From NCBI GenBank assembly GCA_016933025.1, contig JAFGBT010000014.1, positions 1 through 64,000 on the forward strand: a DNA stretch of 64,000 bases. Reading direction: 5' to 3'. Shown piece by piece: positions 1 through 64,000 of this stretch; within the stretch, counting starts at the first letter, position 1; each line of letters opens with the position of its first letter. This DNA comes from Spirochaetota bacterium (lineage in GTDB: Bacteria; Spirochaetota; UBA4802; UBA5550). Position numbers and translations under genes: made by a program. Below the pieces are notes generated by a model, which was given only the letters and a program-made list of their open reading frames with translations, did not search any database and was not told the origin of the DNA.

Positions 1-60
1 ATTAATGCTCAACGTATATACAAATATGTTTGCAAATAATATATTGTATATCATTTAATA

Positions 61-84
61 AAAAGGGGGTTGGTCATCAACCCC
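61..84 (-). terminator. Rho-independent terminator-like hairpin
   Basis: The arms GGGGTTG (66-72) and CAACCCC (78-84) pair around a 5-nt loop. Read on the minus strand, the stem is followed by a run of T (complement of 60-64). It lies downstream of the flaB terminator at 145-169, so it may be a second, back-up terminator or may end another minus-strand transcript. No gene was found between the two. Confidence 0.5.
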
Positions 85-115
85 GCGTACGAATCCCTCC
101 TTCATATCACTGCTC

Positions 116-130
116 GACCGGCTTCCGGTC
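116..130. repeat. Short perfect hairpin GACCGG-CTT-CCGGTC
   Basis: This 6-bp perfect stem with a 3-nt loop sits between two terminator-like hairpins downstream of flaB. It has no T tract on either side, so it is not itself a terminator. Its role is unknown; it could stabilise the 3' end of the flagellin mRNA. Confidence 0.4.
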
Positions 131-140
131 ATCATACAAA

Positions 141-169
141 TAAAAAACCCGCTCTTGTGGAGCGGGTTT
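141..169 (-). terminator. Rho-independent terminator of the first flaB gene
   Basis: A perfect 10-bp stem, AAACCCGCTC (145-154) with GAGCGGGTTT (160-169), closes a TTGTG loop. On the minus strand it is followed by TTTTTA. It begins about 44 bp past the stop codon of the flagellin gene at 213-1064, which fits termination of that monocistronic message. Confidence 0.85.
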
Positions 170-212
170 ATGGTTGGTGGTATTCCCTTTGCCGTGCTAC
201 ATGATTTTTGTA

Positions 213-1064
213 TTAACCACCAAGAAGCTGTAATACAGTCCTTGTCTTCAGATTCGCCTGAGCCAGCATTGCAGTACCACTCTGGACGAGTATCTGATCT
301 TTTGAAAGGTCTACCATGGTTTCTGCCATGTCAGCATCCCTGATGCGGCTTTCGGACGCTTGAATATTTTCATAGGCAGTCATCAAACCTTTCGCGGTGA
401 ACTCCAGCCTGTTGTAGTAGGCGCCCAGGTCGGCTCTCTGCTTCCCAATCTTGTGGAGACCATCATCGATGATCCCGATCGTCCTGTTCGACCCTTCAGC
501 AGTGCTGACGTTCGCAAGGAACTTCCCGGTTCTCTCTTTCAGGTTCAGCCCTTCGGCCGTCATGGTGCCTATGAAGACGCGCTCACGCTGGTGCATGTTG
601 GCGCCCATATGGAACCACATGGAGGCTTTCGGGTTGGTCCGCGCAAAGTCGCCGAGCAGCATTTTGAACTTGTTGAACTCGGCCTGAGAAGCTATCCGGT
701 CGACTTCGTCGATAAGGGCCGATACTTCGACCTGGATCAGCTGACGGTCAAGCTGGCTGTAAATCCCGTTGGAGGACTGGACGGCCAGGACCCTGATCCG
801 CTGCAGAATAGATGCAGTGTTGTCGAGGTACCCTTCCGCGGTCTGGATGAACGACATACCGTCTTCGGTATTCCGCTCCGCCTGCCGCAGACCCTGAATC
901 TGAGTTCTCATCTTCTCAGAAACGGCGAGTCCGGAAGCATCGTCCCCGGCCCGGTTGATCCTCATGCCGGAGGCAAGCTTCTCAGTAGATTTTTGTACGT
1001 CCCAGTGCTTGAACTTCAACACCTTGTTGGCGTTGATCGCACTCATGTTGTGATTGATTATCAT
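213..1064 (-). CDS. flaB: FlaB-type flagellin (periplasmic flagellar filament core), copy 1
   Basis: This is a 283-residue flagellin that forms the core of the periplasmic flagellar filament. The N-terminal domain starts MIINHN and carries the conserved [23 protein letters not shown]-type helix at about residues 31-55. The C-terminal helix contains [11 protein letters not shown] and ends in LLGG. There is no variable central domain, and the length of about 280 residues is typical of spirochaete FlaB. The start is supported by AAAGGAG just upstream of the ATG. It is the second of two tandem flagellin genes on the minus strand and has its own sigma-28-like promoter (1104-1129) and terminator (145-169), so it is probably monocistronic. 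FlaB proteins are known to reach the periplasm through the flagellar export apparatus; no signal peptide is visible here, as expected. Confidence 0.96.
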
Positions 1065-1093
1065 AGTCTGACACTCCTTTGTTGACTTTTTTT

Positions 1094-1129
1094 CCTGATC
1101 TCCTTATCAGGAACGTAAATACCAGGTTA
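1094..1129 (-). promoter_or_regulatory. Sigma-28-like flagellar promoter overlapped by an inverted repeat
   Basis: Read on the minus strand, TAAC (1126-1129) is followed after 14 nt by CCTGATAA (1104-1111), close to the enterobacterial FliA consensus TAAA-N15-GCCGATAA. A perfect inverted repeat, CCTGAT-6-ATCAGG (1094-1111), covers the -10 element and the likely start site and could bind a regulator or fold in the leader. The ATG of flaB copy 1 lies about 30 nt downstream. The call rests on motif match and position only. Confidence 0.55.
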
Positions 1130-1243
1130 TTTTTTTCCAGGGAATACCTGTTGGTGCATTGCTGCAACCATGTTCATCCGGGATGCCGGATTGGGATGCT
1201 TGCAGCAATGAGTGCTAGTGACGTACCGGAGTTTTCAAAGAGC

Positions 1244-1276
1244 TTGTCCCGCCGGCCTCTGCGGCCGGCGGAACAA
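1244..1276 (-). terminator. GC-rich hairpin behind flaB copy 2
   Basis: A 14-bp stem (1244-1257 with 1263-1276, one mismatch that is a G-U wobble in the minus-strand RNA) surrounds a 5-nt loop and includes GCCGGCC. It begins about 27 bp past the stop of the upstream flagellin. The T tract after it is weak (GCTCTTTG), so termination may be partial or the hairpin may protect the mRNA end. Confidence 0.6.
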
Positions 1277-1302
1277 AAATATGATTATAAACCACTAAAA
1301 CG

Positions 1303-2148
1303 CTAACGCAAAAGCTCTAGAACCAGTTGAGCCTTGTTATTCGCCTGGGCCAGCATCGCCGTGCCGCTCTGCACTAATATCATGTACTTCGTGTAATCGA
1401 CTGTCGTCTCCGCCATGTCCGCGTCCCGTATCCTGCTCTCAGACGCCTGGGTATTCTCGTAGGCGTTCATCAGGCCTTTGGCCGCATGCTCGAGCCGGTT
1501 ATAGTATGCCCCCATGTCCGCCCTCTGCTTCGATATGATGCGTATGGCGTCGTCGAAAACGCCGATGCTGCGGTTCGCTTGATCATGCGTGGAAAGGGTG
1601 ATGGGCCTGCCCACGAAGTCGCGTATGCCGAGGCCGAGCGCGGTCATGGTCTGGATAAAGACCCGCTCGCGCTGGTGCATGTTCGGCCCCATGTGGAACC
1701 ACATGGAAGCCCTCGCGTTTGTTCTCGAAAAGTCTCCGAGCAGGAGCTTCATCTTGTTGAATTCGGCCTGGGAAGCGATCCGGTCGACTTCGTCGACAAG
1801 CTCGGACACTTCGACCTGTATGTACTGCCGGTCTTCCAGCGTGTAGATGCCGTGAGATGATTGAACCGCGAGCACCCTCATGCGCTGGATAATGTCGGTT
1901 ACTTGTTGAAGATAGCCTTCGGTCGTCTGGATGAGCGACATTCCGTCTTCGGTATTCCGCTCGGCCTGCCGCAGGCCGAGAATCTGCGATCTCATTTTTT
2001 CAGATACGGCGAGTCCGGAAGCGTCGTCGCCGGCACGATTAATCCTCATGCCGGAAGAGAGTTTTTCCATCGCATGGTCAACATTCCAGTGCTGGAATTT
2101 CAGGACCCGGTTTGCATTAATTGCGGACAGGTTGTGGTTGATGATCAT
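1303..2148 (-). CDS. flaB: FlaB-type flagellin (periplasmic flagellar filament core), copy 2
   Basis: This 281-residue flagellin is closely related to the neighbouring copy (shared MIINHN start, [23 protein letters not shown]-type region, [11 protein letters not shown] near the C-terminus) but diverges in the C-terminal third and ends LELLR. It lacks a central variable domain, as expected for spirochaete FlaB. The start is fixed by GGGAGGA upstream of ATGATCATC. The untranslated leader is long, with a hairpin at 2170-2201 and 10-bp tandem repeats at 2251-2279. It is not obviously co-transcribed with the other copy, because a GC-rich hairpin and a separate sigma-28-like promoter lie between them. 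Multiple FlaB isoforms in one filament are common in spirochaetes. Confidence 0.96.
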
Positions 2149-2169
2149 TAAGATTCCTCCCTGAATCTT

Positions 2170-2201
2170 CCCGGAACTGGCCTCCGTGCCAGCCTGTCGG
2201 G
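2170..2201 (-). promoter_or_regulatory. Stem-loop in the flaB copy 2 leader
   Basis: CCCG (2170-2173) pairs with CGGG (2198-2201), and inside it CTGGC (2177-2181) pairs with GCCAG (2188-2192), giving a two-part stem with an internal loop. It ends about 10 nt upstream of the GGGAGGA ribosome binding site. It could influence mRNA stability or translation; no known leader family is recognised. Confidence 0.4.
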
Positions 2202-2250
2202 TTTCACATCTTAGAGTATTGTTCGGACGGGGAGGATAATATATTAATGC

Positions 2251-2279
2251 CGATTACAGGCGATTACAGGCGATTATAG
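2251..2279. repeat. Three tandem 10-bp repeats upstream of flaB copy 2
   Basis: CGATTACAGG occurs at 2251-2260 and 2261-2270, followed by a partial third unit CGATTATAG. The 10-bp period places each unit on the same face of the helix. The third unit overlaps the candidate -10 box of flaB copy 2, so binding here could control the promoter. It could also be a simple slippage product. Confidence 0.6.
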
Positions 2280-2302
2280 ATATTTATTGAAATATATTGC
2301 AA
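2273..2302 (-). promoter_or_regulatory. Candidate sigma-70 type promoter of flaB copy 2
   Basis: On the minus strand, TTGCAA (2297-2302) and TATAAT (2273-2278) are separated by 18 bp. The -10 match is perfect and the -35 is moderate. A leader of about 120 nt would result. No sigma-28 pattern like that of copy 1 was found, which suggests the two flagellins are transcribed differently. Confidence 0.4.
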
Positions 2303-2660
2303 TTTATTGACATTATAGACCCTCTATGTGATTTTTTTGCATTTTTCTCCTATTCAATTTGTCGGAATTCCGGAAATTACCGTTAGCATTTTTTAAATTT
2401 TTTTTCAAAAAATTCTGGTTATGATGAGCAGAAGGTTGTGGATATCATACAGTATTCGGCATAATCATACTACGTGACGAATAGGGATATTTTAAGGATA
2501 TGATGGTACTGCACGGTAGAAGGTGATTTATTTAAATAAAAATCTGAACATAATTTCATGTGTAGGTATATTTTTTGTAAAACGGGTTGAAAAATCCTTG
2601 TAATTTTTAGATTTACCGGCTGATATTTTATTTCATGCCGATTGGGGGAGCAATGCGCGA

Positions 2661-5600
2661 ATGAGTTTTATTCGAGAATTCCATTATTCCAATATTTCAC
2701 AGAGAAAAATTCTTGATTACAATAATTTTCTCTCGTTCGTGCTTATGTGCGCTTTTTTTTCAGATGTCTCCTTCCAGTTACAGTCTTATTTTTTCTATTA
2801 TTCTGTCGTAAAATTAATAGTGATGTTTGGATTTGCAGGACTTTGCGCCGGCAACCTTACGGGAAGGCTGTTGTTTTCTAAATTTCAGAGTTTCCGGCAT
2901 GTCTATATTATTTCTGAGCTTTTCTTCCTCGCGATATTTCTCCTGTATGCCTTACGAAATAGTATTATGCCGGCCGACTTTGAATTTATCCTGTCGCTCT
3001 TTTTTGTCTCGCAGTATGCTATTCCCGGTCTGATTTTTCTCACGATGTTTTTTTTCGGCATCAAGCTGCATTATTCCATCAGAGTCTCATGCGGGAACTT
3101 TATCGATAAAAAATATGCCATTGAGCAGTTCATCGGTTTCATGTTACTCGGCATATCGCTGGGGATCGCCATATCCTCGGCCATGTATTACTTCGGCGTT
3201 CCTCTTATATACATCGCCCCTCTGGTGCTTGTAATACTGCCGTCAACCTTTCTGATGAACCTGACATACAATCCCGCTCCTTTGTATGCGAGGGAAGACG
3301 AGGACGACAGGGTCCGCGAGATTGATGCGCCCGCCGGCAAAAGGCCTGAGGAGACATCATTCGCCTACCTAAACTTCACGTATGTTATCGTCTATACAAC
3401 ACTCGGCTTTGCCAGCATAAGCAAGTATTATGGCAACCTTATACATGTGGAAATGGTGTTTATCGCGCTGTTCTTCCTCATATTCCTGGGAGGATACATC
3501 GCAGGACGCTATCTCCGGCTATCAAGACTACACATTTATGGCCAGTCATTTCTCCCCCTGCTCTTCCTGGTGTTTCTTATCCTGCTGATGAGTTTCAGCG
3601 GGCGTCTTACGTATACCGGCAGCATCCTGCTCTTTTCACCGATGATTCTACTGATGGGAATAGTGATTCGTCATACCATCAGATTCATCATAACCGAAGG
3701 GGAAAATAATAAACGGGCGACCATTATTGAATTTGCCTTTCTCATACTGCCGGCGCCTATTATCATCTCGATCAGCCTCATTCAGTTTACAAACTTCCTG
3801 TTTTATGCGGCAGTATGCGTCCTGATGCTTCTGAATGTCATAGTCCCGGCCATCTACATGGTGAACAGCGACATCAAGGGATTTAAAAAAGCGATGTTTT
3901 TTATTATCTCGCTCTTTTTCCTTCCGCTTTTTATTTTCATAGTCGCCTACTTCCGAATATCATTGGACGGCAGCGTTTACGTGACGAGGGTGGCAAATTT
4001 CGATGAGCTGAAGAATATTAATTACAACGCGGATTACATTCGCGGCAGGGCGACGATAAGATTGAAGGGCCTGCCGGTCTTTAAACTCTCTGACAGCGTG
4101 GTCCGCAACCAGAAGCGTTCGCTCCTTCCGGTCGCCTTCTACCACGGCGCTGAGAATAAAATTCTGTTCATCGACGGATACCAGAGGTTTTTCAGAAACC
4201 CGATCATCGGGTATTTCAGATATTCGGCCTGTCTCGATGTCCTTTCCGAACGCGACGCGGATTATAAAAAGCTCCCCATTTCGGGGAGCCAGAGATACAT
4301 TCCTGATTCGGGTGATCTTCTTTATTATCTTGCCAGGCACGATACGGATTATTCAACGATCGTCGATATCCCGAACCTTCTGGATCAGACGATGAATTCA
4401 TTCAGGTTTTCGAGTGAGTACTACCGGCTCATTAAAAAGCGGCTTGACACCGGGGGCATATTTTGCCAGGCCATCAATATTCCAGGGGTCAGCGCCGACC
4501 TGTTTGCGTTTGCCGTGCAAAACCTCCGCAGCTCATTCAAGAAGCAGATCGTCTTTTATTTTTCCAATGTCATGATTGTGCTTGCGTCGGATGACGTGCA
4601 GGCTTTCGTCGTGAATCAGGAGCGATACGGGCGGTTTTTGAAATTTATAGCTGCCCATGATGAAGTTTTGAAGCTTTTCCAGAACGATGTCCACCTTCTC
4701 TCCCATCTCCTGTATACCGGGATAGACGATCTCATCCCATTTACGCGGCGGGGAGCGTCGGTCGACGGCATATTTTTCTCACCGGGCGGGAAACTCAGTC
4801 TCGCTGAAAAGCTTTATGACACCTATATCTCAGGAAACCAGAAGGTATTCGAGCTCCTCGATAAGTCACCCGAGCAGTATGCGTTCGCGCAGGGCTTTAT
4901 GAGCCCGTTCCTGACTGAGAACGCCGTACTTTCGCTCCTGAAAAAAACCGAGCTGGCCGAGGCGCGCGGCAAGTTAAGCGAGGAGACCGGGCTCCTCTTT
5001 GAATTAAAGAAGCAGGCCGAATTCCGGGCCACGCTCCAGGACTATGTGCGCTTGATGATGTCATACAAGGAAAAATATTACTATAATATGGCGCTCATGT
5101 TTGAAAAGAACAAGAAATGGGAAGAGGCGCGAGAGCTGTACCTCTCCGTCCTGGCTATACGTCCGGACAATTTCGAGGCCAATTACCGGCTGGGTCTGCT
5201 CTGCATCACCCTTCAGGATATTGAGTCATCATTCAAATATCTTCAAGAAGCTATGCGGATAAGGAAGGAAAACCCGAAGGTGCTTTTCCAGATGGGCGTC
5301 CTGTATTTTTCAACCGGCAAGACCGAGGAGGCCATGAACTATTTCAACAGGGTGCTCCAGCTGAACGATAAAACGCCCTCGGTATTCAGATACCTCGGTT
5401 TGTGCTATGAAAAGTTCGGCAACCTGTACGAGGCCGAACGGTATTATGCCCGCGCAATTATTGCTGATCCCAATGATGTTGATACCAAGGCTCGCCTCGA
5501 TGAAGTGAGGATGCAAATTGAAAAGGAAAACAGGAAATGGGAGACCCCGGAGCAGAAAAACGAGCTGGATGTGGAGCAGGACGCGGACATGCCGTTGCCG

Positions 5601-5732
5601 GTAAGCAAAGGAGCGTATGACATCCGGCTAAAAGACAGCGAGGTAACCCTTCCCGTGATCGACCAGGCCTCCGGGAAAGATATTCAGGCAGACATGGGAG
5701 GAGGGGATAAGGACGCCGGGGTGCAGAGGTAA
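2661..5732 (+). CDS. Polytopic membrane protein with degenerate spermidine-synthase-like domain and C-terminal TPRs
   Basis: This 1023-residue protein has three parts. Residues 1 to about 430 form many hydrophobic segments (roughly 10-12 membrane spans) with one charged loop near 215-235. Residues about 480-640 resemble the Rossmann part of spermidine-synthase-like proteins: a strand ILFIDGYQRFF near 500, then YSTIVDIP near 562 and a helix-strand FSSEYYRLIKKRL-TGGIF near 582-603. The glycine-rich SAM-binding motif is absent, so catalysis is doubtful. Residues about 805-958 hold four TPR units, followed by a charged tail. Membrane-fused spermidine-synthase-like proteins are a known bacterial family; their substrates are mostly unknown. 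The start follows GGGGGAG at a long spacing. The next gene follows after a 55-bp gap that contains a six-codon ORF. Function unassigned. Confidence 0.75.
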   Translation: MSFIREFHYSNISQRKILDYNNFLSFVLMCAFFSDVSFQLQSYFFYYSVVKLIVMFGFAGLCAGNLTGRLLFSKFQSFRHVYIISELFFLAIFLLYALRNSIMPADFEFILSLFFVSQYAIPGLIFLTMFFFGIKLHYSIRVSCGNFIDKKYAIEQFIGFMLLGISLGIAISSAMYYFGVPLIYIAPLVLVILPSTFLMNLTYNPAPLYAREDEDDRVREIDAPAGKRPEETSFAYLNFTYVIVYTTLGFASISKYYGNLIHVEMVFIALFFLIFLGGYIAGRYLRLSRLHIYGQSFLPLLFLVFLILLMSFSGRLTYTGSILLFSPMILLMGIVIRHTIRFIITEGENNKRATIIEFAFLILPAPIIISISLIQFTNFLFYAAVCVLMLLNVIVPAIYMVNSDIKGFKKAMFFIISLFFLPLFIFIVAYFRISLDGSVYVTRVANFDELKNINYNADYIRGRATIRLKGLPVFKLSDSVVRNQKRSLLPVAFYHGAENKILFIDGYQRFFRNPIIGYFRYSACLDVLSERDADYKKLPISGSQRYIPDSGDLLYYLARHDTDYSTIVDIPNLLDQTMNSFRFSSEYYRLIKKRLDTGGIFCQAINIPGVSADLFAFAVQNLRSSFKKQIVFYFSNVMIVLASDDVQAFVVNQERYGRFLKFIAAHDEVLKLFQNDVHLLSHLLYTGIDDLIPFTRRGASVDGIFFSPGGKLSLAEKLYDTYISGNQKVFELLDKSPEQYAFAQGFMSPFLTENAVLSLLKKTELAEARGKLSEETGLLFELKKQAEFRATLQDYVRLMMSYKEKYYYNMALMFEKNKKWEEARELYLSVLAIRPDNFEANYRLGLLCITLQDIESSFKYLQEAMRIRKENPKVLFQMGVLYFSTGKTEEAMNYFNRVLQLNDKTPSVFRYLGLCYEKFGNLYEAERYYARAIIADPNDVDTKARLDEVRMQIEKENRKWETPEQKNELDVEQDADMPLPVSKGAYDIRLKDSEVTLPVIDQASGKDIQADMGGGDKDAGVQR

Positions 5733-5770
5733 GAGATTCAGACCCGGTCCGAACAAAGAAGAGAATACGC

Positions 5771-5791
5771 ATGACGGCCCTGACTCTATGA
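5771..5791 (+). other. Six-codon minicistron overlapping the next start codon
   Basis: ATGACGGCCCTGACTCTA-TGA encodes MTALTL. Its TGA overlaps the ATG of the next gene as ATGA at 5788-5791. The purine-rich AAGAAGAGAA before it is a better ribosome binding site than anything directly before 5788. Translation of the small ORF could therefore feed ribosomes to the membrane-protein gene by termination-reinitiation. It could also be chance. Confidence 0.35.
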
Positions 5792-6366
5792 GCCCCATGA
5801 CCCTTACAGCTATATTCAAAACGTTGTCGCGAAGAAACGTTGCCGCCGCGGCGTTTGCCGCAACCGCAGTTATGACACTGTTGCTGTGGAGAATCGACGG
5901 CGAACTGACCGGCAGCTCGGGTGTGAGCAGCGTGTATCTACAGCTCGCTTTCTCAAAGGCGCGGTTTGAGAACATTCTCGCGTCATGGCGGAGCGGCGGC
6001 CTTGAACTATTCATCAACACGCTATGGCTTAATTTCCTCTATGCGGTATCGTATTCCTTCCTGCTGACATCGGTGACCCTGTATTTCTCGAGATTGGTAA
6101 CGCCTGCTGATACGGACTCGATATCAGGGAAGGATCTCGTCATTGCTTCTCTGCCCTTCGCGGCGGGAGGATGCGATTGGATTCTGCATGCGCTCTACCT
6201 GGTTATCTTTATCGGTGGCTGCAAGGACGAAGCGTTGATATGCGCCATTTCGGCTGCCGCCGTGCTGAAATGGTTTCTGGCAGTGATTTCTGTCATCCTG
6301 CTTTTGCGGAGTTATTTCGCTGTTCGCAAAGAGATGAAAGGACGAGCCGGAACCCGGCAACAATAA
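5788..6366 (+). CDS. Hypothetical small membrane protein, four predicted spans
   Basis: This 192-residue protein has hydrophobic stretches near residues 18-36, 72-98, 120-142 and 152-178, separated by short polar loops, with a basic C-terminal tail ending in TRQQ. The loop before the third span carries GGCDW. No family was recognised. It lies downstream of the TPR/membrane protein and 4 bp upstream of the radical SAM gene, so the three are probably co-transcribed. An alternative start is the ATG at 5797. Function unknown. Confidence 0.7.
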   Translation: MSPMTLTAIFKTLSRRNVAAAAFAATAVMTLLLWRIDGELTGSSGVSSVYLQLAFSKARFENILASWRSGGLELFINTLWLNFLYAVSYSFLLTSVTLYFSRLVTPADTDSISGKDLVIASLPFAAGGCDWILHALYLVIFIGGCKDEALICAISAAAVLKWFLAVISVILLLRSYFAVRKEMKGRAGTRQQ

Positions 6367-6370
6367 TGTC

Positions 6371-7291
6371 ATGAAGCCAACATACCTTGATTTATTCAAG
6401 AACGGTCGGCTTGCACGGTGCGCCGAAGAGCTTCGAAGGCGATTGACAAGCTGCACATTATGCCCGCACCGGTGCGCTGTGAACAGGTTGGAGGGCAAAA
6501 CAGGAAAGTGCAGAAGCGGAACACTCCCGATTGTCTCGTCATTCAACGCCCATTTCGGGGAGGAGGCGCCGCTGGTTGGCAGATATGGATCGGGGACGAT
6601 TTTTTTTACCAACTGCAACCTCGCCTGTATATTCTGTCAGAATTACGACATCTCTCATCTTGGAAGGGGCGCGGAGATAAGTTTCGACGAGCTGGCCGAC
6701 GCGATGCTTGCTCTCCAGAAACGGGGATGCCATAATATTAATTTTGTCTCGCCCACCCACATGAACTATGCGGTGGTGGAAGCGCTGCTCATCGCCGTGC
6801 CCCGTGGACTTGATATTCCCCTGGTGTATAACTCGGGAGGGTATGACGCTGTCGATGTTCTCGCTCTTCTTGAAGGGGTGTATGATATATACATGCCCGA
6901 TTTCAAGTACATGGATCCTGAGACAGCCTGGAGGCTGAGCGGGGCGCGTGATTATCCCGAGGTGGCCATGGCCGCATTGCGGGAGATGCACCGCCAGGTG
7001 GGCGACCTTGTGCTCGACACGAACGGCACGGCGCGGCGGGGGCTTCTCGTCCGCCACCTGGTGCTCCCCAACAATTGTGCCGCTACGGACAGAGTCATTA
7101 ATGTTGTTGCCAATCTGTCTCGAAATACCTATATTAATCTAATGGATCAATACCGTCCTGAATATCGAGCGAATGAATGCTTTGATATGAGGAGAAGGAT
7201 TACCCTGGAGGAATATGATACGGCCGTTGAGCAGGCCCTCAGGTCAGGACTCAACCGGATAGACGGAATAGCTCCACGAATTCGGAAATAA
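6371..7291 (+). CDS. PflX-type radical SAM protein (pyruvate formate-lyase-activating-enzyme-like)
   Basis: This 306-residue radical SAM protein belongs to the PflX-like group (COG1313 type). The SAM-binding Fe-S motif is CNLACIFC (C82, C86, C89). An N-terminal cysteine cluster, CTLCPHRC plus a further Cys (C28, C31, C35, C47), probably holds an auxiliary metal centre. Further family hallmarks are SSFNAHFGEE near 56-65, GSGTIFF near 73-79 and YNSGGYD near 157-163. The family resembles glycyl-radical-enzyme activases, but its target is not established and no glycyl radical enzyme lies in this window. It starts 4 bp after the preceding stop. Family assignment is firm; substrate is unknown. Confidence 0.85.
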   Translation: MKPTYLDLFKNGRLARCAEELRRRLTSCTLCPHRCAVNRLEGKTGKCRSGTLPIVSSFNAHFGEEAPLVGRYGSGTIFFTNCNLACIFCQNYDISHLGRGAEISFDELADAMLALQKRGCHNINFVSPTHMNYAVVEALLIAVPRGLDIPLVYNSGGYDAVDVLALLEGVYDIYMPDFKYMDPETAWRLSGARDYPEVAMAALREMHRQVGDLVLDTNGTARRGLLVRHLVLPNNCAATDRVINVVANLSRNTYINLMDQYRPEYRANECFDMRRRITLEEYDTAVEQALRSGLNRIDGIAPRIRK

Positions 7292-7438
7292 AGAAATAGT
7301 GGACAGTTGGAAATTATTGTCTATAATTAACCGAATTATGTAATAATATTTTTAATCTGCCGACAATTATAATAATATGGGAGCTATCCAGACCGAGAGG
7401 TAAGTCCAGAAGCCGATTAACGACTCAGGGTATAAAGT

Positions 7439-8992
7439 ATGAAAAAAATACATCCTTTCATCATAATTCCGGCCTGCGCGGTGGTTTTACTTACCGGCGG
7501 CGTCGCGCTTTTTTCTCAGACCGTCAAGGATATCATGATGAACAAACGCGGGGTTGAGCTTGGCGAATCGAACAGGCTTGATGAGGCGATACGTGAGTTC
7601 GACAAGGCGATTGATCTCCGAGATAAGGCCACGGCAAAGGTATATCACAACAAAGGGTTCGCGCTCGAGCAGAAGGACGACCTCCAAGGAGCGATCAAGA
7701 ATTACGAAGAGGCGTGGAAAAGAAATCCGCGGCAGATTGTCACCGGAGAGCGGCTCGGATTTTCCTACTACCGGATTGAGGATTATGACCGCGCAGTGCT
7801 CATGGGAGAAGCGGTGCTGAGGATTGACCCGCAGAACAAGGAGATACCGCGGTGGCTTCCCGACGCTTACCGGAAACGGGTGGAGAAGCGCCAGGATGCC
7901 CTGAAGGACGAACAACGGGGGAAAGACGATGAGATCATGCGGAAGCTCGACGAGAAGGACAGAGAAAAGGCCGAGCAGATGAGGGAAAAAGAAAAAGACT
8001 GGGTATTCTATTTTGCCCTTGATGGGATGTTCCGCAGCGGCCTCTTTTACGGGCACAAGTCGCATATGATGGGCCTCTACAACACCTCCCCGCACGGGTT
8101 CAGGGTGCTGACGGACCGCGGGCTGGTCGTTGACGTGCCGGTATCCCTCACCATGAAGATCAAGCCGGTTCCCGTGTTCGAAATCGACCTCAAGGCGGAG
8201 AAGCCCTGGCTTGGCGGCCAGATGCCGAATTTCATCGTGCAGGCGGAATCCGTCGAATTCCTATTCCATATAAAGACCGTGACCTTCGGCGCAGGATTTA
8301 TGGTCAACCATTATGACAGCAATGCGGCTTTTTATCGCCGCTACAAGCTCTGGGACCCGAAGGTGGGGATCATCGGCGGGTATCGGAAAGACGATGTGGA
8401 TTTAAAATTGACCTGGTATCCACGCATGCTCTGGATGGATCCGAGTTCGTCAACGGGCAAGACACTCGATACGGGGCGGCTCCGAATAGATTACGAGTGG
8501 CGCGTGAAATCGTTCATCAAAATATACGCGCTCATAGATGCCCGCGATTACTACGTGTTCTGCCATTCCTTGGACTGGAGGGTCTTTTACGCGAGCCTCT
8601 GGCAGCATTCGGAAAATGTCGCAGATTACTGGGGTGTCTATGACATCGGGCTGGGCGTGTCGTTCATCGACCTGGTCTACCGTGCGGACGATATAAAGTT
8701 TAACCTCTCCTTTGACTGGACCGAGCGGTTCTACCTCCGCAGCCTGGAGAAAGAGGCGCCGTATACTCTTGCGCCGAACGGTCAGGGATGGTTCGGCCTG
8801 GACCTCAGGAAGTGGTCGAAGGGTAAGCCCTTCTCCGGTTTCCACGGGATTTCGCAGGTACTTGGCTTGCGGTTCGACGAGCAGCTGTCGAAGAACTTTT
8901 TCATGTACCAGAAAATTATCCTTGAACTCGCCGACCAGAATGCGGAGCACCATGAGTTCAACTTTCTGGCTGGCATGGGCTTCAAGATATAG
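7439..8992 (+). CDS. Exported TPR protein with C-terminal beta-barrel-like domain
   Basis: This 517-residue protein has a likely signal peptide (residues 1-26, hydrophobic core then LFSQ). Residues about 30-135 form three TPR-like helical hairpins. Residues about 143-187 are a highly charged helix rich in K, E, D and R. From about 188 to the C-terminus the sequence alternates aromatic and polar residues in strand-like blocks and ends with AGMGFKI, as in outer-membrane beta-barrels. I infer an outer-membrane protein with a periplasmic TPR arm. suhB starts 4 bp after its stop, suggesting co-transcription. Family not recognised. Confidence 0.7.
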   Translation: MKKIHPFIIIPACAVVLLTGGVALFSQTVKDIMMNKRGVELGESNRLDEAIREFDKAIDLRDKATAKVYHNKGFALEQKDDLQGAIKNYEEAWKRNPRQIVTGERLGFSYYRIEDYDRAVLMGEAVLRIDPQNKEIPRWLPDAYRKRVEKRQDALKDEQRGKDDEIMRKLDEKDREKAEQMREKEKDWVFYFALDGMFRSGLFYGHKSHMMGLYNTSPHGFRVLTDRGLVVDVPVSLTMKIKPVPVFEIDLKAEKPWLGGQMPNFIVQAESVEFLFHIKTVTFGAGFMVNHYDSNAAFYRRYKLWDPKVGIIGGYRKDDVDLKLTWYPRMLWMDPSSSTGKTLDTGRLRIDYEWRVKSFIKIYALIDARDYYVFCHSLDWRVFYASLWQHSENVADYWGVYDIGLGVSFIDLVYRADDIKFNLSFDWTERFYLRSLEKEAPYTLAPNGQGWFGLDLRKWSKGKPFSGFHGISQVLGLRFDEQLSKNFFMYQKIILELADQNAEHHEFNFLAGMGFKI

Positions 8993-8995
8993 CCA

Positions 8996-9784
8996 ATGCA
9001 GGGAGAATTCGTCCGGTTCGCCCGGGACATAGCCATCGAGGCGGGCGCGCTTTTACTGAAGGGGTTCAGATCGGAGAGTACCATCATATCCTACAAGAGC
9101 AGGACCGACCTGGTGACCGATGTGGACAGGAGTTCGGAAGCCTTCCTGGTCGGAAGGATTTCGGACCGGTTTCCGGATCACGCCATTATTGCGGAGGAAG
9201 GAAGCAGGAAGGACGCGGCCGGCGGATATCTCTGGTACGTTGATCCCCTTGATGGAACGAATAATTTCGCACACGGCATCCCCTTTTTCTGCGTTTCCAT
9301 CGGCATCTTTTCGCTTAATGAGAGCCGGGTCGTCGCGGGAGTGGTTTACAATCCATATCTGGATGAGATGTTCACGGCGGAGCGGGGCGGGGGGGCATTT
9401 TTGAATGGCAAACCCGTACATGTTTCCCTTACGGCTGACGCGGGGATTTCTCTGATTGCGACCGGATTTCCGTACGACAGAACCCAATCGGGCAATAATA
9501 ACCTGATGGAGTTCAACCGCATACTGCCGCAAGTCCAGGGCGTGCGGCGGATGGGGGCGGCTGCCATAGACCTTTCATATGTGGCCTGCGGAAGGCTTGA
9601 TGGCTACTGGGAAGCAAAGCTTTTCCCGTGGGATATGGCTGCCGGGAGCCTCTTGGTTGAGGAGGCGGGCGGAACAGTTACCCGCTACGACGGCGGTCAA
9701 TTTTATCCGGATTATCCTGAAATACTGGCGACCAACGGTAAGATACATAAAGAGATGAGTATAATACTCTCGCGTCGCGAATAG
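8996..9784 (+). CDS. suhB: Inositol-1-monophosphatase family protein
   Basis: This 262-residue Mg-dependent sugar/inositol phosphatase has all family motifs: the metal-binding Glu pair in AEEGS (66-70), DPLDGTNNF (83-91) and WDMAAG (212-217). These residues bind the metals and water that hydrolyse the phosphomonoester. The length is normal for the family. In spirochaetes it could supply myo-inositol or act on other sugar phosphates; the sequence does not decide. It begins only 3 bp after the previous stop, with a weak ribosome binding site, so translational coupling is likely. Confidence 0.92.
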   Translation: MQGEFVRFARDIAIEAGALLLKGFRSESTIISYKSRTDLVTDVDRSSEAFLVGRISDRFPDHAIIAEEGSRKDAAGGYLWYVDPLDGTNNFAHGIPFFCVSIGIFSLNESRVVAGVVYNPYLDEMFTAERGGGAFLNGKPVHVSLTADAGISLIATGFPYDRTQSGNNNLMEFNRILPQVQGVRRMGAAAIDLSYVACGRLDGYWEAKLFPWDMAAGSLLVEEAGGTVTRYDGGQFYPDYPEILATNGKIHKEMSIILSRRE

Positions 9785-9909
9785 TAATTGTATACAATTA
9801 GCCGATATGCGTTGTCGGACATGCTAATTTTACATTTCACGTAAAATTTGGTGTCTTTTTGGTGTTTTTAAACCGAAAGGAATAGTATCACCCAAGATTC
9901 TACGGGTGT

Positions 9910-10017
9910 GTGACATCGAATTACGTTTACATCGTTGTTAATAAAAAAGATCGCTACAGCGATATGGAGTCCCGGCTCGAAACGCAGATTTCAGCCGAGA
10001 GGAAAATTAAAATTTGA
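9910..10017 (+). other. Possible small ORF in the leader of the tri-PilZ gene
   Basis: A GTG at 9910 opens a 35-codon frame ending at TGA 10015-10017. The product starts MTSNYVYIVV and contains the helix-like SDMESRLETQI. It is in the same frame as the tri-PilZ gene that starts at TTG 10045, so only the TGA separates them. It could be a leader peptide, an N-terminal extension cut off by a point mutation or sequencing error, or chance. A small hairpin (9950-9963) lies inside it. No good ribosome binding site precedes it. Confidence 0.3.
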
Positions 10018-10044
10018 TTCATATTTTCCGGGTCCGGTTATCAA

Positions 10045-13000
10045 TTGAGCAATAAAAGAAAGCATATCAGGGTGTCATACGAAAAAAAGGTAGAACTGTT
10101 TGCCGATGGAAGAACCTTTTCCGGAAAATCAATTGATATAAGCAACAGCGGGATCCAGGTCGTTGTCAATGACCCGGTCTCTCACGTATCAGTTCAGAGA
10201 ATTGCCTTCACGCTGCCGGTCGGCCCGGACGTGCTTCACATTCCATGCAGGGTTACTCGGAGCGAAAGCAGCAGCCCGGAAGATGACGGGCAGGTCCTGG
10301 GAATTGAATTTTCCTATCAGACTGAAGCGCAGATGCTTCTCGTCGAGAACTTTATCAGGGATATGAAGAACAACCAGCTGTCGCATGCCCCTGAAAAGTC
10401 CGACCTTAGAATTATTCCGCGGACCGCCTGTAATCTCCTAATGGTCTCAATCGATAAAAGCAATGTCACTATCGTGTCCATCGATAATATTTCAACCGAA
10501 GGCTGCCTCATCAGCTTCGAGGGAAAGCTCAGGGCACATGAGACGATCGATATCGAATTCTCACTGCCGAGAGATTCCAGGCGGATCAGGGCATCCTGCA
10601 CAGTGGCGTACGTAATAAATGATTATTTCAAGAGCACCAACCGGGCGGGATTATTCTTCACCAGAATGGCCGATATTGATTCGATCAAGATACACAATTT
10701 TATCGTCAAATCTGTTTCCAGCACGGCAATACGAAACATTCAGGAGCGAAGGAACGAACATGTCATCGGGAATGAATACCAGATATACGAACAGGAGAAG
10801 ATCGGCAAATTATTTCTTCTTCTTAAAAAACAAAAGGGACGGATTAATGTTCTTTTTGAGAACAGCATCACGCTTTATGAGCTTCATATAAAAAGCAGCA
10901 TAACGGATGTGGCCATATTCACCACCACGTCGCCGGGTGAAATCGAAGAGATGGATCTGGCAAAATACCTGCCGACCTATTTTTCATTTTACCTGCATGG
11001 ATCAAGCTATTATTTTAAAAGCGAGCTCCTGGATTTCTGCGGCGAGCGACTGACATTTGCGTTCCCCGCCGTTCTCTATCAGTCGGAAAAACGATCCCAT
11101 GAGAGAAGGCACCTCGGGTATGATATTGATATATCAGTGGAAACTGATGAAGCAAAACTTGTCCAGCTCCAGGGAAGGCTGGTCAATATCAGCAGGAGGG
11201 GTTTTCTCTGCAATGTGAATATCGATCCTTCTCAAAAGGAGCTCTTTAAATCGGGACAGCCGGTCTACTATGTCCTGGAGCGTGACCTGGGTCTGGACAG
11301 CTTCGGGGAGATACGGCACCTCAAAGAACACTCATCCTGCGGCGACGGGATTACGATTCAGATGGGAATTGAAGCCGGCATCAGAAGGGCTGATTTCAGG
11401 TTTAAAAAGTTTTCGCGCCGGCAATGGCGGGCGCACAAGCTGCGCAAGAACCGGGACCCGGAGGGAGCGAATCAGGCCCTGCGCTCCGACGTCGTTTCGT
11501 ACATGAACCGTGACGGGAAGGAAATAGTAGCGCTTTTAAATTACACGCACCTTCACGCCGAGGTCCCGGTCGTTATACTCCCGCCCGCTTTTGGAAAGAA
11601 AAAGGAGGCCCTCTCACTGCTGTCCGCGACGCTGATAGAAAACTTCAAACGATACGGCAAGGATATCGTCACGCTCAGGTATGACGGGATCAACAGGCCT
11701 GGCGAAAGTTACCACGAAGACATGTGCCAGAAGCGGGGCTATGAGATGCTCCATTACAGAATAAGCAGCGGGTTGAACGATCTTGAAGCCACCGTTGACT
11801 TTGCATATAATAACGGGCTCTTCAGGCCCGTACGAGTCATCGTGGTGGCGTTCAGCATGTCCGCCCTTGATGCGCGGAAGCTTGCTCTCAAGGACAAAAG
11901 AGTCGATTATCTGGTCAACGTCATGGGGGCCACCTGCGCGCGAAGCGCGTTCAGGAATGTCACCGGCGGGATCGACATCATCGGCAACGCCCGGATCGGC
12001 GTTAAAAACGGTCTTGCCGGCGTTCTCGGGCAGATCCTTGACCTTGACACTGTAGCGCGGGACCTGATTGAGAACAAATACGCATATCTCGCGGACGCGC
12101 GGCATGATATGTCGAAAATCGACATTCCGGTCACCTGGATTTATGGAAAATATGACCGGTGGATATGCGAGCGGGAAATACTTGATATCATGAGCGTCAG
12201 AGGAGGTGGTCCGCGCGAGGTGATTGAAATACCGACCGGCCATAACCTTCGTTCTAGCGAGGACGCGATAAAAACATTCAAAATGATCACTAACATGATA
12301 TATCGCCAGATCCACGGAAAGAACATCAGGCCCTTTGACCCGGATCGCCAGGGAATGGTGAATCTGATCACCTATGAACGCGAGCGATTGTCCCGGCAGG
12401 TCGAAGTCGATATCAATGAATACTGGAAGGATTATCTCATCGGGGAGAACAGGAACAGCGTTGGCTACGATTTTTACAAAAACTTTGACGAGTTCCGGGA
12501 GTTCCTTTCTTTCCAGGGGTCTCTCGTCGATCTGAGGAATGGCGAAATGATGGCCGACTTCGGCTGCGGAACCGGTATATTCATCGAAAAAGTGCTGGAG
12601 GATCTTGCGTTAAGGGGGATTGACTGCTCTGACACGCGACTTCTTTTGGTCGATCTCGTCCCGGAGGCGCTCGAAAAAACAGGGAAAAAATACGAGCGGC
12701 TCAGGAGCTTATACGGCAGATTTATTCCGAACATTGCCGAGTTGATTCAAATGGACCTGGAACCAAGCCGATTTCTTCCGGTCAAGCGCTTCATGGAAAA
12801 CAGGGATCTGAATTACAATTACTTGAGAAATCGGGTTGAAGGACTTAAAAATACGACCATTGACCTGTTGAATGACCTGCGTTCGGAAAAGTTAGATGAT
12901 GTAATGCGGGGCGCTCCGGTAACCCCCGGCATTCTACAATTTCTCAGGGGGCAGTTCGGCGAGGAGGAAACGAAGGCGATACTCGATTTTAATCGGGCGG

Positions 13001-13581
13001 CTCGCTACCTATCCGGGACACTAACCAAAGCCGACCTGGCTCCGAGTGCTGCATCGCGTACCGGAATGCGGGAGAATGATTATAGTAATCGTGCTGCCTC
13101 TGAGATACGGTTCGATACGCTGTCATTCGGCACCAAGGGCATTGAATTCAATATTAATTTCAATGACAGCACCTTCGATAAGATCACGGCCAGCCTTCTG
13201 GTCAGTTATCTTTTTAATCCCGACGAGGTTGTTTTTGATTTTTATCGACTGCTAAAACCGGGCGGACGGTTGATAGTATCTTCAATGATACCTGACAGCG
13301 ATATATCTCTTATTTTCATAAATTATATCAACAAAGTATGGAGTTTTGAGCTTTCTGCCGAAGAAATGCGAAACAGGGAGCAAAACCTGCTGGCTGCGCG
13401 GACAATGCTTAATGAAGCGGCCGCCCTGTTCCAGCTGGAAGAGGACGGGTATTTCAGATTTTATACGGGCGAGGAACTTGTGTCCATGCTGCAGACGGCG
13501 GGTTTTATCAATATTGACGTGCATTTTTCACTCGGTGACCCGCCACAGGCGGTCATTGCAACAGGCATAAAACCTGCATAG
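10045..13581 (+). CDS. Triple PilZ - LuxD-like acyl hydrolase - methyltransferase fusion protein
   Basis: This 1178-residue soluble fusion protein starts at TTG. Three PilZ (c-di-GMP-binding) domains each keep both motifs: R5-x3-R9 with DISNSG (31-36), R122-x3-R126 with NISTEG (148-153), and R350-x3-R354 with NISRRG (381-386). The third follows a YcgR-like N-terminal segment (about 240-345). Residues about 485-760 form an alpha/beta hydrolase resembling LuxD, the lux acyl-ACP thioesterase. The nucleophile elbow is AFSMS (Ser604), the acid is Asp704 in GKYDRW and the base is His733 in TGHN. Residues about 800-1178 are a SAM methyltransferase with ADFGCGTG (837-844) and FYRLLKPGGRLIV (1066-1078), split by an insert of about 150 residues. 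The acyl ligase starts 1 bp after its stop. I infer c-di-GMP-controlled release and methylation of an acyl product. Confidence 0.82.
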   Translation: MSNKRKHIRVSYEKKVELFADGRTFSGKSIDISNSGIQVVVNDPVSHVSVQRIAFTLPVGPDVLHIPCRVTRSESSSPEDDGQVLGIEFSYQTEAQMLLVENFIRDMKNNQLSHAPEKSDLRIIPRTACNLLMVSIDKSNVTIVSIDNISTEGCLISFEGKLRAHETIDIEFSLPRDSRRIRASCTVAYVINDYFKSTNRAGLFFTRMADIDSIKIHNFIVKSVSSTAIRNIQERRNEHVIGNEYQIYEQEKIGKLFLLLKKQKGRINVLFENSITLYELHIKSSITDVAIFTTTSPGEIEEMDLAKYLPTYFSFYLHGSSYYFKSELLDFCGERLTFAFPAVLYQSEKRSHERRHLGYDIDISVETDEAKLVQLQGRLVNISRRGFLCNVNIDPSQKELFKSGQPVYYVLERDLGLDSFGEIRHLKEHSSCGDGITIQMGIEAGIRRADFRFKKFSRRQWRAHKLRKNRDPEGANQALRSDVVSYMNRDGKEIVALLNYTHLHAEVPVVILPPAFGKKKEALSLLSATLIENFKRYGKDIVTLRYDGINRPGESYHEDMCQKRGYEMLHYRISSGLNDLEATVDFAYNNGLFRPVRVIVVAFSMSALDARKLALKDKRVDYLVNVMGATCARSAFRNVTGGIDIIGNARIGVKNGLAGVLGQILDLDTVARDLIENKYAYLADARHDMSKIDIPVTWIYGKYDRWICEREILDIMSVRGGGPREVIEIPTGHNLRSSEDAIKTFKMITNMIYRQIHGKNIRPFDPDRQGMVNLITYERERLSRQVEVDINEYWKDYLIGENRNSVGYDFYKNFDEFREFLSFQGSLVDLRNGEMMADFGCGTGIFIEKVLEDLALRGIDCSDTRLLLVDLVPEALEKTGKKYERLRSLYGRFIPNIAELIQMDLEPSRFLPVKRFMENRDLNYNYLRNRVEGLKNTTIDLLNDLRSEKLDDVMRGAPVTPGILQFLRGQFGEEETKAILDFNRAARYLSGTLTKADLAPSAASRTGMRENDYSNRAASEIRFDTLSFGTKGIEFNINFNDSTFDKITASLLVSYLFNPDEVVFDFYRLLKPGGRLIVSSMIPDSDISLIFINYINKVWSFELSAEEMRNREQNLLAARTMLNEAAALFQLEEDGYFRFYTGEELVSMLQTAGFINIDVHFSLGDPPQAVIATGIKPA

Positions 13582-13582
13582 T

Positions 13583-15013
13583 ATGGATAGAGCATTGATA
13601 CCAGTTAGTAGTGAGATGAAAATCATAGAAAAAATATATCAATCATTGGGTTCCTGGGGTGATCAGCCGGCATGCATTGAATTGTGTCCCGATAATTCAG
13701 TGGCACACGTATCGGCCCCTCAGCTTAAAGAACGAATTAACGATGCATCGCGCATGCTGAAAAAATACGGGATCAGGAAGGGTTTTATTGCCGCGTTATT
13801 TCTTAATAATTCAATTGACTTCATTTCAATTTTTTTTGCGCTGATTGAAATCGGGGCTACGCCCATACCGGTTAACATGGCATTCCGTGCAATCGAGCTT
13901 GATGAAATATTTTCGAACGCGGATCCTCATGCCGTAATCACGGAGAAGGACCACCTGAAGGTCATCATGAAGTATTTGAGCGGCAGGATCGTCGTTGAAC
14001 GGAATGGAGGAAATTTCCTGATGCGTGATTCTGGTGCGGGCGGTTTCGGCAGGGGGCCGGCCGAGGTCGATCATTCCATTGCTACAATAAATTACACCTA
14101 TCGCGGTTATGGATACCCATTGGGTGCGATGGTGCCGCACATACAGTACCTTTTTGGTTCCGAGCTCCTGCAGGAGGCTGTGCGGTTGGATGCAGGCGAG
14201 CGTCTTCTGGTCGTGCTTCCAATGCCGCATATTTTCACATTAATCGGATGCATTTTTCTTCCACTCATATACGGCATAACACCGGTGATATCACGGAGCA
14301 GGAACCCCCTGCGTTTGTTTGAGACTGTACATGCCTACCAGATACAAAATATACTCGCGGTGCCGGAGCTGTATGAACTGCTTTATAAATTTCGGGATTC
14401 GGCGGGCGATTGTACGCCGCTGAATGCATTTCTATCGGGAGGAAGCGTGATGCCCGATGAAATGTATGGACGACTGGTCGATGAATTCGATGTCGACTTG
14501 ATTCACGGGTACGGTTTGACCGAGTTCACGCCGGTGAGCAGAAACATACGGGGAGATATCAGGCCGGGAACGATCGGCATGGTATGCGACGGTCTCGAAT
14601 ACAAAATTGATCCATGTGATGAATTCGGCTTTGGCGAGATACTGATACGAACAGAGAACATGACAAAGGCGTATTATCGTCGGTCCGCAGAGTCGCGGGA
14701 TGTCTTTCAAAATGGATGGTTCAGAACCGGCGATATTGGACGGGTGGAAGACGGGCATCTGATTTTCAAGCGCGAGAAAAAGAAAACCAGAAAGGTCAAG
14801 GGCAACATGGTTGACCTTCTGGAAGTGCAGAGGATTCTCATGGAATACCCGAAAATGAGAAATGCGATAATAGAGTGCAACGATAGTATCCTCTCTGCGG
14901 CTGTTGAAATTGACTCGGCAAGGAATTTTGATAGCGAGGTTCTTTCAATTAAAAAATTTCTTGAAGATCGGATTGCCGGATATAAAATACCGAAGATATT
15001 TTCACGTATTTAA
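13583..15013 (+). CDS. AMP-forming acyl ligase (ANL superfamily) with altered P-loop
   Basis: This 476-residue adenylate-forming enzyme probably activates a carboxylic or fatty acid for transfer to CoA or the neighbouring ACP. Seen motifs are YGLTEFTP (A5), GWFRTGDIG (A7) and a C-terminal GYKIPK with the likely catalytic Lys (A10). The phosphate-binding loop, usually YTSGTTGxPKG, reads NYTYRGYGYPLGA, so the usual Ser/Thr and Lys are replaced. Some acyl ligases are known to carry a TYRG-type loop, so it need not be inactive. The A8 hinge is also unusual (KREKKKTRKVKGN). The start is 1 bp past the previous stop with no clear Shine-Dalgarno site; ATG 13616 is an alternative. It belongs to the PilZ/ACP/radical SAM locus. 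Confidence 0.82.
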   Translation: MDRALIPVSSEMKIIEKIYQSLGSWGDQPACIELCPDNSVAHVSAPQLKERINDASRMLKKYGIRKGFIAALFLNNSIDFISIFFALIEIGATPIPVNMAFRAIELDEIFSNADPHAVITEKDHLKVIMKYLSGRIVVERNGGNFLMRDSGAGGFGRGPAEVDHSIATINYTYRGYGYPLGAMVPHIQYLFGSELLQEAVRLDAGERLLVVLPMPHIFTLIGCIFLPLIYGITPVISRSRNPLRLFETVHAYQIQNILAVPELYELLYKFRDSAGDCTPLNAFLSGGSVMPDEMYGRLVDEFDVDLIHGYGLTEFTPVSRNIRGDIRPGTIGMVCDGLEYKIDPCDEFGFGEILIRTENMTKAYYRRSAESRDVFQNGWFRTGDIGRVEDGHLIFKREKKKTRKVKGNMVDLLEVQRILMEYPKMRNAIIECNDSILSAAVEIDSARNFDSEVLSIKKFLEDRIAGYKIPKIFSRI

Positions 15014-15130
15014 AATTAACGGCTGGATGATTTCTTTGAACTGAGCGGATTCGTGCATAACCATGCTGACAAGAAATGAAGACGAGTGAATCCATAATGC
15101 AACGTATTAATATAATGAGCAGGTGATGAG

Positions 15131-15403
15131 ATGAAGGATAATAAAATAACCACAGTTGATGCCGATAATCTGAGAGAGAGTATAATAAAGACACTGGCCG
15201 TTATAGCCCGCATAAATGAAAAGGAGATAAACGACTCTATTTTAATTAAGGATGAATTGGGAATTGATTCTATCATGTCATTGGAAATAATTGCGAATAT
15301 TGAGAAGCGTTATAATATTCAGATAAATGAAGAAGACACGATGAATATTACGACTGTCGGCGAGTTTATTGATTATGTGATACATATAATCAATAAAAAA
15401 TAA
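15131..15403 (+). CDS. Acyl carrier protein
   Basis: This 90-residue acidic helical protein has the phosphopantetheine attachment motif GIDSIMSLE, with the modified Ser following Asp. The flanking pattern LIKDELGIDS and the third-helix region NITTVGEFIDYV are typical of ACPs. The ribosome binding site AGGTGATG lies just before the ATG. It sits between the acyl ligase and the B12 radical SAM gene and so is probably a dedicated carrier for this pathway rather than the fatty-acid-synthesis AcpP. Its base composition is visibly more AT-rich than the flanking genes. Confidence 0.9.
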   Translation: MKDNKITTVDADNLRESIIKTLAVIARINEKEINDSILIKDELGIDSIMSLEIIANIEKRYNIQINEEDTMNITTVGEFIDYVIHIINKK

Positions 15404-15426
15404 TAAAGTGAAGTGCGAGGTTGTTT

Positions 15427-16719
15427 TTGAAAATCGGTCTTATCAGTCCGGTCGGAGTGACCACGAGTGATGTGCTTTTAAGCCATATTTTCGATGAAAA
15501 TAGGGACTTGAATAATTATATCCAATCATTTACTCGTGCCATTAGTTCTGGTCTGTTGGTTATTGCGTCTTTGACCCCAGAGGACATAGAAATCAAATTA
15601 ATTGATGATAATTTCGATCGTATAGACTATGATGAACGCTTTGATTTGATCGGAATATCTGCTATGACTCATCAGTCGACTCGTGCATATGAAATTGCCA
15701 ATGAGTTTAAGAAGCGCGGTGTGCCTGTCGTAATTGGAGGAATGCACGCGACAGTATTGCCAAACGAAGTGAAGGAACACTGCGACTCGGTATTCATCGG
15801 CGAGGCGGAAGATACCTGGCCTCTGTTTATTCAGGATTTTAAAAATGGAAGAATATCGGAATTTTACAAATCGGAACGCCTCATCGACATGTCTAAAACG
15901 CCAATTCCGCGATATGATCTCCTAAAAAAGGAAAAATATAAAGTAATATGGCTGCAAACGAGCAGGGGCTGTCCGCATGATTGCGAGTTTTGCGGTTCTT
16001 CAAGGGTATATGGATATAAATACAGGCATAAAACGATCGACCAGGTGATTGATGAATTACATGTTATACATGCCATATGGCCTGACGCACGCATCAATTT
16101 CGCAGATGACAATCTACTGGTGGATAGATCGTTCTCGAAAAAATTATTCACGGAATTAAAGAAGTTTAATTTTAGATGGTTTGCCCAGACTGACATATCT
16201 ATCGCTGAAGACGAGGAATTTCTTAAAGAGTTGAAAGATGCGGGTTGTACGACGCTTTTCATCGGTTTTGAGAGTATATCAGAAAATAGCTTGATGACGA
16301 TAAATAAAAACAAATGGAAATTGAAGCATCTGAAAAATTATCCCCAGGCGATAGAAAACGTCCAGTCAAAAGGGATCGGCATTGTCGGTGCTTTTATCAT
16401 AGGTCTGGATGGTGATACGAAAGAGACCTTTCAGGAGCTCATAGATTTTATTGTCAATAATCGTATCTATACGCCCCAGATTACAATATTGACGCCTCTC
16501 CCGGGCACCAGGCTGTACGAACGGCTAGAAAATGAAAATAGACTTTTACATATACCGTGGAATCACTATACATTTACCGAGGTCAGTTATATTCCAAAAA
16601 ATATGTCGGCTGTTGAATTACAGAACGGTCTGTATGAAATATACGAAAAGGTATACAATAAAGAAGTGAGGGCTGCAGTATTAAGGCATTTTAAAAATAT
16701 CTTTAAAGAAATCAATTAA
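15427..16719 (+). CDS. B12-binding-domain radical SAM protein
   Basis: This protein of about 430 residues has an N-terminal cobalamin-binding Rossmann domain (GISAMTHQSTRAYEIA, VVIGGMHATVLP, FIGEAEDTW) and a radical SAM core with SRGCPHDCEFC. The family does methylations, ring closures and other radical chemistry on unactivated carbons; the reaction here cannot be read from sequence. Two in-frame TTG starts exist. TTG 15427 is chosen because GCGAGG (15415-15420) is then 6 bp upstream; for TTG 15421 the spacing would be zero. It follows the ACP gene by 23 bp and is probably in one operon with it. The gene is AT-rich relative to the region upstream of 13.5 kb. Confidence 0.88.
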   Translation: MKIGLISPVGVTTSDVLLSHIFDENRDLNNYIQSFTRAISSGLLVIASLTPEDIEIKLIDDNFDRIDYDERFDLIGISAMTHQSTRAYEIANEFKKRGVPVVIGGMHATVLPNEVKEHCDSVFIGEAEDTWPLFIQDFKNGRISEFYKSERLIDMSKTPIPRYDLLKKEKYKVIWLQTSRGCPHDCEFCGSSRVYGYKYRHKTIDQVIDELHVIHAIWPDARINFADDNLLVDRSFSKKLFTELKKFNFRWFAQTDISIAEDEEFLKELKDAGCTTLFIGFESISENSLMTINKNKWKLKHLKNYPQAIENVQSKGIGIVGAFIIGLDGDTKETFQELIDFIVNNRIYTPQITILTPLPGTRLYERLENENRLLHIPWNHYTFTEVSYIPKNMSAVELQNGLYEIYEKVYNKEVRAAVLRHFKNIFKEIN

Positions 16720-16721
16720 TA

Positions 16722-16749
16722 TTGCAATATTGCTGAAATATAGTATACT
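16722..16749 (+). promoter_or_regulatory. Candidate promoter before the kinase/HD-GYP gene
   Basis: TTGCAA (16722-16727) and TATACT (16744-16749) are separated by 16 bp, about 40 bp upstream of the ATG at 16790. It would allow transcription of the kinase separately from the biosynthetic genes. Motif-based only. Confidence 0.35.
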
Positions 16750-16789
16750 CAATTTAATTCGTATTTAATATGATTATCAGGATCGAGAG

Positions 16790-19345
16790 ATGGTCAATGC
16801 CAATTTATTGGAGCAGTACAAAGCAGAAACGCTGAATAGATGCAACAAAATGGTCGCTTTTGTATCGCTATTTGTTTTATTCGGCAATTTTTTCTACTGG
16901 ATATTGGATTATATGATGGATAGTTCGAGAATTATCCAATTCATTATCGTACGGTCACCTCTCAGTCTAATCATGCTTATTATATTTCTGATAGCAAAAA
17001 CTAAATTTGGCTATAAATATTCAATGTATCTGGCGGTAGCGATTGCGATTATTACCTCGTTTTCGATAACGATACTTATACATATGACCGGCGGTTCTTC
17101 GAGCCCCTATTATGCCGGTTTGTTGATCGTCCTCTTCGCTCTGTGCATCTGGTTGCCGATAACCTTTAAGCTCGGCGTTATCTCGGCTGTAACGATATTT
17201 TTAATGTATAATGTGCCGTTTCTCGCCGCTAACAGCGTAACGGATTGGTCAATCTTCATCAGCAATAACTATTTCATCATTTTTATTTTTTTCCTCTCGG
17301 TTACTTCTTTAAAGTTTTATAATGACATCAGGTTCAATGAATTTAAATCGAGGTATGAACTGCAGCAATCCAACAACGACCTGGAGATGCTCACCGATGA
17401 GCTCGCCGAGTCCAATGAAAAGCTCCTGATCCACGACCGGCTTAAGACCGAGTTCTTCACCAACGTGAGCCACGAGCTCAGAACGCCGCTCACCCTTATA
17501 CTGGCGCCCCTTCCGAACCTTATCGAGGAATGGCAAAAGATGCTCCCCGAGGTGGTGAAGGATACGCTGATAATGATGCAGGCCAACGGTCTGCGGCTCC
17601 TCAAACAGATCAACAATCTTCTGGATTTCGCCAAGCTGGAAGCGGGCGGGATGCGTCTCAATATACAGGAGGTGGACCTCATCGATTTCTGCAAAACGAT
17701 CATCGCCTCGGTGCAGCCGCTCGCGTCGAGTCAGGGACTCAAGCTCTACTTCCAGTACCAGATGGAGGACGAGATCCGGGTGCTGATCGACACCGGGCAG
17801 TTCGAGAAGGTGGTGATGAACCTCCTGCACAACGCCATCAAGTTCACGGGCGAGGGGGGGCGGATTACTCTGCTCCTTGACGATCGTGAGAATGATGTGG
17901 AGCTCACGGTAGAGGATACCGGCGTCGGCATTCCTATCGAAATGCTGGAGACGATTTTCGACCGCTTCGCGCAGGTGGACGGATCGTCAACGAGGAGCCA
18001 GGAGGGGACCGGTCTCGGCCTGTCGCTTGCCCGGGAGATTGTCGAGCTGCATGGAGGGTCAATACGCGCGGAGAGCGTGCAGGGGAAGGGGTCCCGGTTT
18101 ATCGTCCATATAAAGAAGGGCGGGGAGCATATCAGCGATGATATACGTGATCGCCGAAAGGCGACGCAGCCAGTGCAGTACAAGAAACGCGCCAGCGATG
18201 TCGAGGGCCTGAAGCTCAGCGATGTGGTGAGCAACTACCGTAACCTGCAGCTCATAGACCTCGAGCAGAAGATTGACCTGGACAACTACGACCACCGGAG
18301 CGGCTCCCATGACTTTACCATCCTGGTGGTAGACGACAATCCGGATATCCTCAGGCTGATGCATTTCCTCCTGAACGATGAATTCGACCTGCTCCTCTGC
18401 AGATCCGGAAAGGAAGGACTGGCGTTTCTCAGGGAGCATAACCCGGACCTGATTGTCTGTGACGTGATGATGCCCGAAATGGACGGATATACGTTTTGCC
18501 GGGAGGTCAAAAATGACCAGAATTACAAGCACATACCGATCATCCTGGTAACCGCCCGGGCCGGGTCGGAAATGCTTGTTCAGGGGATCGATTCGGGAGC
18601 CAATGACTATGTCGCGAAGCCGTTTGACGCGGCCGAACTCAAGGCGAGGATCCGCTCCCTCCTCAGGACGAGGAACGTTGAGGAGGCGCTTGCCCTGGCC
18701 AACTACAATCTGAAAATAAGAACGGATGACCTGGTCGACCGGCAGAGGTCGCTTCTCCACTCCACGGTCAAGTCCCTGGTCTCAACCATTGAGGCAAAGG
18801 ACAACTATACCAAGGACCATTCATTCCGCGTGAGCAGGTACTCTCTTGCCATAGCCAGGAAGATGGGTTTTGCCGAACATGAGCTCAACGATCTTGAGCT
18901 GGCAGCTCTGCTCCATGACGTCGGCAAGATAGCCGTGCCGGAAGAAATCCTTCATTATGAAGGGAAGCTGAGCGAGCAGGAATTCAGCTATATCAAGAAC
19001 CACCCTTTGCATGGCGCAATGATAATAAAGCCGATCACTGAATTCAAGAACGTCGCATCAATTGTTCTCGCCCATCATGAGCATTATAACGGGAAGGGAT
19101 ATCCTTATGCGCTCTACAAGGATGATATACCGATAGGTGCCCGTGTTATGGCCATTGCCGACGCCTACGATGCGATGACATCTGAGCGGCCCTATCGCTC
19201 GGCCCTTTCCCATAACTTCACTGTCAAGGAAATCGTTCGCTGTTCGGGCACGCAATTTGATCCGGGCATTGTCGATGTGTTCCTTGGAATCCATGAACTC
19301 CTGAGTGAAATCAGGAATAATTCCACCCAGGCACCTGAAAACTAG
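16790..19345 (+). CDS. Membrane hybrid histidine kinase - receiver - HD-GYP phosphodiesterase
   Basis: This 851-residue signalling protein has about six membrane spans (residues 20-175) with no large periplasmic domain, then a short coiled coil. The kinase core follows: H-box FFTNVSHELRTPL (His228), N-box NLLHNAIKF (Asn347), G-boxes DTGVG (376-380) and GTGLGLS. A receiver domain (about 508-625) has DD515-516, phosphoacceptor Asp558 in CDVMMPEMDG and Lys610. A C-terminal HD-GYP domain (about 655-845) has LLHDVGK (His709-Asp710) and HHEHYNGKGYP (762-772), the residues of active c-di-GMP phosphodiesterases. Signal input should pass by phosphorylation to c-di-GMP breakdown. It follows the radical SAM gene by 70 bp and opposes the PilZ protein functionally. 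The membrane part is AT-rich while the rest is GC-rich. Confidence 0.93.
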   Translation: MVNANLLEQYKAETLNRCNKMVAFVSLFVLFGNFFYWILDYMMDSSRIIQFIIVRSPLSLIMLIIFLIAKTKFGYKYSMYLAVAIAIITSFSITILIHMTGGSSSPYYAGLLIVLFALCIWLPITFKLGVISAVTIFLMYNVPFLAANSVTDWSIFISNNYFIIFIFFLSVTSLKFYNDIRFNEFKSRYELQQSNNDLEMLTDELAESNEKLLIHDRLKTEFFTNVSHELRTPLTLILAPLPNLIEEWQKMLPEVVKDTLIMMQANGLRLLKQINNLLDFAKLEAGGMRLNIQEVDLIDFCKTIIASVQPLASSQGLKLYFQYQMEDEIRVLIDTGQFEKVVMNLLHNAIKFTGEGGRITLLLDDRENDVELTVEDTGVGIPIEMLETIFDRFAQVDGSSTRSQEGTGLGLSLAREIVELHGGSIRAESVQGKGSRFIVHIKKGGEHISDDIRDRRKATQPVQYKKRASDVEGLKLSDVVSNYRNLQLIDLEQKIDLDNYDHRSGSHDFTILVVDDNPDILRLMHFLLNDEFDLLLCRSGKEGLAFLREHNPDLIVCDVMMPEMDGYTFCREVKNDQNYKHIPIILVTARAGSEMLVQGIDSGANDYVAKPFDAAELKARIRSLLRTRNVEEALALANYNLKIRTDDLVDRQRSLLHSTVKSLVSTIEAKDNYTKDHSFRVSRYSLAIARKMGFAEHELNDLELAALLHDVGKIAVPEEILHYEGKLSEQEFSYIKNHPLHGAMIIKPITEFKNVASIVLAHHEHYNGKGYPYALYKDDIPIGARVMAIADAYDAMTSERPYRSALSHNFTVKEIVRCSGTQFDPGIVDVFLGIHELLSEIRNNSTQAPEN

Positions 19346-19365
19346 CCATCGAACTGCCGCGGTGC

Positions 19366-19575
19366 TTACGTCCGATTTTTCTTTATTGTTGAGAGTTTAA
19401 ACGGCACGTAGAGCGGACAGAAACCGATCGCGCTCGTGATTATGAATATAACCGCTATTATTCCGAGTACCAGCGCGACTGAGCCAGAGATCTGGCCTGT
19501 TAAATACAGAACAGCAACCACGACTGCCAGTAGTATCCTGATTATTCTGTCAGCAGTCCCCATGTTTTTTTTCAT
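19366..19575 (-). CDS. DUF2892-type small membrane protein
   Basis: This 69-residue protein has two hydrophobic helices in the pattern MGTADRIIRILLA...ITSAIGFCPLYVPFKLST, which matches the DUF2892 family (also found as the membrane tail of YgaP rhodaneses). The Cys-Pro in GFCPLY is typical. The function of stand-alone members is not established. It converges with the kinase gene, with only 20 bp between the stops. Confidence 0.82.
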   Translation of the reverse strand: MKKNMGTADRIIRILLAVVVAVLYLTGQISGSVALVLGIIAVIFIITSAIGFCPLYVPFKLSTIKKNRT

Positions 19576-19766
19576 AATGACACCTCAACATTATAGTAAT
19601 TTATAATATAGTAAAATATCATGATTTTCTTGCGCGGTCAACTTTTCTATCGGACGATCGATTTTTTTTTCATACTGTTATAGTACAGTTTTAGCGTGCT
19701 GAGGCAATTTGCCTGTACATCCCTTTTTTTATTGATTATTTAATCGATATTAGTAGTATCCGGACC

Positions 19767-21080
19767 ATGAATGATAATTCAGAACAGCAGAAAGTATTAA
19801 CGGTTTCCGAGATTACCAAAAGCATAAAGCGCACCCTTGAAGGAAGGGCGGATTTCAACGCCATATGGGTAAAGGGCGAGATATTCAACCTCACCCTTCA
19901 TTCATCCGGGCATATCTATTTCAGCCTCAGGGATGATGACGCCGTGATCGCCGCGGTCTTTTTCAGAAGCGCCAATCGAAACCTTGATTTTAAGCTGAAA
20001 GAAGGAATCAGCGTCCTCGTTCTCGGCAATATAACGGTATACGAGAAGAGGGGCAGCTACCAGATAAACGTGTCGATGATGAAGCCCGAGGGGGTCGGCG
20101 ATCTCCAGAAGCGGATTGAACTGCTGAAACTCAAGCTGGTGAAAGAGGGGCTCTTTGATCCGGCGAAGAAAAGGCCGATTCCATTTCTGCCGCGCCGGCT
20201 GGGCGTGGCGACCTCGCCGACTGGAGCCGCGGTCAGGGACATTATCAAGGTCGCGCTGAGGCGGTACCCGAACATGGAAATAGTGATCGCGCCTGCGATT
20301 GTCCAGGGGGCCGATGCTCCGGTTTCGATCGCGCGTGCCATAGAGGAGCTGAACAGGCCGGAATATGGCGTGGACTGCATCATCGCGGGGCGGGGGGGCG
20401 GTTCTTTCGAAGACCTGATGCCATTCAACGAGGAGATTGTTGTCCGCGCCTTTTTCGATTCCCGCGTCCCGATCATTTCCGCGGTGGGGCATCAGATCGA
20501 CCATCCCCTCTGCGACGACGCGGCGGACCTTGCCGCGCCAACGCCGTCCGCTGCGGCCGAACTTGCAGTCCCGGAGAAAAAGGAGCTCAAAGAGGAGCTT
20601 GAGTATTACCGTCTGCGGATTAACACCGCAATGGCGTCGATCATGGAAAGGCTGGACACGAGGATCGCAAACGTCACGAGGCTCCGAATATTCAGGGATC
20701 CATACGAGATCGTGAACCGCGCCGAGCAGCTACTCGCCGACATGTCCGCGAGGATTCTCATGTGCCTCAGGGAAAAGGTCGCCGAGAATAGAAGACGGCT
20801 CCTGATTATTCCTGACATACGATTGCTCATCAAGAATCGCCTTGACAACAAGCTGCATTCGTTCGTGATGGCCCTCAAGGCCCTGGAGCAGCTCTCTCCC
20901 CTTGGCGTGCTCCAAAGGGGGTATGCTGTCCCGCTGGATGAGACAGGCGCCGTGGTCAGATCGGTACGGGACGTTGATGTGGGAGAGTTTTTAAAGGTGC
21001 TTATGCAGGACGGATCGCTGGAGTGCAGCGTCGATAGAATCAAACCCGGAGGATATCATGGAAAAGAAAAAAGGGGGTAA
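19767..21080 (+). CDS. xseA: Exodeoxyribonuclease VII large subunit
   Basis: This 437-residue subunit of the exonuclease degrades single-stranded DNA to oligonucleotides. The N-terminal OB-fold (about 1-105) includes FNAIWVKGEI and HIYFSLRDDDA. The catalytic region has GRGGGSFEDLMPFNEE (about 210-225) and SAVGHQIDHPLCDDAADLAAPTPSAAAE, the family signatures. A long helical region follows, and the C-terminal LQRGYAV is conserved. Length is normal. The stop lies inside xseB (23-bp overlap), so the two are co-translated. Confidence 0.96.
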   Translation: MNDNSEQQKVLTVSEITKSIKRTLEGRADFNAIWVKGEIFNLTLHSSGHIYFSLRDDDAVIAAVFFRSANRNLDFKLKEGISVLVLGNITVYEKRGSYQINVSMMKPEGVGDLQKRIELLKLKLVKEGLFDPAKKRPIPFLPRRLGVATSPTGAAVRDIIKVALRRYPNMEIVIAPAIVQGADAPVSIARAIEELNRPEYGVDCIIAGRGGGSFEDLMPFNEEIVVRAFFDSRVPIISAVGHQIDHPLCDDAADLAAPTPSAAAELAVPEKKELKEELEYYRLRINTAMASIMERLDTRIANVTRLRIFRDPYEIVNRAEQLLADMSARILMCLREKVAENRRRLLIIPDIRLLIKNRLDNKLHSFVMALKALEQLSPLGVLQRGYAVPLDETGAVVRSVRDVDVGEFLKVLMQDGSLECSVDRIKPGGYHGKEKRG

Positions 21081-21372
21081 AGGCGGGCCCGAGAAACCGG
21101 TAAAGATCGGTTTCGAAAAGGCCCTGAAAGAGCTGGAGGAAATCGCAACGAGGCTAGAGGAAGGAGACATAAGCCTTGACGAGTCAATACGGCAATTCGA
21201 GAAGGGGGTGCAGCTGGCAAGATTCTGCCGAGAAAGGCTCGACGAGGCGGAGAGGAAGATCGAAATTCTTCAGAAAGGAGAGGGCGGCAGAGTTAAACGG
21301 AAAAAGGTGGACGTTGAAGAGGATACGGGGGAAATTACAAATGAGGATGATTTGCAGGGATCTCTGCTCTGA
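21058..21372 (+). CDS. xseB: Exodeoxyribonuclease VII small subunit
   Basis: This 104-residue helical protein has the XseB pattern FEKALKELEEIATRLEEGDISLDESIRQFEKG and then a Cys-Arg-x-x-L-x-x-A-E-x-K-I helix. It binds the large subunit encoded just upstream; the ATG overlaps the end of xseA. It is longer than many XseB proteins (about 70-80 residues) because of a basic N-terminal extension (KKKGGKGG) and an acidic C-terminal tail. Confidence 0.94.
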   Translation: MEKKKGGKGGPEKPVKIGFEKALKELEEIATRLEEGDISLDESIRQFEKGVQLARFCRERLDEAERKIEILQKGEGGRVKRKKVDVEEDTGEITNEDDLQGSLL

Positions 21373-21716
21373 ATTAATATTATTTTTTCAAAGGCTGTAT
21401 CATACCATTATATTTGCACGGATTTTATCGATTGCCCGCAGCAAATGCCGATCGGTATGTTCCACGGCTGCCAATGAAGGAACTATCATCTGCTCGAAGA
21501 TAAACTCACCGGAATCGGTTCTGATGGAAGAAGTAATTATGCATAAATTTTAATCCTCGAGCTATCTCAGGAGGATCAATAATTGGGTATGTATTTAAGA
21601 ATTTTAACATATAATTAATTATTTTGTTGACAAATACTCTGTTTCTTACTATTTTGAATTAAATAGAAGGCTTTTTTATAGTTATGAAGCATGTCGATCA
21701 TTGTTTGTAATGCGAG
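21373..21716. other. Intergenic region between xseB and the DsrE-like gene
   Basis: This is a 344-bp AT-rich gap. The only clear element is a promoter candidate at 21627-21655. A short purine-rich GGAGGATCAATAATTG near 21569 could be a ribosome binding site before a TTG, but no frame of useful length follows. No RNA gene was recognised. Confidence 0.5.
21627..21655 (+). promoter_or_regulatory. Candidate sigma-70 promoter of the DsrE/TusA/DsrMK-like genes
   Basis: A perfect -35 TTGACA (21627-21632) is followed after 17 bp by TATTTT (21650-21655). It lies 61 bp upstream of the ATG of the first gene of the sulfur module, in an AT-rich stretch. Confidence 0.5.
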
Positions 21717-22262
21717 GTGACTATGGATGTACATCAGGCAATTGAATCATTAAAAAACGAAATGGGCCGTATGCGTGATGAAAGAAAGAACAAGCTTTCC
21801 ATGGTTGTGTTCAGCGGAGACCTTGACAAGCTTCTTGCCGCATTCATCATTGCGACTGGAGCGGCTGCCATGGGACTCGAAGTCGTTCAGTTTTTTACCT
21901 TCTGGGCCACACCCGCGCTTCGGGATAAAAAGAAAAAAGGCAGGGGAAAAAATCTATTCGGTAAGATGTTCGGATTCATGCTCCCGAAGGGGGCAGGAAA
22001 GGTCAAGCTTTCCAAAATGCATATGGGCGGCATGGGAACCGCCATGATAAAACATCTGATGAAAAAGAAAAAAGTCGCTTCCCTTCAGGAGCTTATCAAC
22101 CTGTCCGCTGAAATGGGGGTCAGGATTTACATATGCGAGATGTCCATGGACCTGATGGGATTCAAACAGGAGGAGATGATCGATTATCCGGGCCGGGAAT
22201 TCGTCGGCGTGGCCAAGTTCCTCGAGGAAGCCGGCGACAGCAAGATTCAGCTTTTTATATAA
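21717..22262 (+). CDS. DsrE/DsrF-like protein (DrsE_2 type)
   Basis: This 181-residue protein resembles the peroxiredoxin-like DsrE family: LSMVVFSGDLDKLLAAFIIATGAAAMGLEV near the N-terminus, then TFWATPALR, a basic segment with FGFMLPKG and KLSKMHMGGMG, and VRIYICEMSMDLMGF with one Cys. In related proteins the Cys in this last region carries sulfur as a persulfide. It opens a four-gene set with TusA, a DsrM-like cytochrome and a DsrK-like Fe-S protein, which supports a role in sulfur transfer. It is probably cytoplasmic and membrane-associated through its partners. Confidence 0.82.
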   Translation: MTMDVHQAIESLKNEMGRMRDERKNKLSMVVFSGDLDKLLAAFIIATGAAAMGLEVVQFFTFWATPALRDKKKKGRGKNLFGKMFGFMLPKGAGKVKLSKMHMGGMGTAMIKHLMKKKKVASLQELINLSAEMGVRIYICEMSMDLMGFKQEEMIDYPGREFVGVAKFLEEAGDSKIQLFI

Positions 22263-22368
22263 CGCGGTCGCTACCCGAAAATCATTGCTGATGCGGCAGG
22301 TGGCAAAATTATTATTAATTACTTGCAAAAATATCTGATGTGCGGTAAATAAAAAAAAGGAGATTAAT

Positions 22369-22611
22369 ATGAGTGATGCAATAAAACCCGACATTACCAT
22401 GGATCTGAAGGGCATGGCGTGCCCCATGCCGGTGGTTAAAGTGAGCCAACAGATCAAGAAGATGCAAATAGGCCAGGTTCTCGCCGCCGAAACAACAGAC
22501 CCGGGGGCTTATGCCGATTTCCCGGCCTGGGCAAAAAGCACCGGTAACGAGATCATAAGTACGGATAAAAAAGAGAACGTTACCACATTTTATATCAAAA
22601 AAATAAAATAA
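22369..22611 (+). CDS. TusA-family sulfur carrier protein
   Basis: This 80-residue protein has the family signature DLKGMACPMPVVK, with the sulfur-carrying Cys18 in CPMP. The later TDPGAYADFPAWAKSTGNEI matches the TusA fold. AAGGAG precedes the ATG at good spacing. TusA proteins hand sulfane sulfur between partners. Here the neighbouring DsrE-like protein and DsrMK-like membrane redox pair make dissimilatory or storage sulfur metabolism more likely than tRNA thiolation, though the substrate is unknown. Confidence 0.92.
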   Translation: MSDAIKPDITMDLKGMACPMPVVKVSQQIKKMQIGQVLAAETTDPGAYADFPAWAKSTGNEIISTDKKENVTTFYIKKIK

Positions 22612-22682
22612 ATGCCTGCTTGAATCAGGAAATCGTGATATTCTGTTCCTTTCATAATATTATTCTATTCAAGGATTGAACT

Positions 22683-23405
22683 ATGTGGAGCAAGGTATTT
22701 TATTTTACCATGGTGCCCATGGTGTATGCCGCCGTTGCAATATTCATCGGCGGCCTTATATTTAAATTAGCGGTGGTGCTGTTTTCAAAAAGATTCAAGG
22801 GATCGCTGGCGACGTATCCCAAACGCCTGCCGAGGCCAGTGGGCGTCGCAGTTGAGGCCCTTGCGGTACCTTCCGCTTTTAAAAAAGACAAGGTCTTCTG
22901 GCTTTTTATTCTCGCCTTTCATATATCATTTTTTCTTCTCTTCATCGGCCACCTTGAGCTGATACGGGAATTCAAGTGGATCCAGCTTATTCCGCATGAA
23001 GTATTTCTGGGAGCGGGAGCTGTCGGCATTGTCCTCATTATATCGGTCCTCTATTTCCTCTTCCGGAGGTTCAGGTCCCCCTGGCGGGAAATTTCTGTAC
23101 CGGAGGATTTTTTCATTCTGATTCTTCTCTTCCTGACAATGTTCCTCGGGAGCCATCTTCACCTATCGGCACGGTTCTACGCCGGTGGAGGCGCGTTCGA
23201 CATACCGATAGAAGCGTACCGTGAATACCTTTCGAGCCTGCTCGCCCTGAAGCCGGTGGTACCTGATGGAATCGCCTATTCGCCCCACTATGTGCTGGTC
23301 GCGTTGCATATATTTCTCGCGAACCTGGTACTGATCTTGATCCCCTTTTCCAAGGTCGTTCACATGGTGTTCGCATTCCTGTCACTGGATTTAAAGAGGA
23401 AATAA
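22683..23405 (+). CDS. DsrM/NarI-like membrane cytochrome b subunit
   Basis: This 240-residue integral membrane protein has about five spans (near 13-35, 72-92, 108-128, 140-162 and 203-232). Histidines within or next to spans (His80, His90, His158, His160, His209, His227) are candidate heme b ligands, as in the NarI/DsrM family. It probably passes electrons between the quinone pool and the Fe-S protein encoded 3 bp downstream. The tight spacing suggests a two-subunit complex. Family-level call; individual heme ligands are inferred. Confidence 0.82.
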   Translation: MWSKVFYFTMVPMVYAAVAIFIGGLIFKLAVVLFSKRFKGSLATYPKRLPRPVGVAVEALAVPSAFKKDKVFWLFILAFHISFFLLFIGHLELIREFKWIQLIPHEVFLGAGAVGIVLIISVLYFLFRRFRSPWREISVPEDFFILILLFLTMFLGSHLHLSARFYAGGGAFDIPIEAYREYLSSLLALKPVVPDGIAYSPHYVLVALHIFLANLVLILIPFSKVVHMVFAFLSLDLKRK

Positions 23406-23408
23406 GAA

Positions 23409-24668
23409 ATGGAAAAAGAAAAAATACAGGAACTCAAAAGCATACTGAAATCAAGGCTGAACAGGCCCCTGCGCTATTACACGGATACCTGCACGCGCTG
23501 CGGGATATGCTATGACTCCTGTCATGCCTTTTACGGAATACCAAAAAAGGAATATTCGCCGGTTGGTCGCGCCGAAGTCGTGCGAAAGCTATTAAAGAAA
23601 TACACCAGGCCGTCCGGATTTCTTTTCCCCTATTGGGGCGATGCGATGAAGTTAGGGGACGCGGTGCTTGACCAGGTATTCGAGGCGGCATGGTCGTGCA
23701 CGGGATGCCGGCGGTGCATGGTTAACTGCCCTTTCGGCATTGATACCGGCCAGATAATGGGCGTGGCAAAGCACCTCCTCATAGAGAATGGGACTGCACC
23801 GGAGGAGTTGATCATGCTGGCCGACGCGGCAGTTGAAAAAGGAAAAAGCATCGACCAGTTCAAAGAAGGATACAAACAGGTGATTCATGACCTGGAAAAG
23901 GAGGTGCAGAAAAAGCTCAATCTTCCCTCCCCGGACGGACTGATACCGATGGAAAAGCAGGGGGCCGATATCCTGTACGTCGGGCTTGCCGGTGCACATT
24001 CGATCGTAAACCCCGCCATTATATTTAATGCAGCGAAGGCGAACTGGACCCTCAGCTTTTTTGAGGCCGTGAATTTCGGTTTCTTTGCCGGAGACCCGGA
24101 CAAGACGAACTTTATCGCGCAGCGCATAATAAAGGAGGCAATGGCGCTGAACGTCAAGGAAGTGGTGATCGTCGAATGCGGCACTGCATTCAGGATTCTG
24201 CGAGCCCTCATGGGGAAGCTGCCCTTCAGGGTTTCGAGCATCGTGGAGGTCATCCACCGGTACGTCGAGGAAGGAAAGGTCAAGTTGAATAAGAATTCGG
24301 TGTCCGAGCCGGTGACATACCATGATCCGTGCCAGCTCGGGAGGAACGGGGGAGTTTTTGAAGAACCCAGGGCGGTAATACGGAAGATCGTATCCGATTA
24401 CCGGGAAATGTCTCCAACCAGGGAACAGAACTGGTGCTGCGGCGGCGGCGGAGGCCTGGTCGCCCTGGACAATGAGGACTTCAGGATCAAGACCGGGAAG
24501 GCCAAGAAGGACCAGATCGTTGCGACCGGCGCGAAAATCGTTGTCACAGCGTGCGAGAATTGCGTTTCCCAGCTGAAGACCATCAAAGGCGGCTACGGCC
24601 TGGACATCGAGGTCAAGTATCTGAGCGAGCTGGTTTGCGAAAACCTCGCGATTCAAAGCAGTGAATAA
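23409..24668 (+). CDS. DsrK/HdrD-like Fe-S protein with two 4Fe-4S motifs and CCG domains
   Basis: This 419-residue Fe-S protein has a ferredoxin region with CTRCGICYDSC (C28, C31, C34, C38) and CTGCRRCMVNC (C97, C100, C103, C107). The C-terminal half has CCG-type motifs: YHDPCQLGR, then NWCCGGGGGL and CENC. CCG motifs in HdrB/HdrD and DsrK hold a catalytic [4Fe-4S] centre for disulfide or persulfide chemistry. With the DsrM-like subunit just upstream it should form a membrane-bound heterodisulfide-reductase-like complex. No dsrAB sulfite reductase is present in the window, so the partner or substrate is unknown. Confidence 0.87.
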   Translation: MEKEKIQELKSILKSRLNRPLRYYTDTCTRCGICYDSCHAFYGIPKKEYSPVGRAEVVRKLLKKYTRPSGFLFPYWGDAMKLGDAVLDQVFEAAWSCTGCRRCMVNCPFGIDTGQIMGVAKHLLIENGTAPEELIMLADAAVEKGKSIDQFKEGYKQVIHDLEKEVQKKLNLPSPDGLIPMEKQGADILYVGLAGAHSIVNPAIIFNAAKANWTLSFFEAVNFGFFAGDPDKTNFIAQRIIKEAMALNVKEVVIVECGTAFRILRALMGKLPFRVSSIVEVIHRYVEEGKVKLNKNSVSEPVTYHDPCQLGRNGGVFEEPRAVIRKIVSDYREMSPTREQNWCCGGGGGLVALDNEDFRIKTGKAKKDQIVATGAKIVVTACENCVSQLKTIKGGYGLDIEVKYLSELVCENLAIQSSE

Positions 24669-25230
24669 TTTCTGTTATTTCTAAAATATACCGGGTATCA
24701 ATGGGAATGTCCCAGTGAAAAAAAAGGCCCGATGTTATACTGACACTTGCTTTATACTTCCAGAATTTCGCTAAATATAAAAACCCGAAGTATCAACAGC
24801 AGTGCGATTATTTTAAGAGACACGGCGCCGGAAAGGCCGGGTACTCTGTTGAGTGGAATGTGGATACCGACATGCCGTTAAAAGAATTATACTGAGATCC
24901 TGAAATATCATTCCAGTATACACTATTCAGGCGAAATAATAAGAAATGAAATTATGAAAGAGCTGCATAAATAATTGTAACACTAATAAATATGACTAAG
25001 GCGGCCACCAGGAACACATAGGAGCTAATTCACGGTATTTTTAAGAAAAAGATGTGATGCAAATACAATTTCCATTGTTTTTGAGAGGAATTGTACTCAC
25101 ATCATTGAGTATTAATAATATATGTAACACCGTCCTGCTCCTCAGGGTGTTATGTCGCAAATTGACATGCAGAGTGAGTTAGAATGTGGAACGGGATACA
25201 TGAATACATGCGATACAGAGGTAGATTGGT
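24669..25230. other. AT-rich intergenic region with a possible gene remnant
   Basis: This is a 562-bp gap between the DsrK-like and acyl-CoA synthetase genes. An open frame without a start codon runs from 24719 to TGA 24893-24895. It reads protein-like (ALYFQNFAKY, QQQCDYFKRHGAGKAGY, PLKELY) and could be the tail of a lost gene, but chance is possible. The rest shows no gene, tRNA or strong terminator. The promoter of the synthetase should lie in its right part. Confidence 0.4.
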
Positions 25231-27072
25231 ATGAGCCTAAAAACAATAATCAGAAAATTTCTCTGGTTTGTCAATTTCCAGAGTATGCTAAAAGTCACTC
25301 TTAATTGGCTGCGAATGAGGAAAAACCGGGTGCTATTTATTTTTGAAGGGAAGGAATACACCTATGGTGAAGTATACAAGCAATCGAAGAGGTACGCTAA
25401 CTTTTTTCTGTCAGAAAGAAAAAAGCTTGTGGATGAAGGGAAGCTCGGTAAAAAAGAGCGCCTCCCGATCGCCATATATATGGAAAACACGCCGGAATAT
25501 GTTTTTTCTTCCTTTGCAGCCGGACTGAGCAATTCTGTGCTGTTTGCCATTAACACCGGACTGCGCGGTGAAACGCTGGCAAAGGTCATCGACCAGTCAA
25601 AATCGGCCTTCTTGATTGTGAACGAAAATTCGGCGGATGAAGTGAAAAAGATACTCAAAGAGCTCGCCATCATTGGAAAAAATGACATATACTGCGTGGG
25701 GCCGGAGAAGGAAGCCAAGAAGACGGGATTCCGCAGCATCGATGCGGCGATCAACGAATCTCCGGCAAAAGTTTCAGGCAAATATCGAGTGCGGGTTGAC
25801 AACTTCAGCCCGGTCATTGTCATATACACATCGGGTACATCTGGATTGCCGAAGGGGGTCCCCTGCACGCACATCAAGCTCGTTGGTGCCGGGTTCGTCG
25901 TAAAGGGCGCGGTCAAGCTTACCAGCAAGGAGCGCGGCTACATCTCGATGCCGATGTTTCATTCGAACGCTTGGTATATAGGTATACTGCCTCAGCTTAT
26001 CGTCGGCGGAAGCTTCGTGTTGAAGAGAAAATTCAGCGCAAGCGCCTTCGAAAATGATATGCTCGAGCACGGCGTGGCGTTTCTCAACTATGTGGGCCAG
26101 CCCCTGCACTACATCCTCGATGCGCTTGAGAAAAAGTATGGCAGCGGCGAAGCGATTATCAAGGCGCTGGCGAATCACCCGAAAAACAAGTTCGTCAAGG
26201 CGTACGGGAACGGGGCGTCGGTGATTGACCGGAAGAAGCTGCAAGAGTATCTCAATATGTATCATATATTCGAGATATACGGGTCGACGGAGGCGGTCAT
26301 TACCACCGCTAACAGGCCTGGAGACCCGATAGATTGCGTGGGAGAGGCGCCCAAGGATGTGTTTATCATGAGTGAAGATGGAAAGATCTGCCCGTCTGGT
26401 ATTGTCGACGCGTCAGGCCAATTGAAGAACTACGACGAGGCGGTCGGTGAAATATGCAGGAAGGTCGGCACGGACAATCTCAGGTTTGACGGGTATTTCG
26501 ACAACAAAAACGCGACCACCCAGAAGTTCCGCAACGGCAACTACCATTCCGGCGACCTTGGCCACATCCGGGTCGTTAACGGCAAGCGCTATCTCTATTT
26601 CAACGGTCGCACGGACGACTGGATACGTAAGGACGGCGAGAACTTTTCCGCAGAGAGCGTGCTGCAGTTTGCCCAGGAGATACCCTGCGTCGACTGCGCT
26701 GTGGCGTACGGCGCTCCCTGCCACGTCGCGGACGAGCGGGTCATGGTCACCGTACAGCTCAAGAAGAACCATGCGTTCAACCCGGAAGAGGTCCACGCGT
26801 GGCTCACGCGGCAGCAGAAAGAGGGAGGCATGGACCCCAAGTGGATGCCGGACTATATCCGCATCATCGACTGCTTTCCCGTGACCGACACGCAGAAGAT
26901 CATGGTCAGGCCGTATAAGAAGGAGCATTTTAATATTGAGAAAAACCCGAACATGCAGATTTATTTCTGCGAACGGGGCGGGAAAACATACCAGAAGCTC
27001 ACGAGAGATAAATTTCATGAGCTCAAGGAAGTTTTCAAGAAAAACGGACGCGAACACCTGTTGCACAATTAA
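25231..27072 (+). CDS. Long-chain acyl-CoA synthetase-like AMP-forming ligase
   Basis: This 613-residue adenylate-forming enzyme converts a fatty or carboxylic acid plus ATP and CoA to acyl-CoA. The phosphate loop is canonical, YTSGTSGLPKG near 199-209. Other motifs are EIYGSTEAV (A5), YHSGDLG (A7) and GRTDDWIRKDGENF (A8). The overall pattern is closest to the FATP/very-long-chain acyl-CoA synthetase group. The N-terminus has a hydrophobic stretch that may touch the membrane. It converges on the 2-hydroxyacyl-CoA dehydratase genes and could supply their acyl-CoA, but this is inference. It ends with a strong palindromic hairpin at 27087-27112. Confidence 0.9.
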   Translation: MSLKTIIRKFLWFVNFQSMLKVTLNWLRMRKNRVLFIFEGKEYTYGEVYKQSKRYANFFLSERKKLVDEGKLGKKERLPIAIYMENTPEYVFSSFAAGLSNSVLFAINTGLRGETLAKVIDQSKSAFLIVNENSADEVKKILKELAIIGKNDIYCVGPEKEAKKTGFRSIDAAINESPAKVSGKYRVRVDNFSPVIVIYTSGTSGLPKGVPCTHIKLVGAGFVVKGAVKLTSKERGYISMPMFHSNAWYIGILPQLIVGGSFVLKRKFSASAFENDMLEHGVAFLNYVGQPLHYILDALEKKYGSGEAIIKALANHPKNKFVKAYGNGASVIDRKKLQEYLNMYHIFEIYGSTEAVITTANRPGDPIDCVGEAPKDVFIMSEDGKICPSGIVDASGQLKNYDEAVGEICRKVGTDNLRFDGYFDNKNATTQKFRNGNYHSGDLGHIRVVNGKRYLYFNGRTDDWIRKDGENFSAESVLQFAQEIPCVDCAVAYGAPCHVADERVMVTVQLKKNHAFNPEEVHAWLTRQQKEGGMDPKWMPDYIRIIDCFPVTDTQKIMVRPYKKEHFNIEKNPNMQIYFCERGGKTYQKLTRDKFHELKEVFKKNGREHLLHN

Positions 27073-27086
27073 TTACTGATTTACAA

Positions 27087-27112
27087 AAGGCGGGGTCAAT
27101 TGACCCCGCCTT
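27087..27112. terminator. Perfect palindromic hairpin after the acyl-CoA synthetase gene
   Basis: AAGGCGGGGTCA (27087-27098) pairs perfectly with TGACCCCGCCTT (27101-27112) around a 2-nt loop. It begins 14 bp past the stop. The following T-rich run is interrupted (GCTAATTTCGTTTTC). The palindrome is symmetrical, so it could serve transcripts from both sides, including the convergent gene ending at 27223. Confidence 0.7.
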
Positions 27113-27222
27113 GCTAATTTCGTTTTCAATGCTCTCTGATTAAATTTCCTGGTTTTTTTTCACGGTAGCCCGAAATTAAATTACCCCGTTTCAGCACTTT
27201 TGATTTGTCCGTTCTATTTCTA

Positions 27223-28506
27223 TTATCCGTGCCGGTTTTTCTCCATCAGCTCGATAAAGCTTTCGATTCTGGTTTTCATCTGGGCCTCCGAATAGGCGCG
27301 CGGGTCGTTCATATCGCACTGGATGATAAGGACCGGTATGCCCAGGTCGTCCTGTATGGCGTTTTTCAAATCTATCATTCCGGTGCTCGATGGCCTGCAG
27401 GAGAGGTTCTCGTGCAGAACAACCCCGTCGATGCTGTAGTCTTTTATGGCCTGCTCGAAATACTGTATCCTCTTTTCCAGATTGTACGAGTAGGGGAGGT
27501 CCATCATGATGCGCGCGACTTCACGCAGAGATTCGGAGTAGTTTTTGCTTATCGGCTTTGGCGGTGCGAAGGAATAGGTATAAGGCTCATACGTAACGAC
27601 AGCCCGATACCGCGCCAGGTCGTACATAAACCGCATTCGGTACCAGAAGGGAATCCCCTCAAACAGGATTCTATAGCGTTCCGTACCGATCGAGAGGGTT
27701 CCCTCGCCGCGCTCGACCCGCTTTCTGATGTCGCCGCGGATCTTCTCGAAAAACTTAATGCCAACCTTTTTACCCGGGAGAACCACGAGCGGGAAGAACG
27801 ATGCAGATGTTTCGGCAGAGCTGTAGGGGCTCGGAACGCGCTTGCGGCATTCGTAGATGTCGCGCCAGATTGAGCTCATCAGCTCGGAATCGTCGCTGGC
27901 TCTTATCATTTTTTCAATATTCAATTCCCTGCCGGTGTGCTTTTTGACGAACTCGAAGAATTCGTAAAACTGTTCGACCATGTAGTTTATATACCCCTCG
28001 ATGGTGCGTTCGTCAGTGCCGCTTACGATCTTCGGACAATCGAACATGAAGAACGGAACCTTGAGCCGCTCAGCCTGTATCTGGAACCACTTCCAGTGGG
28101 TGTCGCAGATGGTGTTGGTGCAGGTTATTATGTCCGGCTTCGCGATTCCGCCGAGAGTCGTCTTGATGCCGGTGTCAACCGCCCCCAAATTGGTCTTGCA
28201 GTAGGAGCAGAGATCCCGGGAATATCCCATGCTTTCCGCGTGTTCGATCAGCCTTTGGGACTGCTTCTGCGCCGCTGCCACGGTCGCCATGTTTTCCGGG
28301 TGCAGGGGAAATATGTCAAAGCCCCAGAGGAGCTCGATCGGGAATCCCGCGCAGGTCCAGGCCGTTTTCTTCCAGGGGAGCAGGGTGTAGAGCTGACCGA
28401 CAAAGAGGTACCAGAGCATCGGCCACTTGATGGACCTGGCGTGCGGAAGGGTGTTGATTCTGATCTGTTCGTTTTCGATTCTGGATTCGTTGTTTTTGCT
28501 GTTCAT
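27223..28506 (-). CDS. 2-hydroxyacyl-CoA dehydratase / benzoyl-CoA reductase family subunit (HgdB-like), larger subunit
   Basis: This 427-residue subunit belongs to the Fe-S dehydratase family that includes (R)-2-hydroxyglutaryl-CoA dehydratase and class I benzoyl-CoA reductase. Candidate cluster ligands lie in WTCAGFPIE, CSYCKTNLGA and LSCRPSSTG. Family-like segments are TNTICDTHWKW, IQCDMNDPR and the C-terminal helix. These enzymes remove water from 2-hydroxyacyl-CoA (or reduce an aryl-CoA) after one-electron activation by an ATPase. The partner subunit is encoded 9 bp upstream. No activator ATPase gene lies in the window. Substrate unknown. Confidence 0.85.
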   Translation of the reverse strand: MNSKNNESRIENEQIRINTLPHARSIKWPMLWYLFVGQLYTLLPWKKTAWTCAGFPIELLWGFDIFPLHPENMATVAAAQKQSQRLIEHAESMGYSRDLCSYCKTNLGAVDTGIKTTLGGIAKPDIITCTNTICDTHWKWFQIQAERLKVPFFMFDCPKIVSGTDERTIEGYINYMVEQFYEFFEFVKKHTGRELNIEKMIRASDDSELMSSIWRDIYECRKRVPSPYSSAETSASFFPLVVLPGKKVGIKFFEKIRGDIRKRVERGEGTLSIGTERYRILFEGIPFWYRMRFMYDLARYRAVVTYEPYTYSFAPPKPISKNYSESLREVARIMMDLPYSYNLEKRIQYFEQAIKDYSIDGVVLHENLSCRPSSTGMIDLKNAIQDDLGIPVLIIQCDMNDPRAYSEAQMKTRIESFIELMEKNRHG

Positions 28507-28515
28507 GGTGGTTAC

Positions 28516-29547
28516 CTATAACATCTCTGAAAATGCAGACAGCCGGTTGATAAGCTGGTTGTCCGGTCCCGGTGTGAACTCCCGCTCAAGGTGAAGGACC
28601 CGGTACCCTTTGTCTTTAAGTTCGCCGTTCACCAGGGGAGCGTCATACGCGAAAGGCTCGCAGAACTTCAGATTCTGTGAAACGACGGTGTCCAGACCAG
28701 ATTCGGAGAGAGCCTGCTCGAGATACTGGATCCGCTTACGCACTCCGACCTTGGTAGACGGCTTCGGAATCGTGAGGTAGTAACGGGCAAGGGCCTCCAG
28801 CGGGTCCCCCTCCTCAGGTATCAGGGTGGCGAAATAGCGCTCGCCCACGGACAGGTCGTCGCGGACAATCCTGAATCCGACCTCGTCCAGCTGGTCCATC
28901 AGTTCAGGGTACGTTACATCGGAGCCGGTCAGGAGCATCTTTTTTTTATTTGATGGAAACGGCCCGCGCGCATCAACCTTTTTTATCAGCGAGTCGATTT
29001 CAGCAGACACCTCCTTCTTCGGCATCTGCATTGACTTAATCAGAATATCGAGGTATTCCCTGTTGGTAATATCTTTCTCGCCTCTCAGCTTCGACAGAGC
29101 CTGGAGCTTCCTTTTTATTGCATTGGATTCGCGATTGGCCTCGGCGAGCTTCTCGGGGGTTACCGGAGTCCTGAACTGACGGTCAAGCGCGTCGATCAGC
29201 CGCCAGCATTCGGTTTTCATGAAGCGCAAGGCTATGGCGTCGTCTTTACTCGGCCCGTTGAACCAGTAGAGAAAGGGCGTTGTTACGTGGCGCTTCCACA
29301 CGTCATGGTGCCTGTTGGTGGAGTTGCACCCCTGGGCTATCACTATTCCGTCCCATTCTCCGGACCTGGCCAGGGCTTCTGTGAGAAAGCTCCTGGCGGC
29401 CGGGCAGAAAAAGGCCTGAAGGTACCGGTCAGCCGGCTCGTTGGATTTGTGGACATCGCCGAATATCTTGTAGGGGACGAAGCCGGCCGCCATGAGGATC
29501 TCTTCGGGGAAGTCATGGGATGCGTCAAAATAGGCTATTGTTTTCAT
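28516..29547 (-). CDS. 2-hydroxyacyl-CoA dehydratase / benzoyl-CoA reductase family subunit, smaller subunit
   Basis: This 343-residue HgdB-family subunit pairs with the gene 9 bp downstream. Possible Fe-S ligands are the Cys residues in FFCPAARSF, AQGCNST and KFCEPFAYD. It shares the arrangement of the larger subunit: an N-terminal AAGFVPY segment, a central helical region and YLEQALSESGLDTVV near the C-terminus. The two should form a heterodimer holding one or two [4Fe-4S] clusters. The long charged helix at about 140-190 is a probable inter-domain linker. Confidence 0.83.
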   Translation of the reverse strand: MKTIAYFDASHDFPEEILMAAGFVPYKIFGDVHKSNEPADRYLQAFFCPAARSFLTEALARSGEWDGIVIAQGCNSTNRHHDVWKRHVTTPFLYWFNGPSKDDAIALRFMKTECWRLIDALDRQFRTPVTPEKLAEANRESNAIKRKLQALSKLRGEKDITNREYLDILIKSMQMPKKEVSAEIDSLIKKVDARGPFPSNKKKMLLTGSDVTYPELMDQLDEVGFRIVRDDLSVGERYFATLIPEEGDPLEALARYYLTIPKPSTKVGVRKRIQYLEQALSESGLDTVVSQNLKFCEPFAYDAPLVNGELKDKGYRVLHLEREFTPGPDNQLINRLSAFSEML

Positions 29548-29668
29548 ACGATCACCGGGCCTTGATACATTACATTATCTGATAGAAGGCAAATCTATAC
29601 CTGGGGATTATCAAGTCAATGTGAATTTAAATTATGATCGCCAGATGCAATAAAGAGCTGCTTTTGGC

Positions 29669-29860
29669 CTATTTTTTTTCAGTAATATCCTTAATTACGT
29701 GACGCAATCCAAGCCAGTATGAGAAGCAGGTGGCGATCAAGAGCACGAAAAAGCCGATCATCAGTTTTAAATCGCCGTAATGAGGCTTGAGCATGATCAT
29801 ACCGATAACGAGCGAGGGTATGATGAGCAGGGCAAGAGAGCGAAAATATACAGGTTTCAT
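29669..29860 (-). CDS. Small membrane protein with two predicted spans
   Basis: This 63-residue protein has hydrophobic segments at about 9-25 and 32-51 and a charged C-terminal tail (RHVIKDITEKK). A strong ribosome binding site (CCGGAGGT) precedes the ATG, which supports a real gene. No family was recognised. It lies alone between the dehydratase genes and a lipoprotein gene. Function unknown. Confidence 0.6.
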   Translation of the reverse strand: MKPVYFRSLALLIIPSLVIGMIMLKPHYGDLKLMIGFFVLLIATCFSYWLGLRHVIKDITEKK

Positions 29861-30187
29861 AAAGACCTCCGGTTAATTTAATCTGGTGAAAGACAGTCCG
29901 CTATACCCGCCGTTTCTTCGAAAACATGTCCAGGGACAATTTGGTAGCGGGTGATATCAAACCGACGCTATATTCTTGCATATTTTCATCTTTCTGTCTC
30001 TGCAAAATAAAAGTGAATTAAAAATGAATATCGTACCTGCGGTATCTCCAGCCCTGCGTGCCGAATATTTGCCACGAAAATACACGCACTATTTTTTGAT
30101 TGTAATGAATGACCTGTTGTATCATAATAGGCTCCGGAAATGCGACGTTGGCAGTCCATCAAGATAGCATGTTCAGGGCGGTATCTT
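29861..30187. other. Intergenic region upstream of a lipoprotein gene
   Basis: This 327-bp gap contains no supported gene. A weak promoter candidate for the rightward lipoprotein gene is TTGATT (30096-30101) with TATCAT (30120-30125), spacing 18 bp. No RNA gene or repeat was seen. Confidence 0.4.
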
Positions 30188-30562
30188 ATGAAAAAAATTA
30201 TTTTCATAATAGCGGTTGTGGCGCTTGTTGCAGGGTGCTCCAAGTCAAACAGAATACAGTTCTGCGAAGGCGCCTCGCCGGAGGGAAAGGGAATTAATTG
30301 CGGGAGCACCTTCGAGGACGGCGAGCTTACCGCTCTCATTACCAGCGAGGAACCATTCGGCGTGAAATCAATCAGCGTGCAGGTCTACCGGGCGGGGGAA
30401 AGTGCGAGCGAAAAAGTTGAAACAGTAACGGCAGATGTCAGGCCGGATGAACAGACAGCGCTGGTGAATCTATCATTCTACACCGGCGGCACGTATCAGG
30501 TGAAAGCGTTGAAGAATAACACTCAATTCAGCGAAGGGACTATAGTGATTGTTGAACAGTGA
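30188..30562 (+). CDS. Hypothetical lipoprotein
   Basis: This protein of about 124 residues starts MKKIIFIIAVVALVAGC, a clear signal peptide with lipobox VAGC and lipidated Cys at residue 17. The start is placed at ATG 30188, because an upstream in-frame ATG (30140) would put a charged segment before the signal peptide. The mature part is small, with two further Cys residues and a beta-rich pattern (VKSISVQVYRAGE, GGTYQVKALKNNTQF). No family recognised. It converges with lspA with 11 bp between the stops. Confidence 0.72.
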   Translation: MKKIIFIIAVVALVAGCSKSNRIQFCEGASPEGKGINCGSTFEDGELTALITSEEPFGVKSISVQVYRAGESASEKVETVTADVRPDEQTALVNLSFYTGGTYQVKALKNNTQFSEGTIVIVEQ

Positions 30563-30573
30563 ACGCCGAGTAG

Positions 30574-31074
30574 TTATTCGTTCCCTGCTATTTTACGCTT
30601 TCGCTCTTCCCGGTAAAAGACTATGATCAGCAGAAAGGCCCCCACGACGATGGAAGAATCGGCGACATTGAAGGACGGCCAGCGATACACGCCGTCGACG
30701 CCGATTGAAATGAAGTCCACCACGCCCGGCCTTCCTGGGACCAGGCGATCGATGATGTTGCCGAGGGCGCCGGAAACGATAAGCGCCATGGAGATGCTGA
30801 ATAGCGCTGACTTGTTTCTTTCAAGAACGTAATAGACGACCATTAGTGTCAGCACAACGATGGAGATGATAAGAAATAGGTTTTTGTGGCCCTGGAGTAT
30901 CCCGAATACGCCGCCCTCGTTGTACACGAGCGAAATCCTTAGGAATCCCCCGATAAAATCGATTCGGTCCCCGAAGCCGAAATTCATCACTATCAAATAT
31001 TTTGTGAAAATGTCGAGCGAAAGTATCCCCGTTATGATAACTATCGGGAGAAGGTAGGGCCTGTTTTTGTCCAT
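30574..31074 (-). CDS. lspA: Lipoprotein signal peptidase (signal peptidase II)
   Basis: This 166-residue inner-membrane aspartic protease cleaves the signal peptide of diacylated prolipoproteins. Four spans are visible. The catalytic aspartates are in GVVDF (Asp120) and FNVADSSI (Asp139), and NIIDRL (about 106-111) is the third family motif. It begins 1 bp after the ileS stop and forms the common ileS-lspA operon. Several predicted lipoproteins in this window are its likely substrates. Confidence 0.96.
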   Translation of the reverse strand: MDKNRPYLLPIVIITGILSLDIFTKYLIVMNFGFGDRIDFIGGFLRISLVYNEGGVFGILQGHKNLFLIISIVVLTLMVVYYVLERNKSALFSISMALIVSGALGNIIDRLVPGRPGVVDFISIGVDGVYRWPSFNVADSSIVVGAFLLIIVFYREERKRKIAGNE

Positions 31075-31075
31075 A

Positions 31076-33838
31076 TTATTTCATCGCCTTAATGATTACG
31101 GTACAGCGGGAGCAGAGTTCCGGATGCGCGGGATCGCTCCCGATTTTTTCAAAATAATTCCAGCAGCGGACGCATTTCTTCCCGCTCGTTTTGCGCACAG
31201 ACACGGCTGAATTCTCATACTGGCGCATATCCCCTGCCTTGTCAGGAACGATATTCACGGCGGCCACCTGGAAGAAGCGGGCGAGTTCAGGGCCCATGGC
31301 TTCCATAGTTTTTTTCGCGGATTCGTCCGCCGCATAAAGGGAGATATCGGCTTCAAGCGACGACTTGATGAGCTTGTCTCTGCGGAGGTTTTCCAGTTCT
31401 TTTAGCACGTCCTTCTTGATATCGACCAGCTTCTCCACCTTCTCTTCGATCGACGGGTTGTTGTAGGCTTCGTCGAGAACATGGTAGCGTTCCATGTGAA
31501 TCGAGCCCGGATTCCCGGTGAACTGCCAGATCTCTTCCATGGTGAACGCAAGGATCGGCGCCATCAGGCGCGAGAGAGTCATTAAAAGCTCCCTCTGGAC
31601 CGTCTGGTTTGCCCGCCGTTTTTTTGCATCCTGCAGCTCGACATAGAGAATATCCTTCGAAATGTCGAAGTATATCGAAGACAGCTCCACGGCGCAGAAA
31701 TTGAGGATCTTCCGATAGACGAGGTGGAATTCAAATTTTTCATAGTGCTCAATGATTCTGGCGGAAAGCACGTAGAGCTTGTGCAGCATCCACTTGTCCA
31801 GATCCGAGAGCTCGCCGTACTGCACGGCTTTATCATCGGAAAAATCGGATAGATTGCCGATTATGAACTTGAAGGTATTCCTTATCCGCCGATACGAGTC
31901 GGCGATTTGCTTCATCATCTGCATGCCGATACTTACGTCGTTCCGGTAGTCTTCTGACGAGACCCACATGCGTATGATATCGGCGCCGTATTCCTTTATG
32001 AGTGCCTCCGGCGGGATGACGTTACCCTGGGTCTTGCTCATCGCCTTCCCTTCCTCGTCAAGCATGAAGCCGTGCGTGAGGACGGTGTTGTAGGGCGCGC
32101 GACCGCGGAGCGCCATGGCGGGCCAGAACGATGACTGGAACCAGCCTCTATGCTGGTCGCTTCCCTCGAGGTAGAGATCGGCCGGCCAGCGGTGGTCATT
32201 CCAAACGTCGAGCACGGCGAAGTGGGAAACGCCCGAGTCGAACCAGACATCAAGGATGTCGAATTCCTTAACGAAGGATTCGCTCCCGCAGGCGCATTTT
32301 GTTCCCTTCGGTATTAGTTCGCCGATCGGGTCGGTGAACCACGAGTCTATCCCCTTTTTCCGCGATATATCGGCGAAGAGCTTCACGCTTGCTGCGTTCA
32401 TCATATTGGCGCCGCACTTTTCGCAGCGGAACGAGGGAATTGGCACGCCCCAGGAGCGCTGGCGCGACAGGCACCAGTCAGGCCTGGTCTCCACCATGCC
32501 GAGGAACCGGGCTTGGCCCCACGATGGGATCCACTCTGTTTTATTGACGTTTTCAATGCCGCTTTTCCGGAGATCGTTATGATCGATGCTCATAAACCAC
32601 TGCTCCGTCGCCCGGTAAATGAGCGGTTTCTTGCAACGCCAGCAGTGAGGATAAGAGTGATCTATCTTTTCGGTTTTAATCAGCACATTTTTTTCTTTCA
32701 AAAGTTCGACGATTTTATCGTTGGCGTCAAAAACATTCACTCCCTTCATCTCCGCGTAATCATCGGTGAAGCAACCCCTCTCGTCGACAGGGCAGAAGAC
32801 ATCGAGTCCGTATTCGAGGCCGACGATATAGTCTTCATGGCCGTGTCCCGGCGCCGTGTGCACGATGCCGGTTCCCGCGTCGAGGGTGACATGGGTGCCG
32901 AAAATAACCTTCGACTCCCTGTCAATAAAGGGATGAGAGACCTTGAGTTTTTTAATCAGGTCCATGGGGACGGGCACTTCTCCCTCAATCTCCCTGCCGG
33001 CGGCCGATTCGATCTGGGCTATAAGACCCTTGGCGACTATATAGTACTCCGCGCCGATCTTTACGGCCGAGTACTGGAACTCGGGGTGAAAGCTGACGGC
33101 CAGGTTGGCCGGGAGCGTCCAGGGTGTGGTCGTCCAGATGACCACCCATAGTTTGTTCGAGTCGACGCCGGGTATGCTCACGGACGCCGGATCGACCCTG
33201 AATTTCACGAATATAGAGGGTGAGGTGTGATTTGCGTACTCAACCTCGGCTTCCGCAAGCGCGGTAACGCAGGTGGGGCACCAGTATATGGGCTTCTTGC
33301 TCCGGTACACGTATCCTTTTTCAAGGATTTTCCCGAAGACCTCGACGATGGTCGCTTCGTAATCGGGGGACATGGTCTTGTAGGGATGCTCGTAATCACC
33401 GAACACGCCGAGCCGCTTGAATTCTTCCATCTGAACCGTGACGAATTTTTCTGCGAAATCCCGGCACAGTTTGCGGATTTGCTCCTTCGGCATGGTTTCG
33501 GCCTTCGGCCCCAGCTCCCTGGTCACATTGTGCTCTATGGGGAGGCCGTGGCAGTCCCAGCCGGGGACATAGGGCGCCCGGAGACCCATCATGGTCTTGT
33601 GCTTGACGATGATGTCTTTCAGGATTTTATTCAGGGCATGGCCGAGGTGGATATGCCCGTTGGCGTAGGGCGGACCGTCATGCAGTATATAGAGCTCCTT
33701 TTCTTTCCGTGACTTTTGGATTTTATTATATATCTTTTCCTTCTCCCAGAACGCGAGGAGCTCGGGCTCGCGCCGAGGAAGGTTCGCCTTCATGGGGAAG
33801 TCGGTGGTGGGGAGATTGACTGTTTTTGAATAATCCAT
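31076..33838 (-). CDS. ileS: Isoleucyl-tRNA synthetase
   Basis: This 920-residue class I synthetase charges tRNA-Ile. The HIGH motif is HIHLGH (62-67) and KMSKS is represented by AMSKT near 600. The editing (CP1) domain lies between them with TTTPWTLPANLAV. The C-terminal zinc-binding motif CVRCWNYFE...CSRC is present. Length is typical for the bacterial IleS with the C-terminal zinc finger. lspA follows directly. No T-box leader was found in the 143 bp upstream. Confidence 0.97.
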   Translation of the reverse strand: MDYSKTVNLPTTDFPMKANLPRREPELLAFWEKEKIYNKIQKSRKEKELYILHDGPPYANGHIHLGHALNKILKDIIVKHKTMMGLRAPYVPGWDCHGLPIEHNVTRELGPKAETMPKEQIRKLCRDFAEKFVTVQMEEFKRLGVFGDYEHPYKTMSPDYEATIVEVFGKILEKGYVYRSKKPIYWCPTCVTALAEAEVEYANHTSPSIFVKFRVDPASVSIPGVDSNKLWVVIWTTTPWTLPANLAVSFHPEFQYSAVKIGAEYYIVAKGLIAQIESAAGREIEGEVPVPMDLIKKLKVSHPFIDRESKVIFGTHVTLDAGTGIVHTAPGHGHEDYIVGLEYGLDVFCPVDERGCFTDDYAEMKGVNVFDANDKIVELLKEKNVLIKTEKIDHSYPHCWRCKKPLIYRATEQWFMSIDHNDLRKSGIENVNKTEWIPSWGQARFLGMVETRPDWCLSRQRSWGVPIPSFRCEKCGANMMNAASVKLFADISRKKGIDSWFTDPIGELIPKGTKCACGSESFVKEFDILDVWFDSGVSHFAVLDVWNDHRWPADLYLEGSDQHRGWFQSSFWPAMALRGRAPYNTVLTHGFMLDEEGKAMSKTQGNVIPPEALIKEYGADIIRMWVSSEDYRNDVSIGMQMMKQIADSYRRIRNTFKFIIGNLSDFSDDKAVQYGELSDLDKWMLHKLYVLSARIIEHYEKFEFHLVYRKILNFCAVELSSIYFDISKDILYVELQDAKKRRANQTVQRELLMTLSRLMAPILAFTMEEIWQFTGNPGSIHMERYHVLDEAYNNPSIEEKVEKLVDIKKDVLKELENLRRDKLIKSSLEADISLYAADESAKKTMEAMGPELARFFQVAAVNIVPDKAGDMRQYENSAVSVRKTSGKKCVRCWNYFEKIGSDPAHPELCSRCTVIIKAMK

Positions 33839-33981
33839 TAAGTCCTCGATGCCAGCTCTGCCGGTTGCGGCCGGGCGGAGGGCGCGTTAAAATACTAATC
33901 AAGACATTACATGGAGGTTTTTTGTCAATGTTTTTTTCGGATAGGGGAGCCTCACGGTCCCTGACGGTGCGGGGGTGAGTT

Positions 33982-34911
33982 TCACTTTTGCGCGCAGTCG
34001 ACCGCGAGCCTGTCAAACATCTGCTCGAGCTCTTTCCTGAGGTCGGTGTTTTCCCAGTTGTCAACCTCCCGGCCGCCAACTGTGGTAAAGGCGCTGCCGT
34101 TGTAATAGGCGACCGCCCAGAATGACAATTCGGAACAGCGAAAGTACCGGGCGAGCACGCATCCTTTGATTATGACCGGGTGCCAGGGACGGACGGCATC
34201 GTAAACCCGCTCATTCGGGAGCCCGACGTAGTTGCGTATGGAAGTAAAGAGCGACATGTTGGTCTTGCGCACGTCGGTGACGGCGGCGATGGTGTCGAAT
34301 TCGCCGAACAGCTTGCGCCACGCTCTTCCCTGCGTGTCGTAAACGATTTCGGCCGATAGCGCGGTCCCTTTTCTCGGGGTGAAGTAAAAATCATGCTCAT
34401 ATTTCTGGCGGTGATAGTCCTTCTGGTTTTGGCGCGTGGACCAGACGATTATCTTCTGGTCGAGCTTCGGCAGCATTATCAGGGCATCGTCATTCAGGTT
34501 CTCCAGATCATCCGGGTTTCCGTGGGGGTTTTTTAGAATAAACCTCCGGCCCATGCTCAGGTCATCATCGATGATGATGTAGACGCCGAACCATGTATCT
34601 TTGAATTTGCATGTCGGATCGAGAAAGTTGGAGACATTTTCGATGGAATCGGGAGAAAGCTTGTCGTAATTGCCGACGGTATAGACGTTGTACGCCTTGA
34701 CTATGACGGTGCCGAGGGAGATGTTGTACAACATGTTGTCGAATTTAATGATGAACGGTTTTTTATATAATCCCCGGGGGACATAGTCGATGCGGAGATG
34801 AATTCCTTTTCTTTCCAGGTTTACATTTTTAATTAACCGCGCGATGTCAGGCGCGCTGCAGGAGATGGAGAATGACAGCGCTGTAATAAACAGACAGTGT
34901 ATAACCTTCAT
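33982..34911 (-). CDS. Hypothetical lipoprotein of about 309 residues
   Basis: The chosen start MKVIHCLFITALSFSISC gives a signal peptide with a spirochaete-style lipobox (FSISC, Cys18). It is preceded by GGAGGG at good spacing; an upstream in-frame start at 34995 would overlap recD and has no site. The mature part has many short strand-like segments and an alternation of aromatic and charged residues (HLRIDYVPRG, VYIIIDDDLSMGRRF, FYFTPRKGTALSAEIVYD). The C-terminus is helical. No family recognised. It lies 17 bp downstream of recD and may be co-transcribed with it. Confidence 0.7.
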   Translation of the reverse strand: MKVIHCLFITALSFSISCSAPDIARLIKNVNLERKGIHLRIDYVPRGLYKKPFIIKFDNMLYNISLGTVIVKAYNVYTVGNYDKLSPDSIENVSNFLDPTCKFKDTWFGVYIIIDDDLSMGRRFILKNPHGNPDDLENLNDDALIMLPKLDQKIIVWSTRQNQKDYHRQKYEHDFYFTPRKGTALSAEIVYDTQGRAWRKLFGEFDTIAAVTDVRKTNMSLFTSIRNYVGLPNERVYDAVRPWHPVIIKGCVLARYFRCSELSFWAVAYYNGSAFTTVGGREVDNWENTDLRKELEQMFDRLAVDCAQK

Positions 34912-34927
34912 GGTTCCCTCCAGGTTG

Positions 34928-37000
34928 TTACCGCATGAACCTGATGCCCGATTCCCTCTCGGTCCTGTTACGTATGGCCCGCAATAGGGTGGCACGGCTC
35001 GCGTAAATAACGACGAGACTCTTTGCCCTGGTGAGTCCCGTGTAAAGTATTTCCCTCGTGCATAGCGCGTCGTTCAGTCCGTCCGGCAGAATGAGAAGAA
35101 CCCGGTCGTATTCCGATCCCTGGCTTTTGTGGACCGTAATGGCGTACGACAGGTCGAAGGACGGAAGCGTATCCGCCGGGTACGTCACAATCCCATCATG
35201 CCTGGTAAAGACGCCGTGGTACCGTCCGCCGTCGTCGCGCAATATAACGCCGACATCGCCGTTAAAGAGCTCGCGTCCGTAGTCGTTTTTCAGTATCATG
35301 ACCGGGGCGCCGGAAAACAGGGTGCCTGTCATGACAGGATCGTACTTTTCTCCGAGCCGTGAACGGGTGTAGGCATTGATTCCGGAAGTCCCAGCAATTC
35401 CCGCCCTTACCGGTGTCAGTATGCGGGCCTCGTCCAGGCAGGCAATTATTTTTTTCAGGCGGTCCAGATTCTCACCGGTTATCCGCTCAAGATCGCTTCC
35501 GGATGACGCCGATATAAGCGACCTGAATGATGCGCCGCCGGGGCCACCGGCCTCGTAATTTACGGATGTCCACGTGTCAAGAATCCGCCGGAGTTCGCGG
35601 TGAGGCGGTTCGCCGCTCGAACCGGGCTCCATCAGCCATGCACCATGCTCGGGGAACTGATCGATCGGTGAGAGGCCGGGGATGTCCGTGAGAACTGATT
35701 CGTCCTGGGCGATGATTTTACGGGCGATCGCTTGTATGCGCTCGCCGGATCGGTAACTCTCGCGGAGTATTACCACGCGGTTCTCGAGGGGGCCGGCGAC
35801 ATGATGTGATTTATTCTTACCCGCGTACTGCTGTATCCGGATGTCGGGGAAAATCGCGTGGATCGAGTCGATAGCTTCAGGGCTGAAGGAGACGGTTGAT
35901 TCGTCCGGGATGAGGTCAGCGAGGACCGCGCCAGCGTCCACAGAGGGTAGCTGGTCTCTATCACCCAGCATCACCAGCCGGACGCCGTCGCCAATCGCCT
36001 CGAAAAGCCTCCCCTGCAGTACGATATCAATCATTGACGCTTCGTCCACAATTATAAGGTCGGCCCTGATTTTATTGAACCTGTTATGAATGAAGTCATT
36101 TCGGGAAGGGCTGTACCCGAGAAGGCGGTGGATGGTGGTTCCCAGCAGTGAGGCGAGGGAGTCATCGATGGCGTCCCGGTCGCGGATCGAAGCGAGTCCA
36201 CGCCGGATGGATTCGGTCAGTTTCTGGGCGGCCCTACCCGTTGGAGCGGCGATTTTTATTCTTTCGGCGGCGATACCGAGGCGGACCAGAATGCGAACGA
36301 GTGTCAGTACGATGAAGGTCTTGCCGGTTCCCGGGCCGCCGGAAATGAGGGCGAAATCATTCATGACCGGGAGGAGAAGTCCGAGCTTCTGGCCATCGTT
36401 CAGTTGCGCGGGAACGCCGCCAAGAAGTACCGGTTTGTCATGAAGTACGTCGCGGATGGCCAGGCCGAGCTTTTCGGGATCGACAGGGACCGGCGGGGTG
36501 CGGCCGAGCGAATCGGAAAGCGCTCGGATCAGCAGCTCTTCGGCCCGGTAATATTTCTGGAAATACAGGAAGCGACCCTCACCGCCTTCAACAAGTATGA
36601 GGGGCTTGAATTCTTCGCGGGGATGTGGCGGGACCTGCTCCTGCGATGCGGTTTTAACATGAACGAGCGCCGGAGAGATTTCCGCTCCCCTGATAACCGC
36701 GCGGATATGCGCTTCGGCAACTCCGCCGGGCAGGAAGGATAATTTCTTTTTCAGCGATTCCGGGTCCAGCTTCAGGCAGACGCTTCCTTCCCGCATGGCC
36801 AGGAAGAGGGCTATCAGGAGCAGATGGAGACCGGTGTCGTTTGTACCGGAAAGCGTTACCAGGTCCCGGATCGTCAGATAATCAATTGCCTGCAGGTCGA
36901 GATTTTCCACGGCGGATATGTAGATCGAGCGGAGCTCCGGGGCGCCTGTTTCCGGGGCTATTGATAAATCCGAGAGAATCTGGAGCGATATATCGTTCAT
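34928..37000 (-). CDS. recD: Exodeoxyribonuclease V alpha subunit-like helicase (RecD)
   Basis: This 690-residue superfamily 1B helicase has Walker A GGPGTGKTF (221-229), motif Ia AAPTGRAAQKL (251-261), Walker B VDEASM (318-323), LGDRDQLPSVDAG (motif III) and a C-terminal YAITVHKSQGSEYD. The N-terminal domain of about 190 residues without extra helix-hairpin-helix repeats fits RecD of RecBCD rather than RecD2. RecB and RecC are not in the window, at least not adjacent, so they would be encoded elsewhere or lie beyond the window. Confidence 0.87.
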   Translation of the reverse strand: MNDISLQILSDLSIAPETGAPELRSIYISAVENLDLQAIDYLTIRDLVTLSGTNDTGLHLLLIALFLAMREGSVCLKLDPESLKKKLSFLPGGVAEAHIRAVIRGAEISPALVHVKTASQEQVPPHPREEFKPLILVEGGEGRFLYFQKYYRAEELLIRALSDSLGRTPPVPVDPEKLGLAIRDVLHDKPVLLGGVPAQLNDGQKLGLLLPVMNDFALISGGPGTGKTFIVLTLVRILVRLGIAAERIKIAAPTGRAAQKLTESIRRGLASIRDRDAIDDSLASLLGTTIHRLLGYSPSRNDFIHNRFNKIRADLIIVDEASMIDIVLQGRLFEAIGDGVRLVMLGDRDQLPSVDAGAVLADLIPDESTVSFSPEAIDSIHAIFPDIRIQQYAGKNKSHHVAGPLENRVVILRESYRSGERIQAIARKIIAQDESVLTDIPGLSPIDQFPEHGAWLMEPGSSGEPPHRELRRILDTWTSVNYEAGGPGGASFRSLISASSGSDLERITGENLDRLKKIIACLDEARILTPVRAGIAGTSGINAYTRSRLGEKYDPVMTGTLFSGAPVMILKNDYGRELFNGDVGVILRDDGGRYHGVFTRHDGIVTYPADTLPSFDLSYAITVHKSQGSEYDRVLLILPDGLNDALCTREILYTGLTRAKSLVVIYASRATLLRAIRNRTERESGIRFMR

Positions 37001-37136
37001 TATTACTGCCTGCCCTTCTGTCCCGGGAGGTCACATCAGTGTATAATTCGTATTTGAGGTATCCGTCAATATTTATTATTTTTTTCTTGCATATTTCAAA
37101 TAGTGATTATTATTTCAATATACGTGCGAGGTAACT

Positions 37137-37985
37137 ATGAAAGCTGTCGCTATAGTCGGCACAGGCCTCATGGGCACAGATATTGCGTTCACTTCGGCCA
37201 GCGCCGGTTTTGAAGTACTGCTGTATGATATGGCCAAGGACCGCCTGACGGCAGCCCTTGGCCGGATACGGAACAGGATCGACCGATATCGCGATGCGGG
37301 GAAAATAGACAAAAAGAGCGGAGAAGCGCTTATGAAGCGCATCATCCCATGCGACTCTTTTGACGAGGTTAAAAGCGCTACGATCGTCCTTGAATGCGTT
37401 TTTGAGGAAATCGGCAGTAAACGGGAGGTCTTCCGGGAAATGGACCGGGTCTGTCGTGCCGATGCGGTGCTCGGCTCGAATACCTCCTCCATATCCATAA
37501 CGGAGATAGCCTCCGCCACAAACCGGCCTGAATCGGTCATTGGCATCCATTTCATGAATCCGGCACATATCATGCAACTCGTGGAGATCATACCCGGCAT
37601 AGCGACCACGCGGGAGACCGTTGAGGTGGCCAAGACCTTCGTTAAAAAGCTGGGGAAAACGCATGTGGAGTCAAAGGACTACCCCGGTTTTTTATTGAAC
37701 CGGATGCTGGTCCCCATGATCAACGAGGCAATTTATCTTCTTTACGAGGGCTCCGGCACGGCCGAGTCGATAGACCGGGTGATGAAGCTGGGCCTCAATC
37801 TTCCGATGGGCCCCCTGGCGCTTGCCGACATGATCGGTCTCGATGTCCTTGTTGCAGTCATTGAAGAGATGCACCGCGGCTATTCGGACGCCAAATACCG
37901 GCCCTGCCCGATGCTGAAAAAATACGTGGCTGCCGGGTATCTAGGCAAGAAATCGGGAAGAGGGTTCTATATTTACAACGATTGA
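37137..37985 (+). CDS. hbd: 3-hydroxyacyl-CoA (3-hydroxybutyryl-CoA) dehydrogenase
   Basis: This 282-residue enzyme oxidises (S)-3-hydroxyacyl-CoA with NAD(P) or does the reverse reaction in butyrate-type fermentation. The Rossmann motif is VGTGLMGTDIA (G8, G10, G13). The substrate/catalytic region is GIHFMNPAHIMQLVE with His138 and Glu150, and SNTSSISITEIA precedes it. The C-terminal domain has FLLNRMLVPMINEA and the ending KKSGRGFYIYN. Length is typical. It is alone on the plus strand and not clustered with thiolase or crotonase genes here. Confidence 0.92.
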   Translation: MKAVAIVGTGLMGTDIAFTSASAGFEVLLYDMAKDRLTAALGRIRNRIDRYRDAGKIDKKSGEALMKRIIPCDSFDEVKSATIVLECVFEEIGSKREVFREMDRVCRADAVLGSNTSSISITEIASATNRPESVIGIHFMNPAHIMQLVEIIPGIATTRETVEVAKTFVKKLGKTHVESKDYPGFLLNRMLVPMINEAIYLLYEGSGTAESIDRVMKLGLNLPMGPLALADMIGLDVLVAVIEEMHRGYSDAKYRPCPMLKKYVAAGYLGKKSGRGFYIYND

Positions 37986-38019
37986 CCGATTGCCCGCCGC
38001 AGCATTTAGTGAGAATTAT

Positions 38020-38433
38020 ATGTACAGATTCGTAGTCCTGTTGATCGCATCCAGCATCGCAGCGGCCGGGTGCGCCGCGCCGGGAGCGACGCAGATCGGA
38101 CACGCTGATTCGTCGTCGGCTGACGTTGAGACGGCCGATGATTCGCGGGACGAGTGCCTCAAGGCAATCCGCAGGGCGAGACTTGATGCCAGGAGCGGCT
38201 TATATCGGATGTACGTGTACCGGCCGCGGGGTGACGCCGCGTACATACGGGTCCTTGGTGAATATATGAAAACCGTCTATGGCATCGAGCTTTTCATGTA
38301 TGGGCCGGAAGACCGCAATCGTGACAGATGCTACAGCAATGAGATGGACAAGATCATTCTCAATACCTTCGGGCCCGACATTTTTGCCAAGGCCGAGCAG
38401 GAAGCCCGGCGGATATTATATTCCCCAAAATAA
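38020..38433 (+). CDS. Small hypothetical lipoprotein
   Basis: This protein of about 137 residues starts MYRFVVLLIASSIAAAGC, giving a lipobox AAGC with Cys18. GTGAG is just upstream, and the longer TTG-start version from 37990 is less likely. The mature part begins with a low-complexity acidic linker (SSSADVETADDSRD) and then a helical domain rich in Arg and Tyr (MYVYRPRGD, LFMYGPEDRNRDRCY). No family recognised. It may be co-transcribed with the dehydrogenase gene and the PEBP gene 15 bp downstream. Confidence 0.65.
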   Translation: MYRFVVLLIASSIAAAGCAAPGATQIGHADSSSADVETADDSRDECLKAIRRARLDARSGLYRMYVYRPRGDAAYIRVLGEYMKTVYGIELFMYGPEDRNRDRCYSNEMDKIILNTFGPDIFAKAEQEARRILYSPK

Positions 38434-38448
38434 TCAAGGAGGTGATAT

Positions 38449-39006
38449 ATGTCCAGACGCCTGTTCTGTTTTACAATTTCAATTCTTTTATTCACGGCAT
38501 TGTTTCACTGCAGCAAGGATGGAAACTCAAAAGATCCGGGAGGTACGCCAATGGGAACAATTACAGTGACGAGCACCGCATTTAAAGAGGGGGAAATGAT
38601 TCCCGCACGGTACACCTGCGATGACCGCGATGTTTCTCCGCAGCTGTCATGGTCAAACGTCCCGGCCGGCGCGAAAAGCATCGCTCTTATCTGCGATGAC
38701 CCGGACGCCCCGGCCGGTACCTGGGTACACTGGGTCGTATTCAATATCCCCCCGACTGCGAAGGAGCTCATCGAGGGGGTCGGGGCACTCCCGGCCGGCG
38801 CGAAACAGGGAATCAATGATTTCAGGAAGCTTGATTACGGAGGCCCGTGCCCTCCGGGCGGAACGCACCGCTATTATTTCAAGATATACGCCCTCGACGC
38901 GGTTATCGATCTGAAGGAAGGTGCGTCGAAGTCCGCACTGCTGAAGGCCATGGAAGGGCGCATCCTTGCTCAGGGCCAGCTCATGGGAAAATATAAGAGA
39001 CGGTAA
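38449..39006 (+). CDS. YbhB/YbcL-type PEBP family lipoprotein
   Basis: This 185-residue protein belongs to the phosphatidylethanolamine-binding/Raf-kinase-inhibitor-like family. Hallmarks are PARYTCDDRDVSPQLSW, ICDDPDAPAGTWVHWV, NDFRKLDYGGPCPPGGTHRYYFKIYALD and the final helix ILAQGQLMGKYKR. A signal peptide with Cys near residue 21 (LFHCSKDG) suggests a lipoprotein. The ribosome binding site AAGGAGGTGATAT is an unusually long match to the 16S 3' end, suggesting strong translation. Function of bacterial members is mostly unknown. Confidence 0.9.
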   Translation: MSRRLFCFTISILLFTALFHCSKDGNSKDPGGTPMGTITVTSTAFKEGEMIPARYTCDDRDVSPQLSWSNVPAGAKSIALICDDPDAPAGTWVHWVVFNIPPTAKELIEGVGALPAGAKQGINDFRKLDYGGPCPPGGTHRYYFKIYALDAVIDLKEGASKSALLKAMEGRILAQGQLMGKYKRR

Positions 39007-39025
39007 CACCCGGAACCCCGGGAGG

Positions 39026-40510
39026 CTAGTCCTGCGGCCGCATGGTGGGAAAGAGGAGGACGTCGCGTATCGATGATTCGCCCGTCAGGAGCATGACCAG
39101 ACGGTCGATGCCGATGCCGAGCCCGCCTGTGGGCGGCATGCCCGCCTCGATTGCCTGGACGAAATTTTCATCCATCGGCGGCGCCTCTTCATCAACGGCG
39201 CGCCTGAGTGACTGCTCGTACAGCGTTTTTCGCTGGAAGATCGGGTCGTTGGATTCGCTATAGGCGTTCGCGATTTCCGTCGCGTTGATGAAGAGCTCGA
39301 AGCGCTGGAGAAACCGCTGGTCTTCGTAATCCGGCTTGCACAGAGGCGTGGTCTCCGCCGGGTGGTGGGTAATGAAAATTGGCTGGACCAGTTTATCCTC
39401 CACTCGTAACTTGAAGATTTCGTCAATGGCCAGGCCGCGGATGAAATCGCCCTTCGCTTCGACGCCGAGATTCTTCAGCTCCGATTTCAACTCATCGTCG
39501 GTCATCGCGAGCACGTCAAGCCCTGCATATTCTTTCAGGGCGTCCGAGACTTTGAGCCGTTTCCATGGCGTTTTGAGGTCGATCTCACTTCCGTCACATG
39601 TTATCTTCGTACTACCGTTAATGGCGATAGCCGTCTTTTCGATGATCTCCTCCGTGAGCGCCATCATATCGGTAAAATCGGCGTACGCCTGGTAGAGTTC
39701 GAGCATGGTGAATTCCGGGTTGTGGGTGCGGTCGATCCCCTCGTTTCGGAAGCACTTGCCGATCTCGTAGACACGGTCGAACCCGCCGACGATTAGCCGT
39801 TTTAAATAGGGTTCGAGGGATATGCGAAGGTAGAGCGTGATGTCCAGAGCCCGATGGCGCGAGGTAAAGGGCGAGGCCGAAGCCCCGCCGTACACCGGCT
39901 GAAGGACCGGGGTTTCAACTTCATAAAAGTTTTTATCGTCTAGGATTTGCTTCACCTGCTTGATGATGGCTATCCGCTTGATGAACGTTTCCTTAACGCC
40001 GGGAGTTACGATCAGGTCGACGTGGCGGTTGCGGTACCTGAGCTCCTTGTCAGCGAAGGCGTCAAACACCTCGCCGTCCTTTTCCTTCACGACAGGAAGG
40101 GGGCGTATGTTTTTAGAGAGGAGTGTGAGCTCGGTGATAAAGATGCTTATCTCTCCCATCTTCGTTTTTTTCACCGTTCCCTTCACACCGATGATATCGC
40201 CGATGTCAAGCTTCTTGAATAGCCGGTAACTTTTTTCGCCGATGTTGTTCACCGCGACATAAAGCTGGATCCTCCCGTCACGGTCCTGAATGGTGCAGAA
40301 GCTCGCCTTTCCCATTTCGCGGACGGTCATGATGCGGCCCGCAGCGCTGACAATCTTTTCAGACGATGAATAATCCTCAAAATTGCTGATGATTTCAGCG
40401 GTGTAATTGGTGACGTCGTATCTGTATGGAAATGGGTTTATCTGGAGCTCGTCCCGTATTTCAGCGAGTTTGTCTTTTCGAATTTTAATAAGGCCGCTTT
40501 CTTCTTCCAT
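39026..40510 (-). CDS. lysS: Lysyl-tRNA synthetase (class II)
   Basis: This 494-residue class II synthetase charges tRNA-Lys. The N-terminal OB-fold (about 50-150) includes SAAGRIMTVREMGKASF. Class II motif 1 is near KQILDDKNFYEVETPVLQP, motif 2 is FRNEGIDRTHNPEFTMLE and motif 3 is GLGIGIDRLVMLLTG near the C-terminus. The length is normal. It stands alone on the minus strand with a 335-bp upstream gap. Confidence 0.97.
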   Translation of the reverse strand: MEEESGLIKIRKDKLAEIRDELQINPFPYRYDVTNYTAEIISNFEDYSSSEKIVSAAGRIMTVREMGKASFCTIQDRDGRIQLYVAVNNIGEKSYRLFKKLDIGDIIGVKGTVKKTKMGEISIFITELTLLSKNIRPLPVVKEKDGEVFDAFADKELRYRNRHVDLIVTPGVKETFIKRIAIIKQVKQILDDKNFYEVETPVLQPVYGGASASPFTSRHRALDITLYLRISLEPYLKRLIVGGFDRVYEIGKCFRNEGIDRTHNPEFTMLELYQAYADFTDMMALTEEIIEKTAIAINGSTKITCDGSEIDLKTPWKRLKVSDALKEYAGLDVLAMTDDELKSELKNLGVEAKGDFIRGLAIDEIFKLRVEDKLVQPIFITHHPAETTPLCKPDYEDQRFLQRFELFINATEIANAYSESNDPIFQRKTLYEQSLRRAVDEEAPPMDENFVQAIEAGMPPTGGLGIGIDRLVMLLTGESSIRDVLLFPTMRPQD

Positions 40511-40845
40511 GTACGCACCTTGCTGAACGTTTTTTTATCCGCCTGCGCTCATCGTGCCGGGGAATTATAAAGTGTAATTGTCGGCACATTCTATCATGTG
40601 TCAAATTATTTTTTCTTTACATTTAACGGTGTTTATTTCAATGGAATGCAGTAATTCTGACCCAACATGCTTCATAATGAGGCAAATGAATGCGATTTTT
40701 CAACATATCGGAGGGCGGCAGGAGAATTAATAATATTCGGAATTTTTTTTGTTTACTTATTTTCCGGCATTCCTATGTTCAGACTTTGATTTGCCCGGTT
40801 GCGGGTATATATTAATCGTGCAGGAAATGCACGGAGGATGCTGGA
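40511..40845. other. Intergenic region between divergent lysS and the MORN-type gene
   Basis: This 335-bp AT-rich gap must hold two divergent promoters. AT-rich TATATATTAAT near 40805-40815 could be the -10 of the rightward gene, whose ribosome binding site is GGAGG about 40832-40836. No gene, RNA or clear repeat was found. Confidence 0.4.
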
Positions 40846-41814
40846 ATGAATAGATGCGTTTGCGTTGCAGCGATAGGGATGTTGCTCGCGACGTTTTGCG
40901 CGGCCGGACAAGGAACCGGTTTCGCCAAGCCGTTTAAATCGGCCTACCTCGCCAATGAAACAAGTGACTCCAACACGCAACAGCAACAGGATCAGGATGT
41001 CGTGAAGGAATTCTACGCCTCCGGCAAGATTAAGTCGGAGATCCCCTACTCCGGCGGCAAAATACAGGGCGTAAAAAAAATATATTTTGAAAATGGCAAT
41101 ATCCAGAAGGAAGAGGAATACATTGAGGGAAGACGGGAAGGTGCTTCGCGCGAGTATTATGAGGACAATACTCTGAAGAGTCTTGACACCTACAAAGATG
41201 ATGCATTAAACGGCGAATGCTATATAAATTATCCAACAGGCCAGAAAATGATGGCCGGGCAGTGCGCTGGAGGGAAAAAAACGGGCAAGTGGGTCCTTTT
41301 CCACACAAACGGCAGCAGGTACATGGAAGGATACTTTGTCGACGGCTTTATGGAAGGGGTATGGCGCTTTTATTCGCCGGAAGGGTGGCTCAATTCAGAA
41401 GGGGAATACAAAAACGGAGCGCAGACCGGGCTGTGGGTATATTATGACAAGTTTAAAAGGGTCACCAAAAAGTTGACGCTGAAAGAGGGAACGGTCGATG
41501 GCCCCTGCTGGATTTTCAGCCAGGGAAAACTGACCGGCGAGGGAATCATGGCGGGCCAGGCTCACAACCCGGTCAAGAACGGGTCATGGAAGGCCTATTA
41601 CAAGAATGGCAGTCTGAAGTACGAAGGCGTTTTCGTCATGGGGAAGAAGTCAGGACACTTCAAGGAATATCACAGCAATGGGATGTTAAAGGCCACCGGG
41701 GAGTACGTTAATAACAGGCGCAACGGAAACTGGATTTTTTATACCATGGACGGAATAACCGTAGATATTGAACGGACCGGTACCTATATCATGGGTAAGC
41801 TCAATGACAAATAG
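40846..41814 (+). CDS. Exported MORN-variant repeat protein (YwqK-like)
   Basis: This 322-residue exported protein has about ten MORN-variant repeats of roughly 23 residues, each with a core like GxWxxYYxNGxLKxEGxYxxGxKxG (for example KTGKWVLFHTNGSRYMEGYF and KSGHFKEYHSNGMLKATGEY). The N-terminus is a signal peptide; Cys18 in ATFC might be lipidated, but the box is poor. Such repeats form extended beta-hairpin arrays and occur in YwqK-type proteins of uncertain role. No paired toxin gene lies next to it, so the antitoxin label often attached to YwqK is not supported here. Confidence 0.82.
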   Translation: MNRCVCVAAIGMLLATFCAAGQGTGFAKPFKSAYLANETSDSNTQQQQDQDVVKEFYASGKIKSEIPYSGGKIQGVKKIYFENGNIQKEEEYIEGRREGASREYYEDNTLKSLDTYKDDALNGECYINYPTGQKMMAGQCAGGKKTGKWVLFHTNGSRYMEGYFVDGFMEGVWRFYSPEGWLNSEGEYKNGAQTGLWVYYDKFKRVTKKLTLKEGTVDGPCWIFSQGKLTGEGIMAGQAHNPVKNGSWKAYYKNGSLKYEGVFVMGKKSGHFKEYHSNGMLKATGEYVNNRRNGNWIFYTMDGITVDIERTGTYIMGKLNDK

Positions 41815-41948
41815 TAACCGCCTCTCTCACTCACGCCGAATTTTTAGCGCCTCTTTTGTAACCATAACTGGCGGGTATTTTCAGAATAATAACCGGAACG
41901 CCTGTCCGTAACATATAGCTCGCGGGGCATCGCTGTTCCGATCATCCT

Positions 41949-43214
41949 ATGATTAACCATATAATAGCATCAGACCGCCTAACCCCGTTCCACTATGTTG
42001 TCCTGTTTGCGATATACGCGTTTCTCGGCTGGATTATTGAAGTGATATACCGGTCTGCGACGCAGCGTCGTTTCATCAACGCCGGATTCCTGCACGGCCC
42101 ATGTATACCCGTGTATGGATTCGGGGCGGCCTTTATACTTATCCTCAACCAGTGGATACATGTGTGGCCGGTGCCCGCGCAAGTGCTGATGTACGGCCTG
42201 GTGCTAACCATGGTCGAATATATAGCCGGATTTCTCTTTGAAAAAATTTTCAAGTTAAAGCTCTGGGATTATGCCGGAAACAGATTTAATCTTCATGGCC
42301 GTATCTGCCTTCTCTTTTCGGTTTTCTGGACCGGGATGGCATTTATCTTTCTCACCTTCATCCATCCTGCCGCTGCTCGATATGTCCTGACTGTTAAAGG
42401 GACCGCCGTCAGAATGGCGGCAACAATGTTTATGGCCTACATCACAGCAGATTTTGTATTCTCGGTGACTTCGATGACGGCCTTCAGGAATAAAATCGCT
42501 TATCTGTATTCAGAATATCTGAACCTCAGCACCGTTGAAATCGACAGGATTTTCGCTTCGTTCAGGAGGCTCCGCAACGCCTTTCCCAACCTGAACGGGT
42601 ATATTGACAGAAGCATAAACGAGGATATTAAAAAGAGGATTGGCAAGTTCATGGAATCGATCCAGCAGAAAGTTTTCTCCAGGCTTTCGGGGAGACAGCC
42701 GTTCGAAAGCGAGTTTAACGATATCATTCGGGATATCTATACGCATGAGGAGTTCATGAAGCTCAAGCAGTTCCATCACCATAATTCGTCGATATACGAG
42801 CACGCGAGGGAGGTCGCGTATCTCGCATACCGGATAGCAAAGTTCCTCAAGCTTGATTACCGGTCGGCGGCGCGCGGCGCGCTCCTTCACGATTTTTTCC
42901 TGTATGACTGGAGAAACCATGACGAGCCGGACCTGGCCCGGGACAGGTATCACGGGATTGAGCACCCGAAGATCGCGCTTGCCAATGCAGAAAAGAATTT
43001 CGTGCTTAATGATATCGAGCGTGACAGCATAGTGAAGCACATGTGGCCGTTGACCCTGATGCCGCCGCGGTATAAGGAGTCGTATGTCGTGACCTTTGCA
43101 GACAAGTACGTATCGTCCCGGGAGTTTGTCGATGAGATCAAAAAACAGCGCGACCAAATGAAAAAAAGACGGCCGCGCCTGAAACGAAGGGTTGATGTGA
43201 AACCCGCCGAGTAA
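41949..43214 (+). CDS. CmpB-family membrane domain fused to HD-type hydrolase domain
   Basis: This 421-residue protein has an N-terminal membrane domain (about 1-185, five or six spans) with the ABC_trans_CmpB pattern: AFLGWIIEVIYRS (24-36), FINAGFLHGPCIPVYGFG (42-59) and LKLWDY (103-108). A helical linker leads to a soluble domain with His285 and ALLHDFFLYDW (His314-Asp315), then HGIEHP and FADKYVS. This matches HD-superfamily metal-dependent phosphohydrolases, which often act on nucleotides. The families are common separately in Firmicutes; the fusion in one chain is notable. Substrate unknown. Start ATG 41949 has no clear ribosome binding site. Confidence 0.75.
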   Translation: MINHIIASDRLTPFHYVVLFAIYAFLGWIIEVIYRSATQRRFINAGFLHGPCIPVYGFGAAFILILNQWIHVWPVPAQVLMYGLVLTMVEYIAGFLFEKIFKLKLWDYAGNRFNLHGRICLLFSVFWTGMAFIFLTFIHPAAARYVLTVKGTAVRMAATMFMAYITADFVFSVTSMTAFRNKIAYLYSEYLNLSTVEIDRIFASFRRLRNAFPNLNGYIDRSINEDIKKRIGKFMESIQQKVFSRLSGRQPFESEFNDIIRDIYTHEEFMKLKQFHHHNSSIYEHAREVAYLAYRIAKFLKLDYRSAARGALLHDFFLYDWRNHDEPDLARDRYHGIEHPKIALANAEKNFVLNDIERDSIVKHMWPLTLMPPRYKESYVVTFADKYVSSREFVDEIKKQRDQMKKRRPRLKRRVDVKPAE

Positions 43215-43264
43215 TGGGGGATATTGAGATCGAGCAAAGACGGAATTAGCCCTTAGACCGTCTG

Positions 43265-44611
43265 TCATTGAAGAGCATTGGCCCTGGCGCAATAGGCATC
43301 CATGTCGAACTTGCGCTCAAGGCCGCGGTCGTTCATGTACCGGATTTTGCCGAAAACGGCTCGTTCGGGCCAGGCGCGGTCGTGCTTGCCGAAGCACCAT
43401 GCCACTCCGGCGAAACCGTTCGGGTCGCGTCCATCGAGATTGTACCTGTTGTTAAGCGTCAGCGCGGTTTCGAACGCGGCTTCGGGAGTGGCGCTCCATT
43501 CCAGTATTTTTTTCCCCCAGTACATGCGCATGTAGCCGTGCATCTTACCCGAAAAGACCATCTCCCGCTGGGCGGCGTTCCAGTATCTGTCGTGCGTATT
43601 GCCGGCTTCCAGCTCGCCGGTCGTATAATGGTATTCCCGGCGATCGCGGACGTGCTTGGAGAGGGTTTTCCGCGACCATTCGGGAAGGCACCGGAAGGTG
43701 TCGTAAACCGGATTGTAATGGACGAAATTCGCCGCCAGCTCCCTGCGGACGATGAGCTCCTCGAGAAAGCGGTCTTTTCCCGGAGAGCTTGAGTCGATAA
43801 CAGCGAGCGCGGTCTGGAGGGGTGATATCTGGCCAAAATGAAGGTAGGGGCTCAGGTTAGAGGAACAGTCGGCCCCCGGGTCGTTCCTCAGCTCGGCAAA
43901 TTGGTCGAGCCGTTTGTCTATGAACGTGTCAAGGTGCCGCAGGGCCTCAGTCGATCCCCCCCTGTAAAATTGCACGGGACGGACGCTCGTATCAACATCG
44001 AGCATCCGTATGATGCGCGCGGCGTCGTCAATGTCGTCGCGCTCGATATCCATATCGAGGGAATCACGGAGGCACTCCCGTTCAGCGAGCGGCCTGAGAT
44101 AGGCGTACAGGTAGCGCGTGATCCTGGGACGGAAGGTACCGGCGCTGTACTCCTCCTTGCCGGAGGCGGTCTCAACCGGCACGATAACGTCCGATTCGAC
44201 CTGCACCAGCGGGCATACCATGCGTTCCGCGGCCGCCCGACGCCATTCCTTCTGCACGCGCAGGTAGCCGCGGTCGGTTACGGCGAGCGACGCCTGTTCC
44301 GCCAGGGACGCGGCACCATCAACCGGAAAGACGATGCGCGGCGCGAAAAGGATACCCCTGCGCGCGAGGTAATCCCTGACCTCTTGCAGACCTTCCAGCA
44401 TGAAGGCATAGTGCCGCGCATTTGATTCCGGGAACGGGGTTATGCCGAAAAATACGACCACTGGCAGGCTTAATCTATTGGCCGCTTCAATGGCAAATTC
44501 GAGCGCGTGGTTGCAGACGGCGCGCTGTGACTGCTGCATCCAGTAGAGTACATAACTGCCCTTCTGCTCCTTCGCCTGGTTGAGAGCCCGTATACGCTGT
44601 TCCTGTATCAT
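43265..44611 (-). CDS. phr: Class II CPD photolyase
   Basis: This 448-residue flavoprotein repairs cyclobutane pyrimidine dimers with light. Class II features are the N-terminal YVLYWMQQSQRAVCNHALEFAI, SPYLHFGQISP, FVHYNPVYDTF and MHGYMRMYWGKKILEWS. The FAD-binding C-terminal half ends with RYNLDGRDPNGFAGVAWCFGKHDRAW. Length is normal for class II. It is divergent from the core MetE-like gene and shows no operon partner. Confidence 0.94.
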   Translation of the reverse strand: MIQEQRIRALNQAKEQKGSYVLYWMQQSQRAVCNHALEFAIEAANRLSLPVVVFFGITPFPESNARHYAFMLEGLQEVRDYLARRGILFAPRIVFPVDGAASLAEQASLAVTDRGYLRVQKEWRRAAAERMVCPLVQVESDVIVPVETASGKEEYSAGTFRPRITRYLYAYLRPLAERECLRDSLDMDIERDDIDDAARIIRMLDVDTSVRPVQFYRGGSTEALRHLDTFIDKRLDQFAELRNDPGADCSSNLSPYLHFGQISPLQTALAVIDSSSPGKDRFLEELIVRRELAANFVHYNPVYDTFRCLPEWSRKTLSKHVRDRREYHYTTGELEAGNTHDRYWNAAQREMVFSGKMHGYMRMYWGKKILEWSATPEAAFETALTLNNRYNLDGRDPNGFAGVAWCFGKHDRAWPERAVFGKIRYMNDRGLERKFDMDAYCARANALQ

Positions 44612-44685
44612 GAAATTTTATTCCAAAAATCTTATTTACAAATTTTATATCTGTCATATTAATAGTCACCCTATTTTTATATGAT

Positions 44686-45750
44686 ATGGTGATGGCGATG
44701 AACTTTATTCCAGCGGCAGCAGCGACCGTAATCGGGAGCTTCCCACACACAGAGGCCGGTGATGCCTGCGGTCTCGTGTTTGACTCGTTACCGGAGATAC
44801 CAGCGTGGCCGCAGCTGCCACAGCGGGACTTTCTCGAAGACATGAACGTCCAGTTCAGTAAGAGCCTTCCCTGTCTCTTTCTCGACCGGGAAAACAGGAA
44901 GGTTGGCTTTACCACTTCGGGCGACGTTGCTGCCGAGCTTGAGCGTTTTTACACCCAGGTCATTGCTGACGAGGTCGATTATTTCGGGCTCGACGGCGAA
45001 TACGCAGCCGGCTTCGGCTGTTTCATCGATGGAGCAAAAAGCGGGAAGGCGGACGGCGCACTGGCCCTCAAGGGCGAAACGACCGGCCCGCTGACTCTCG
45101 GACTCATGACCGATGTCGTCGACGGAAAGTACGCCCTGTACAAACCGGACCTGTTCGATGCGATTGTCAAGAACTGCGCCATGAACGCACGCTGGCAGGT
45201 GCGGAAGCTGCGGGAATGTTCAGACACGGCGATCGTTTTTTTCGACGAGCCGTCTCTTTCCGTGATCGGATCCGGATTCTATTCTATCGACAAGGCTCAG
45301 GTCGCCGACTCCTTCAGGGAAATCATACGGGGAATTCATAACGAAGGGGGACTCGCAGGCACACATTGCTGCGGCAACGCCGACTGGGACGAGCTCCTGG
45401 TTCTCGATCTTGACATCATCAATTTCGACGCCACCGATGAGATCGTCGTGGATAAATTTATCAACGCCCGGAACATTGTTCCGTATATCGAGCGTGGTAA
45501 ATGCATTGCCTGGGGGATCGTCCCAACACTGAAAGATAAGATCGAGCAGGCCTCGTTTGCCGAAGTTGAAAAGAATTTCCACTCGGTTGTGAAGCGGCTT
45601 GCAGCAAGGGGCCTCAAGGAGGCCGATATCCTCTCGCGGTCGATAGTCACACCGAGCTGCGGCACCGGCACACTGACCGTTCCGCTTGCCGAAAAAGTAA
45701 TGGCGATCCTGAAAGAGCTTTCGAGCAAATTGAGGGGTGGCAATACGTAA
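44686..45750 (+). CDS. Core MetE-like methyltransferase (cobalamin-independent methionine synthase C-terminal type)
   Basis: This 354-residue protein has the UROD/MetE-like TIM-barrel fold with zinc ligands conserved as in MetE: HCC (His227, Cys229) and PSCG (Cys325). DEPSL at 187-191 and the N-terminal ATVIGSFPHT also match. It lacks the N-terminal half of full MetE (about 750 residues), so it is a core-MetE type. Related proteins are thought to take methyl groups from methylcobamide proteins rather than from folate, but specificity cannot be read here. Three in-frame ATGs lie at 44686, 44692 and 44698; the third fits the conserved N-terminus. A strong terminator follows. Confidence 0.83.
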   Translation: MVMAMNFIPAAAATVIGSFPHTEAGDACGLVFDSLPEIPAWPQLPQRDFLEDMNVQFSKSLPCLFLDRENRKVGFTTSGDVAAELERFYTQVIADEVDYFGLDGEYAAGFGCFIDGAKSGKADGALALKGETTGPLTLGLMTDVVDGKYALYKPDLFDAIVKNCAMNARWQVRKLRECSDTAIVFFDEPSLSVIGSGFYSIDKAQVADSFREIIRGIHNEGGLAGTHCCGNADWDELLVLDLDIINFDATDEIVVDKFINARNIVPYIERGKCIAWGIVPTLKDKIEQASFAEVEKNFHSVVKRLAARGLKEADILSRSIVTPSCGTGTLTVPLAEKVMAILKELSSKLRGGNT

Positions 45751-45774
45751 AAATCTGAAGATATAATTCGGTTG

Positions 45775-45812
45775 AAAACCGGCTGCCCAAGTGACAGCCG
45801 GTTTTATTTTTT
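45775..45812 (+). terminator. Rho-independent terminator of the core MetE-like gene
   Basis: An 11-bp stem AAAACCGGCTG (45775-45785) with CAGCCGGTTTT (45795-45805) closes a 9-nt loop and is followed by ATTTTTT. It begins 24 bp past the stop codon. Its right arm overlaps the stop codon of the convergent STAS-like gene, so it may also affect that transcript. Confidence 0.88.
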
Positions 45813-46175
45813 GGATCGCTTGATGAAGGCCTTGGCATCCTCAATGTTGTGGAACACAGCCATCACATTGAACATCTCGGGATGCTCTAACATGATTTTT
45901 TGGAGAAAATCCTCGGTCATGACCATCACGAGGTAGCCCTTTGCCTTTTTCATAATTGAGAGCGATTTCATCAGTATCCCGATCGCCGGGTCGCTGATAT
46001 GTGTCACCTTTGAAGCGTCCATGATGAAGTCGGAGAATTCCGGCAGGTTTTTCTCGCCTAGATACGTATCATAGATAGCCGCGGCCGTATCCTTTTCGAC
46101 TTTGCTGACCTTCAGGTTGAATAGAAGTATATCTTCCTCGGGAAGGTAGGTGTACGAGTATAAGGTGTTTTCCAT
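45804..46175 (-). CDS. STAS-like (anti-sigma-factor antagonist-like) protein
   Basis: This protein of about 123 residues has alternating strands and helices in the STAS pattern: ILLFNLKVSKVEKDTA, DFIMDASKVTHISDPAIGILMKSL with the typical Asp-Ala-Ser/Ser-xx-Ile/Leu block, then GYLVMVMTED and a C-terminal FHNIEDAKAFI. The start ATG 46175 is chosen for its GGAGGT; a longer version from 46271 lacks support. STAS proteins usually act in partner switching with a serine kinase, which is not encoded nearby. The phosphorylatable Ser may be in VTHIS. Confidence 0.7.
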   Translation of the reverse strand: MENTLYSYTYLPEEDILLFNLKVSKVEKDTAAAIYDTYLGEKNLPEFSDFIMDASKVTHISDPAIGILMKSLSIMKKAKGYLVMVMTEDFLQKIMLEHPEMFNVMAVFHNIEDAKAFIKRSKK

Positions 46176-46310
46176 GCCCCGGGTGACCTCCTGCCTGTTA
46201 ATGGTTACGATATACATTAACAATAGAAAGTCAAATAAATAATTGGATACGCCGACCGTTTTTTCCGGCAACTGCGGATGCCGTGATCCACTATAAGAAG
46301 CAACAGCGCA

Positions 46311-48128
46311 TCAGTGTTGTTGAAGCCCGTCGTAGATGCTGATGAACCGGTCGACACAATCGCTGAAATACCGTATGGCGCTCTCTACCGGCTCCGGAAC
46401 TGACATGTCAACACCGGCCTCGCGAAGCTCGTCGAGGGGGAAGCGTGATCCGCCGAGTCTGAGGAATGCGAGATACGCGTTGCGCGCCGGATCTCCTTTC
46501 TCGAGCACATTCCTGGCAAGAGAGATGGCCGCAGATATTCCGGTCGCGTACTTGTACACGTAAAAGGGTGAATAGAAATGCGGGATTCTGAGGCATTCAA
46601 GGGTCAGCTCATCGTCTATCGTCATAGTCCCGCCGAAATACGTTTGTAACAGTCCCCGGTAGATTCGCCGCAGCTCTTCCAGGGTCAGCGGCCTGTTCTC
46701 CTCGACGTGGCGGTGCGACAGCTTCTCAAATTCAGCGAACATGCACTGGCGGAAGAGGGTTCCCCGGATATTGTCGATTTCCCTGTTTAATATGTAGGCC
46801 GTCATGGCGGCGTCATCTTTATAACGGAAGAGAAGGTGGTGGCTCAACAGGAATTCGTTGAAGGTCGACGCGACTTCAGCGACGAAGATCGTGTAGTCGT
46901 GGTATACGTACGGCTGGTGCCGGTTGGAATACCAGGAATGCATGGAGTGGCCCGCCTCGTGGATGAGGGTATACAGGCTGTTGATGTTATCGTCACGGTA
47001 GTTCAGCAGAATATAGGGGGGCGAATCGTAGCACCCGGACGAGTAGGCGCCGCTCCGTTTCCCGCGGTTTTCGTAGCGGTCGACCCAGCCGCTTAACAGG
47101 CCCTTCGCGAGCGTACCGGTATATTCCGGACCGAGAGGCGCACAGGCGGCGACGCTGGTATCGACCGCCTCTTCGTAGCTCATGGAAAAGGGGATAGTGC
47201 CGATCATCGGCACGTAGGTGTCATATATGTGCAGCTCCTCAAGGCAAAGCGCCTTTTTGCGGAAGTCGAGATATCTGAAGAGCGGGGAGAGGTTTTTCCG
47301 TACCGTATCGATCAGGTTATCGTACACCTCGTCGCTGATATCGTCGGAAAAGAGAGATGCGCGGCGGCAGTTCTCAAACCTCCGGACCCGGCTGTAGAAA
47401 CAGTCCCTTTTATTTGAATAATGGAGCGCGGCTGCGATGGTGTTCTTGTGGCTGTCATAGGAGCGATAATACTGGAAGAACGCCTTTTCTCTGATCCCGC
47501 GGTCCCTGTTCTGTAAAAACGTTATGAAATTTCCGTGCGAAAGCTCCACTTCCTTTCCGGTTTCATCGGTCAGGGAGCCGAAGGTAATGTCGGCATTGTC
47601 AAGCTGGCTGAATATTTCAGAGGCTGCATGGCTCATTTCGCCTGACATGGCGATTATCTGCTCAATTTCGGGAGACAGGGTATGGGGCCTGTACCTCAGT
47701 ATTTTTTCGAGATAAAACCGGTATTCCGCCAGGCCAGGATCACGCAGAAAGACGTCCATAATACTCGCCGGTATCGACTGGATCTCAGGCGTGATGAAGC
47801 TGGACAGCTCGGATGAACGGGTGTAGAGATTGAGGGCGCGCTGGTGGAACCCGAGATACCGCTGGTTCGACTTGTCCTCGTCACTTTTCAGGTGGGCGTA
47901 GGTGAAGAGCTTTTCCAGATTACGGGAGAGCCCGAGGTCGAATTCTATCGCTTCTTTAAAAACGGAAATCGATTCGGCAAGGCGCCCGCGATACGAATCA
48001 TAGCGCGGCATTTCCTTCTCGATCTCCGCGAACAGCAATTCCCATTTTTCATCCGACTGGAACAACGGCGAGAGGTCCCACTGGTGGTTCTCCGGAATGT
48101 TCTGTCGATCGGGTATCGTCAGAGTCAT
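46311..48128 (-). CDS. pepF: Oligoendopeptidase F (M3 family zinc peptidase)
   Basis: This 605-residue cytoplasmic metallopeptidase degrades short peptides. The zinc motif is HEAGH (390-394) in LIHEAGHSMHSWY, and the third ligand is probably in the following VAEVASTFNEF segment. The N-terminal helical region and the ending AGVDMSVPEPV match PepF. It starts 6 bp after the ComFB-domain gene, itself 9 bp from lon, which suggests a proteolysis-related operon (lon, ComFB protein, pepF). Confidence 0.94.
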   Translation of the reverse strand: MTLTIPDRQNIPENHQWDLSPLFQSDEKWELLFAEIEKEMPRYDSYRGRLAESISVFKEAIEFDLGLSRNLEKLFTYAHLKSDEDKSNQRYLGFHQRALNLYTRSSELSSFITPEIQSIPASIMDVFLRDPGLAEYRFYLEKILRYRPHTLSPEIEQIIAMSGEMSHAASEIFSQLDNADITFGSLTDETGKEVELSHGNFITFLQNRDRGIREKAFFQYYRSYDSHKNTIAAALHYSNKRDCFYSRVRRFENCRRASLFSDDISDEVYDNLIDTVRKNLSPLFRYLDFRKKALCLEELHIYDTYVPMIGTIPFSMSYEEAVDTSVAACAPLGPEYTGTLAKGLLSGWVDRYENRGKRSGAYSSGCYDSPPYILLNYRDDNINSLYTLIHEAGHSMHSWYSNRHQPYVYHDYTIFVAEVASTFNEFLLSHHLLFRYKDDAAMTAYILNREIDNIRGTLFRQCMFAEFEKLSHRHVEENRPLTLEELRRIYRGLLQTYFGGTMTIDDELTLECLRIPHFYSPFYVYKYATGISAAISLARNVLEKGDPARNAYLAFLRLGGSRFPLDELREAGVDMSVPEPVESAIRYFSDCVDRFISIYDGLQQH

Positions 48129-48134
48129 ACTGCG

Positions 48135-48815
48135 TTACTGCTGTGAGGGTGGGTCGGCCGCAAAGGAGGCCTGCGCCTTTAACAGCACCGTGGGAATGAA
48201 ATGGGTCTTCCCGAAATCGGCGGACTTGATGATGTCAACGGCAATAATTATCGACTGCTCGGGGCAGTCGGGGTGCCTGAACCTGATTGTGAAGTTGACC
48301 TGAGGGCCCTTCCCTATCTTTTTTTCGTCGTATTTTGGCCAGAAATGAAAATGGCCCTTGCTGGTCAGATTGGTTGTATAAGGGTTTTTCCAGCTGGGGT
48401 CCTCCATGGCGGCCTGCTTCCCGTCGTAGAGCAGGGTGACTTCAACGTCGGCGATCACGGAGAGCGTTGATTCTTCAAGCACCTGTCCCACAATATGCGG
48501 CAGGTAAGTCGCTTTCTCCGGTATGACTATTTCCTTTACAGAATCGGGGGGCTCCCTTCGGTTGAGAATTATTTCTATTGCTTCGTAAATGAGGAGAAGT
48601 ATGTCGACGCGCTGCTGTACCTGGTAATGGGAATCGAGCGTACCGTATAACAGACCGCGCTCGCTGGTGACGTATTTGGGAGGAACGCGGTTCAGGACGT
48701 ACGCAATAATATCCGCTCTGGCATTATCCGTGATTTTTTTGTTCTCTTCCTTTTTGAGCACTTCATCAAGGGTATTGATGACTATGTCCTGCATCAAATT
48801 TGTTACCGGCATCAT
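48135..48815 (-). CDS. ComFB-domain protein
   Basis: This 226-residue protein has at residues 1 to about 90 the late-competence ComFB domain (VTNLMQDIVINTLDEVL, ADIIAYVLNRVPPKYVTSERG). The C-terminal part (about 120-226) is beta-rich and may be a separate domain: VTLLYDGKQAAMEDPSW, GPQVNFTIRFRHPDC. ComFB proteins have recently been reported to bind cyclic dinucleotides, from memory of the literature; binding here is untested. It sits tightly between lon and pepF. GGGGGT precedes the ATG. Confidence 0.78.
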   Translation of the reverse strand: MMPVTNLMQDIVINTLDEVLKKEENKKITDNARADIIAYVLNRVPPKYVTSERGLLYGTLDSHYQVQQRVDILLLIYEAIEIILNRREPPDSVKEIVIPEKATYLPHIVGQVLEESTLSVIADVEVTLLYDGKQAAMEDPSWKNPYTTNLTSKGHFHFWPKYDEKKIGKGPQVNFTIRFRHPDCPEQSIIIAVDIIKSADFGKTHFIPTVLLKAQASFAADPPSQQ

Positions 48816-48824
48816 GAACCCCCG

Positions 48825-51266
48825 CTATTTGCGTGCTTTTTTTGTTTTCCGCGCATTAGGTTTGAACGCTATGGTGATGACGTCTTCCACCTGGTCGACG
48901 AGATGGAAATTGAGCCCTTTCTTGATATAGTCGGGAATATCGTCAAGGTCTTTCCGGTTATCCCGGGGTATGATGATTTCCTTCAGGTTTGCTTTTTTGG
49001 CGGCGATAATTTTTTCCTTGATTCCGCCGACCGGGAAGACCCTTCCGGTGAGAGTGAGTTCCCCGGTCATGGCGAGGCCCGGCCGTATCTTTTTGTTCGT
49101 GGCCATGGAATAGAGCGAGGTCGCCATGGTGATGCCGGCGGAAGGACCGTCTTTCGGGGTAGCCCCGGCCGGCACGTGGATATGGATGATATTGTTGTTG
49201 AAAATTTTTGATTCTTCATTACGGTCTTTTAAGAGGTGCTGCACGTAGCTGTAGGCGATATTGGCGGATTCGCTCATGACCTCGCCCAGCTGCCCGGTCA
49301 GCTTGAGGCCGCCGCCCTTTCTGTTTATGATGCCGATTGACTCAATGACCAGCGGGGCCCCGCCGAAGGGGGTCCAGGCGAGCCCTATGGCAAGGCCGGA
49401 CCGGGTGATCCGGATGAGCGATTCGTCGGCGAAAAGCTCAGTGCCCAGGTACTCCCGTATCGTCTTGAGTCCCAGAGGCCCGGATGGCAGCCTGCGGCTC
49501 TTTGCCACGGCGGTAGCAGTCTTGCGGCATATCTTCTCTATCTGGCGTTCCAGGTTTCTCACGCCGGCCTCGCGCGCGTAGTTGTTTATGATGTGCATAA
49601 AGCCTTTCTTGTCGATTCTGATGCTGTTCTTCTTGAGTCCGTGTTGTTCGAGCTGTTTCGGCAGGAGATAGCGCCTGGCAATCTCGTATTTCTCGTTCGC
49701 GATATATCCGGAGAGGCGGATGATCTCCATCCGGTCGGCCAGTACCTGTGGTATGGTGTCGATCGTGTTCGCGGTCGTTATGAAAAGGACATCGGACAGG
49801 TTGAAGGGAGCGTCCACGTAATAGTCCCGGAACTCCGCGTTCTGCTCCGGGTCCAGCACTTCCAGCAGGGCAGAGGCCGGGTCGCCCTGGAAGCTTTGCC
49901 CGAGCTTGTCGATCTCGTCGAGCATGAATACCGGATTGCGGTATTTGCATATTTTAAGGCCCTGGATTATTTTTCCCGGCATTGCCCCGACGTAGGTGCG
50001 CCGGTGGCCCTTGATCTCGGCTTCGTCACGCATGCCGCCGAGCGAAATTCGAAAAAATTTCCTGTTGAGGGCGCGGGCGATCGATTTTCCGAGAGAGGTC
50101 TTGCCCACTCCGGGCGGGCCCACAAGGCAGATGATGGAGCCCTTGCCGGCCGGCTTGAGCTTCTTGACCGCGAGGAACTCAAGTATCCTTTTTTTTACGT
50201 CCTCAAGGCCGTAGTGGTCACGGTCCAGGATTTTTTCAGCCTTGTTAATATCAATGGAATCGACGGTTTTTCTGTTCCACGGCAGGGACAGGACCGTGTC
50301 AACGTAATTTTTCGTAACGGCGTATTCGGATGATGAACTGTCCATCATCATGATCTTGCCGATCTCTTCCTCAATTTTTTCCCTGATCTCCCCTTCAAGC
50401 TGGAGATCGTCGATTTTTTTCCGGAAATCCTTCAACTCACGCGACCGTTCGTCGTCTTCGATACCCAGCTCGTTTTTGATTGCCTTGAGCTGTTCCCTCA
50501 GGAAAAAATCCCGCTGCTGCTTGTCGATTTTTTCATTGATATTCCCCTGAATTCGCTTCTGGACTGAGAGAACCTCAATTTCCTTGTGTAATAAGCGGAG
50601 TACCTTCTGGAGTCTCTTCTTGACGCTCAGAGTCTCGAGGATGGTCTGGTACTCGGTTTTTTCCAGGTTCAGTATCGAGGTAACAAAATCGGCTATTTTA
50701 CCCGGTTCGTCAACGTTCAGCATGGTGAGCTTCATTTCCTCGGTGAACAGGGGATTGTTGTCTGTCAGCAGCTTCAGTTTGCTCAGTACCTCTCGGGTGA
50801 GCGCCTTGAACTCGATGCTTTTTTTGTCTGCAGCGACGTCGGTGATATATTCCACCTCGGCGGCTATGTACGGTTCGTCGGCGATAATCCGCTTGACGCG
50901 GAAGCGTTTGATGCTGTTGATGAGAACATTCAGGCCGCCGTCCGGCAGGTTGATGCGCTTCAGAATTTTCGCCGCGGTGCCGAATGAGTAAAGATCATGC
51001 GAAGTGATCTCGTCTTTATTGTCGTCCTTTATCAGTACAAGACCGATGGTGTGGGTGTCGTGGATGACCTTGTCGATGACGTCGGTGAATCGCCCGTTTG
51101 ACACGATAAGAGGCGTGATGATACCCGGGAAAATGGGACGATACCGTATCGGGATGATGTAGAGCTTTGTCGGAAGCACCTGGTCAATCGAGATCAGATC
51201 ACTCTCGAGGAGATCGGTGTCGATTGTCAGATCGCTTTTGTCTAATATTATGTCGTCAATATCCAT
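48825..51266 (-). CDS. lon: ATP-dependent Lon protease
   Basis: This 813-residue AAA+ serine protease has the N-terminal substrate domain LYIIPIRYRPIFPGI, coiled region, Walker A GPPGVGKTS near 385, Walker B FMLDEIDKL and the Ser-Lys catalytic dyad in KDGPSAGITMATS near 707 and in KIIAAKKANLKE. It degrades damaged and regulatory proteins in the cytoplasm. The basic C-terminal tail KPNARKTKKARK is an extension. First gene of the lon-ComFB-pepF set; divergent from the adenylate cyclase gene. Confidence 0.97.
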   Translation of the reverse strand: MDIDDIILDKSDLTIDTDLLESDLISIDQVLPTKLYIIPIRYRPIFPGIITPLIVSNGRFTDVIDKVIHDTHTIGLVLIKDDNKDEITSHDLYSFGTAAKILKRINLPDGGLNVLINSIKRFRVKRIIADEPYIAAEVEYITDVAADKKSIEFKALTREVLSKLKLLTDNNPLFTEEMKLTMLNVDEPGKIADFVTSILNLEKTEYQTILETLSVKKRLQKVLRLLHKEIEVLSVQKRIQGNINEKIDKQQRDFFLREQLKAIKNELGIEDDERSRELKDFRKKIDDLQLEGEIREKIEEEIGKIMMMDSSSSEYAVTKNYVDTVLSLPWNRKTVDSIDINKAEKILDRDHYGLEDVKKRILEFLAVKKLKPAGKGSIICLVGPPGVGKTSLGKSIARALNRKFFRISLGGMRDEAEIKGHRRTYVGAMPGKIIQGLKICKYRNPVFMLDEIDKLGQSFQGDPASALLEVLDPEQNAEFRDYYVDAPFNLSDVLFITTANTIDTIPQVLADRMEIIRLSGYIANEKYEIARRYLLPKQLEQHGLKKNSIRIDKKGFMHIINNYAREAGVRNLERQIEKICRKTATAVAKSRRLPSGPLGLKTIREYLGTELFADESLIRITRSGLAIGLAWTPFGGAPLVIESIGIINRKGGGLKLTGQLGEVMSESANIAYSYVQHLLKDRNEESKIFNNNIIHIHVPAGATPKDGPSAGITMATSLYSMATNKKIRPGLAMTGELTLTGRVFPVGGIKEKIIAAKKANLKEIIIPRDNRKDLDDIPDYIKKGLNFHLVDQVEDVITIAFKPNARKTKKARK

Positions 51267-51477
51267 GATGCTCCTGTGTTCGAAGAAAGCCGATGGCCTG
51301 TCACTATTTGAAGTTCAAGTGCCTATTTTAGTTGCATTTTAACTGACAGTGATAAGATATATCTCCTGATTAACTTTAATTAAATCAGCGATATTTGTCA
51401 ATTTTAAAGTATTAATTTTACAATTTTTGGCGCGTGTAATAAAATTACCCGGCCAGTCGGATGAAGCGGAACGAGAA

Positions 51478-54210
51478 ATGTCATTCATTGAAGAAATACA
51501 TAAAAACAAGGAATTATTTTTCCGGTTCAACGACTTAAAGTATAAGCGCTTTCAGCAGCTTATCGGTACACCCAATATCCGAAGGGTCGTCAATTCCATC
51601 CCGATACTCTTGAGCACAAATAACAAGCGGCTTCCCGGATTTATCGAGGGGGATGTTCCCTGCGGGATAGAAAATTTCAAGCCGGATGTCGACGCGAAGA
51701 AATATCTGCAGGGGCGGTTTTATGTCAGGAACATAGAGATCCGGGATGAAAATCCGTTCGTGAAGATGATGGCGGTCATGGGAAGCGTCGGCACCATCGC
51801 ATACACCAGGGATTCGGATTTTGATTACTGGGTTTGTATCGACCGGCGAAGCGTTGCGCCTGAAAAGCTGGCGAACTTCGAGAAAAAGGTAGAGGCCGTG
51901 CAGAGCTGGGCAATGGCCGAGATCAACATTGAGGTCCATATATTCATTAACGATATCACGAACATAAAGAATAACATTTTCGCCGAAAGCAATGAAGAGG
52001 CCTTCGGATCGGTGATCGGGGCCGTACTGAAGGACGAGTTTTTCCGGAGTTCGATCATCATTGCCGGCAAAATACCTTTTTGGTGGGTGCTTCCCCGCTT
52101 TGTCCGAGACGTCGAATACGATAAACTCTACGCCCAGGTTCCCGCAGAGGATCGAGAAAAATATTTTGTCGACCTCGGGAATCTTTTCGAGATCTCCAAA
52201 GAGGACTTCATCGGAGCCGCCCTATTTCTGATAATCAAGTCGCTTGGTAACCCTTTCAAGTCAATTATAAAGCTGGGGCTCCTAGAAAAATATCTATTTG
52301 ACCCTGAATCCTCGCCGCTCCTCTGCCAGAAGATAAAGTCAAGCATATTGCGCGGGAATATGGAGAACAGGATCGTCGATTCGTATATACTTATGTTCGA
52401 AGAGGTCTACAATTATTACGAATCGACCGTCGCAGACCAGACCATCCTCAAAATTTTACGCCAGAACCTTTACCTGAAAATAAATCCACAGCTCTCGCGT
52501 TATCTCGGGGTGAAAGACCGCGAGAACCTTCCCTATAAAGTCCTGGTCATGTTCAAGTACGTGAAGGACTGGGGGTGGACCGGCAAGGAAATACTCGCCC
52601 TTGATAACTTCGAGAGCTGGGATTATAAGCGCACCATGGTGTTCTGGAACATGGTTAAGAAATTCATGCTGTTGAGCTATCAGAAAATTGCGGTCCAGCT
52701 GCCGGAGCTGAAGATACAGGAGAACATTTCAGAATCCGACTTCAAGCTTCTGAGCAGAAAAATCAAATCCCATTTCGCATATGAAGAGAACAAGATAGAC
52801 CATTACATTACCTTCAAGGACGCACCCTATGAATCTATGATCTATATCGAGCCGGCGGCGGGAAGGGGAATCGGCGATGAAGAGTGGAGCCTTCTGAAAA
52901 AGAGCAAAGGGGTAGACGATAAGGCAAAGCCCACGGTGCTCAGAACGGAGAAGGGCCTGGTGAAGCTCCTGGCCTGGACGGCCATCAACCAGATTTTCAA
53001 TCCGAAGTTCAGCCGGCTCAAGGTACAGAGCGGATACAGCCGCGTTACTCAGAACACCGTGGTCGATCTCATCAGCCGCATATCGGCTCTGTTTTCCGGG
53101 ACCCTGTCGAAATTGAAAAACGAGCACTACCTCGGCCCGGCCTTTAACATGGTCAACATCATCATAATTAATTTCGGGATTGAGAATGCCGATACCATAC
53201 AGACCATTCATCATATATACGAGACCAGCTGGGGCGAATCGTATATTGATCAATACGCATCGGCGGACGATCTCGTGGCGATTCTGGAAAAGATCGTACG
53301 GGAGGGAATCATAGCGAACCAGAATTTCGACGAATATTGCGTCATCGTTTCCCCGGAACCTTTCAAGAAGCATTACCGTGACATTGAGCAGATGTTCCGG
53401 GAAGGCTATGATTTTATCCTGCGAAAGGACTGGCGGTTTTCGCACCGCTTCGTGGCGAGGCTCAGCCGGAAGTTCGTCACGGTTACGAGAGACGAGGACA
53501 GGGTATATGTCGATTGCGACGCCGACGCGGTCAAGACCCTGATGCGGATTTCACTGAATCCGCGTCCCTATATTGCCTATTCCTTCTTTTGCTCGGACCC
53601 GCGCCTCCAGATTCTCGATTCGATATACAAGACAAGGAAGAAAAATTCCATCACCGCCGTGTATGAAGAGAGCGGGGAGTATGTGCTGCTCTATGTGATC
53701 AATGAGCGCGATAATATCTTCACGTTCATCAAGCCAAAACAGGTGAGAGAAGACGCGATCATATATGCCATGGATTTTTGTCAAAACGTCATTGAGATTG
53801 TCAACAACTATGAAGGACTTACCCGCATCAATAAGCAGATCCAGCTTTTTCAGCTTACCGTAGACCGGTTCGGCAAGTTTGCTTTTGAAAACAAGAGCCA
53901 GTGGGCTGAAGAGCTGTTTCTGGTTAAATACCGGGCAAAAAAGGCGATACACGCCAGGATAGCGAAATATAAAACTGCTGAGCCGCTCTATGCCATATCC
54001 GCCGGCCGGGAGTCGGGTTCCTCGTATGTGCCTCTTAAAGATGTGCCGGCGCAGGTTGAGGAACTGGTGCACTCAGACGCTTCGATATGCGGCATGGTTC
54101 ATGCAATCGAGTTCGCTGACATGAAGGAGAACGACATTCAGCTCGGTTCAACGCCTTATTTTTTTGAAAAGTACCGGATGGAGCTCGTGTTCGACAGGTT
54201 CAGAAGATAA
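51478..54210 (+). CDS. cyaA: Class I adenylate cyclase-like protein
   Basis: This protein of about 910 residues resembles enterobacterial CyaA (class I adenylate cyclase, ATP to cAMP). The N-terminal catalytic domain has LPGFIEGDVPCGI, the nucleotidyltransferase motif GSVGTIAYTRDSDFDYWVC with two Asp, VHIFINDI, LKDEFFRSSIIIAGKIPFWW and LGNLFEISKEDFIGAALF, all aligned with E. coli CyaA. The rest may be regulatory. ATG 51478 is chosen because it aligns with the E. coli N-terminus and follows GGAACGAG; a TTG at 51427 has no site. Class I enzymes are best known in Gammaproteobacteria, so occurrence in a spirochaete is unusual. No Crp-like gene lies in the window. Confidence 0.87.
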   Translation: MSFIEEIHKNKELFFRFNDLKYKRFQQLIGTPNIRRVVNSIPILLSTNNKRLPGFIEGDVPCGIENFKPDVDAKKYLQGRFYVRNIEIRDENPFVKMMAVMGSVGTIAYTRDSDFDYWVCIDRRSVAPEKLANFEKKVEAVQSWAMAEINIEVHIFINDITNIKNNIFAESNEEAFGSVIGAVLKDEFFRSSIIIAGKIPFWWVLPRFVRDVEYDKLYAQVPAEDREKYFVDLGNLFEISKEDFIGAALFLIIKSLGNPFKSIIKLGLLEKYLFDPESSPLLCQKIKSSILRGNMENRIVDSYILMFEEVYNYYESTVADQTILKILRQNLYLKINPQLSRYLGVKDRENLPYKVLVMFKYVKDWGWTGKEILALDNFESWDYKRTMVFWNMVKKFMLLSYQKIAVQLPELKIQENISESDFKLLSRKIKSHFAYEENKIDHYITFKDAPYESMIYIEPAAGRGIGDEEWSLLKKSKGVDDKAKPTVLRTEKGLVKLLAWTAINQIFNPKFSRLKVQSGYSRVTQNTVVDLISRISALFSGTLSKLKNEHYLGPAFNMVNIIIINFGIENADTIQTIHHIYETSWGESYIDQYASADDLVAILEKIVREGIIANQNFDEYCVIVSPEPFKKHYRDIEQMFREGYDFILRKDWRFSHRFVARLSRKFVTVTRDEDRVYVDCDADAVKTLMRISLNPRPYIAYSFFCSDPRLQILDSIYKTRKKNSITAVYEESGEYVLLYVINERDNIFTFIKPKQVREDAIIYAMDFCQNVIEIVNNYEGLTRINKQIQLFQLTVDRFGKFAFENKSQWAEELFLVKYRAKKAIHARIAKYKTAEPLYAISAGRESGSSYVPLKDVPAQVEELVHSDASICGMVHAIEFADMKENDIQLGSTPYFFEKYRMELVFDRFRR

Positions 54211-54211
54211 A

Positions 54212-54781
54212 TCATTCAACCGGGAAGTTATCGCGGAAGAATTTAACCTTTTTGTCTTTGTCCTTTATGTTCTCCTCGTCGTCCGAGAGGGTCCCTTTTT
54301 CCAGGGCAATATCGAGGATTTTCACGCTTGTATCGTGCGTCATCTTTTTATCTGCAACGGTCTTTGCCGGAGAGGCCTTTTTCCCTTTGTCTTTCTGGAG
54401 AGAGCTTATCTTTGCGTCGATCTGGTCCTGGGTCAGCATAGGGATTTCGTCGTCATCCACGGGCATTTCTTTGGCCGCCTTTTTCTGCTTAGGCGCCCTC
54501 TTCTTTTTTTCCGCTTCGGGCGCCTGCTTCGCCGGGGCCGCCGGCTTTTCTTCCTTCTCCTCGCCTTCAATCTGCTTTCTCAGCGCCTCGGGCGGGTTTT
54601 CAATTCTCAGGTCGAGCATTTTAATCCGTTCGCCAAGGAGTAAATTTATCTGCTTTTCGATCGACATGAATATCGGCGTGGTGAATGATTTATTTTTTTT
54701 CACCGATTTTTCGAGTTTCTTCAATTCCCTGATGTCATTGTCGATATCCTCGATCCTTCTTATTACATGGATAACCTTCAT
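54212..54781 (-). CDS. Charged coiled-coil protein of unknown function
   Basis: This 189-residue soluble protein has residues 1-75 as helical segments that could coil (IEDIDNDIRELKKLEKSVK, IEKQINLLLGERIKML). Residues about 80-120 are a low-complexity Lys/Glu/Ala/Pro linker (KEEKPAAPAKQAPEAEKKK). The C-terminal part has LTQDQIDAKISSLQ and ends FFRDNFPVE. GAGGGG precedes the ATG. It converges with the adenylate cyclase gene with 1 bp between the stops. No family recognised. Confidence 0.65.
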   Translation of the reverse strand: MKVIHVIRRIEDIDNDIRELKKLEKSVKKNKSFTTPIFMSIEKQINLLLGERIKMLDLRIENPPEALRKQIEGEEKEEKPAAPAKQAPEAEKKKRAPKQKKAAKEMPVDDDEIPMLTQDQIDAKISSLQKDKGKKASPAKTVADKKMTHDTSVKILDIALEKGTLSDDEENIKDKDKKVKFFRDNFPVE

Positions 54782-54894
54782 GGCGCACCCCTCGGTTTAT
54801 GGCTTGTAGACGCACTTCTGACACTCATATGCTACGGCGAAACGGTTAATAAAGTCAATGATTTTTTGCTCTGCGCAGCAACGCACGGATGCGG

Positions 54895-55359
54895 CTAATC
54901 GGGCCGACGGTCAAGAACGATGGTATCGTCAATGTTCTCCTCGTCGAAGTTCTGGGGCCTGGTGTCATTGAAAAAAGTCCGAATCTTTATCCTGTCCCTG
55001 GATATAAAATCGACTATCATCAATATTTTTCCACGCTCTGTTCCCGCAGGGTCGATCCCGATGATATCGAGTTCCACGGGGTCCTTCGAAAAATCGACGG
55101 TGTACCTGAGCCTCCCGAGGCCGTTGGACTCTTGACCTCCCAGTGGCTTCCCGTCGATAATCAGGATTATGCTCCCGTCTTCAAAGAACTGAAACGCTCC
55201 CATTTTGCCCGTCCGATCCATGCCCTCCCATTTGCCGATCAGTCTGCCGGCGGGCCCAGAGCCAAATTCGCCATCGGTTTTTTTTGTCTCCGAAGCGCAA
55301 GAGATAACGCCCATCAGAACGAAAACAGATATTACCGCCTGAATCCTGGTATTAAACAT
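54895..55359 (-). CDS. Hypothetical lipoprotein
   Basis: This 154-residue protein has a signal peptide (residues 1-20) with lipobox GVISC and Cys21. The mature part is predominantly strand-like, with GKWEGMDRTGKMGAFQFFEDGSIILIIDGK and LRYTVDF, resembling small beta-barrel, lipocalin-like domains of the type GxW. This fold guess is weak. TGGAG precedes the ATG. Probably anchored in an outer or inner membrane by LspA-processed lipid. Confidence 0.68.
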   Translation of the reverse strand: MFNTRIQAVISVFVLMGVISCASETKKTDGEFGSGPAGRLIGKWEGMDRTGKMGAFQFFEDGSIILIIDGKPLGGQESNGLGRLRYTVDFSKDPVELDIIGIDPAGTERGKILMIVDFISRDRIKIRTFFNDTRPQNFDEENIDDTIVLDRRPD

Positions 55360-55481
55360 ATAAGACTCCAGATTTGAGATTTATCCGGCAGGTTGTGTAA
55401 TGTGTATATGAAATATATACCCGGCTCTATGTCCGCTGTCAAACAATATTTATTGAATGATTATCGTCCCTCCCGGCGCGG

Positions 55482-56210
55482 CTACTTTGTCTTGATGAAA
55501 TATTCGCTCATCATGGTGGTCCGTATCCGGCTCAGGTCCAGGAATGATTTCACAGCCCGCATAATCCGGCACATATTGCGCCCGAGCTGCCAGGCATTGC
55601 CCGCGCCATAAAAGAGAAACGGATTGGACACATGTTTTTTGGAAGGCCATGATTCTTCGACGATCCCCTCGAAGGGCAGTGCTTCGGGCGTGAGCGCCTC
55701 GACAACAAGGTTGCGCACGTACCGGGTCCGGGGCTGGATTTCCTCAGAGACCGGTGACATGGTTCCGTGCCACCGCTTGATCCACTCGTCGCGCGAAAGG
55801 CGGCGCGGCCTCATCATGAGGGTAACGGCGGTCACGCCGGGCGAGCGCCGTCCGTCGGGCCAGTCGCGCTTGGCGGCATGCCGGTTTCCCCCGTATTCCG
55901 TGAATATAGATTCCTCGACCAGATAGCCGGCGATCTGGAATCCGGAGTAGCGAAGCATATCTTCGATGTTCCTCCTCGCGCCGAGGTCTTCGACCCAGAC
56001 ATTGACCAGCGCGGAGATGGCGCGCCCCCGGTAGAGCTTGGGGGCGGGGGATCTCATTCGGGATTCCGGGTCGGCAATATCCATGGTAAGGCGCACCGCG
56101 CCCGAGCCGATGATCCTGGTTGAAAGGTCACCCAGGAGGATATCGCGTGTTTTTGCGCTCTCCTGTCCAGGGGGCGGCCAGAGTAGATAGATTATTTTAT
56201 ACAATTCCAT
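55482..56210 (-). CDS. EthD-domain-like protein (dimeric alpha-beta barrel)
   Basis: This 242-residue protein has in its C-terminal half RPRRLSRDEWIKRWHGTMSPVSEEIQP, the core of EthD-like dimeric alpha-beta barrel domains. The N-terminal half may be a second, divergent ferredoxin-like unit (ISALVNVWVEDL). AAAGGAG precedes the ATG. EthD-like proteins are of mostly unknown or oxidative-degradation-linked function. No operon partner is visible. Confidence 0.7.
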   Translation of the reverse strand: MELYKIIYLLWPPPGQESAKTRDILLGDLSTRIIGSGAVRLTMDIADPESRMRSPAPKLYRGRAISALVNVWVEDLGARRNIEDMLRYSGFQIAGYLVEESIFTEYGGNRHAAKRDWPDGRRSPGVTAVTLMMRPRRLSRDEWIKRWHGTMSPVSEEIQPRTRYVRNLVVEALTPEALPFEGIVEESWPSKKHVSNPFLFYGAGNAWQLGRNMCRIMRAVKSFLDLSRIRTTMMSEYFIKTK

Positions 56211-56382
56211 TGAGTGCTCCTTTCCTCATTTTTTTCCGACGATGTGCCGCCGCTTCGGGCAGTGCTCGAGCCGCTGCTGTCTCCCTCCCGTCCCTGCCGA
56301 TCGAGCATGCAGTATTTCTTGCGGCAGCACAGTTTCTGTCAAGTTTTAAACGGTCTGTACGGGGTGGAGTATATTTCTTGTC

Positions 56383-56410
56383 TTGACTTTTATGGGGACT
56401 GCCGTACTAA
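56383..56410 (+). promoter_or_regulatory. Candidate promoter of hisF
   Basis: TTGACT (56383-56388) and TACTAA (56405-56410) are spaced by 16 bp, and the hisF ATG follows about 40 bp downstream. Motif-based only. Confidence 0.4.
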
Positions 56411-56450
56411 TGAGCATCTGATCAATGAATGAATGATGAGAGGATCGCGT

Positions 56451-57215
56451 ATGGAAAAGATAAAGATAATGCCCTGCCTTGACATGAAGGATGGCAGGGT
56501 GGTCAAGGGGGTCAACTTCGTGAACCTGCGCGACGCGGGAGACCCCGTTCATAACGCATTGTTTTACCAGTCCGAGGGGGCGGATGAACTGGCGATGCTG
56601 GATATCGCGGCGACCCTGGAAAACCGGAAGACCAGGTTGGAGTGGGTCAAGCAGGTATCCGCGGCGATCACTATACCGCTTACCGTCGGCGGCGGCATTA
56701 ACGGCCTGGACGACATAGAGATGGTACTCGGCGCCGGTGCCACAAAGGTATCCATGAACAGTGCGGTCGTGAAGGACCCCGGTCTGATGCGCGAATCGGT
56801 CAAAAAGTACGGATCCGACAGAATAGTAATCGCCATCGACGCCCGGCGGAACAGGGATATGCCGTCCGGTTTCGAGCTGGTGGTGTCGGGCGGGACCAAG
56901 CCGGTCGGGAAGGACGCCATTGAATGGGCGGCGGCCTGCAATGACGCCGGAGTCGGGTGCGTACTCCCCACCAGCATGGACGGGGACGGCACCCTCGCGG
57001 GCTATGACCTCGATTTTACCAGGGCCGTGGCCGACGTTGTTTCCGTGCCGGTGATCGCGTCCGGCGGAGCCGGGAAACTCGAGCATTTTTACGAAGGCGT
57101 TGCCAAAGGAGGCGCGGAGATACTCCTGGCCGCCTCCGTCTTTCATTTCAGGACCTTCAGCGTCAGGCAGGTGAAGGAATATCTGAAGGGGAAGGGGTTG
57201 GAAGTGTACCTGTAG
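56451..57215 (+). CDS. hisF: Imidazole glycerol phosphate synthase, cyclase subunit HisF
   Basis: This protein of about 254 residues is a TIM-barrel enzyme that, with the glutaminase HisH, makes imidazole glycerol phosphate and AICAR from PRFAR and ammonia. Catalytic Asp11 (PCLDMKDG) and Asp130 (AIDARR) are both present. Phosphate-binding loops LTVGGGI (77-83) and IASGGAGKLEHF match. The start is ATG 56451 after GAGAGGA; the upstream ATGs at 56433 and 56436 would add six residues. No other histidine genes are nearby, so it is an isolated hisF. Confidence 0.93.
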   Translation: MEKIKIMPCLDMKDGRVVKGVNFVNLRDAGDPVHNALFYQSEGADELAMLDIAATLENRKTRLEWVKQVSAAITIPLTVGGGINGLDDIEMVLGAGATKVSMNSAVVKDPGLMRESVKKYGSDRIVIAIDARRNRDMPSGFELVVSGGTKPVGKDAIEWAAACNDAGVGCVLPTSMDGDGTLAGYDLDFTRAVADVVSVPVIASGGAGKLEHFYEGVAKGGAEILLAASVFHFRTFSVRQVKEYLKGKGLEVYL

Positions 57216-57307
57216 GGTTTGATTCGAGGGAATTGCCGTTGCCGGTAATATGAAGAATGATATTTCATTAATAAATTTGGTTGGCTGCGGATGTGATGAA
57301 TTTATTA

Positions 57308-57338
57308 TTGACATATACCATTTGTAAAAATGTATGAT
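57308..57338 (+). promoter_or_regulatory. Weak candidate promoter of the PtsN-like gene
   Basis: TTGACA (57308-57313) is perfect, but the best -10, TATGAT (57333-57338), is 19 bp away. The ATG at 57369 lies 30 bp downstream. Suggests the EIIA gene may be transcribed separately from hisF. Confidence 0.3.
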
Positions 57339-57368
57339 ACTTACGCTGTCCGTATATGAGGTTTTAAA

Positions 57369-57821
57369 ATGCCATCAGTCATTAACTATACAAAGGCCGA
57401 TTATATAAAGGTCCTTGAATCGAAAGACAAGTTCAAGGCCATCGACGAGCTTGCCATGGTCTTCAAGAACACCGCCGTATGCGGGGATATCGGAAGCCTG
57501 GTCAAGGCACTGAAGGAGCGGGAAGAAATAATGAGCACCGGTATCGGGTTCGGCATCGCCATTCCCCACGCCAAGATCCCCTCCATACAGGAAATGGCCT
57601 TTGCCATCGGCATTTCAAGGCAGGGCATCGATTTCGATTCCATGGATGGGGAGCCGGTCCACCTGGTGATCCTGGTCGCCGCGGGCGAGAAGCAGCACAA
57701 GGAATACCTGAGGCTCCTCTCCAACATTATGGCCATCATCAAGAAAGAAAACGTCAAGGACAACATCATCAATTCGAAGTCGAACGAAGATGTGTTGAAT
57801 ATCCTGCGTACCTACAGTTGA
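57369..57821 (+). CDS. ptsN: PtsN-like EIIA (PTS fructose/nitrogen-regulatory type)
   Basis: This 150-residue EIIA domain has the phosphorylatable His67 in GIAIPHAKI, preceded by EEIMSTGIGFG and followed by MDGEPVHLVILVAAG and EYLRLLSNI. This fits stand-alone EIIA-Ntr proteins, which regulate metabolism in response to phosphorylation by EI/HPr homologues rather than transporting sugar. No sigma-54 or permease gene is adjacent. Length is typical. Confidence 0.87.
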   Translation: MPSVINYTKADYIKVLESKDKFKAIDELAMVFKNTAVCGDIGSLVKALKEREEIMSTGIGFGIAIPHAKIPSIQEMAFAIGISRQGIDFDSMDGEPVHLVILVAAGEKQHKEYLRLLSNIMAIIKKENVKDNIINSKSNEDVLNILRTYS

Positions 57822-58030
57822 TTCCCGGGAAGCGGAATTCTCTATTTGCTGTCCGTCCTGCTTTTGCGCCACGACGGAAGCCCTGTTGAGGGGCCGCGCT
57901 TTAAAATAATCTTGACAAATCGGCCTCCGGCTCACTTGCTAAAGTTCGATTGGCAAAAAGCGCCGGGTTCTCCCGAGAGGACCGGCACGACGGCGGCGCA
58001 TAACGGGAATTTTCCAGAACGAGGTTTGCA

Positions 58031-60505
58031 ATGGCCGGACATGACAGGGAGTATAATTTTAACGAAGTTGAGGAAAAATGGCAGAAGCGCTGGGAAGAGT
58101 CAAATGCCTTTCTGAGTAAGAAGGACTCGGCAAGGGAAAAATATTATATTCTGGAGATGTTCCCCTATCCCTCGGGCCGTCTCCACATGGGCCACGTGAG
58201 GAATTACACTATCGGGGACATAGTCTCCCGTTTCCTTAAGATGAAGGGGTTCAACGTGTTCCACCCCATGGGTTGGGATTCCTTTGGACTTCCCGCAGAA
58301 AACGCAGCCATCAAGAACAATATCCCGCCCTTCAAGTGGACATCTGACAACATCAGTTACATGAAGAAGCAGCTCAAGCGCATGGGTTTTTCGTACGACT
58401 GGACACGCGAGGTGGCCACATACGAGCCAGGGTATTACCGGTGGAACCAGTGGATGTTCCTGAAGATGTACGAAAAGGGCCTGGCATACAAGAAGAAGGC
58501 TCCGGTCAACTGGTGCGAAACCTGCCAGACCGTGCTCGCCAATGAGCAGGCGGAGGGCGGTATTTGCTGGCGATGCGAGAGCGAGGTGGCGCAGAAAGAG
58601 CTTGAGCAGTGGTTCTTCAAGATCACCGATTACGCAGAGGATTTGCTTAAAGGACATGATGAGCTTGTCGGGAACTGGCCGGAGCAGGTACTGACAATGC
58701 AGAAAAACTGGATTGGCCGGTCGACCGGCCTCCGCATCAACTTCAGGCTCGAATCCGGCGAGGATTTTCCGATATACACCACCAGGCCCGACACCGTGTT
58801 CGGCGTCACGTTCATGGTCATCGCGCCGGAGCACCCGCTTCTGGAGGGGGTCAAGGATAAACGGGTGAGGGATTTCATCGCCCGGATAAAGAACCAGTCG
58901 ATGTTCGATCGCATGTCCGACGAAAAGGAGAAGGAGGGCATCGACACGGGGTTGAAGATAATAAATCCCTTCAACGGCGATATAGTTCCCCTGTACGTTG
59001 GCAACTTCGTCCTCATGGGATATGGCACCGGCGCAATTATGGCCGTTCCAGCCCATGACACGCGCGACTTCGCCTTTGCTAAAAAGTTCGGCATTCCGGT
59101 GAAGCTTGTCATCGACAATCCGAAATCCCCCATCGACGTGAACACGATGCCTGACGCGTACGTGGACGAAGGAATCTGCGTCAATTCCGCGCAGTTCAAC
59201 GGCATGACGAACACGGCGGCGATCGAGAAGATTGCAGACTTCGCTGAAGCGCAGGGATTCGGCAAACGCGAGGTGAATTTCCGGATTCGTGACTGGCTCA
59301 TATCACGACAGCGCTACTGGGGATGCCCGATTCCGATGATCTACTGCGACTCATGCGGCATTGTGCCGGTCCCGGAGAAGGACCTCCCGGTGGTGCTTCC
59401 CACGGAGGTTGACTTCAAGGGGGATTCCAAGTCACCTCTCATTAACATGGACGAATATATAAACACCGTTTGCCCAAAGTGCAAAGGAAAGGCGAAGCGC
59501 GAGATCGATACCATGGACACCTTCGTGGATTCCTCGTGGTATTATGCGAAATTCACCTCTCCGGATTCAAAGGAAATATATGACTGGGGAGAAGTACACT
59601 ACTGGATGCCGGTCGATCAGTATATCGGCGGCATAGAGCACGCGGTGCTCCACCTTCTTTACGCCCGCTTTTTCTCGATGGTTATGAATGATATGGGGAT
59701 TCTGCCCACGCGGGAGCCGTTCACCCGGCTTCTTACGCAGGGTATGGTGATTAAGGATGGGGCCAAGATGAGCAAGTCCAAGGGGAACGTGGTAGACCCG
59801 GACGCCATCATAGAGAAGTATGGGGCGGACACCGTGCGATTGTTCATGCTGTTCACCGCACCGCCGCAAAAGCAGCTTGAATGGTCGGATAAGGGCGTCG
59901 AGGGGTGCTTTCGGTTCATCAACCGTATCTGGCGGTTCATAAACCGCAACAGCGGCCTGTATGTCGCCGGCGGCGCTCCTGAAGGCGAGCAGCTCAGCCC
60001 GGCGCTTGAGTCCATACGCCGCGAGTTGCATCTGACGGTGAAGGCGGTGACCTATGATATCCAGGAGCGGATGCAGTACAACACTGCCATTGCCCGGATG
60101 ATGGAGCTGGTAAACGCGTTGTACCTGGTCGACGAGAAGGAGTTCTCCACACCTGAAGGGAAGGCGGTGCTTTCCGAAGTTTTCAGCAAGCTTCTTCCGA
60201 TGCTTTCGCCCTTCATCCCCCACACGGCGGCCGAGCTATGGGATCTGCTGGGCAACTGGTCCCAGCTTCATGATCTCCAGTGGCCCGATTATATAGAGTC
60301 TCTGGCGAAGCGTGATGAGATTGAAATTGTGTTTCAGGTAAACGGCAAGATTCGCGCAAAGGAACAGGTGAGTGCGGACATTTCGAAGGAGGAGATGGAA
60401 AAACTCGCCCTGGCTCACGAAAAGGTGCGGGAGCTAACTGCCAACAAAAACGTCAAAAAGGTGATAGTCGTTCCCGGCAAGCTGGTTAATATTGTCATTC
60501 AGTAA
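58031..60505 (+). CDS. leuS: Leucyl-tRNA synthetase
   Basis: This 824-residue class I synthetase charges tRNA-Leu. HIGH motif HMGH (52-55) lies in YPSGRLHMGHVRNYTIGD and the KMSKS motif is MSKSKGNVVDPD near 579. The editing domain includes YGTGAIMAVPAHDTRDF, and zinc-type cysteines occur in WCETC...ICWRCES and YCDSCG...CPKCKGK. The C-terminal tRNA-binding domain ends VPGKLVNIVIQ. Length typical. Confidence 0.97.
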   Translation: MAGHDREYNFNEVEEKWQKRWEESNAFLSKKDSAREKYYILEMFPYPSGRLHMGHVRNYTIGDIVSRFLKMKGFNVFHPMGWDSFGLPAENAAIKNNIPPFKWTSDNISYMKKQLKRMGFSYDWTREVATYEPGYYRWNQWMFLKMYEKGLAYKKKAPVNWCETCQTVLANEQAEGGICWRCESEVAQKELEQWFFKITDYAEDLLKGHDELVGNWPEQVLTMQKNWIGRSTGLRINFRLESGEDFPIYTTRPDTVFGVTFMVIAPEHPLLEGVKDKRVRDFIARIKNQSMFDRMSDEKEKEGIDTGLKIINPFNGDIVPLYVGNFVLMGYGTGAIMAVPAHDTRDFAFAKKFGIPVKLVIDNPKSPIDVNTMPDAYVDEGICVNSAQFNGMTNTAAIEKIADFAEAQGFGKREVNFRIRDWLISRQRYWGCPIPMIYCDSCGIVPVPEKDLPVVLPTEVDFKGDSKSPLINMDEYINTVCPKCKGKAKREIDTMDTFVDSSWYYAKFTSPDSKEIYDWGEVHYWMPVDQYIGGIEHAVLHLLYARFFSMVMNDMGILPTREPFTRLLTQGMVIKDGAKMSKSKGNVVDPDAIIEKYGADTVRLFMLFTAPPQKQLEWSDKGVEGCFRFINRIWRFINRNSGLYVAGGAPEGEQLSPALESIRRELHLTVKAVTYDIQERMQYNTAIARMMELVNALYLVDEKEFSTPEGKAVLSEVFSKLLPMLSPFIPHTAAELWDLLGNWSQLHDLQWPDYIESLAKRDEIEIVFQVNGKIRAKEQVSADISKEEMEKLALAHEKVRELTANKNVKKVIVVPGKLVNIVIQ

Positions 60506-60528
60506 TATTTACATAAGGCGGTACCGCG

Positions 60529-61197
60529 ATGGATAAAAAACGCATCACCGCATTTGCCCTTCCCGCTCTGGCCGGAATGGCATTCCTGCTGATCCTGTTG
60601 CTCGTCATGACTGTCTCATCGGGGTACGAAGCGATCATCAAGGAGAGGAGCGGCGGGTATTACCGGGCTCGCTCGCTTTTCATCGCAGGCAATCTCTTTA
60701 TCTGCACCAGAGACTCGATGACGTTCACCTCCCGGAGCCTCGCGGCGGCAAGCCCGGCAGACAAAAGGGGTCTCTCAATCATGTCGCTTAATTCTGTGGA
60801 ATTCATCGAGATTATTCCAGGGACTGAAGACGAGGAGCCGCGGCTCGGCTCTTGGCATCCGGCGCTTAAAGATTACATCGGCGACTACACGGTAAACGCG
60901 GCGGGCAATCACGGGTATCTCTCTCTGCGCGCGAGCGGTTCCACGATATACGGAACAATTCGCTTCCCGGACTGGGGAAGGGGAGCGACCGAGTACCTCA
61001 AGAACGTGAGGATCGTCAAAGGAAAGCTGTATTTTACACGCTCCGTGACCACCGCGCAGGAGCTCAAGCGCCTCGGCGCCAGCACCTACTTTGTGCAGCA
61101 ATACAGCGGCGATTATTACAAAAGCGGAAACCTCATTCGGGGATTTTATGTTGTTCACGGCGAGCGCAAAGCATGGGAAGCCAACAAGAACCGTTGA
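60529..61197 (+). CDS. Hypothetical membrane-anchored protein
   Basis: This 222-residue protein has one N-terminal span (residues about 9-31) and a soluble, probably periplasmic beta-rich domain (FIAGNLFICTRDSMTF, DYTVNAAGNHGYLSLRASGSTIYGTIRF, DYYKSGNLIRGFYVVHGE). AAGGCGG precedes the ATG. It begins 23 bp after leuS. No family recognised; function unknown. Confidence 0.65.
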   Translation: MDKKRITAFALPALAGMAFLLILLLVMTVSSGYEAIIKERSGGYYRARSLFIAGNLFICTRDSMTFTSRSLAAASPADKRGLSIMSLNSVEFIEIIPGTEDEEPRLGSWHPALKDYIGDYTVNAAGNHGYLSLRASGSTIYGTIRFPDWGRGATEYLKNVRIVKGKLYFTRSVTTAQELKRLGASTYFVQQYSGDYYKSGNLIRGFYVVHGERKAWEANKNR

Positions 61198-61219
61198 CCG
61201 ATATGCTGCTGGAAGCGGG

Positions 61220-61606
61220 ATGAAACGCAACAGGCCATACAGTGGTTATAAATTTATCGGCGTCCGGACCTTTACCGCGCTGCTTGAGGAAGCCGGGGTT
61301 CGCTTTGTCCTGTTTGACGACAGCACGGCGGGGGCCATTTTCGGGAAGATGTCGGATTATTTCAACTCGGCTGACGATTCGATAATAACCGGAAAATGTA
61401 CTCAGGAAGGCATTGACATGTATTTCGCTGAATTCGGGATAAAGATTACCCCCAGCTTTCGGTCGCATGTCGTTTTCATTTATGACCACCATCCCACGCT
61501 CGAAGATCTACTGGCTTCGGCCGAGGATATAGACCAGCTTGTACAGAAACATCTTGATGAGATCAACCCCGCTGACATCACGCAGGGCGGCACAGGCCAT
61601 GCGTGA
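61220..61606 (+). CDS. Hypothetical cytoplasmic protein of about 128 residues
   Basis: The start is ATG 61220 after GGAAGCGGG; an upstream in-frame start at 61091 would overlap the previous gene. The product is a small mixed alpha/beta protein with FTALLEEAGVRFVLFDDSTAGAIFGKM, IDMYFAEFGIKITPSFRSHVVFIYDHHPTLEDLL and a helical C-terminus. It has no signal peptide or Cys cluster. It follows the membrane-anchored protein by 22 bp and may be co-transcribed. No family recognised. Confidence 0.6.
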   Translation: MKRNRPYSGYKFIGVRTFTALLEEAGVRFVLFDDSTAGAIFGKMSDYFNSADDSIITGKCTQEGIDMYFAEFGIKITPSFRSHVVFIYDHHPTLEDLLASAEDIDQLVQKHLDEINPADITQGGTGHA

Positions 61607-61618
61607 TCACTGCTGCGG

Positions 61619-63130
61619 CTAGAACACGTAGCTCCCTGAAGCATAAAAGAGATAGTTTTTCCTGAATTCCGAAAAATCCGAGGAGCGGTTGTTAAACGTA
61701 AAGGCGCCCATCATGGCGACGGTAAAATCAAGATTTTCATAGGCGTTAATCTGTAGGGCGGGGAGCCAGAAAATGCCCTGCCCCTGTATGTCGCCGATGG
61801 TGAAGAATTCACCCCGAACGAGCGGATGGAAGTCGTAGGCGAGCGCTACCGCCACGTAATGCTGGTTAACCGTTGCAAACTGGTTGGCCAGCTGGAGATA
61901 TGTCTTCTGGTCCATGGCGTTGAATGCCGAGGCGTAGGTCGCGAGCTTCAGGTCCATGTTGTAATTGATTCCCCGCTGGTTATAGAAATATTCGACCAGG
62001 AAGTACACGCCCTTTTTGAAGGTGTATTCATAACCCGCGTTCGCCTGGAAGAAGAGGGACGAGTCTTCATCTTTCCCGGGGACCAGGTATTTAACGGGAT
62101 ACCACGGGTTGAACGCCTTGAGATACTCCTCGCCTCTCTGTATGACGATCATGCTTCCCCTGAACATACCGTCAAACAGGATGGCCGCGAAGTCAAATCC
62201 GGCCATGCCGCGCCTGCTGACATATCCCCCCAGGACGGCAACGTCCGTATCCTCTATCGAGGTCTTCACGCGCATTACATAATTGCAGTCCTGCATGTTG
62301 AAGTGCTGGATCTTGTTATTGCTCTTTTTCATATCGTAGACGACCGTGATTTCCGTCTTGTCGTCAGGATAGAAATCGAGTCGTATCGCGTCGGTCCCTT
62401 TCTGCTCATCGCCCCCCTCTACGAAGGTGGGGGAGACAGGGTTCAGGATGTCGAGCGGGTTCCATAGCTTGCCGCTGCCGAAGCGGATCTGCTGCCGCCC
62501 GACGGTGGCCGAGAAATGGTCTGCGTTAACCCTGAGGTACGCGCGGTGGATTTTAGTGCGGTAATAGACCTCGTCGCTACGGTACGGCTCCCAAGCGAGG
62601 TGTAGAAGGTCATTGTACTGCATCGGTCTCCAGTAGCTCTTAAAGTACATGCTCTTCCCGTAATTGCTCGCTATCAGCTCGTTGTCGTAATCTATTCGTA
62701 TATCCAGGTTGTCCTTGTAGAGAAACTCGGGCGACAGCCGCAGCCTGGTGAGATTTGCCGAAAGATTTTTATGCGACGTGACGAGAGGGTTCTGGTTCAC
62801 GAAATTATCGGTCCGGTGAAAGGTGTAGAGGTTCTTGGCCTGTCCCTTGAACTTGAAGCGGGCGCTGCCTGGTTCGGAAATTTCATCCTCTTCCTTCGCG
62901 ATAATCGGCAGGTCTTCCTTATCCTCCGTTACGTCTGTGTCGTTAGACCCCTCCTCTGTTTCCGGGACGGCTTCGGCGCCTCCTCCTTCTTCAACATTGA
63001 TGACTTCAACGGCGTTATCGGGCGTCTCTTTTTTTTCAGCGGTCCGCGCATTGGCCGGCCCAAACGGCAGGGTGACCGTAAGAAGTAGAATGAGGGCCAC
63101 ACGGCCGATATTGATTATATTGATGCACAT
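61619..63130 (-). CDS. Outer-membrane beta-barrel protein (porin-like)
   Basis: This protein of about 503 residues has a signal peptide ending near ANA (residues 1-28), then an acidic linker (EEGGGAEAVPETEEGSND) and a long strand-rich barrel: ARFKFKGQAKNLYTFHR, LRIRIDYDNEL-type hairpins, ATVGRQQIRFGSGKLW. The C-terminus ends ASGSYVF with terminal Phe, typical of outer-membrane proteins. The start is placed at ATG 63130 with GGGAGA upstream; a TTG at 63151 is less likely. It lies 35 bp downstream of the LolD-type ATPase gene. Resembles alginate-export/DUF1302-like porins only in general pattern. Substrate unknown. Confidence 0.72.
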   Translation of the reverse strand: MCINIINIGRVALILLLTVTLPFGPANARTAEKKETPDNAVEVINVEEGGGAEAVPETEEGSNDTDVTEDKEDLPIIAKEEDEISEPGSARFKFKGQAKNLYTFHRTDNFVNQNPLVTSHKNLSANLTRLRLSPEFLYKDNLDIRIDYDNELIASNYGKSMYFKSYWRPMQYNDLLHLAWEPYRSDEVYYRTKIHRAYLRVNADHFSATVGRQQIRFGSGKLWNPLDILNPVSPTFVEGGDEQKGTDAIRLDFYPDDKTEITVVYDMKKSNNKIQHFNMQDCNYVMRVKTSIEDTDVAVLGGYVSRRGMAGFDFAAILFDGMFRGSMIVIQRGEEYLKAFNPWYPVKYLVPGKDEDSSLFFQANAGYEYTFKKGVYFLVEYFYNQRGINYNMDLKLATYASAFNAMDQKTYLQLANQFATVNQHYVAVALAYDFHPLVRGEFFTIGDIQGQGIFWLPALQINAYENLDFTVAMMGAFTFNNRSSDFSEFRKNYLFYASGSYVF

Positions 63131-63165
63131 GCTTGCTGTTCTCCCGTTCAAATCGGTGATTACGT

Positions 63166-63906
63166 TTATTTTTTTGACTTCCGGGAACCTGATTTTTTTC
63201 TCTCTCCGCTCTCCCTGGAGCTTTTTTTTCTTTCATCTGATATTATTGAGCCGTCCGTCAGCCTGATGAGCCGCTCGGCATAGTCCATTACCATTCTGTC
63301 GTGCGTGGAGAAGAGGAAGGTGATGTTCTTCCGGTGGTTCAGGTCATGCATCAGATCGAGAAGCCCCGACCCGGTCTTCTGGTCAAGGTTGGCCGTCGGC
63401 TCGTCCGCGAGCACCAATTCCGGCTCCGACACGATAGCGCGCGCCACGGCCACCCGCTGCTGCTGGCCGCCCGACAGCTCCTTGGGCCGCCGGTTGATCT
63501 CCTTGGCTAGGCCGACCTCTTTGAGTATCTCCGTTGATCTCCTGCGCCGCTCCGCCTTGTCCACGCCCTGGAGGAGGAGAATGTACTCAACATTTTCCAG
63601 CGCCGTGAGGACCGGGATCAGGTTATACGCCTGGAAGATGAACCCGATATTGTGGAGCCGCATGTCAGAGAGCTCCCTGGCCGACATATTGTTCAGCTCC
63701 TTCCCGGCGACTGTGAGGTTGCCGGCGGTCGGCTGGTCGAGCCCGCCGATCAGGTTCAGCAGGGTCGTCTTGCCGGAACCGGACGGGCCGGCTATTGCGG
63801 TGAATTCTCCCCGCTCAACAGTGAGATCGACGCCGCGAAGGGCTTGGACTTCAAGACCCTCACCGTCGTAATTTTTTACCAGGTTATTGATGCTAATGAT
63901 TGCCAT
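63166..63906 (-). CDS. LolD/MacB-type ABC transporter ATP-binding protein
   Basis: This 246-residue ATPase has Walker A GPSGSGKTT (40-48), signature LSGGQQQRVAVARAI (143-157), Walker B LVLADEPTANLDQKTG and a His switch FLFSTHDRMV. The pattern is of the LolD/MacB/FtsE group that powers FtsX-type permeases. A basic C-terminal tail (KKSSRESGERKKSGSRKSKK) is unusual. The end of an FtsX-type permease gene lies 12 bp upstream, so they form one transporter; lipoprotein release (LolCDE) is a likely but unproven role. Confidence 0.92.
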   Translation of the reverse strand: MAIISINNLVKNYDGEGLEVQALRGVDLTVERGEFTAIAGPSGSGKTTLLNLIGGLDQPTAGNLTVAGKELNNMSARELSDMRLHNIGFIFQAYNLIPVLTALENVEYILLLQGVDKAERRRRSTEILKEVGLAKEINRRPKELSGGQQQRVAVARAIVSEPELVLADEPTANLDQKTGSGLLDLMHDLNHRKNITFLFSTHDRMVMDYAERLIRLTDGSIISDERKKSSRESGERKKSGSRKSKK

Positions 63907-63918
63907 GGTACGTCCTCC

Positions 63919-64000
63919 TCAAATGTAGTGAAGCGCTTCGAGCGGTTTTATGCGGGCCGCCTTGAACGCCGGATAGATTGCTGCGATTATAGTCGTACAC
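63919..64000 (-). CDS. C-terminal end of an FtsX-type ABC permease (truncated by the window edge)
   Basis: The minus strand reads an open frame to a TGA at 63919-63921. The residues IIAAIYPAFKAARIKPLEALHYI match the conserved C-terminus of FtsX-like permeases of the LolC/MacB type. The start lies beyond the right edge. It precedes the LolD-type ATPase by 12 bp; GAGGAGG, overlapping the permease stop, serves as the ATPase ribosome binding site. Confidence 0.8.
   Translation of the reverse strand, partial: CTTIIAAIYPAFKAARIKPLEALHYI

Follow-up and report, generated by a model that had tools for sequence, protein, structure and literature searches.

Can a single protein sense c-di-GMP and carry out acyl chemistry? 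The question is raised by a long gene in a 64,000-nucleotide stretch of DNA from a Spirochaetota bacterium (GCA_016933025.1, JAFGBT010000014.1:1-64000; hereafter the window), which a preliminary description, made from the sequence alone, had read as a fusion of PilZ, YcgR, LuxD-like hydrolase and methyltransferase domains, with second-messenger sensing proposed to exert direct allosteric control of a biosynthetic step. Here we examine the fusion, its relatives and the genes that follow it, and weigh what this gene set may do.

Architecture and conservation of the fusion

The gene at 10045-13581 (+ strand) is a single uninterrupted frame of 1178 codons that encodes one protein of 1178 residues, and its TTG start codon aligns to the ATG start of three congeneric orthologs. 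From the N- to the C-terminus the protein comprises a PilZ domain, a second PilZ domain, a YcgR-N/PilZ pair, a LuxD-like alpha/beta hydrolase and a class I methyltransferase with an insert of about 130 residues (Table 1). This is the order that had been proposed, and it is borne out by Pfam, which reports three PilZ stretches and the methyltransferase families Methyltransf_11/12/23, as well as by fold matches; AlphaFold models likewise support PilZ, YcgR-N and alpha/beta hydrolase folds, so that the structural outcome named in the preliminary description as a refutation did not arise. Conservation peaks in the hydrolase, whose mean column identity is 61%, versus 47% for the methyltransferase and 40% for the PilZ region.

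Table 1. Coordinates of the fusion domains and of the genes downstream (window positions; residue numbers refer to the encoded protein)
Feature	Position	Strand	Basis and details
PilZ domain 1	10045-10383	+	residues 1-113; R5xxxR9, D31xS33xxG36; Pfam PilZ
PilZ domain 2	10399-10725	+	residues 119-227; R122xxxR126, N148xS150xxG153; fold matches
YcgR-N (PilZN-like) domain	10765-11091	+	residues 241-349; fold match 5y6h
PilZ domain 3	11092-11388	+	residues 350-448; R350xxxR354, N381xS383xxG386; fold matches
LuxD-like alpha/beta hydrolase domain	11482-12324	+	residues 480-760; model, fold, profile, triad
Hydrolase triad S604	11854-11856	+	codon position
Hydrolase triad D704	12154-12156	+	codon position
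Hydrolase triad H733	12241-12243	+	codon position
Class I SAM methyltransferase domain	12412-13578	+	residues ~790-1178; Pfam; motif I D838xG840CG842TG844
Methyltransferase insert, ~130 residues	12766-13158	+	residues ~908-1038, between DLEP and FDKITASLLVSY segments
FadD-like ANL (AMP-binding) protein	13583-15013	+	Pfam AMP-binding, E 7.6e-45
ANL A3 P-loop replaced by NYTYRGYGYPLG	14090-14128	+	alignment to canonical enzymes
ANL Glu398 replacing A8 Arg	14774-14776	+	alignment to canonical enzymes
Acyl carrier protein (ACP), 90 residues	15131-15403 (with stop)	+	DELGIDSIM phosphopantetheine site; PF00550, E 2.8e-12
B12-binding radical SAM protein	15421-16719	+	Pfam B12-binding and Radical_SAM
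Membrane histidine kinase-receiver-HD-GYP protein	16790-19345	+	Pfam, motifs

A search of genome contigs with the single fusion protein gave no match, an alignment that includes a distant member being required; when the contigs of GTDB species were scanned with a five-sequence alignment, 32 loci were recovered, 31 of which are relatives. Locus L055, from Luteibacter, was rejected as a relative, its match being confined to a short methyltransferase stretch. Of the five further congeners, three have full-length orthologs at 57-63% identity and without internal rearrangement; an ortholog at 37% identity occurs in a distant genome from the same phylum, and the remaining homologs are about 30-51% identical to the window protein (most of them 35-50%). 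The whole fusion is retained by about 30 homologs, nearly all from MAGs of uncultured Spirochaetota. The relatives also include copies from two Desulfobacteraceae MAGs with separate isolate names, and since both of these copies are sisters in the hydrolase tree, one transfer fits better than two independent mis-binnings. PilZ, hydrolase and methyltransferase domains lie in one frame in every sufficiently long copy except at L026, which we rejected as a case of two separate genes because its two-ORF appearance comes from a single frameshift inside the second PilZ domain. Thus no real gene split was found among the homologs examined, and the split in close relatives that the preliminary description had considered does not occur in them. 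On the basis that full-length orthologs persist at these identities both in the three congeners and in the more distant relatives, the domain fusion is genuine and not a product of chance, and the case for it is stronger than first described.

Two congeners without the fusion were also inspected. In G002, which has no ortholog-level ANL gene either (only low-scoring ANL relatives), an HsdM-like gene follows the flanking IMPase gene and an HsdR-like gene precedes the flanking xseA gene (type I restriction; both Hsd genes were named by eye from their translations). This content fits a cassette gained and lost as a whole, and it suggests that one cassette was replaced by another in G002, whose flanks sit on two contigs. 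Congener G004 lacks the flanking genes too and is uninformative on the cassette.

The PilZ and YcgR-N domains

Canonical c-di-GMP-binding PilZ domains are recognized by the signatures RxxxR and [DN]xSxxG (PMC11800159, PMC10333796). Both motifs are present in all three PilZ domains of the window protein, as had been noted, and among the homologs containing the respective region RxxxR is kept in 28/28 (PilZ1), 31/31 (PilZ2) and 33/33 (PilZ3) and [DN]xSxxG in 30/31, 28/32 and 33/33. That each of the three domains keeps its ligand motifs almost without exception fits ligand binding, and on sequence grounds any of the three may bind c-di-GMP.

In fold comparisons, for which the absence of a family from the match lists was not counted as evidence, the PilZ domains of MotI, Alg44, 4xrn and YcgR were matched at Z 12-15. 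Residues 2-118 (PilZ1) match the MapZ/YcgR PilZ domains (Z ~12-13) and residues 119-227 (PilZ2) match 4xrn and the Alg44 PilZ domain (Z ~13). Residues 241-349 align with E. coli YcgR-N (5y6h; Z 12.2, rmsd 2.4, 104 aligned), and the longer segment of residues about 233-447 matches whole YcgR (5y6f over 233-446, Z 13.5), MrkH and PP4397 (2gjg/3kyf). YcgR-N directly precedes the third PilZ domain, so that the domain pairing of the YcgR family is present; Pfam PilZNR was detected in just one of 30 members. The AlphaFold model of the PilZ region (pLDDT 78.7, pTM 0.44) is usable for the individual domains, not for the arrangement between them. The combination of YcgR-N with a canonical PilZ domain is shared with the YcgR/MotI/PP4397 family and with spirochaete YcgR homologs (PMC11800159), from which the fusion differs by two extra canonical PilZ domains upstream and two enzyme domains downstream.

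The hydrolase and methyltransferase domains

Because the window hydrolase alone falls below the curated Pfam cut-off for PF02273 (LuxD/Acyl_transf_2; 16.8 bits versus 20.3), its assignment needed profile and structure work. The same family is matched by 24 of 30 members at E<=0.1 (best 8.7e-9), and in a profile search of the PDB LuxD was the only significant match (E 2e-4; next 0.28). An AF2 model of the domain (286 residues, 30 sequences; pLDDT 87.9, pTM 0.88) was compared with known folds. Foldseek alone placed LuxD second, and a second look at its matches with VIA-align placed first 1tht (Z 27.7, rmsd 2.6, 256 aligned), the LuxD myristoyl-ACP thioesterase of Vibrio harveyi (PF02273), followed by generic esterases/lipases (Z ~25; 25.2); with 15% identity in the fold alignment, the similarity to LuxD is remote. 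The LuxD assignment, being best by fold and by PDB profile, is now better supported than when it was first made. The elbow in the window, A-F-S604-M-S606, is of the AxSxS type that had been pointed out along with an Asp and a His, and the resulting triad is invariant in homologs (S604 in 31/31, D704 in 30/30, H733 in 30/30), whereas Ala takes the place of the second AxSxS Ser in 7/31.

LuxD likewise has an AxSxS-type elbow and a Ser-Asp-His triad, and a further point of resemblance is the ACP encoded near the fusion hydrolase. The fusion hydrolase differs from LuxD not only by this low identity but also in being joined to PilZ domains and a methyltransferase and in its genomic setting: no match to LuxC, the partner expected for a Lux fatty-acid reductase complex, was found in its own genome, and a bioluminescence-type reductase reading was set aside on that ground. 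The hydrolase may instead act as an acyl-ACP thioesterase, an idea that gains weight because a dedicated ACP gene lies two genes downstream.

The methyltransferase with a large insert that the preliminary description had placed at the C-terminus is recovered by the Pfam families and, for the insert, by the alignments; the insert boundaries (~908-1038) were drawn from sequence and motifs. SAM motif I is kept in 30/30 homologs, and the insert patches LRxRxEGL and NRAAR are conserved in the alignments. A PHROGs match to a tRNA methyltransferase is weak and generic and covers the methyltransferase part only.

The genes downstream of the fusion

Gene order was counted by local profile searches across all loci, with the loci that reach a given gene as the denominator. 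The ANL gene follows the fusion in 25/25 loci, the ACP gene (a short ORF in the gap after the ANL gene that was absent from the first ORF list) is found in 21/21, and the kinase-receiver-HD-GYP gene in 19/19. The B12 radical-SAM gene lies between the ANL and kinase genes in 14 of the 19 operons that extend to the kinase gene and is absent from the other five; at L029 the ACP gene is placed after the radical-SAM gene. PF00550 is matched by 20/20 scanned ACPs, whose Asp-Ser (D46, S47) is invariant, and the operon ACP is one of eight PP-binding matches in its own genome. The best family matches of the B12 radical-SAM protein, both below cut-off, are to hopanoid HpnJ and to a ladderane-type lipid family.

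The ANL protein resembles FadD13 (3r44)-type ANL ligases over nearly the whole chain and retains the A5 (GYGLTE) and A7 (TGD) motifs common to both. By contrast, a motif table of 24 loci revealed that the A3 P-loop, TSGTTGxPKG in FadD13, is TYRGxGYPLG or a close variant in all copies reaching this motif, that the A8 Arg is replaced by Glu and that the chain stops short of the A10 Lys region. The three elements of an active ANL ligase (A3 P-loop, A8 Arg, A10 Lys) are accordingly replaced or missing in the copies read far enough. Judged by these motifs the protein may not be an active ligase, and because the altered pattern is conserved it looks like a repurposed protein rather than one in decay.

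The kinase protein consists of a TM region (~1-175), HisKA/HATPase (219-443), REC (511-622) and HD-GYP (664-826) parts. A patch, [HQ]xxxGxxSxYYxG, is conserved in its membrane part in 19 loci; comparison of the input domain with Pfam and NCBIfam gave no named family above cut-off, with a sub-threshold MASE8 match in one relative. The HD-GYP domain in the window reads HDVGK, HHEHYNGKGYP (NGKGYP versus DGxGYP, D to N) and ADAYDAM, and relatives outside the genus have HQE for HHE and ADAYHAM, ADAWHAM or ADSWHAM for ADAYDAM, so that phosphodiesterase activity seems plausible in the genus of the window and uncertain elsewhere. The genome itself holds 13 GGDEF and 12 PilZ matches; c-di-GMP signalling thus appears to be present, and c-di-GMP synthesis is likely on account of the 13 GGDEF matches. 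This putative operon context (ACP, ANL, HD-GYP kinase) is the strongest evidence for the proposed control of a biosynthetic step by c-di-GMP.

Discussion

Our preferred reading, to which we give about an even chance of being right, is that the fusion serves a dedicated acyl-ACP pathway as an enzyme under c-di-GMP control, and that the operon itself supplies c-di-GMP feedback. The three PilZ domains, together with the YcgR-N domain that accompanies the last of them, would respond to c-di-GMP as a module, shifting position against the C-terminal enzymes and so turning the LuxD-like hydrolase on or off, and the presence of three such domains might permit graded or cooperative control. The hydrolase would remove or transfer an acyl chain from the ACP encoded two genes downstream (an acyl-ACP substrate is suggested because carrier protein and LuxD-like hydrolase co-occur), and the methyltransferase, because it shares the hydrolase's chain, is suggested to methylate either this acyl product or the acceptor. 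Handling of the acyl group, on or off the carrier, would fall to the ANL protein, a further modification could come from the B12 radical-SAM protein in operons that have one, and the kinase with its HD-GYP output would convert a membrane signal into lower c-di-GMP and so close the loop. Of this scheme, the data establish the domain composition, the folds of the PilZ and hydrolase parts, the conservation of motifs and the conserved order of genes, and from these we infer the binding of c-di-GMP, its control of catalysis and the direction of that control, the thioesterase role of the hydrolase, the substrate, the product and the order of the enzymes.

The Rpf/DSF system of Xanthomonas comprises the acyl-ACP thioesterase RpfF, the fatty acyl-CoA ligase RpfB, the membrane hybrid kinase RpfC and the HD-GYP regulator RpfG (PMC4504480), and by gene content the operon similarly gathers a candidate thioesterase, a FadD-like protein, a membrane hybrid kinase and an HD-GYP domain in one locus. 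One specific form of our preferred reading, which we advance only tentatively, is therefore that the operon both produces and detects a signal of the fatty-acid type, diffusible or in the membrane: the hydrolase would free the signal from acyl-ACP, the ANL protein would counteract or salvage it, the kinase-receiver-HD-GYP protein would sense it and the PilZ domains would feed the c-di-GMP level back on the synthase. These functional parts would parallel rpfF, rpfB, rpfC and rpfG, and kinase and HD-GYP, separate in Rpf, form one chain that bears the conserved membrane patch in 19 loci. On the other hand, no crotonase-type RpfF was found among the Pfam-scanned operon genes, the sensor input resembles no receptor named in Pfam or NCBIfam above cut-off, and a membrane-lipid pathway would look identical; the operon further departs from Rpf/DSF in its dedicated ACP, its methyltransferase and radical-SAM proteins and in carrying PilZ domains on the synthase candidate itself. 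Because its synthase candidate belongs to another family and its sensor shows no recognisable relationship, we regard the operon as similar to Rpf/DSF in logic and did not file it as a member. Taken furthest, the operon would amount to a self-contained second-messenger/acyl circuit. Its acyl-ACP hydrolase-methyltransferase would be gated by c-di-GMP and served by a carrier protein from the same operon, the ANL protein would have been put to a use other than standard adenylation, and the membrane kinase-HD-GYP protein would be a receptor that responds to the product by resetting c-di-GMP. Such an operon would represent an independently evolved Rpf/DSF analogue whose signal synthase is a direct target of c-di-GMP; we consider this proposal unlikely as it stands.

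A second specific form of the preferred reading, again one of low probability, is that the product is a structural membrane lipid (e.g. one whose fatty acid or head group is methylated or radical-modified) tuned by c-di-GMP to the sessile or motile state, with the kinase sensing the state of the membrane and not a signal. The ACP, the ANL protein, the methyltransferase, the HpnJ- and ladderane-type matches of the B12 radical-SAM protein and the polytopic membrane input of the kinase are in keeping with such a pathway, which is equally compatible with the gene content as the Rpf/DSF-like logic, but the conserved gene set includes no elongation, desaturation or glycerolipid acyltransferase gene and the radical-SAM gene is dispensable, as its absence from five operons indicates.

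The PilZ domains might also serve only to position the enzyme or to act as a scaffold for it, at the membrane or the flagellar motor for instance, with catalysis outside c-di-GMP control: in YcgR and MotI such YcgR-N/PilZ pairs work through protein contacts, and within the fusion conservation is lowest in the PilZ region. YcgR is listed among PilZ proteins that act by protein contacts (PMC10333796). The near-invariance of the ligand motifs in three PilZ domains across about 30 homologs speaks against this alternative, which we think quite improbable. Finally, a BioH/BioC-like scheme in which the methyltransferase masks an ACP-bound diacid carboxylate that the hydrolase unmasks was set aside as very unlikely, for although hydrolase, methyltransferase and ACP are all present and a BioC profile matches a generic stretch weakly (7e-6), that match scores 26 bits where the cut-off is 185, both profile and fold make the hydrolase LuxD-like, and no biotin synthase (bioB) was found above cut-off in the 91.6% complete genome.

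To our knowledge, the enzymes that carry their own PilZ receptor belong for the most part to polysaccharide synthesis. BcsA cellulose synthase, listed as an effector-PilZ protein (PMC10333796), resembles the fusion in being a catalytic chain with its own c-di-GMP receptor, whereas it is a membrane glycosyltransferase with one PilZ domain and the fusion combines predicted acyl chemistry with three. In a literature search that extended neither to preprints nor to most subscription papers, we found no paper combining PilZ and LuxD and none on such a fusion. The ANL companion, conserved with three catalytic motifs rewritten, poses a second question in the operon. With the conserved fusion, a direct control of acyl or lipid chemistry by c-di-GMP could be tested on one purified polypeptide, and the union of likely c-di-GMP sensing and predicted lipid chemistry in one chain and one operon suggests a self-contained circuit.

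Operon proteins and their distribution

The P-loop, the A8 arginine and the A10 lysine of the ANL protein encoded in the operon were replaced or missing in all operon copies reaching these motifs and A5 and A7 were retained, and on this basis its sequence marks it as a conserved, non-canonical ANL protein. The acyl carrier protein gene, overlooked because ORFs were listed from 150 aa upwards, occurs in 21/21 operons of relatives extending to its position. Pfam gave no family scoring over the cut-off for the membrane input domain of the histidine kinase-receiver-HD-GYP protein, and a [HQ]xxxGxxSxYYxG patch in this domain is conserved across 19 loci. In HD-GYP genes outside the window's genus (L029-L054), the site reads HQE rather than HHE and ADAYHAM/ADAWHAM replaces ADAYDAM; judged from these residues, the metal site may be altered there.

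Features and coordinates
Feature	Location	Remarks
1023-aa protein	window 2661-5732	polytopic membrane part, C-terminal TPRs
FadD-like ANL protein	window 13583-15013	P-loop, A8 Arg, A10 Lys changed or absent; A5, A7 intact
Short acyl carrier protein gene	window 15131-15403	below 150-aa ORF listing
Kinase membrane input domain	window 16790-17314	[HQ]xxxGxxSxYYxG patch
Fusion + ANL gene, Desulfobacteraceae MAGs	L026 8565-13555; L027 2638-6660	
HsdM-like and HsdR-like genes (type I restriction-modification)	L062 488-2104; L063 8952-11000	named by eye

The 1023-aa protein contains a spermidine-synthase-like stretch (weak match, E 0.007), and its gene is retained upstream in congeners. In G002, a congener without the fusion, the HsdM-/HsdR-like genes adjoin the genes bordering the cassette in other genomes, so this locus is possibly a cassette swap site. 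Since the fusion and ANL copies of two Desulfobacteraceae MAGs are sisters nested within the spirochaete copies, they were likely acquired by horizontal transfer.

Follow-up and report, generated by a model that had tools for sequence, protein, structure and literature searches.

A conserved gene block in a Spirochaetota genome that joins dsrE and tusA to a membrane cytochrome b/CCG iron-sulfur pair, a candidate oxidoreductase for protein-bound sulfane sulfur

Membrane enzymes of the DsrMK(JOP), TmcBC/HmcEF and HdrDE types are the closest described counterparts of the gene pair reported here, together with mycobacterial EtfD. Passages of PMC13083937 describe the latter as a fused single chain with one b haem, in which His583 caps a non-catalytic cluster, and identify the cysteine that bridges at the catalytic iron of HdrB as Cys234. 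For soluble sulfur carriers, passages of PMC13293266, PMC13047784 and PMC12998232 place the YTD cluster (yedE-tusA-dsrE-chp, DsrEFH type II) in anaerobes and in a dissimilatory sulfur context, and the last of these attributes two transmembrane helices to canonical DsrE2. A full-text search of open-access literature, covering listings and passages, returned no description of the four-gene block considered below, which combines both kinds of component.

The window analysed is a stretch of 64,000 nucleotides from a Spirochaetota bacterium. Its ORF list contains four co-directional, tightly spaced ORFs on the + strand (21717-22262, 22369-22611, 22683-23405 and 23409-24668), separated by gaps of 106, 71 and 3 nt, with the following features:

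21627..21682, + strand: promoter-like sites TTGACA-17-TATTTT and TTGAAT-17-TATAGT, from a consensus scan
21723..22262 (GTG 21717 in the ORF list), + strand: DsrE_2-family sulfur carrier, predicted persulfide cysteine C140 (counted from the GTG)
22369..22611, + strand: TusA-family sulfur carrier (PF01206), CPxP motif with C18
22683..23405, + strand: M, membrane cytochrome b of the NarI/DsrM/TmcC type, predicted di-haem (H80, H90, H209, H227)
23409..24668, + strand: K, CCG iron-sulfur protein of a new clade beside DsrK, TmcB and HmcF (profiles, tree and structure model)

ATG 21723 is the more likely dsrE start, because GTG 21717 falls within a GAGGTG stretch resembling a ribosome site and because most relatives' proteins align from 'MD'. 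A sequence-only reading of this DNA had placed a promoter at the front of the block; what stands of that is a consensus match and nothing beyond it, TTGACA-17-TATTTT at 21627-21655 agreeing with 10 of 12 consensus positions. Promoter-like sites number 17 in the scanned stretch vs 7.0 +/- 2.9 in shuffles, and the leader is AT-rich.

The DsrE ORF matches PF13686 (DrsE_2) at 7e-51 (172.6 bits, gathering threshold 25), its best solved relative is 3pnx, 'putative sulfurtransferase dsrE' (3e-31), and C140 is conserved in all 71 rows having a residue there (72 rows aligned). The TusA ORF matches PF01206 at 1.5e-22 (79.6 bits, gathering threshold 28.6), with C18, P19 and P21 of the CPxP motif present in 75/75 rows having a residue there (76 rows); on the TusA equivalog NF001423 it reaches 45.7 bits, under the cut-off of 78. 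A TusA next to a DsrE_2-family protein recalls the Rhd-TusA-DsrE2 relay of sulfur oxidisers, from which the block differs in having no rhodanese and in a DsrE that scores 86.8 bits on the canonical DsrE2 model NF047629, under the cut-off of 210. With the YTD cluster the block likewise shares TusA and a DsrE-superfamily protein, but a membrane haem/Fe-S pair takes the place of the transporter and the DsrF/H-like proteins. No yedE/yeeE lies in the block, and the genome's single PF04143 match sits on contig C44, away from the module on C27. With no transporter adjoining tusA and dsrE, identity with the YTD cluster is ruled out.

M matches PF02665 (Nitrate_red_gam) at 7e-12 (45.8 bits, gathering threshold 22.9) and scores 43.7 bits on the DsrM model NF038037, under its cut-off of 300. 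His80, His90, His209 and His227 are invariant in 79 rows, with one gap at H80, and their spacings of 10 and 18 are those of H56/H66 and H187/H205 in NarI. The AlphaFold model of M (pLDDT 85; models of M and K were compared with PDB chains only) matches E. coli NarI, 1q16_C, with Z 16.0 and rmsd 3.6 over 196 aligned residues, followed by the membrane part of EtfD (Z 12.1); the alignment for this fold took 38 of 39 rows, the fragmentary M of L052 being dropped. By score, fold and four conserved histidines, M is assigned as a NarI-type cytochrome b, predicted to be di-haem.

K combines PF02754 (CCG, 6.6e-15) with Fer4 dicluster domains. Two cubane [4Fe-4S] sites are predicted (C28, C31, C34, C38 and C97, C100, C103, C107) along with one noncubane site (C308, C343, C344, C382, C385) and C257; the C-terminal CCG motif is complete, and C257 alone is left of a degenerate first CCG domain. 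All 14 cysteines are invariant in 81/81 rows, so that the CCG cysteines, on whose retention in relatives the sequence-only reading depended, have been kept throughout. These residue counts exclude duplicates and fragments, namely K below 380 aa or 400 bits, DsrE below 120 aa or 100 bits, TusA below 55 aa or 60 bits and M below 180 aa or 100 bits; a separate K alignment of relatives omits L022 and L029, where the K gene is broken.

K, described earlier as DsrK-like, is not a DsrK. It scores 243.1 bits on NF045796 (243.8 in the genome search) against a cut-off of 400, and the phylogeny called for by that reading sets it outside the canonical clade: 84 module rows form one group with SH-aLRT 98, apart from 14 canonical DsrK rows (quick method, midpoint root, duplicates and K rows shorter than 330 aa dropped). 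Position 385 is Cys in 81/81 module rows vs Asp in 14/14 canonical DsrK, and position 259 is Thr in 75/81 module rows, the other six, from two early-branching groups, keeping His (for both positions rows under 390 aa and duplicates are dropped; with duplicates there are 86 module and 15 DsrK rows). C385 aligns with Cys234 of HdrB and T259 with the capping His583 of EtfD.

Comparison with the membrane systems follows the same lines. DsrMK(JOP) shares the NarI-like di-haem b and CCG subunit, and the 14 aligned cysteines of K except the last CCG residue; beyond the separate clade, Cys385 in place of Asp and mostly Thr259 in place of His, the block differs in needing neither DsrC nor DsrAB and in an operon that holds dsrE-tusA. 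TmcBC and HmcEF have the fold family and the complete CCG cysteine set in common with M-K, but K is far under the TmcB (NF045724, 214.1 bits, cut-off 735) and HmcF (NF045711, 203.2 bits, cut-off 750) models, the clades are separate, and His259 is theirs in 8/8 rows. HdrDE/HdrB shares the fold, the complete C-terminal CCG motif and the cysteine at Cys234, but K has one noncubane cluster rather than two complete CCG motifs, and its gene partners are tusA and dsrE. The AlphaFold model of K (pLDDT 91) finds its nearest solved structure in EtfD of M. smegmatis (Z 24.4, 375 aligned), with HdrB at Z 17.8-19.2.

The four-gene order is retained in 12/12 close relatives holding the block and in 59 of 66 loci retrieved by K alone that have at least 2300 nt upstream available, and the neighbourhood on which the sequence-only reading relied is thus conserved. 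The 80 loci examined are the best-scoring 80 of 561, with close relatives over-represented, and share some records with the 12 close relatives. Conservation exceeds chance and extends across several phyla: Desulfobacterota, Bacillota, Chloroflexota and Eisenbacteria records also carry the block, which rules out a spirochaete-specific module and removes the emphasis earlier placed on a spirochaete. Within the phylum sample the spread is patchy (23/296 genomes, all within the window's own order). Profile families together with this conserved block bear out the view of the four genes as a sulfur-carrier pair plus a membrane pair of the Hdr type.

Recurrent neighbours across the 80 loci are MarR, ArsR and a FadL-type porin, and no family of biosynthetic genes is conspicuous next to the block. 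MarR, with three invariant cysteines, adjoins it in 29 loci and ArsR in 12; for the one ArsR examined (L061) the best PDB match is the biofilm repressor BigR, and by our reading of the alignment its N-terminal Cys lies about three residues off that of BigR, a similar sensor site but not the same. None of these regulators, nor the FadL gene, occurs at the window's own locus, where a FadD-like gene and two 2-hydroxyacyl-CoA dehydratase-like genes follow downstream. A DsrE/F/H-like trio beside L068 has no Pfam match.

That dsrAB is absent from the window was confirmed, and dsrA is missing from the window's whole genome too, where the profile search likewise found no DsrC over cut-off. Searches covered genomes selected from fetched loci (60 for dsrA, 42 for DsrK, DsrC and UbiA, 26 for PF04143 and 23-29 per search for quinone-synthesis markers), and since the dsrA model matches weakly in 8/14 controls, only over-cut-off hits were counted. 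Among 42 module genomes, 26 lack dsrA, DsrC and canonical DsrK over cut-off, K being the only DsrK-family match in 21 of them. DsrC therefore cannot be the module's partner in those 26 genomes, and its presence in other hosts does not show that the module uses it; from this independence of DsrC it follows that TusA and DsrE are the likely substrate carriers. The wider claim of a module without sulfite reductase is right for the window's genome and for the 26 hosts but not for the genus, as in two of four genus-mates tested (G003, G005) the module is accompanied by over-cut-off dsrA, by DsrC and by canonical DsrK, which rules out a lineage without sulfite reductase.

A link to the quinone pool, also put forward earlier, stays putative. 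The window's genome has no menaquinone-synthesis marker (MqnA/D, MqnE, MenB, MenD) over cut-off, and MqnA/D is strong in only 6/26 module genomes; the markers are also missing where canonical DsrMK is present (G003, G005, G015, G048, all four covered by every marker search). UbiA matches occur in 41/42 genomes but also in 14/14 controls and are non-specific.

Our analysis suggests, with a probability of roughly 0.5, that the block encodes a membrane-bound oxidoreductase working independently of DsrC on sulfane sulfur carried by proteins. Cytoplasmic sulfane sulfur would be carried as a cysteine persulfide on DsrE (C140) and TusA (C18), one of which may dock on K, where the single Hdr-type noncubane cluster would cleave the S-S bond and release sulfide, with electrons supplied through the two b haems of M and the two cubane clusters of K. 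The direction is probably reductive as a rule, persulfide sulfur going to H2S in respiration, as an electron sink or in polysulfide clearance, with menaquinol or another membrane donor as the putative electron source. The complete CCG motif with C385 at the position of HdrB Cys234, Thr in place of His259 in most rows and the thiol-rich MarR and ArsR regulators abutting the block at other loci count for this proposal, as do the retained gene order, the invariance of the persulfide cysteines, K cysteines and haem histidines, and the 26 hosts in which dsrA, DsrC and canonical DsrK are lacking. Counted against it are the missing menaquinone-synthesis markers, the absence of the regulators and the FadL gene from the window's locus, the His259 of six K rows and three K-clade loci (L113, L114, L117) where dsrE and tusA are absent, so that K can occur without these two.

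The same machine might run oxidatively, with sulfide or persulfide oxidised onto TusA/DsrE and electrons passed via the b haems to quinone, much as in a sulfide oxidase of the Hdr type that supplies sulfur trafficking, although we consider this unlikely. BigR/SqrR-like repressors control sulfide-oxidation genes, which speaks for that direction. So do the sulfur oxidisers in which DsrE/TusA relays are best known (PMC3397948, PMC4175335), and the many Desulfobacterota among the sampled hosts, a group for which passages of PMC13293266 propose sulfur oxidation capacity. Hosts without dsrA and DsrC, however, would have no rDsr sink for the sulfur. Rectinema, Clostridiales and Dehalococcoidia, fermentative or strictly anaerobic taxa, are also among the hosts, which weighs further against oxidation.

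E. coli TusA is a sulfur carrier for tRNA thiolation and the molybdenum cofactor, and a biosynthetic role, with M-K feeding electrons to an assimilatory, tRNA-thiolation or cofactor-maturation relay, would suit several hosts in which the dissimilatory sulfur genes tested are otherwise absent. The recurrent neighbours are not of that kind, though, the distribution is patchy, and a membrane di-haem cytochrome would be superfluous for thiolation alone, making such a role improbable. Even less credible, in our view, is an EtfD/EMO-like ETF:quinone oxidoreductase to which DsrE and TusA are mere neighbours, as might be suggested by the structural matches of both K and M to EtfD and by the acyl-CoA genes downstream in the window. 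Those genes did not turn up in the loci retrieved for 17 relatives, the block being present in 12; M, with its four haem histidines, and K are separate polypeptides, not one fused chain, and dsrE and tusA usually accompany them; the capping His583 position is Thr in most K rows, and all 81 rows retain the bridging Cys. We reject identity as an EtfD homologue on the two separate genes, the prevailing Thr259 and the dsrE/tusA linkage.

Returning to the sulfane-sulfur oxidoreductase, we tentatively place the block as one more branch among the membrane CCG enzymes of the Dsr/Tmc/Hdr type, where TusA/DsrE may stand in for DsrC or the CoM/CoB heterodisulfide. It might act as a persulfide reductase, or else a sulfide oxidase, that is widespread among anaerobes and allows bacteria devoid of sulfite reductase to couple sulfane sulfur to membrane electron transfer. 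If so, a membrane route for sulfane sulfur exists in genomes without dsrAB, DsrC and canonical DsrK, and marker-gene surveys overlook some of the sulfur cycling carried out by anaerobes of the Spirochaetota, Desulfobacterota, Bacillota, Chloroflexota and further groups. One curated model would make K annotatable. Because its members keep the bridging Cys, which is Asp in DsrK, and mostly have no counterpart of the His that every relative examined has, the K clade is a natural comparison set for the capabilities of a lone Hdr-type noncubane cluster.

Four closely spaced genes occupy 21723-24668 of the forward strand in the window, and Pfam assigns them as follows:

E, (+), DrsE_2 protein
T, (+), TusA
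M, (+), nitrate-reductase-gamma-type cytochrome b
K, (+), CCG/4Fe-4S protein

The most likely start of E is the ATG at 21723. No NCBIfam model fits K or M over its cut-off: K scored 243 for DsrK (cut-off 400), 214 for TmcB (735) and 203 for HmcF (750), and M scored 51 for TmcC (240) and 44 for DsrM (300). Among described systems, DsrMK, TmcBC/HmcEF, HdrDE, EtfD and the YTD cluster come closest, but the module misses one or more of the tested membership features of each; the reading that it acts in the manner of DsrMK/Hdr-type membrane CCG enzymes holds. The accessible part of a Dsr evolutionary survey reports dsrMK without dsrJOP as well as a few assemblies with basal DsrMK yet no DsrAB, and mentions neither tusA nor dsrE beside such dsrMK (PMC10504309). 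Searches of an open-access library returned no account of the E-T-M-K block, which may have been described elsewhere. In the window, xseA/xseB lie upstream of the block and an AMP-binding (FadD-like) gene lies downstream beyond a gap. Further on, at 27223-29547 (-), two PF06050 genes (2-hydroxyacyl-CoA dehydratase / benzoyl-CoA reductase) stand side by side, under every equivalog cut-off.

E was matched in 18 of 30 relatives (own genome counted), and all 12 other genomes with E at ≥71% identity carry E-T-M-K in the same order on one strand. Those of the 12 that lie outside the genus do not share the window's flanking genes, so the unit is the block itself. K is broken in two of the 12 genomes, with E, T and M apparently intact: a stretch is missing in G001 (locus L022, 10348-11395) and the frame changes in G024 (L029, 6696-7951), reflecting either decay or assembly error. 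Five further genomes with distant E or E fragments have no M-K; in three relatives from the own taxonomic order (L033-L035; genomes G029, G020, G025) a distant E lies inside open frames of 815-829 aa, perhaps a fused sulfurtransferase, with TusA adjoining and M-K missing.

A conserved neighbourhood, on which the sequence-only reading depends, was also recovered from K alone, in a scan of named genomes in which E and T played no part and the best 80 of 561 loci were kept. Of these 80 loci, 66 extend 2300 nt or more upstream of K, and 59 of them hold the complete block, as do even 6 of the 14 with less room; the other seven of the 66 show E-M-T-K (L052), T-M-K (L069, L082, L100) or M-K (L113, L114, L117). 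The last three have a K-clade gene and M without dsrE/tusA; residue 384 of their K is Met, not Asn, and extra K-like genes adjoin K in L113 and L114. Record names among the 80 cover Spirochaetota, Thermodesulfobacteriota and other Deltaproteobacteria, Bacillota, Chloroflexota, Candidatus Eisenbacteria and one Candidatus Aminicenantes. Almost every record is a MAG, so isolated odd placements may reflect binning errors. The Aminicenantes contig (L049; K identity 71%) groups beside spirochaete sequences in the tree, through transfer or mis-binning. Within the own-phylum sample, 23 of 296 genomes have module-type K (two in broken pieces), every one in the own order.

The module had been described as lacking sulfite reductase. 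dsrAB is indeed missing from the window, and the own genome (completeness 91.6%) returned neither dsrA over cut-off nor DsrC; at E 1e-20 nothing in it but module K matches the DsrK family. The description does not extend to the genus: dsrA, DsrC and canonical DsrK accompany the module in the genus-mates G003 and G005 and in the relatives G015, G022 and G026. Overall, dsrA exceeded cut-off in 23 of 60 genomes searched. Because 26 of the 42 module genomes have none of dsrA, DsrC or canonical DsrK over cut-off while others carry both, the module coexists with Dsr yet is independent of it, and T and E, the carriers encoded beside K, are the likely partners. Genes may be hidden in incomplete MAGs, so that single absences are weak; the argument is the pattern across the 26 genomes, in 21 of which module K is the sole DsrK-family match at the threshold used. 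In three relatives from the own taxonomic order (L118, L122, L124; G005, G022, G026) dsrA is followed by a dsrB-like gene, with DsrC, canonical DsrK and, by eye, a DsrN-like gene; these genomes also hold another DsrK-like protein, the second paralogue, which scores about 315-320 bits. Spirochaete Dsr proteins are mentioned in the accessible part of PMC10504309.

K is DsrK-like, as proposed, but is not DsrK itself: besides its score below cut-off, a 119-row tree of the K family separates 84 module rows, as one group with SH-aLRT 98, from canonical DsrK, TmcB, HmcF and the second paralogue. The tree was made by a quick method with a midpoint root, and the program gave a warning of long branches. 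The CCG cysteines are retained in relatives: the window's K has 15 Cys, and every one but C410 is invariant in 81/81 rows. With duplicate rows removed, the last CCG position (385) is Cys in 81/81 module rows, as in TmcB, HmcF and the second paralogue, vs Asp in 14/14 canonical DsrK. Position 259 is Thr in 75 and His in 6 of 81 module rows, and His in 27/27 rows of the other four groups. Thr259 is probably derived inside the clade, since the six His rows form two early-branching groups (L095/L100 and L105/L108/L111/L115).

According to the accessible part of PMC13083937, HdrB Cys81 and Cys234 are the bridging cysteines of the catalytic iron, displaced when substrate binds, and EtfD His583 caps its noncubane cluster, rendering it non-catalytic. 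C385 aligns with the second Cys of the HdrB CX2C and T259 with EtfD His583 (phmmer), and on this alignment one noncubane cluster of K would have the residues of an Hdr-type open site; of K's other CCG domain only C257 is left. His at 259 alone is not decisive, since DsrK has it and is thought catalytic. In structure comparison, K as modelled by AlphaFold (pLDDT 91) resembles EtfD, with Z 24.4, rmsd 3.5 and 375 aligned residues, and also HdrB, with Z 17.8-19.2 and 223-224 aligned. The model of M (pLDDT 85) matches NarI (Z 16.0, rmsd 3.6, 196 aligned), which, with four His invariant wherever alignable, fits two b haems.

Sulfane sulfur may be held on C140 of E (counted from GTG 21717) and C18 of T, in vitro TusA/DsrE-type exchange being a precedent in the accessible parts of PMC13293266 and PMC4175335. 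It would pass from the carriers to the noncubane site of K, where the S-S bond would be cleaved, with electrons moving between K's cubanes and M's haems. Reduction is favoured over the main rival, a module running in the oxidative direction, because most non-Dsr hosts are presumably fermentative or otherwise strictly anaerobic and have no pathway for oxidising the sulfur further. MqnA/D matched strongly in 6 of 26 genomes searched and weakly in two more, none in the own genus, and an MqnE search in the order agrees; MenB and MenD were over cut-off in 0/26 and 0/23 genomes. Missing menaquinone markers are not equal to missing quinone, since the canonical-DsrMK genomes G003, G005, G015 and G048 fail the same tests.

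Clustered ORFs around the best 80 of 561 loci include a MarR-family gene directly upstream of E in 29 loci (three invariant Cys, 29/29), an ArsR-family gene in 12 (C-terminal CxxxC in 8) and, in 21 of the 74 loci with room after K, a FadL/OmpP1-type outer-membrane protein gene directly downstream (PF03349 in both tested). The L061 ArsR has the repressor BigR as best PDB match (3e-10), its N-terminal Cys lying ~3 residues off BigR's in our reading of the alignment, and also matches 13ct/6o8l, which we take to be SqrR. These neighbours hint that thiols or persulfides control the block and that something hydrophobic, perhaps S8, is taken up; the window's own locus has none of the three. Four Deltaproteobacteria-type records (L068 9477-10908, L070, L073, L090) have small genes close to the module that, by eye, resemble DsrE/F/H and may be DsrEFH type II; those of L068 gave no Pfam match. 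In G024 a split YeeE/YedE-like (PF04143) pair (contig C29, 15846-16918) shares its contig with the module, ~4 kb away.
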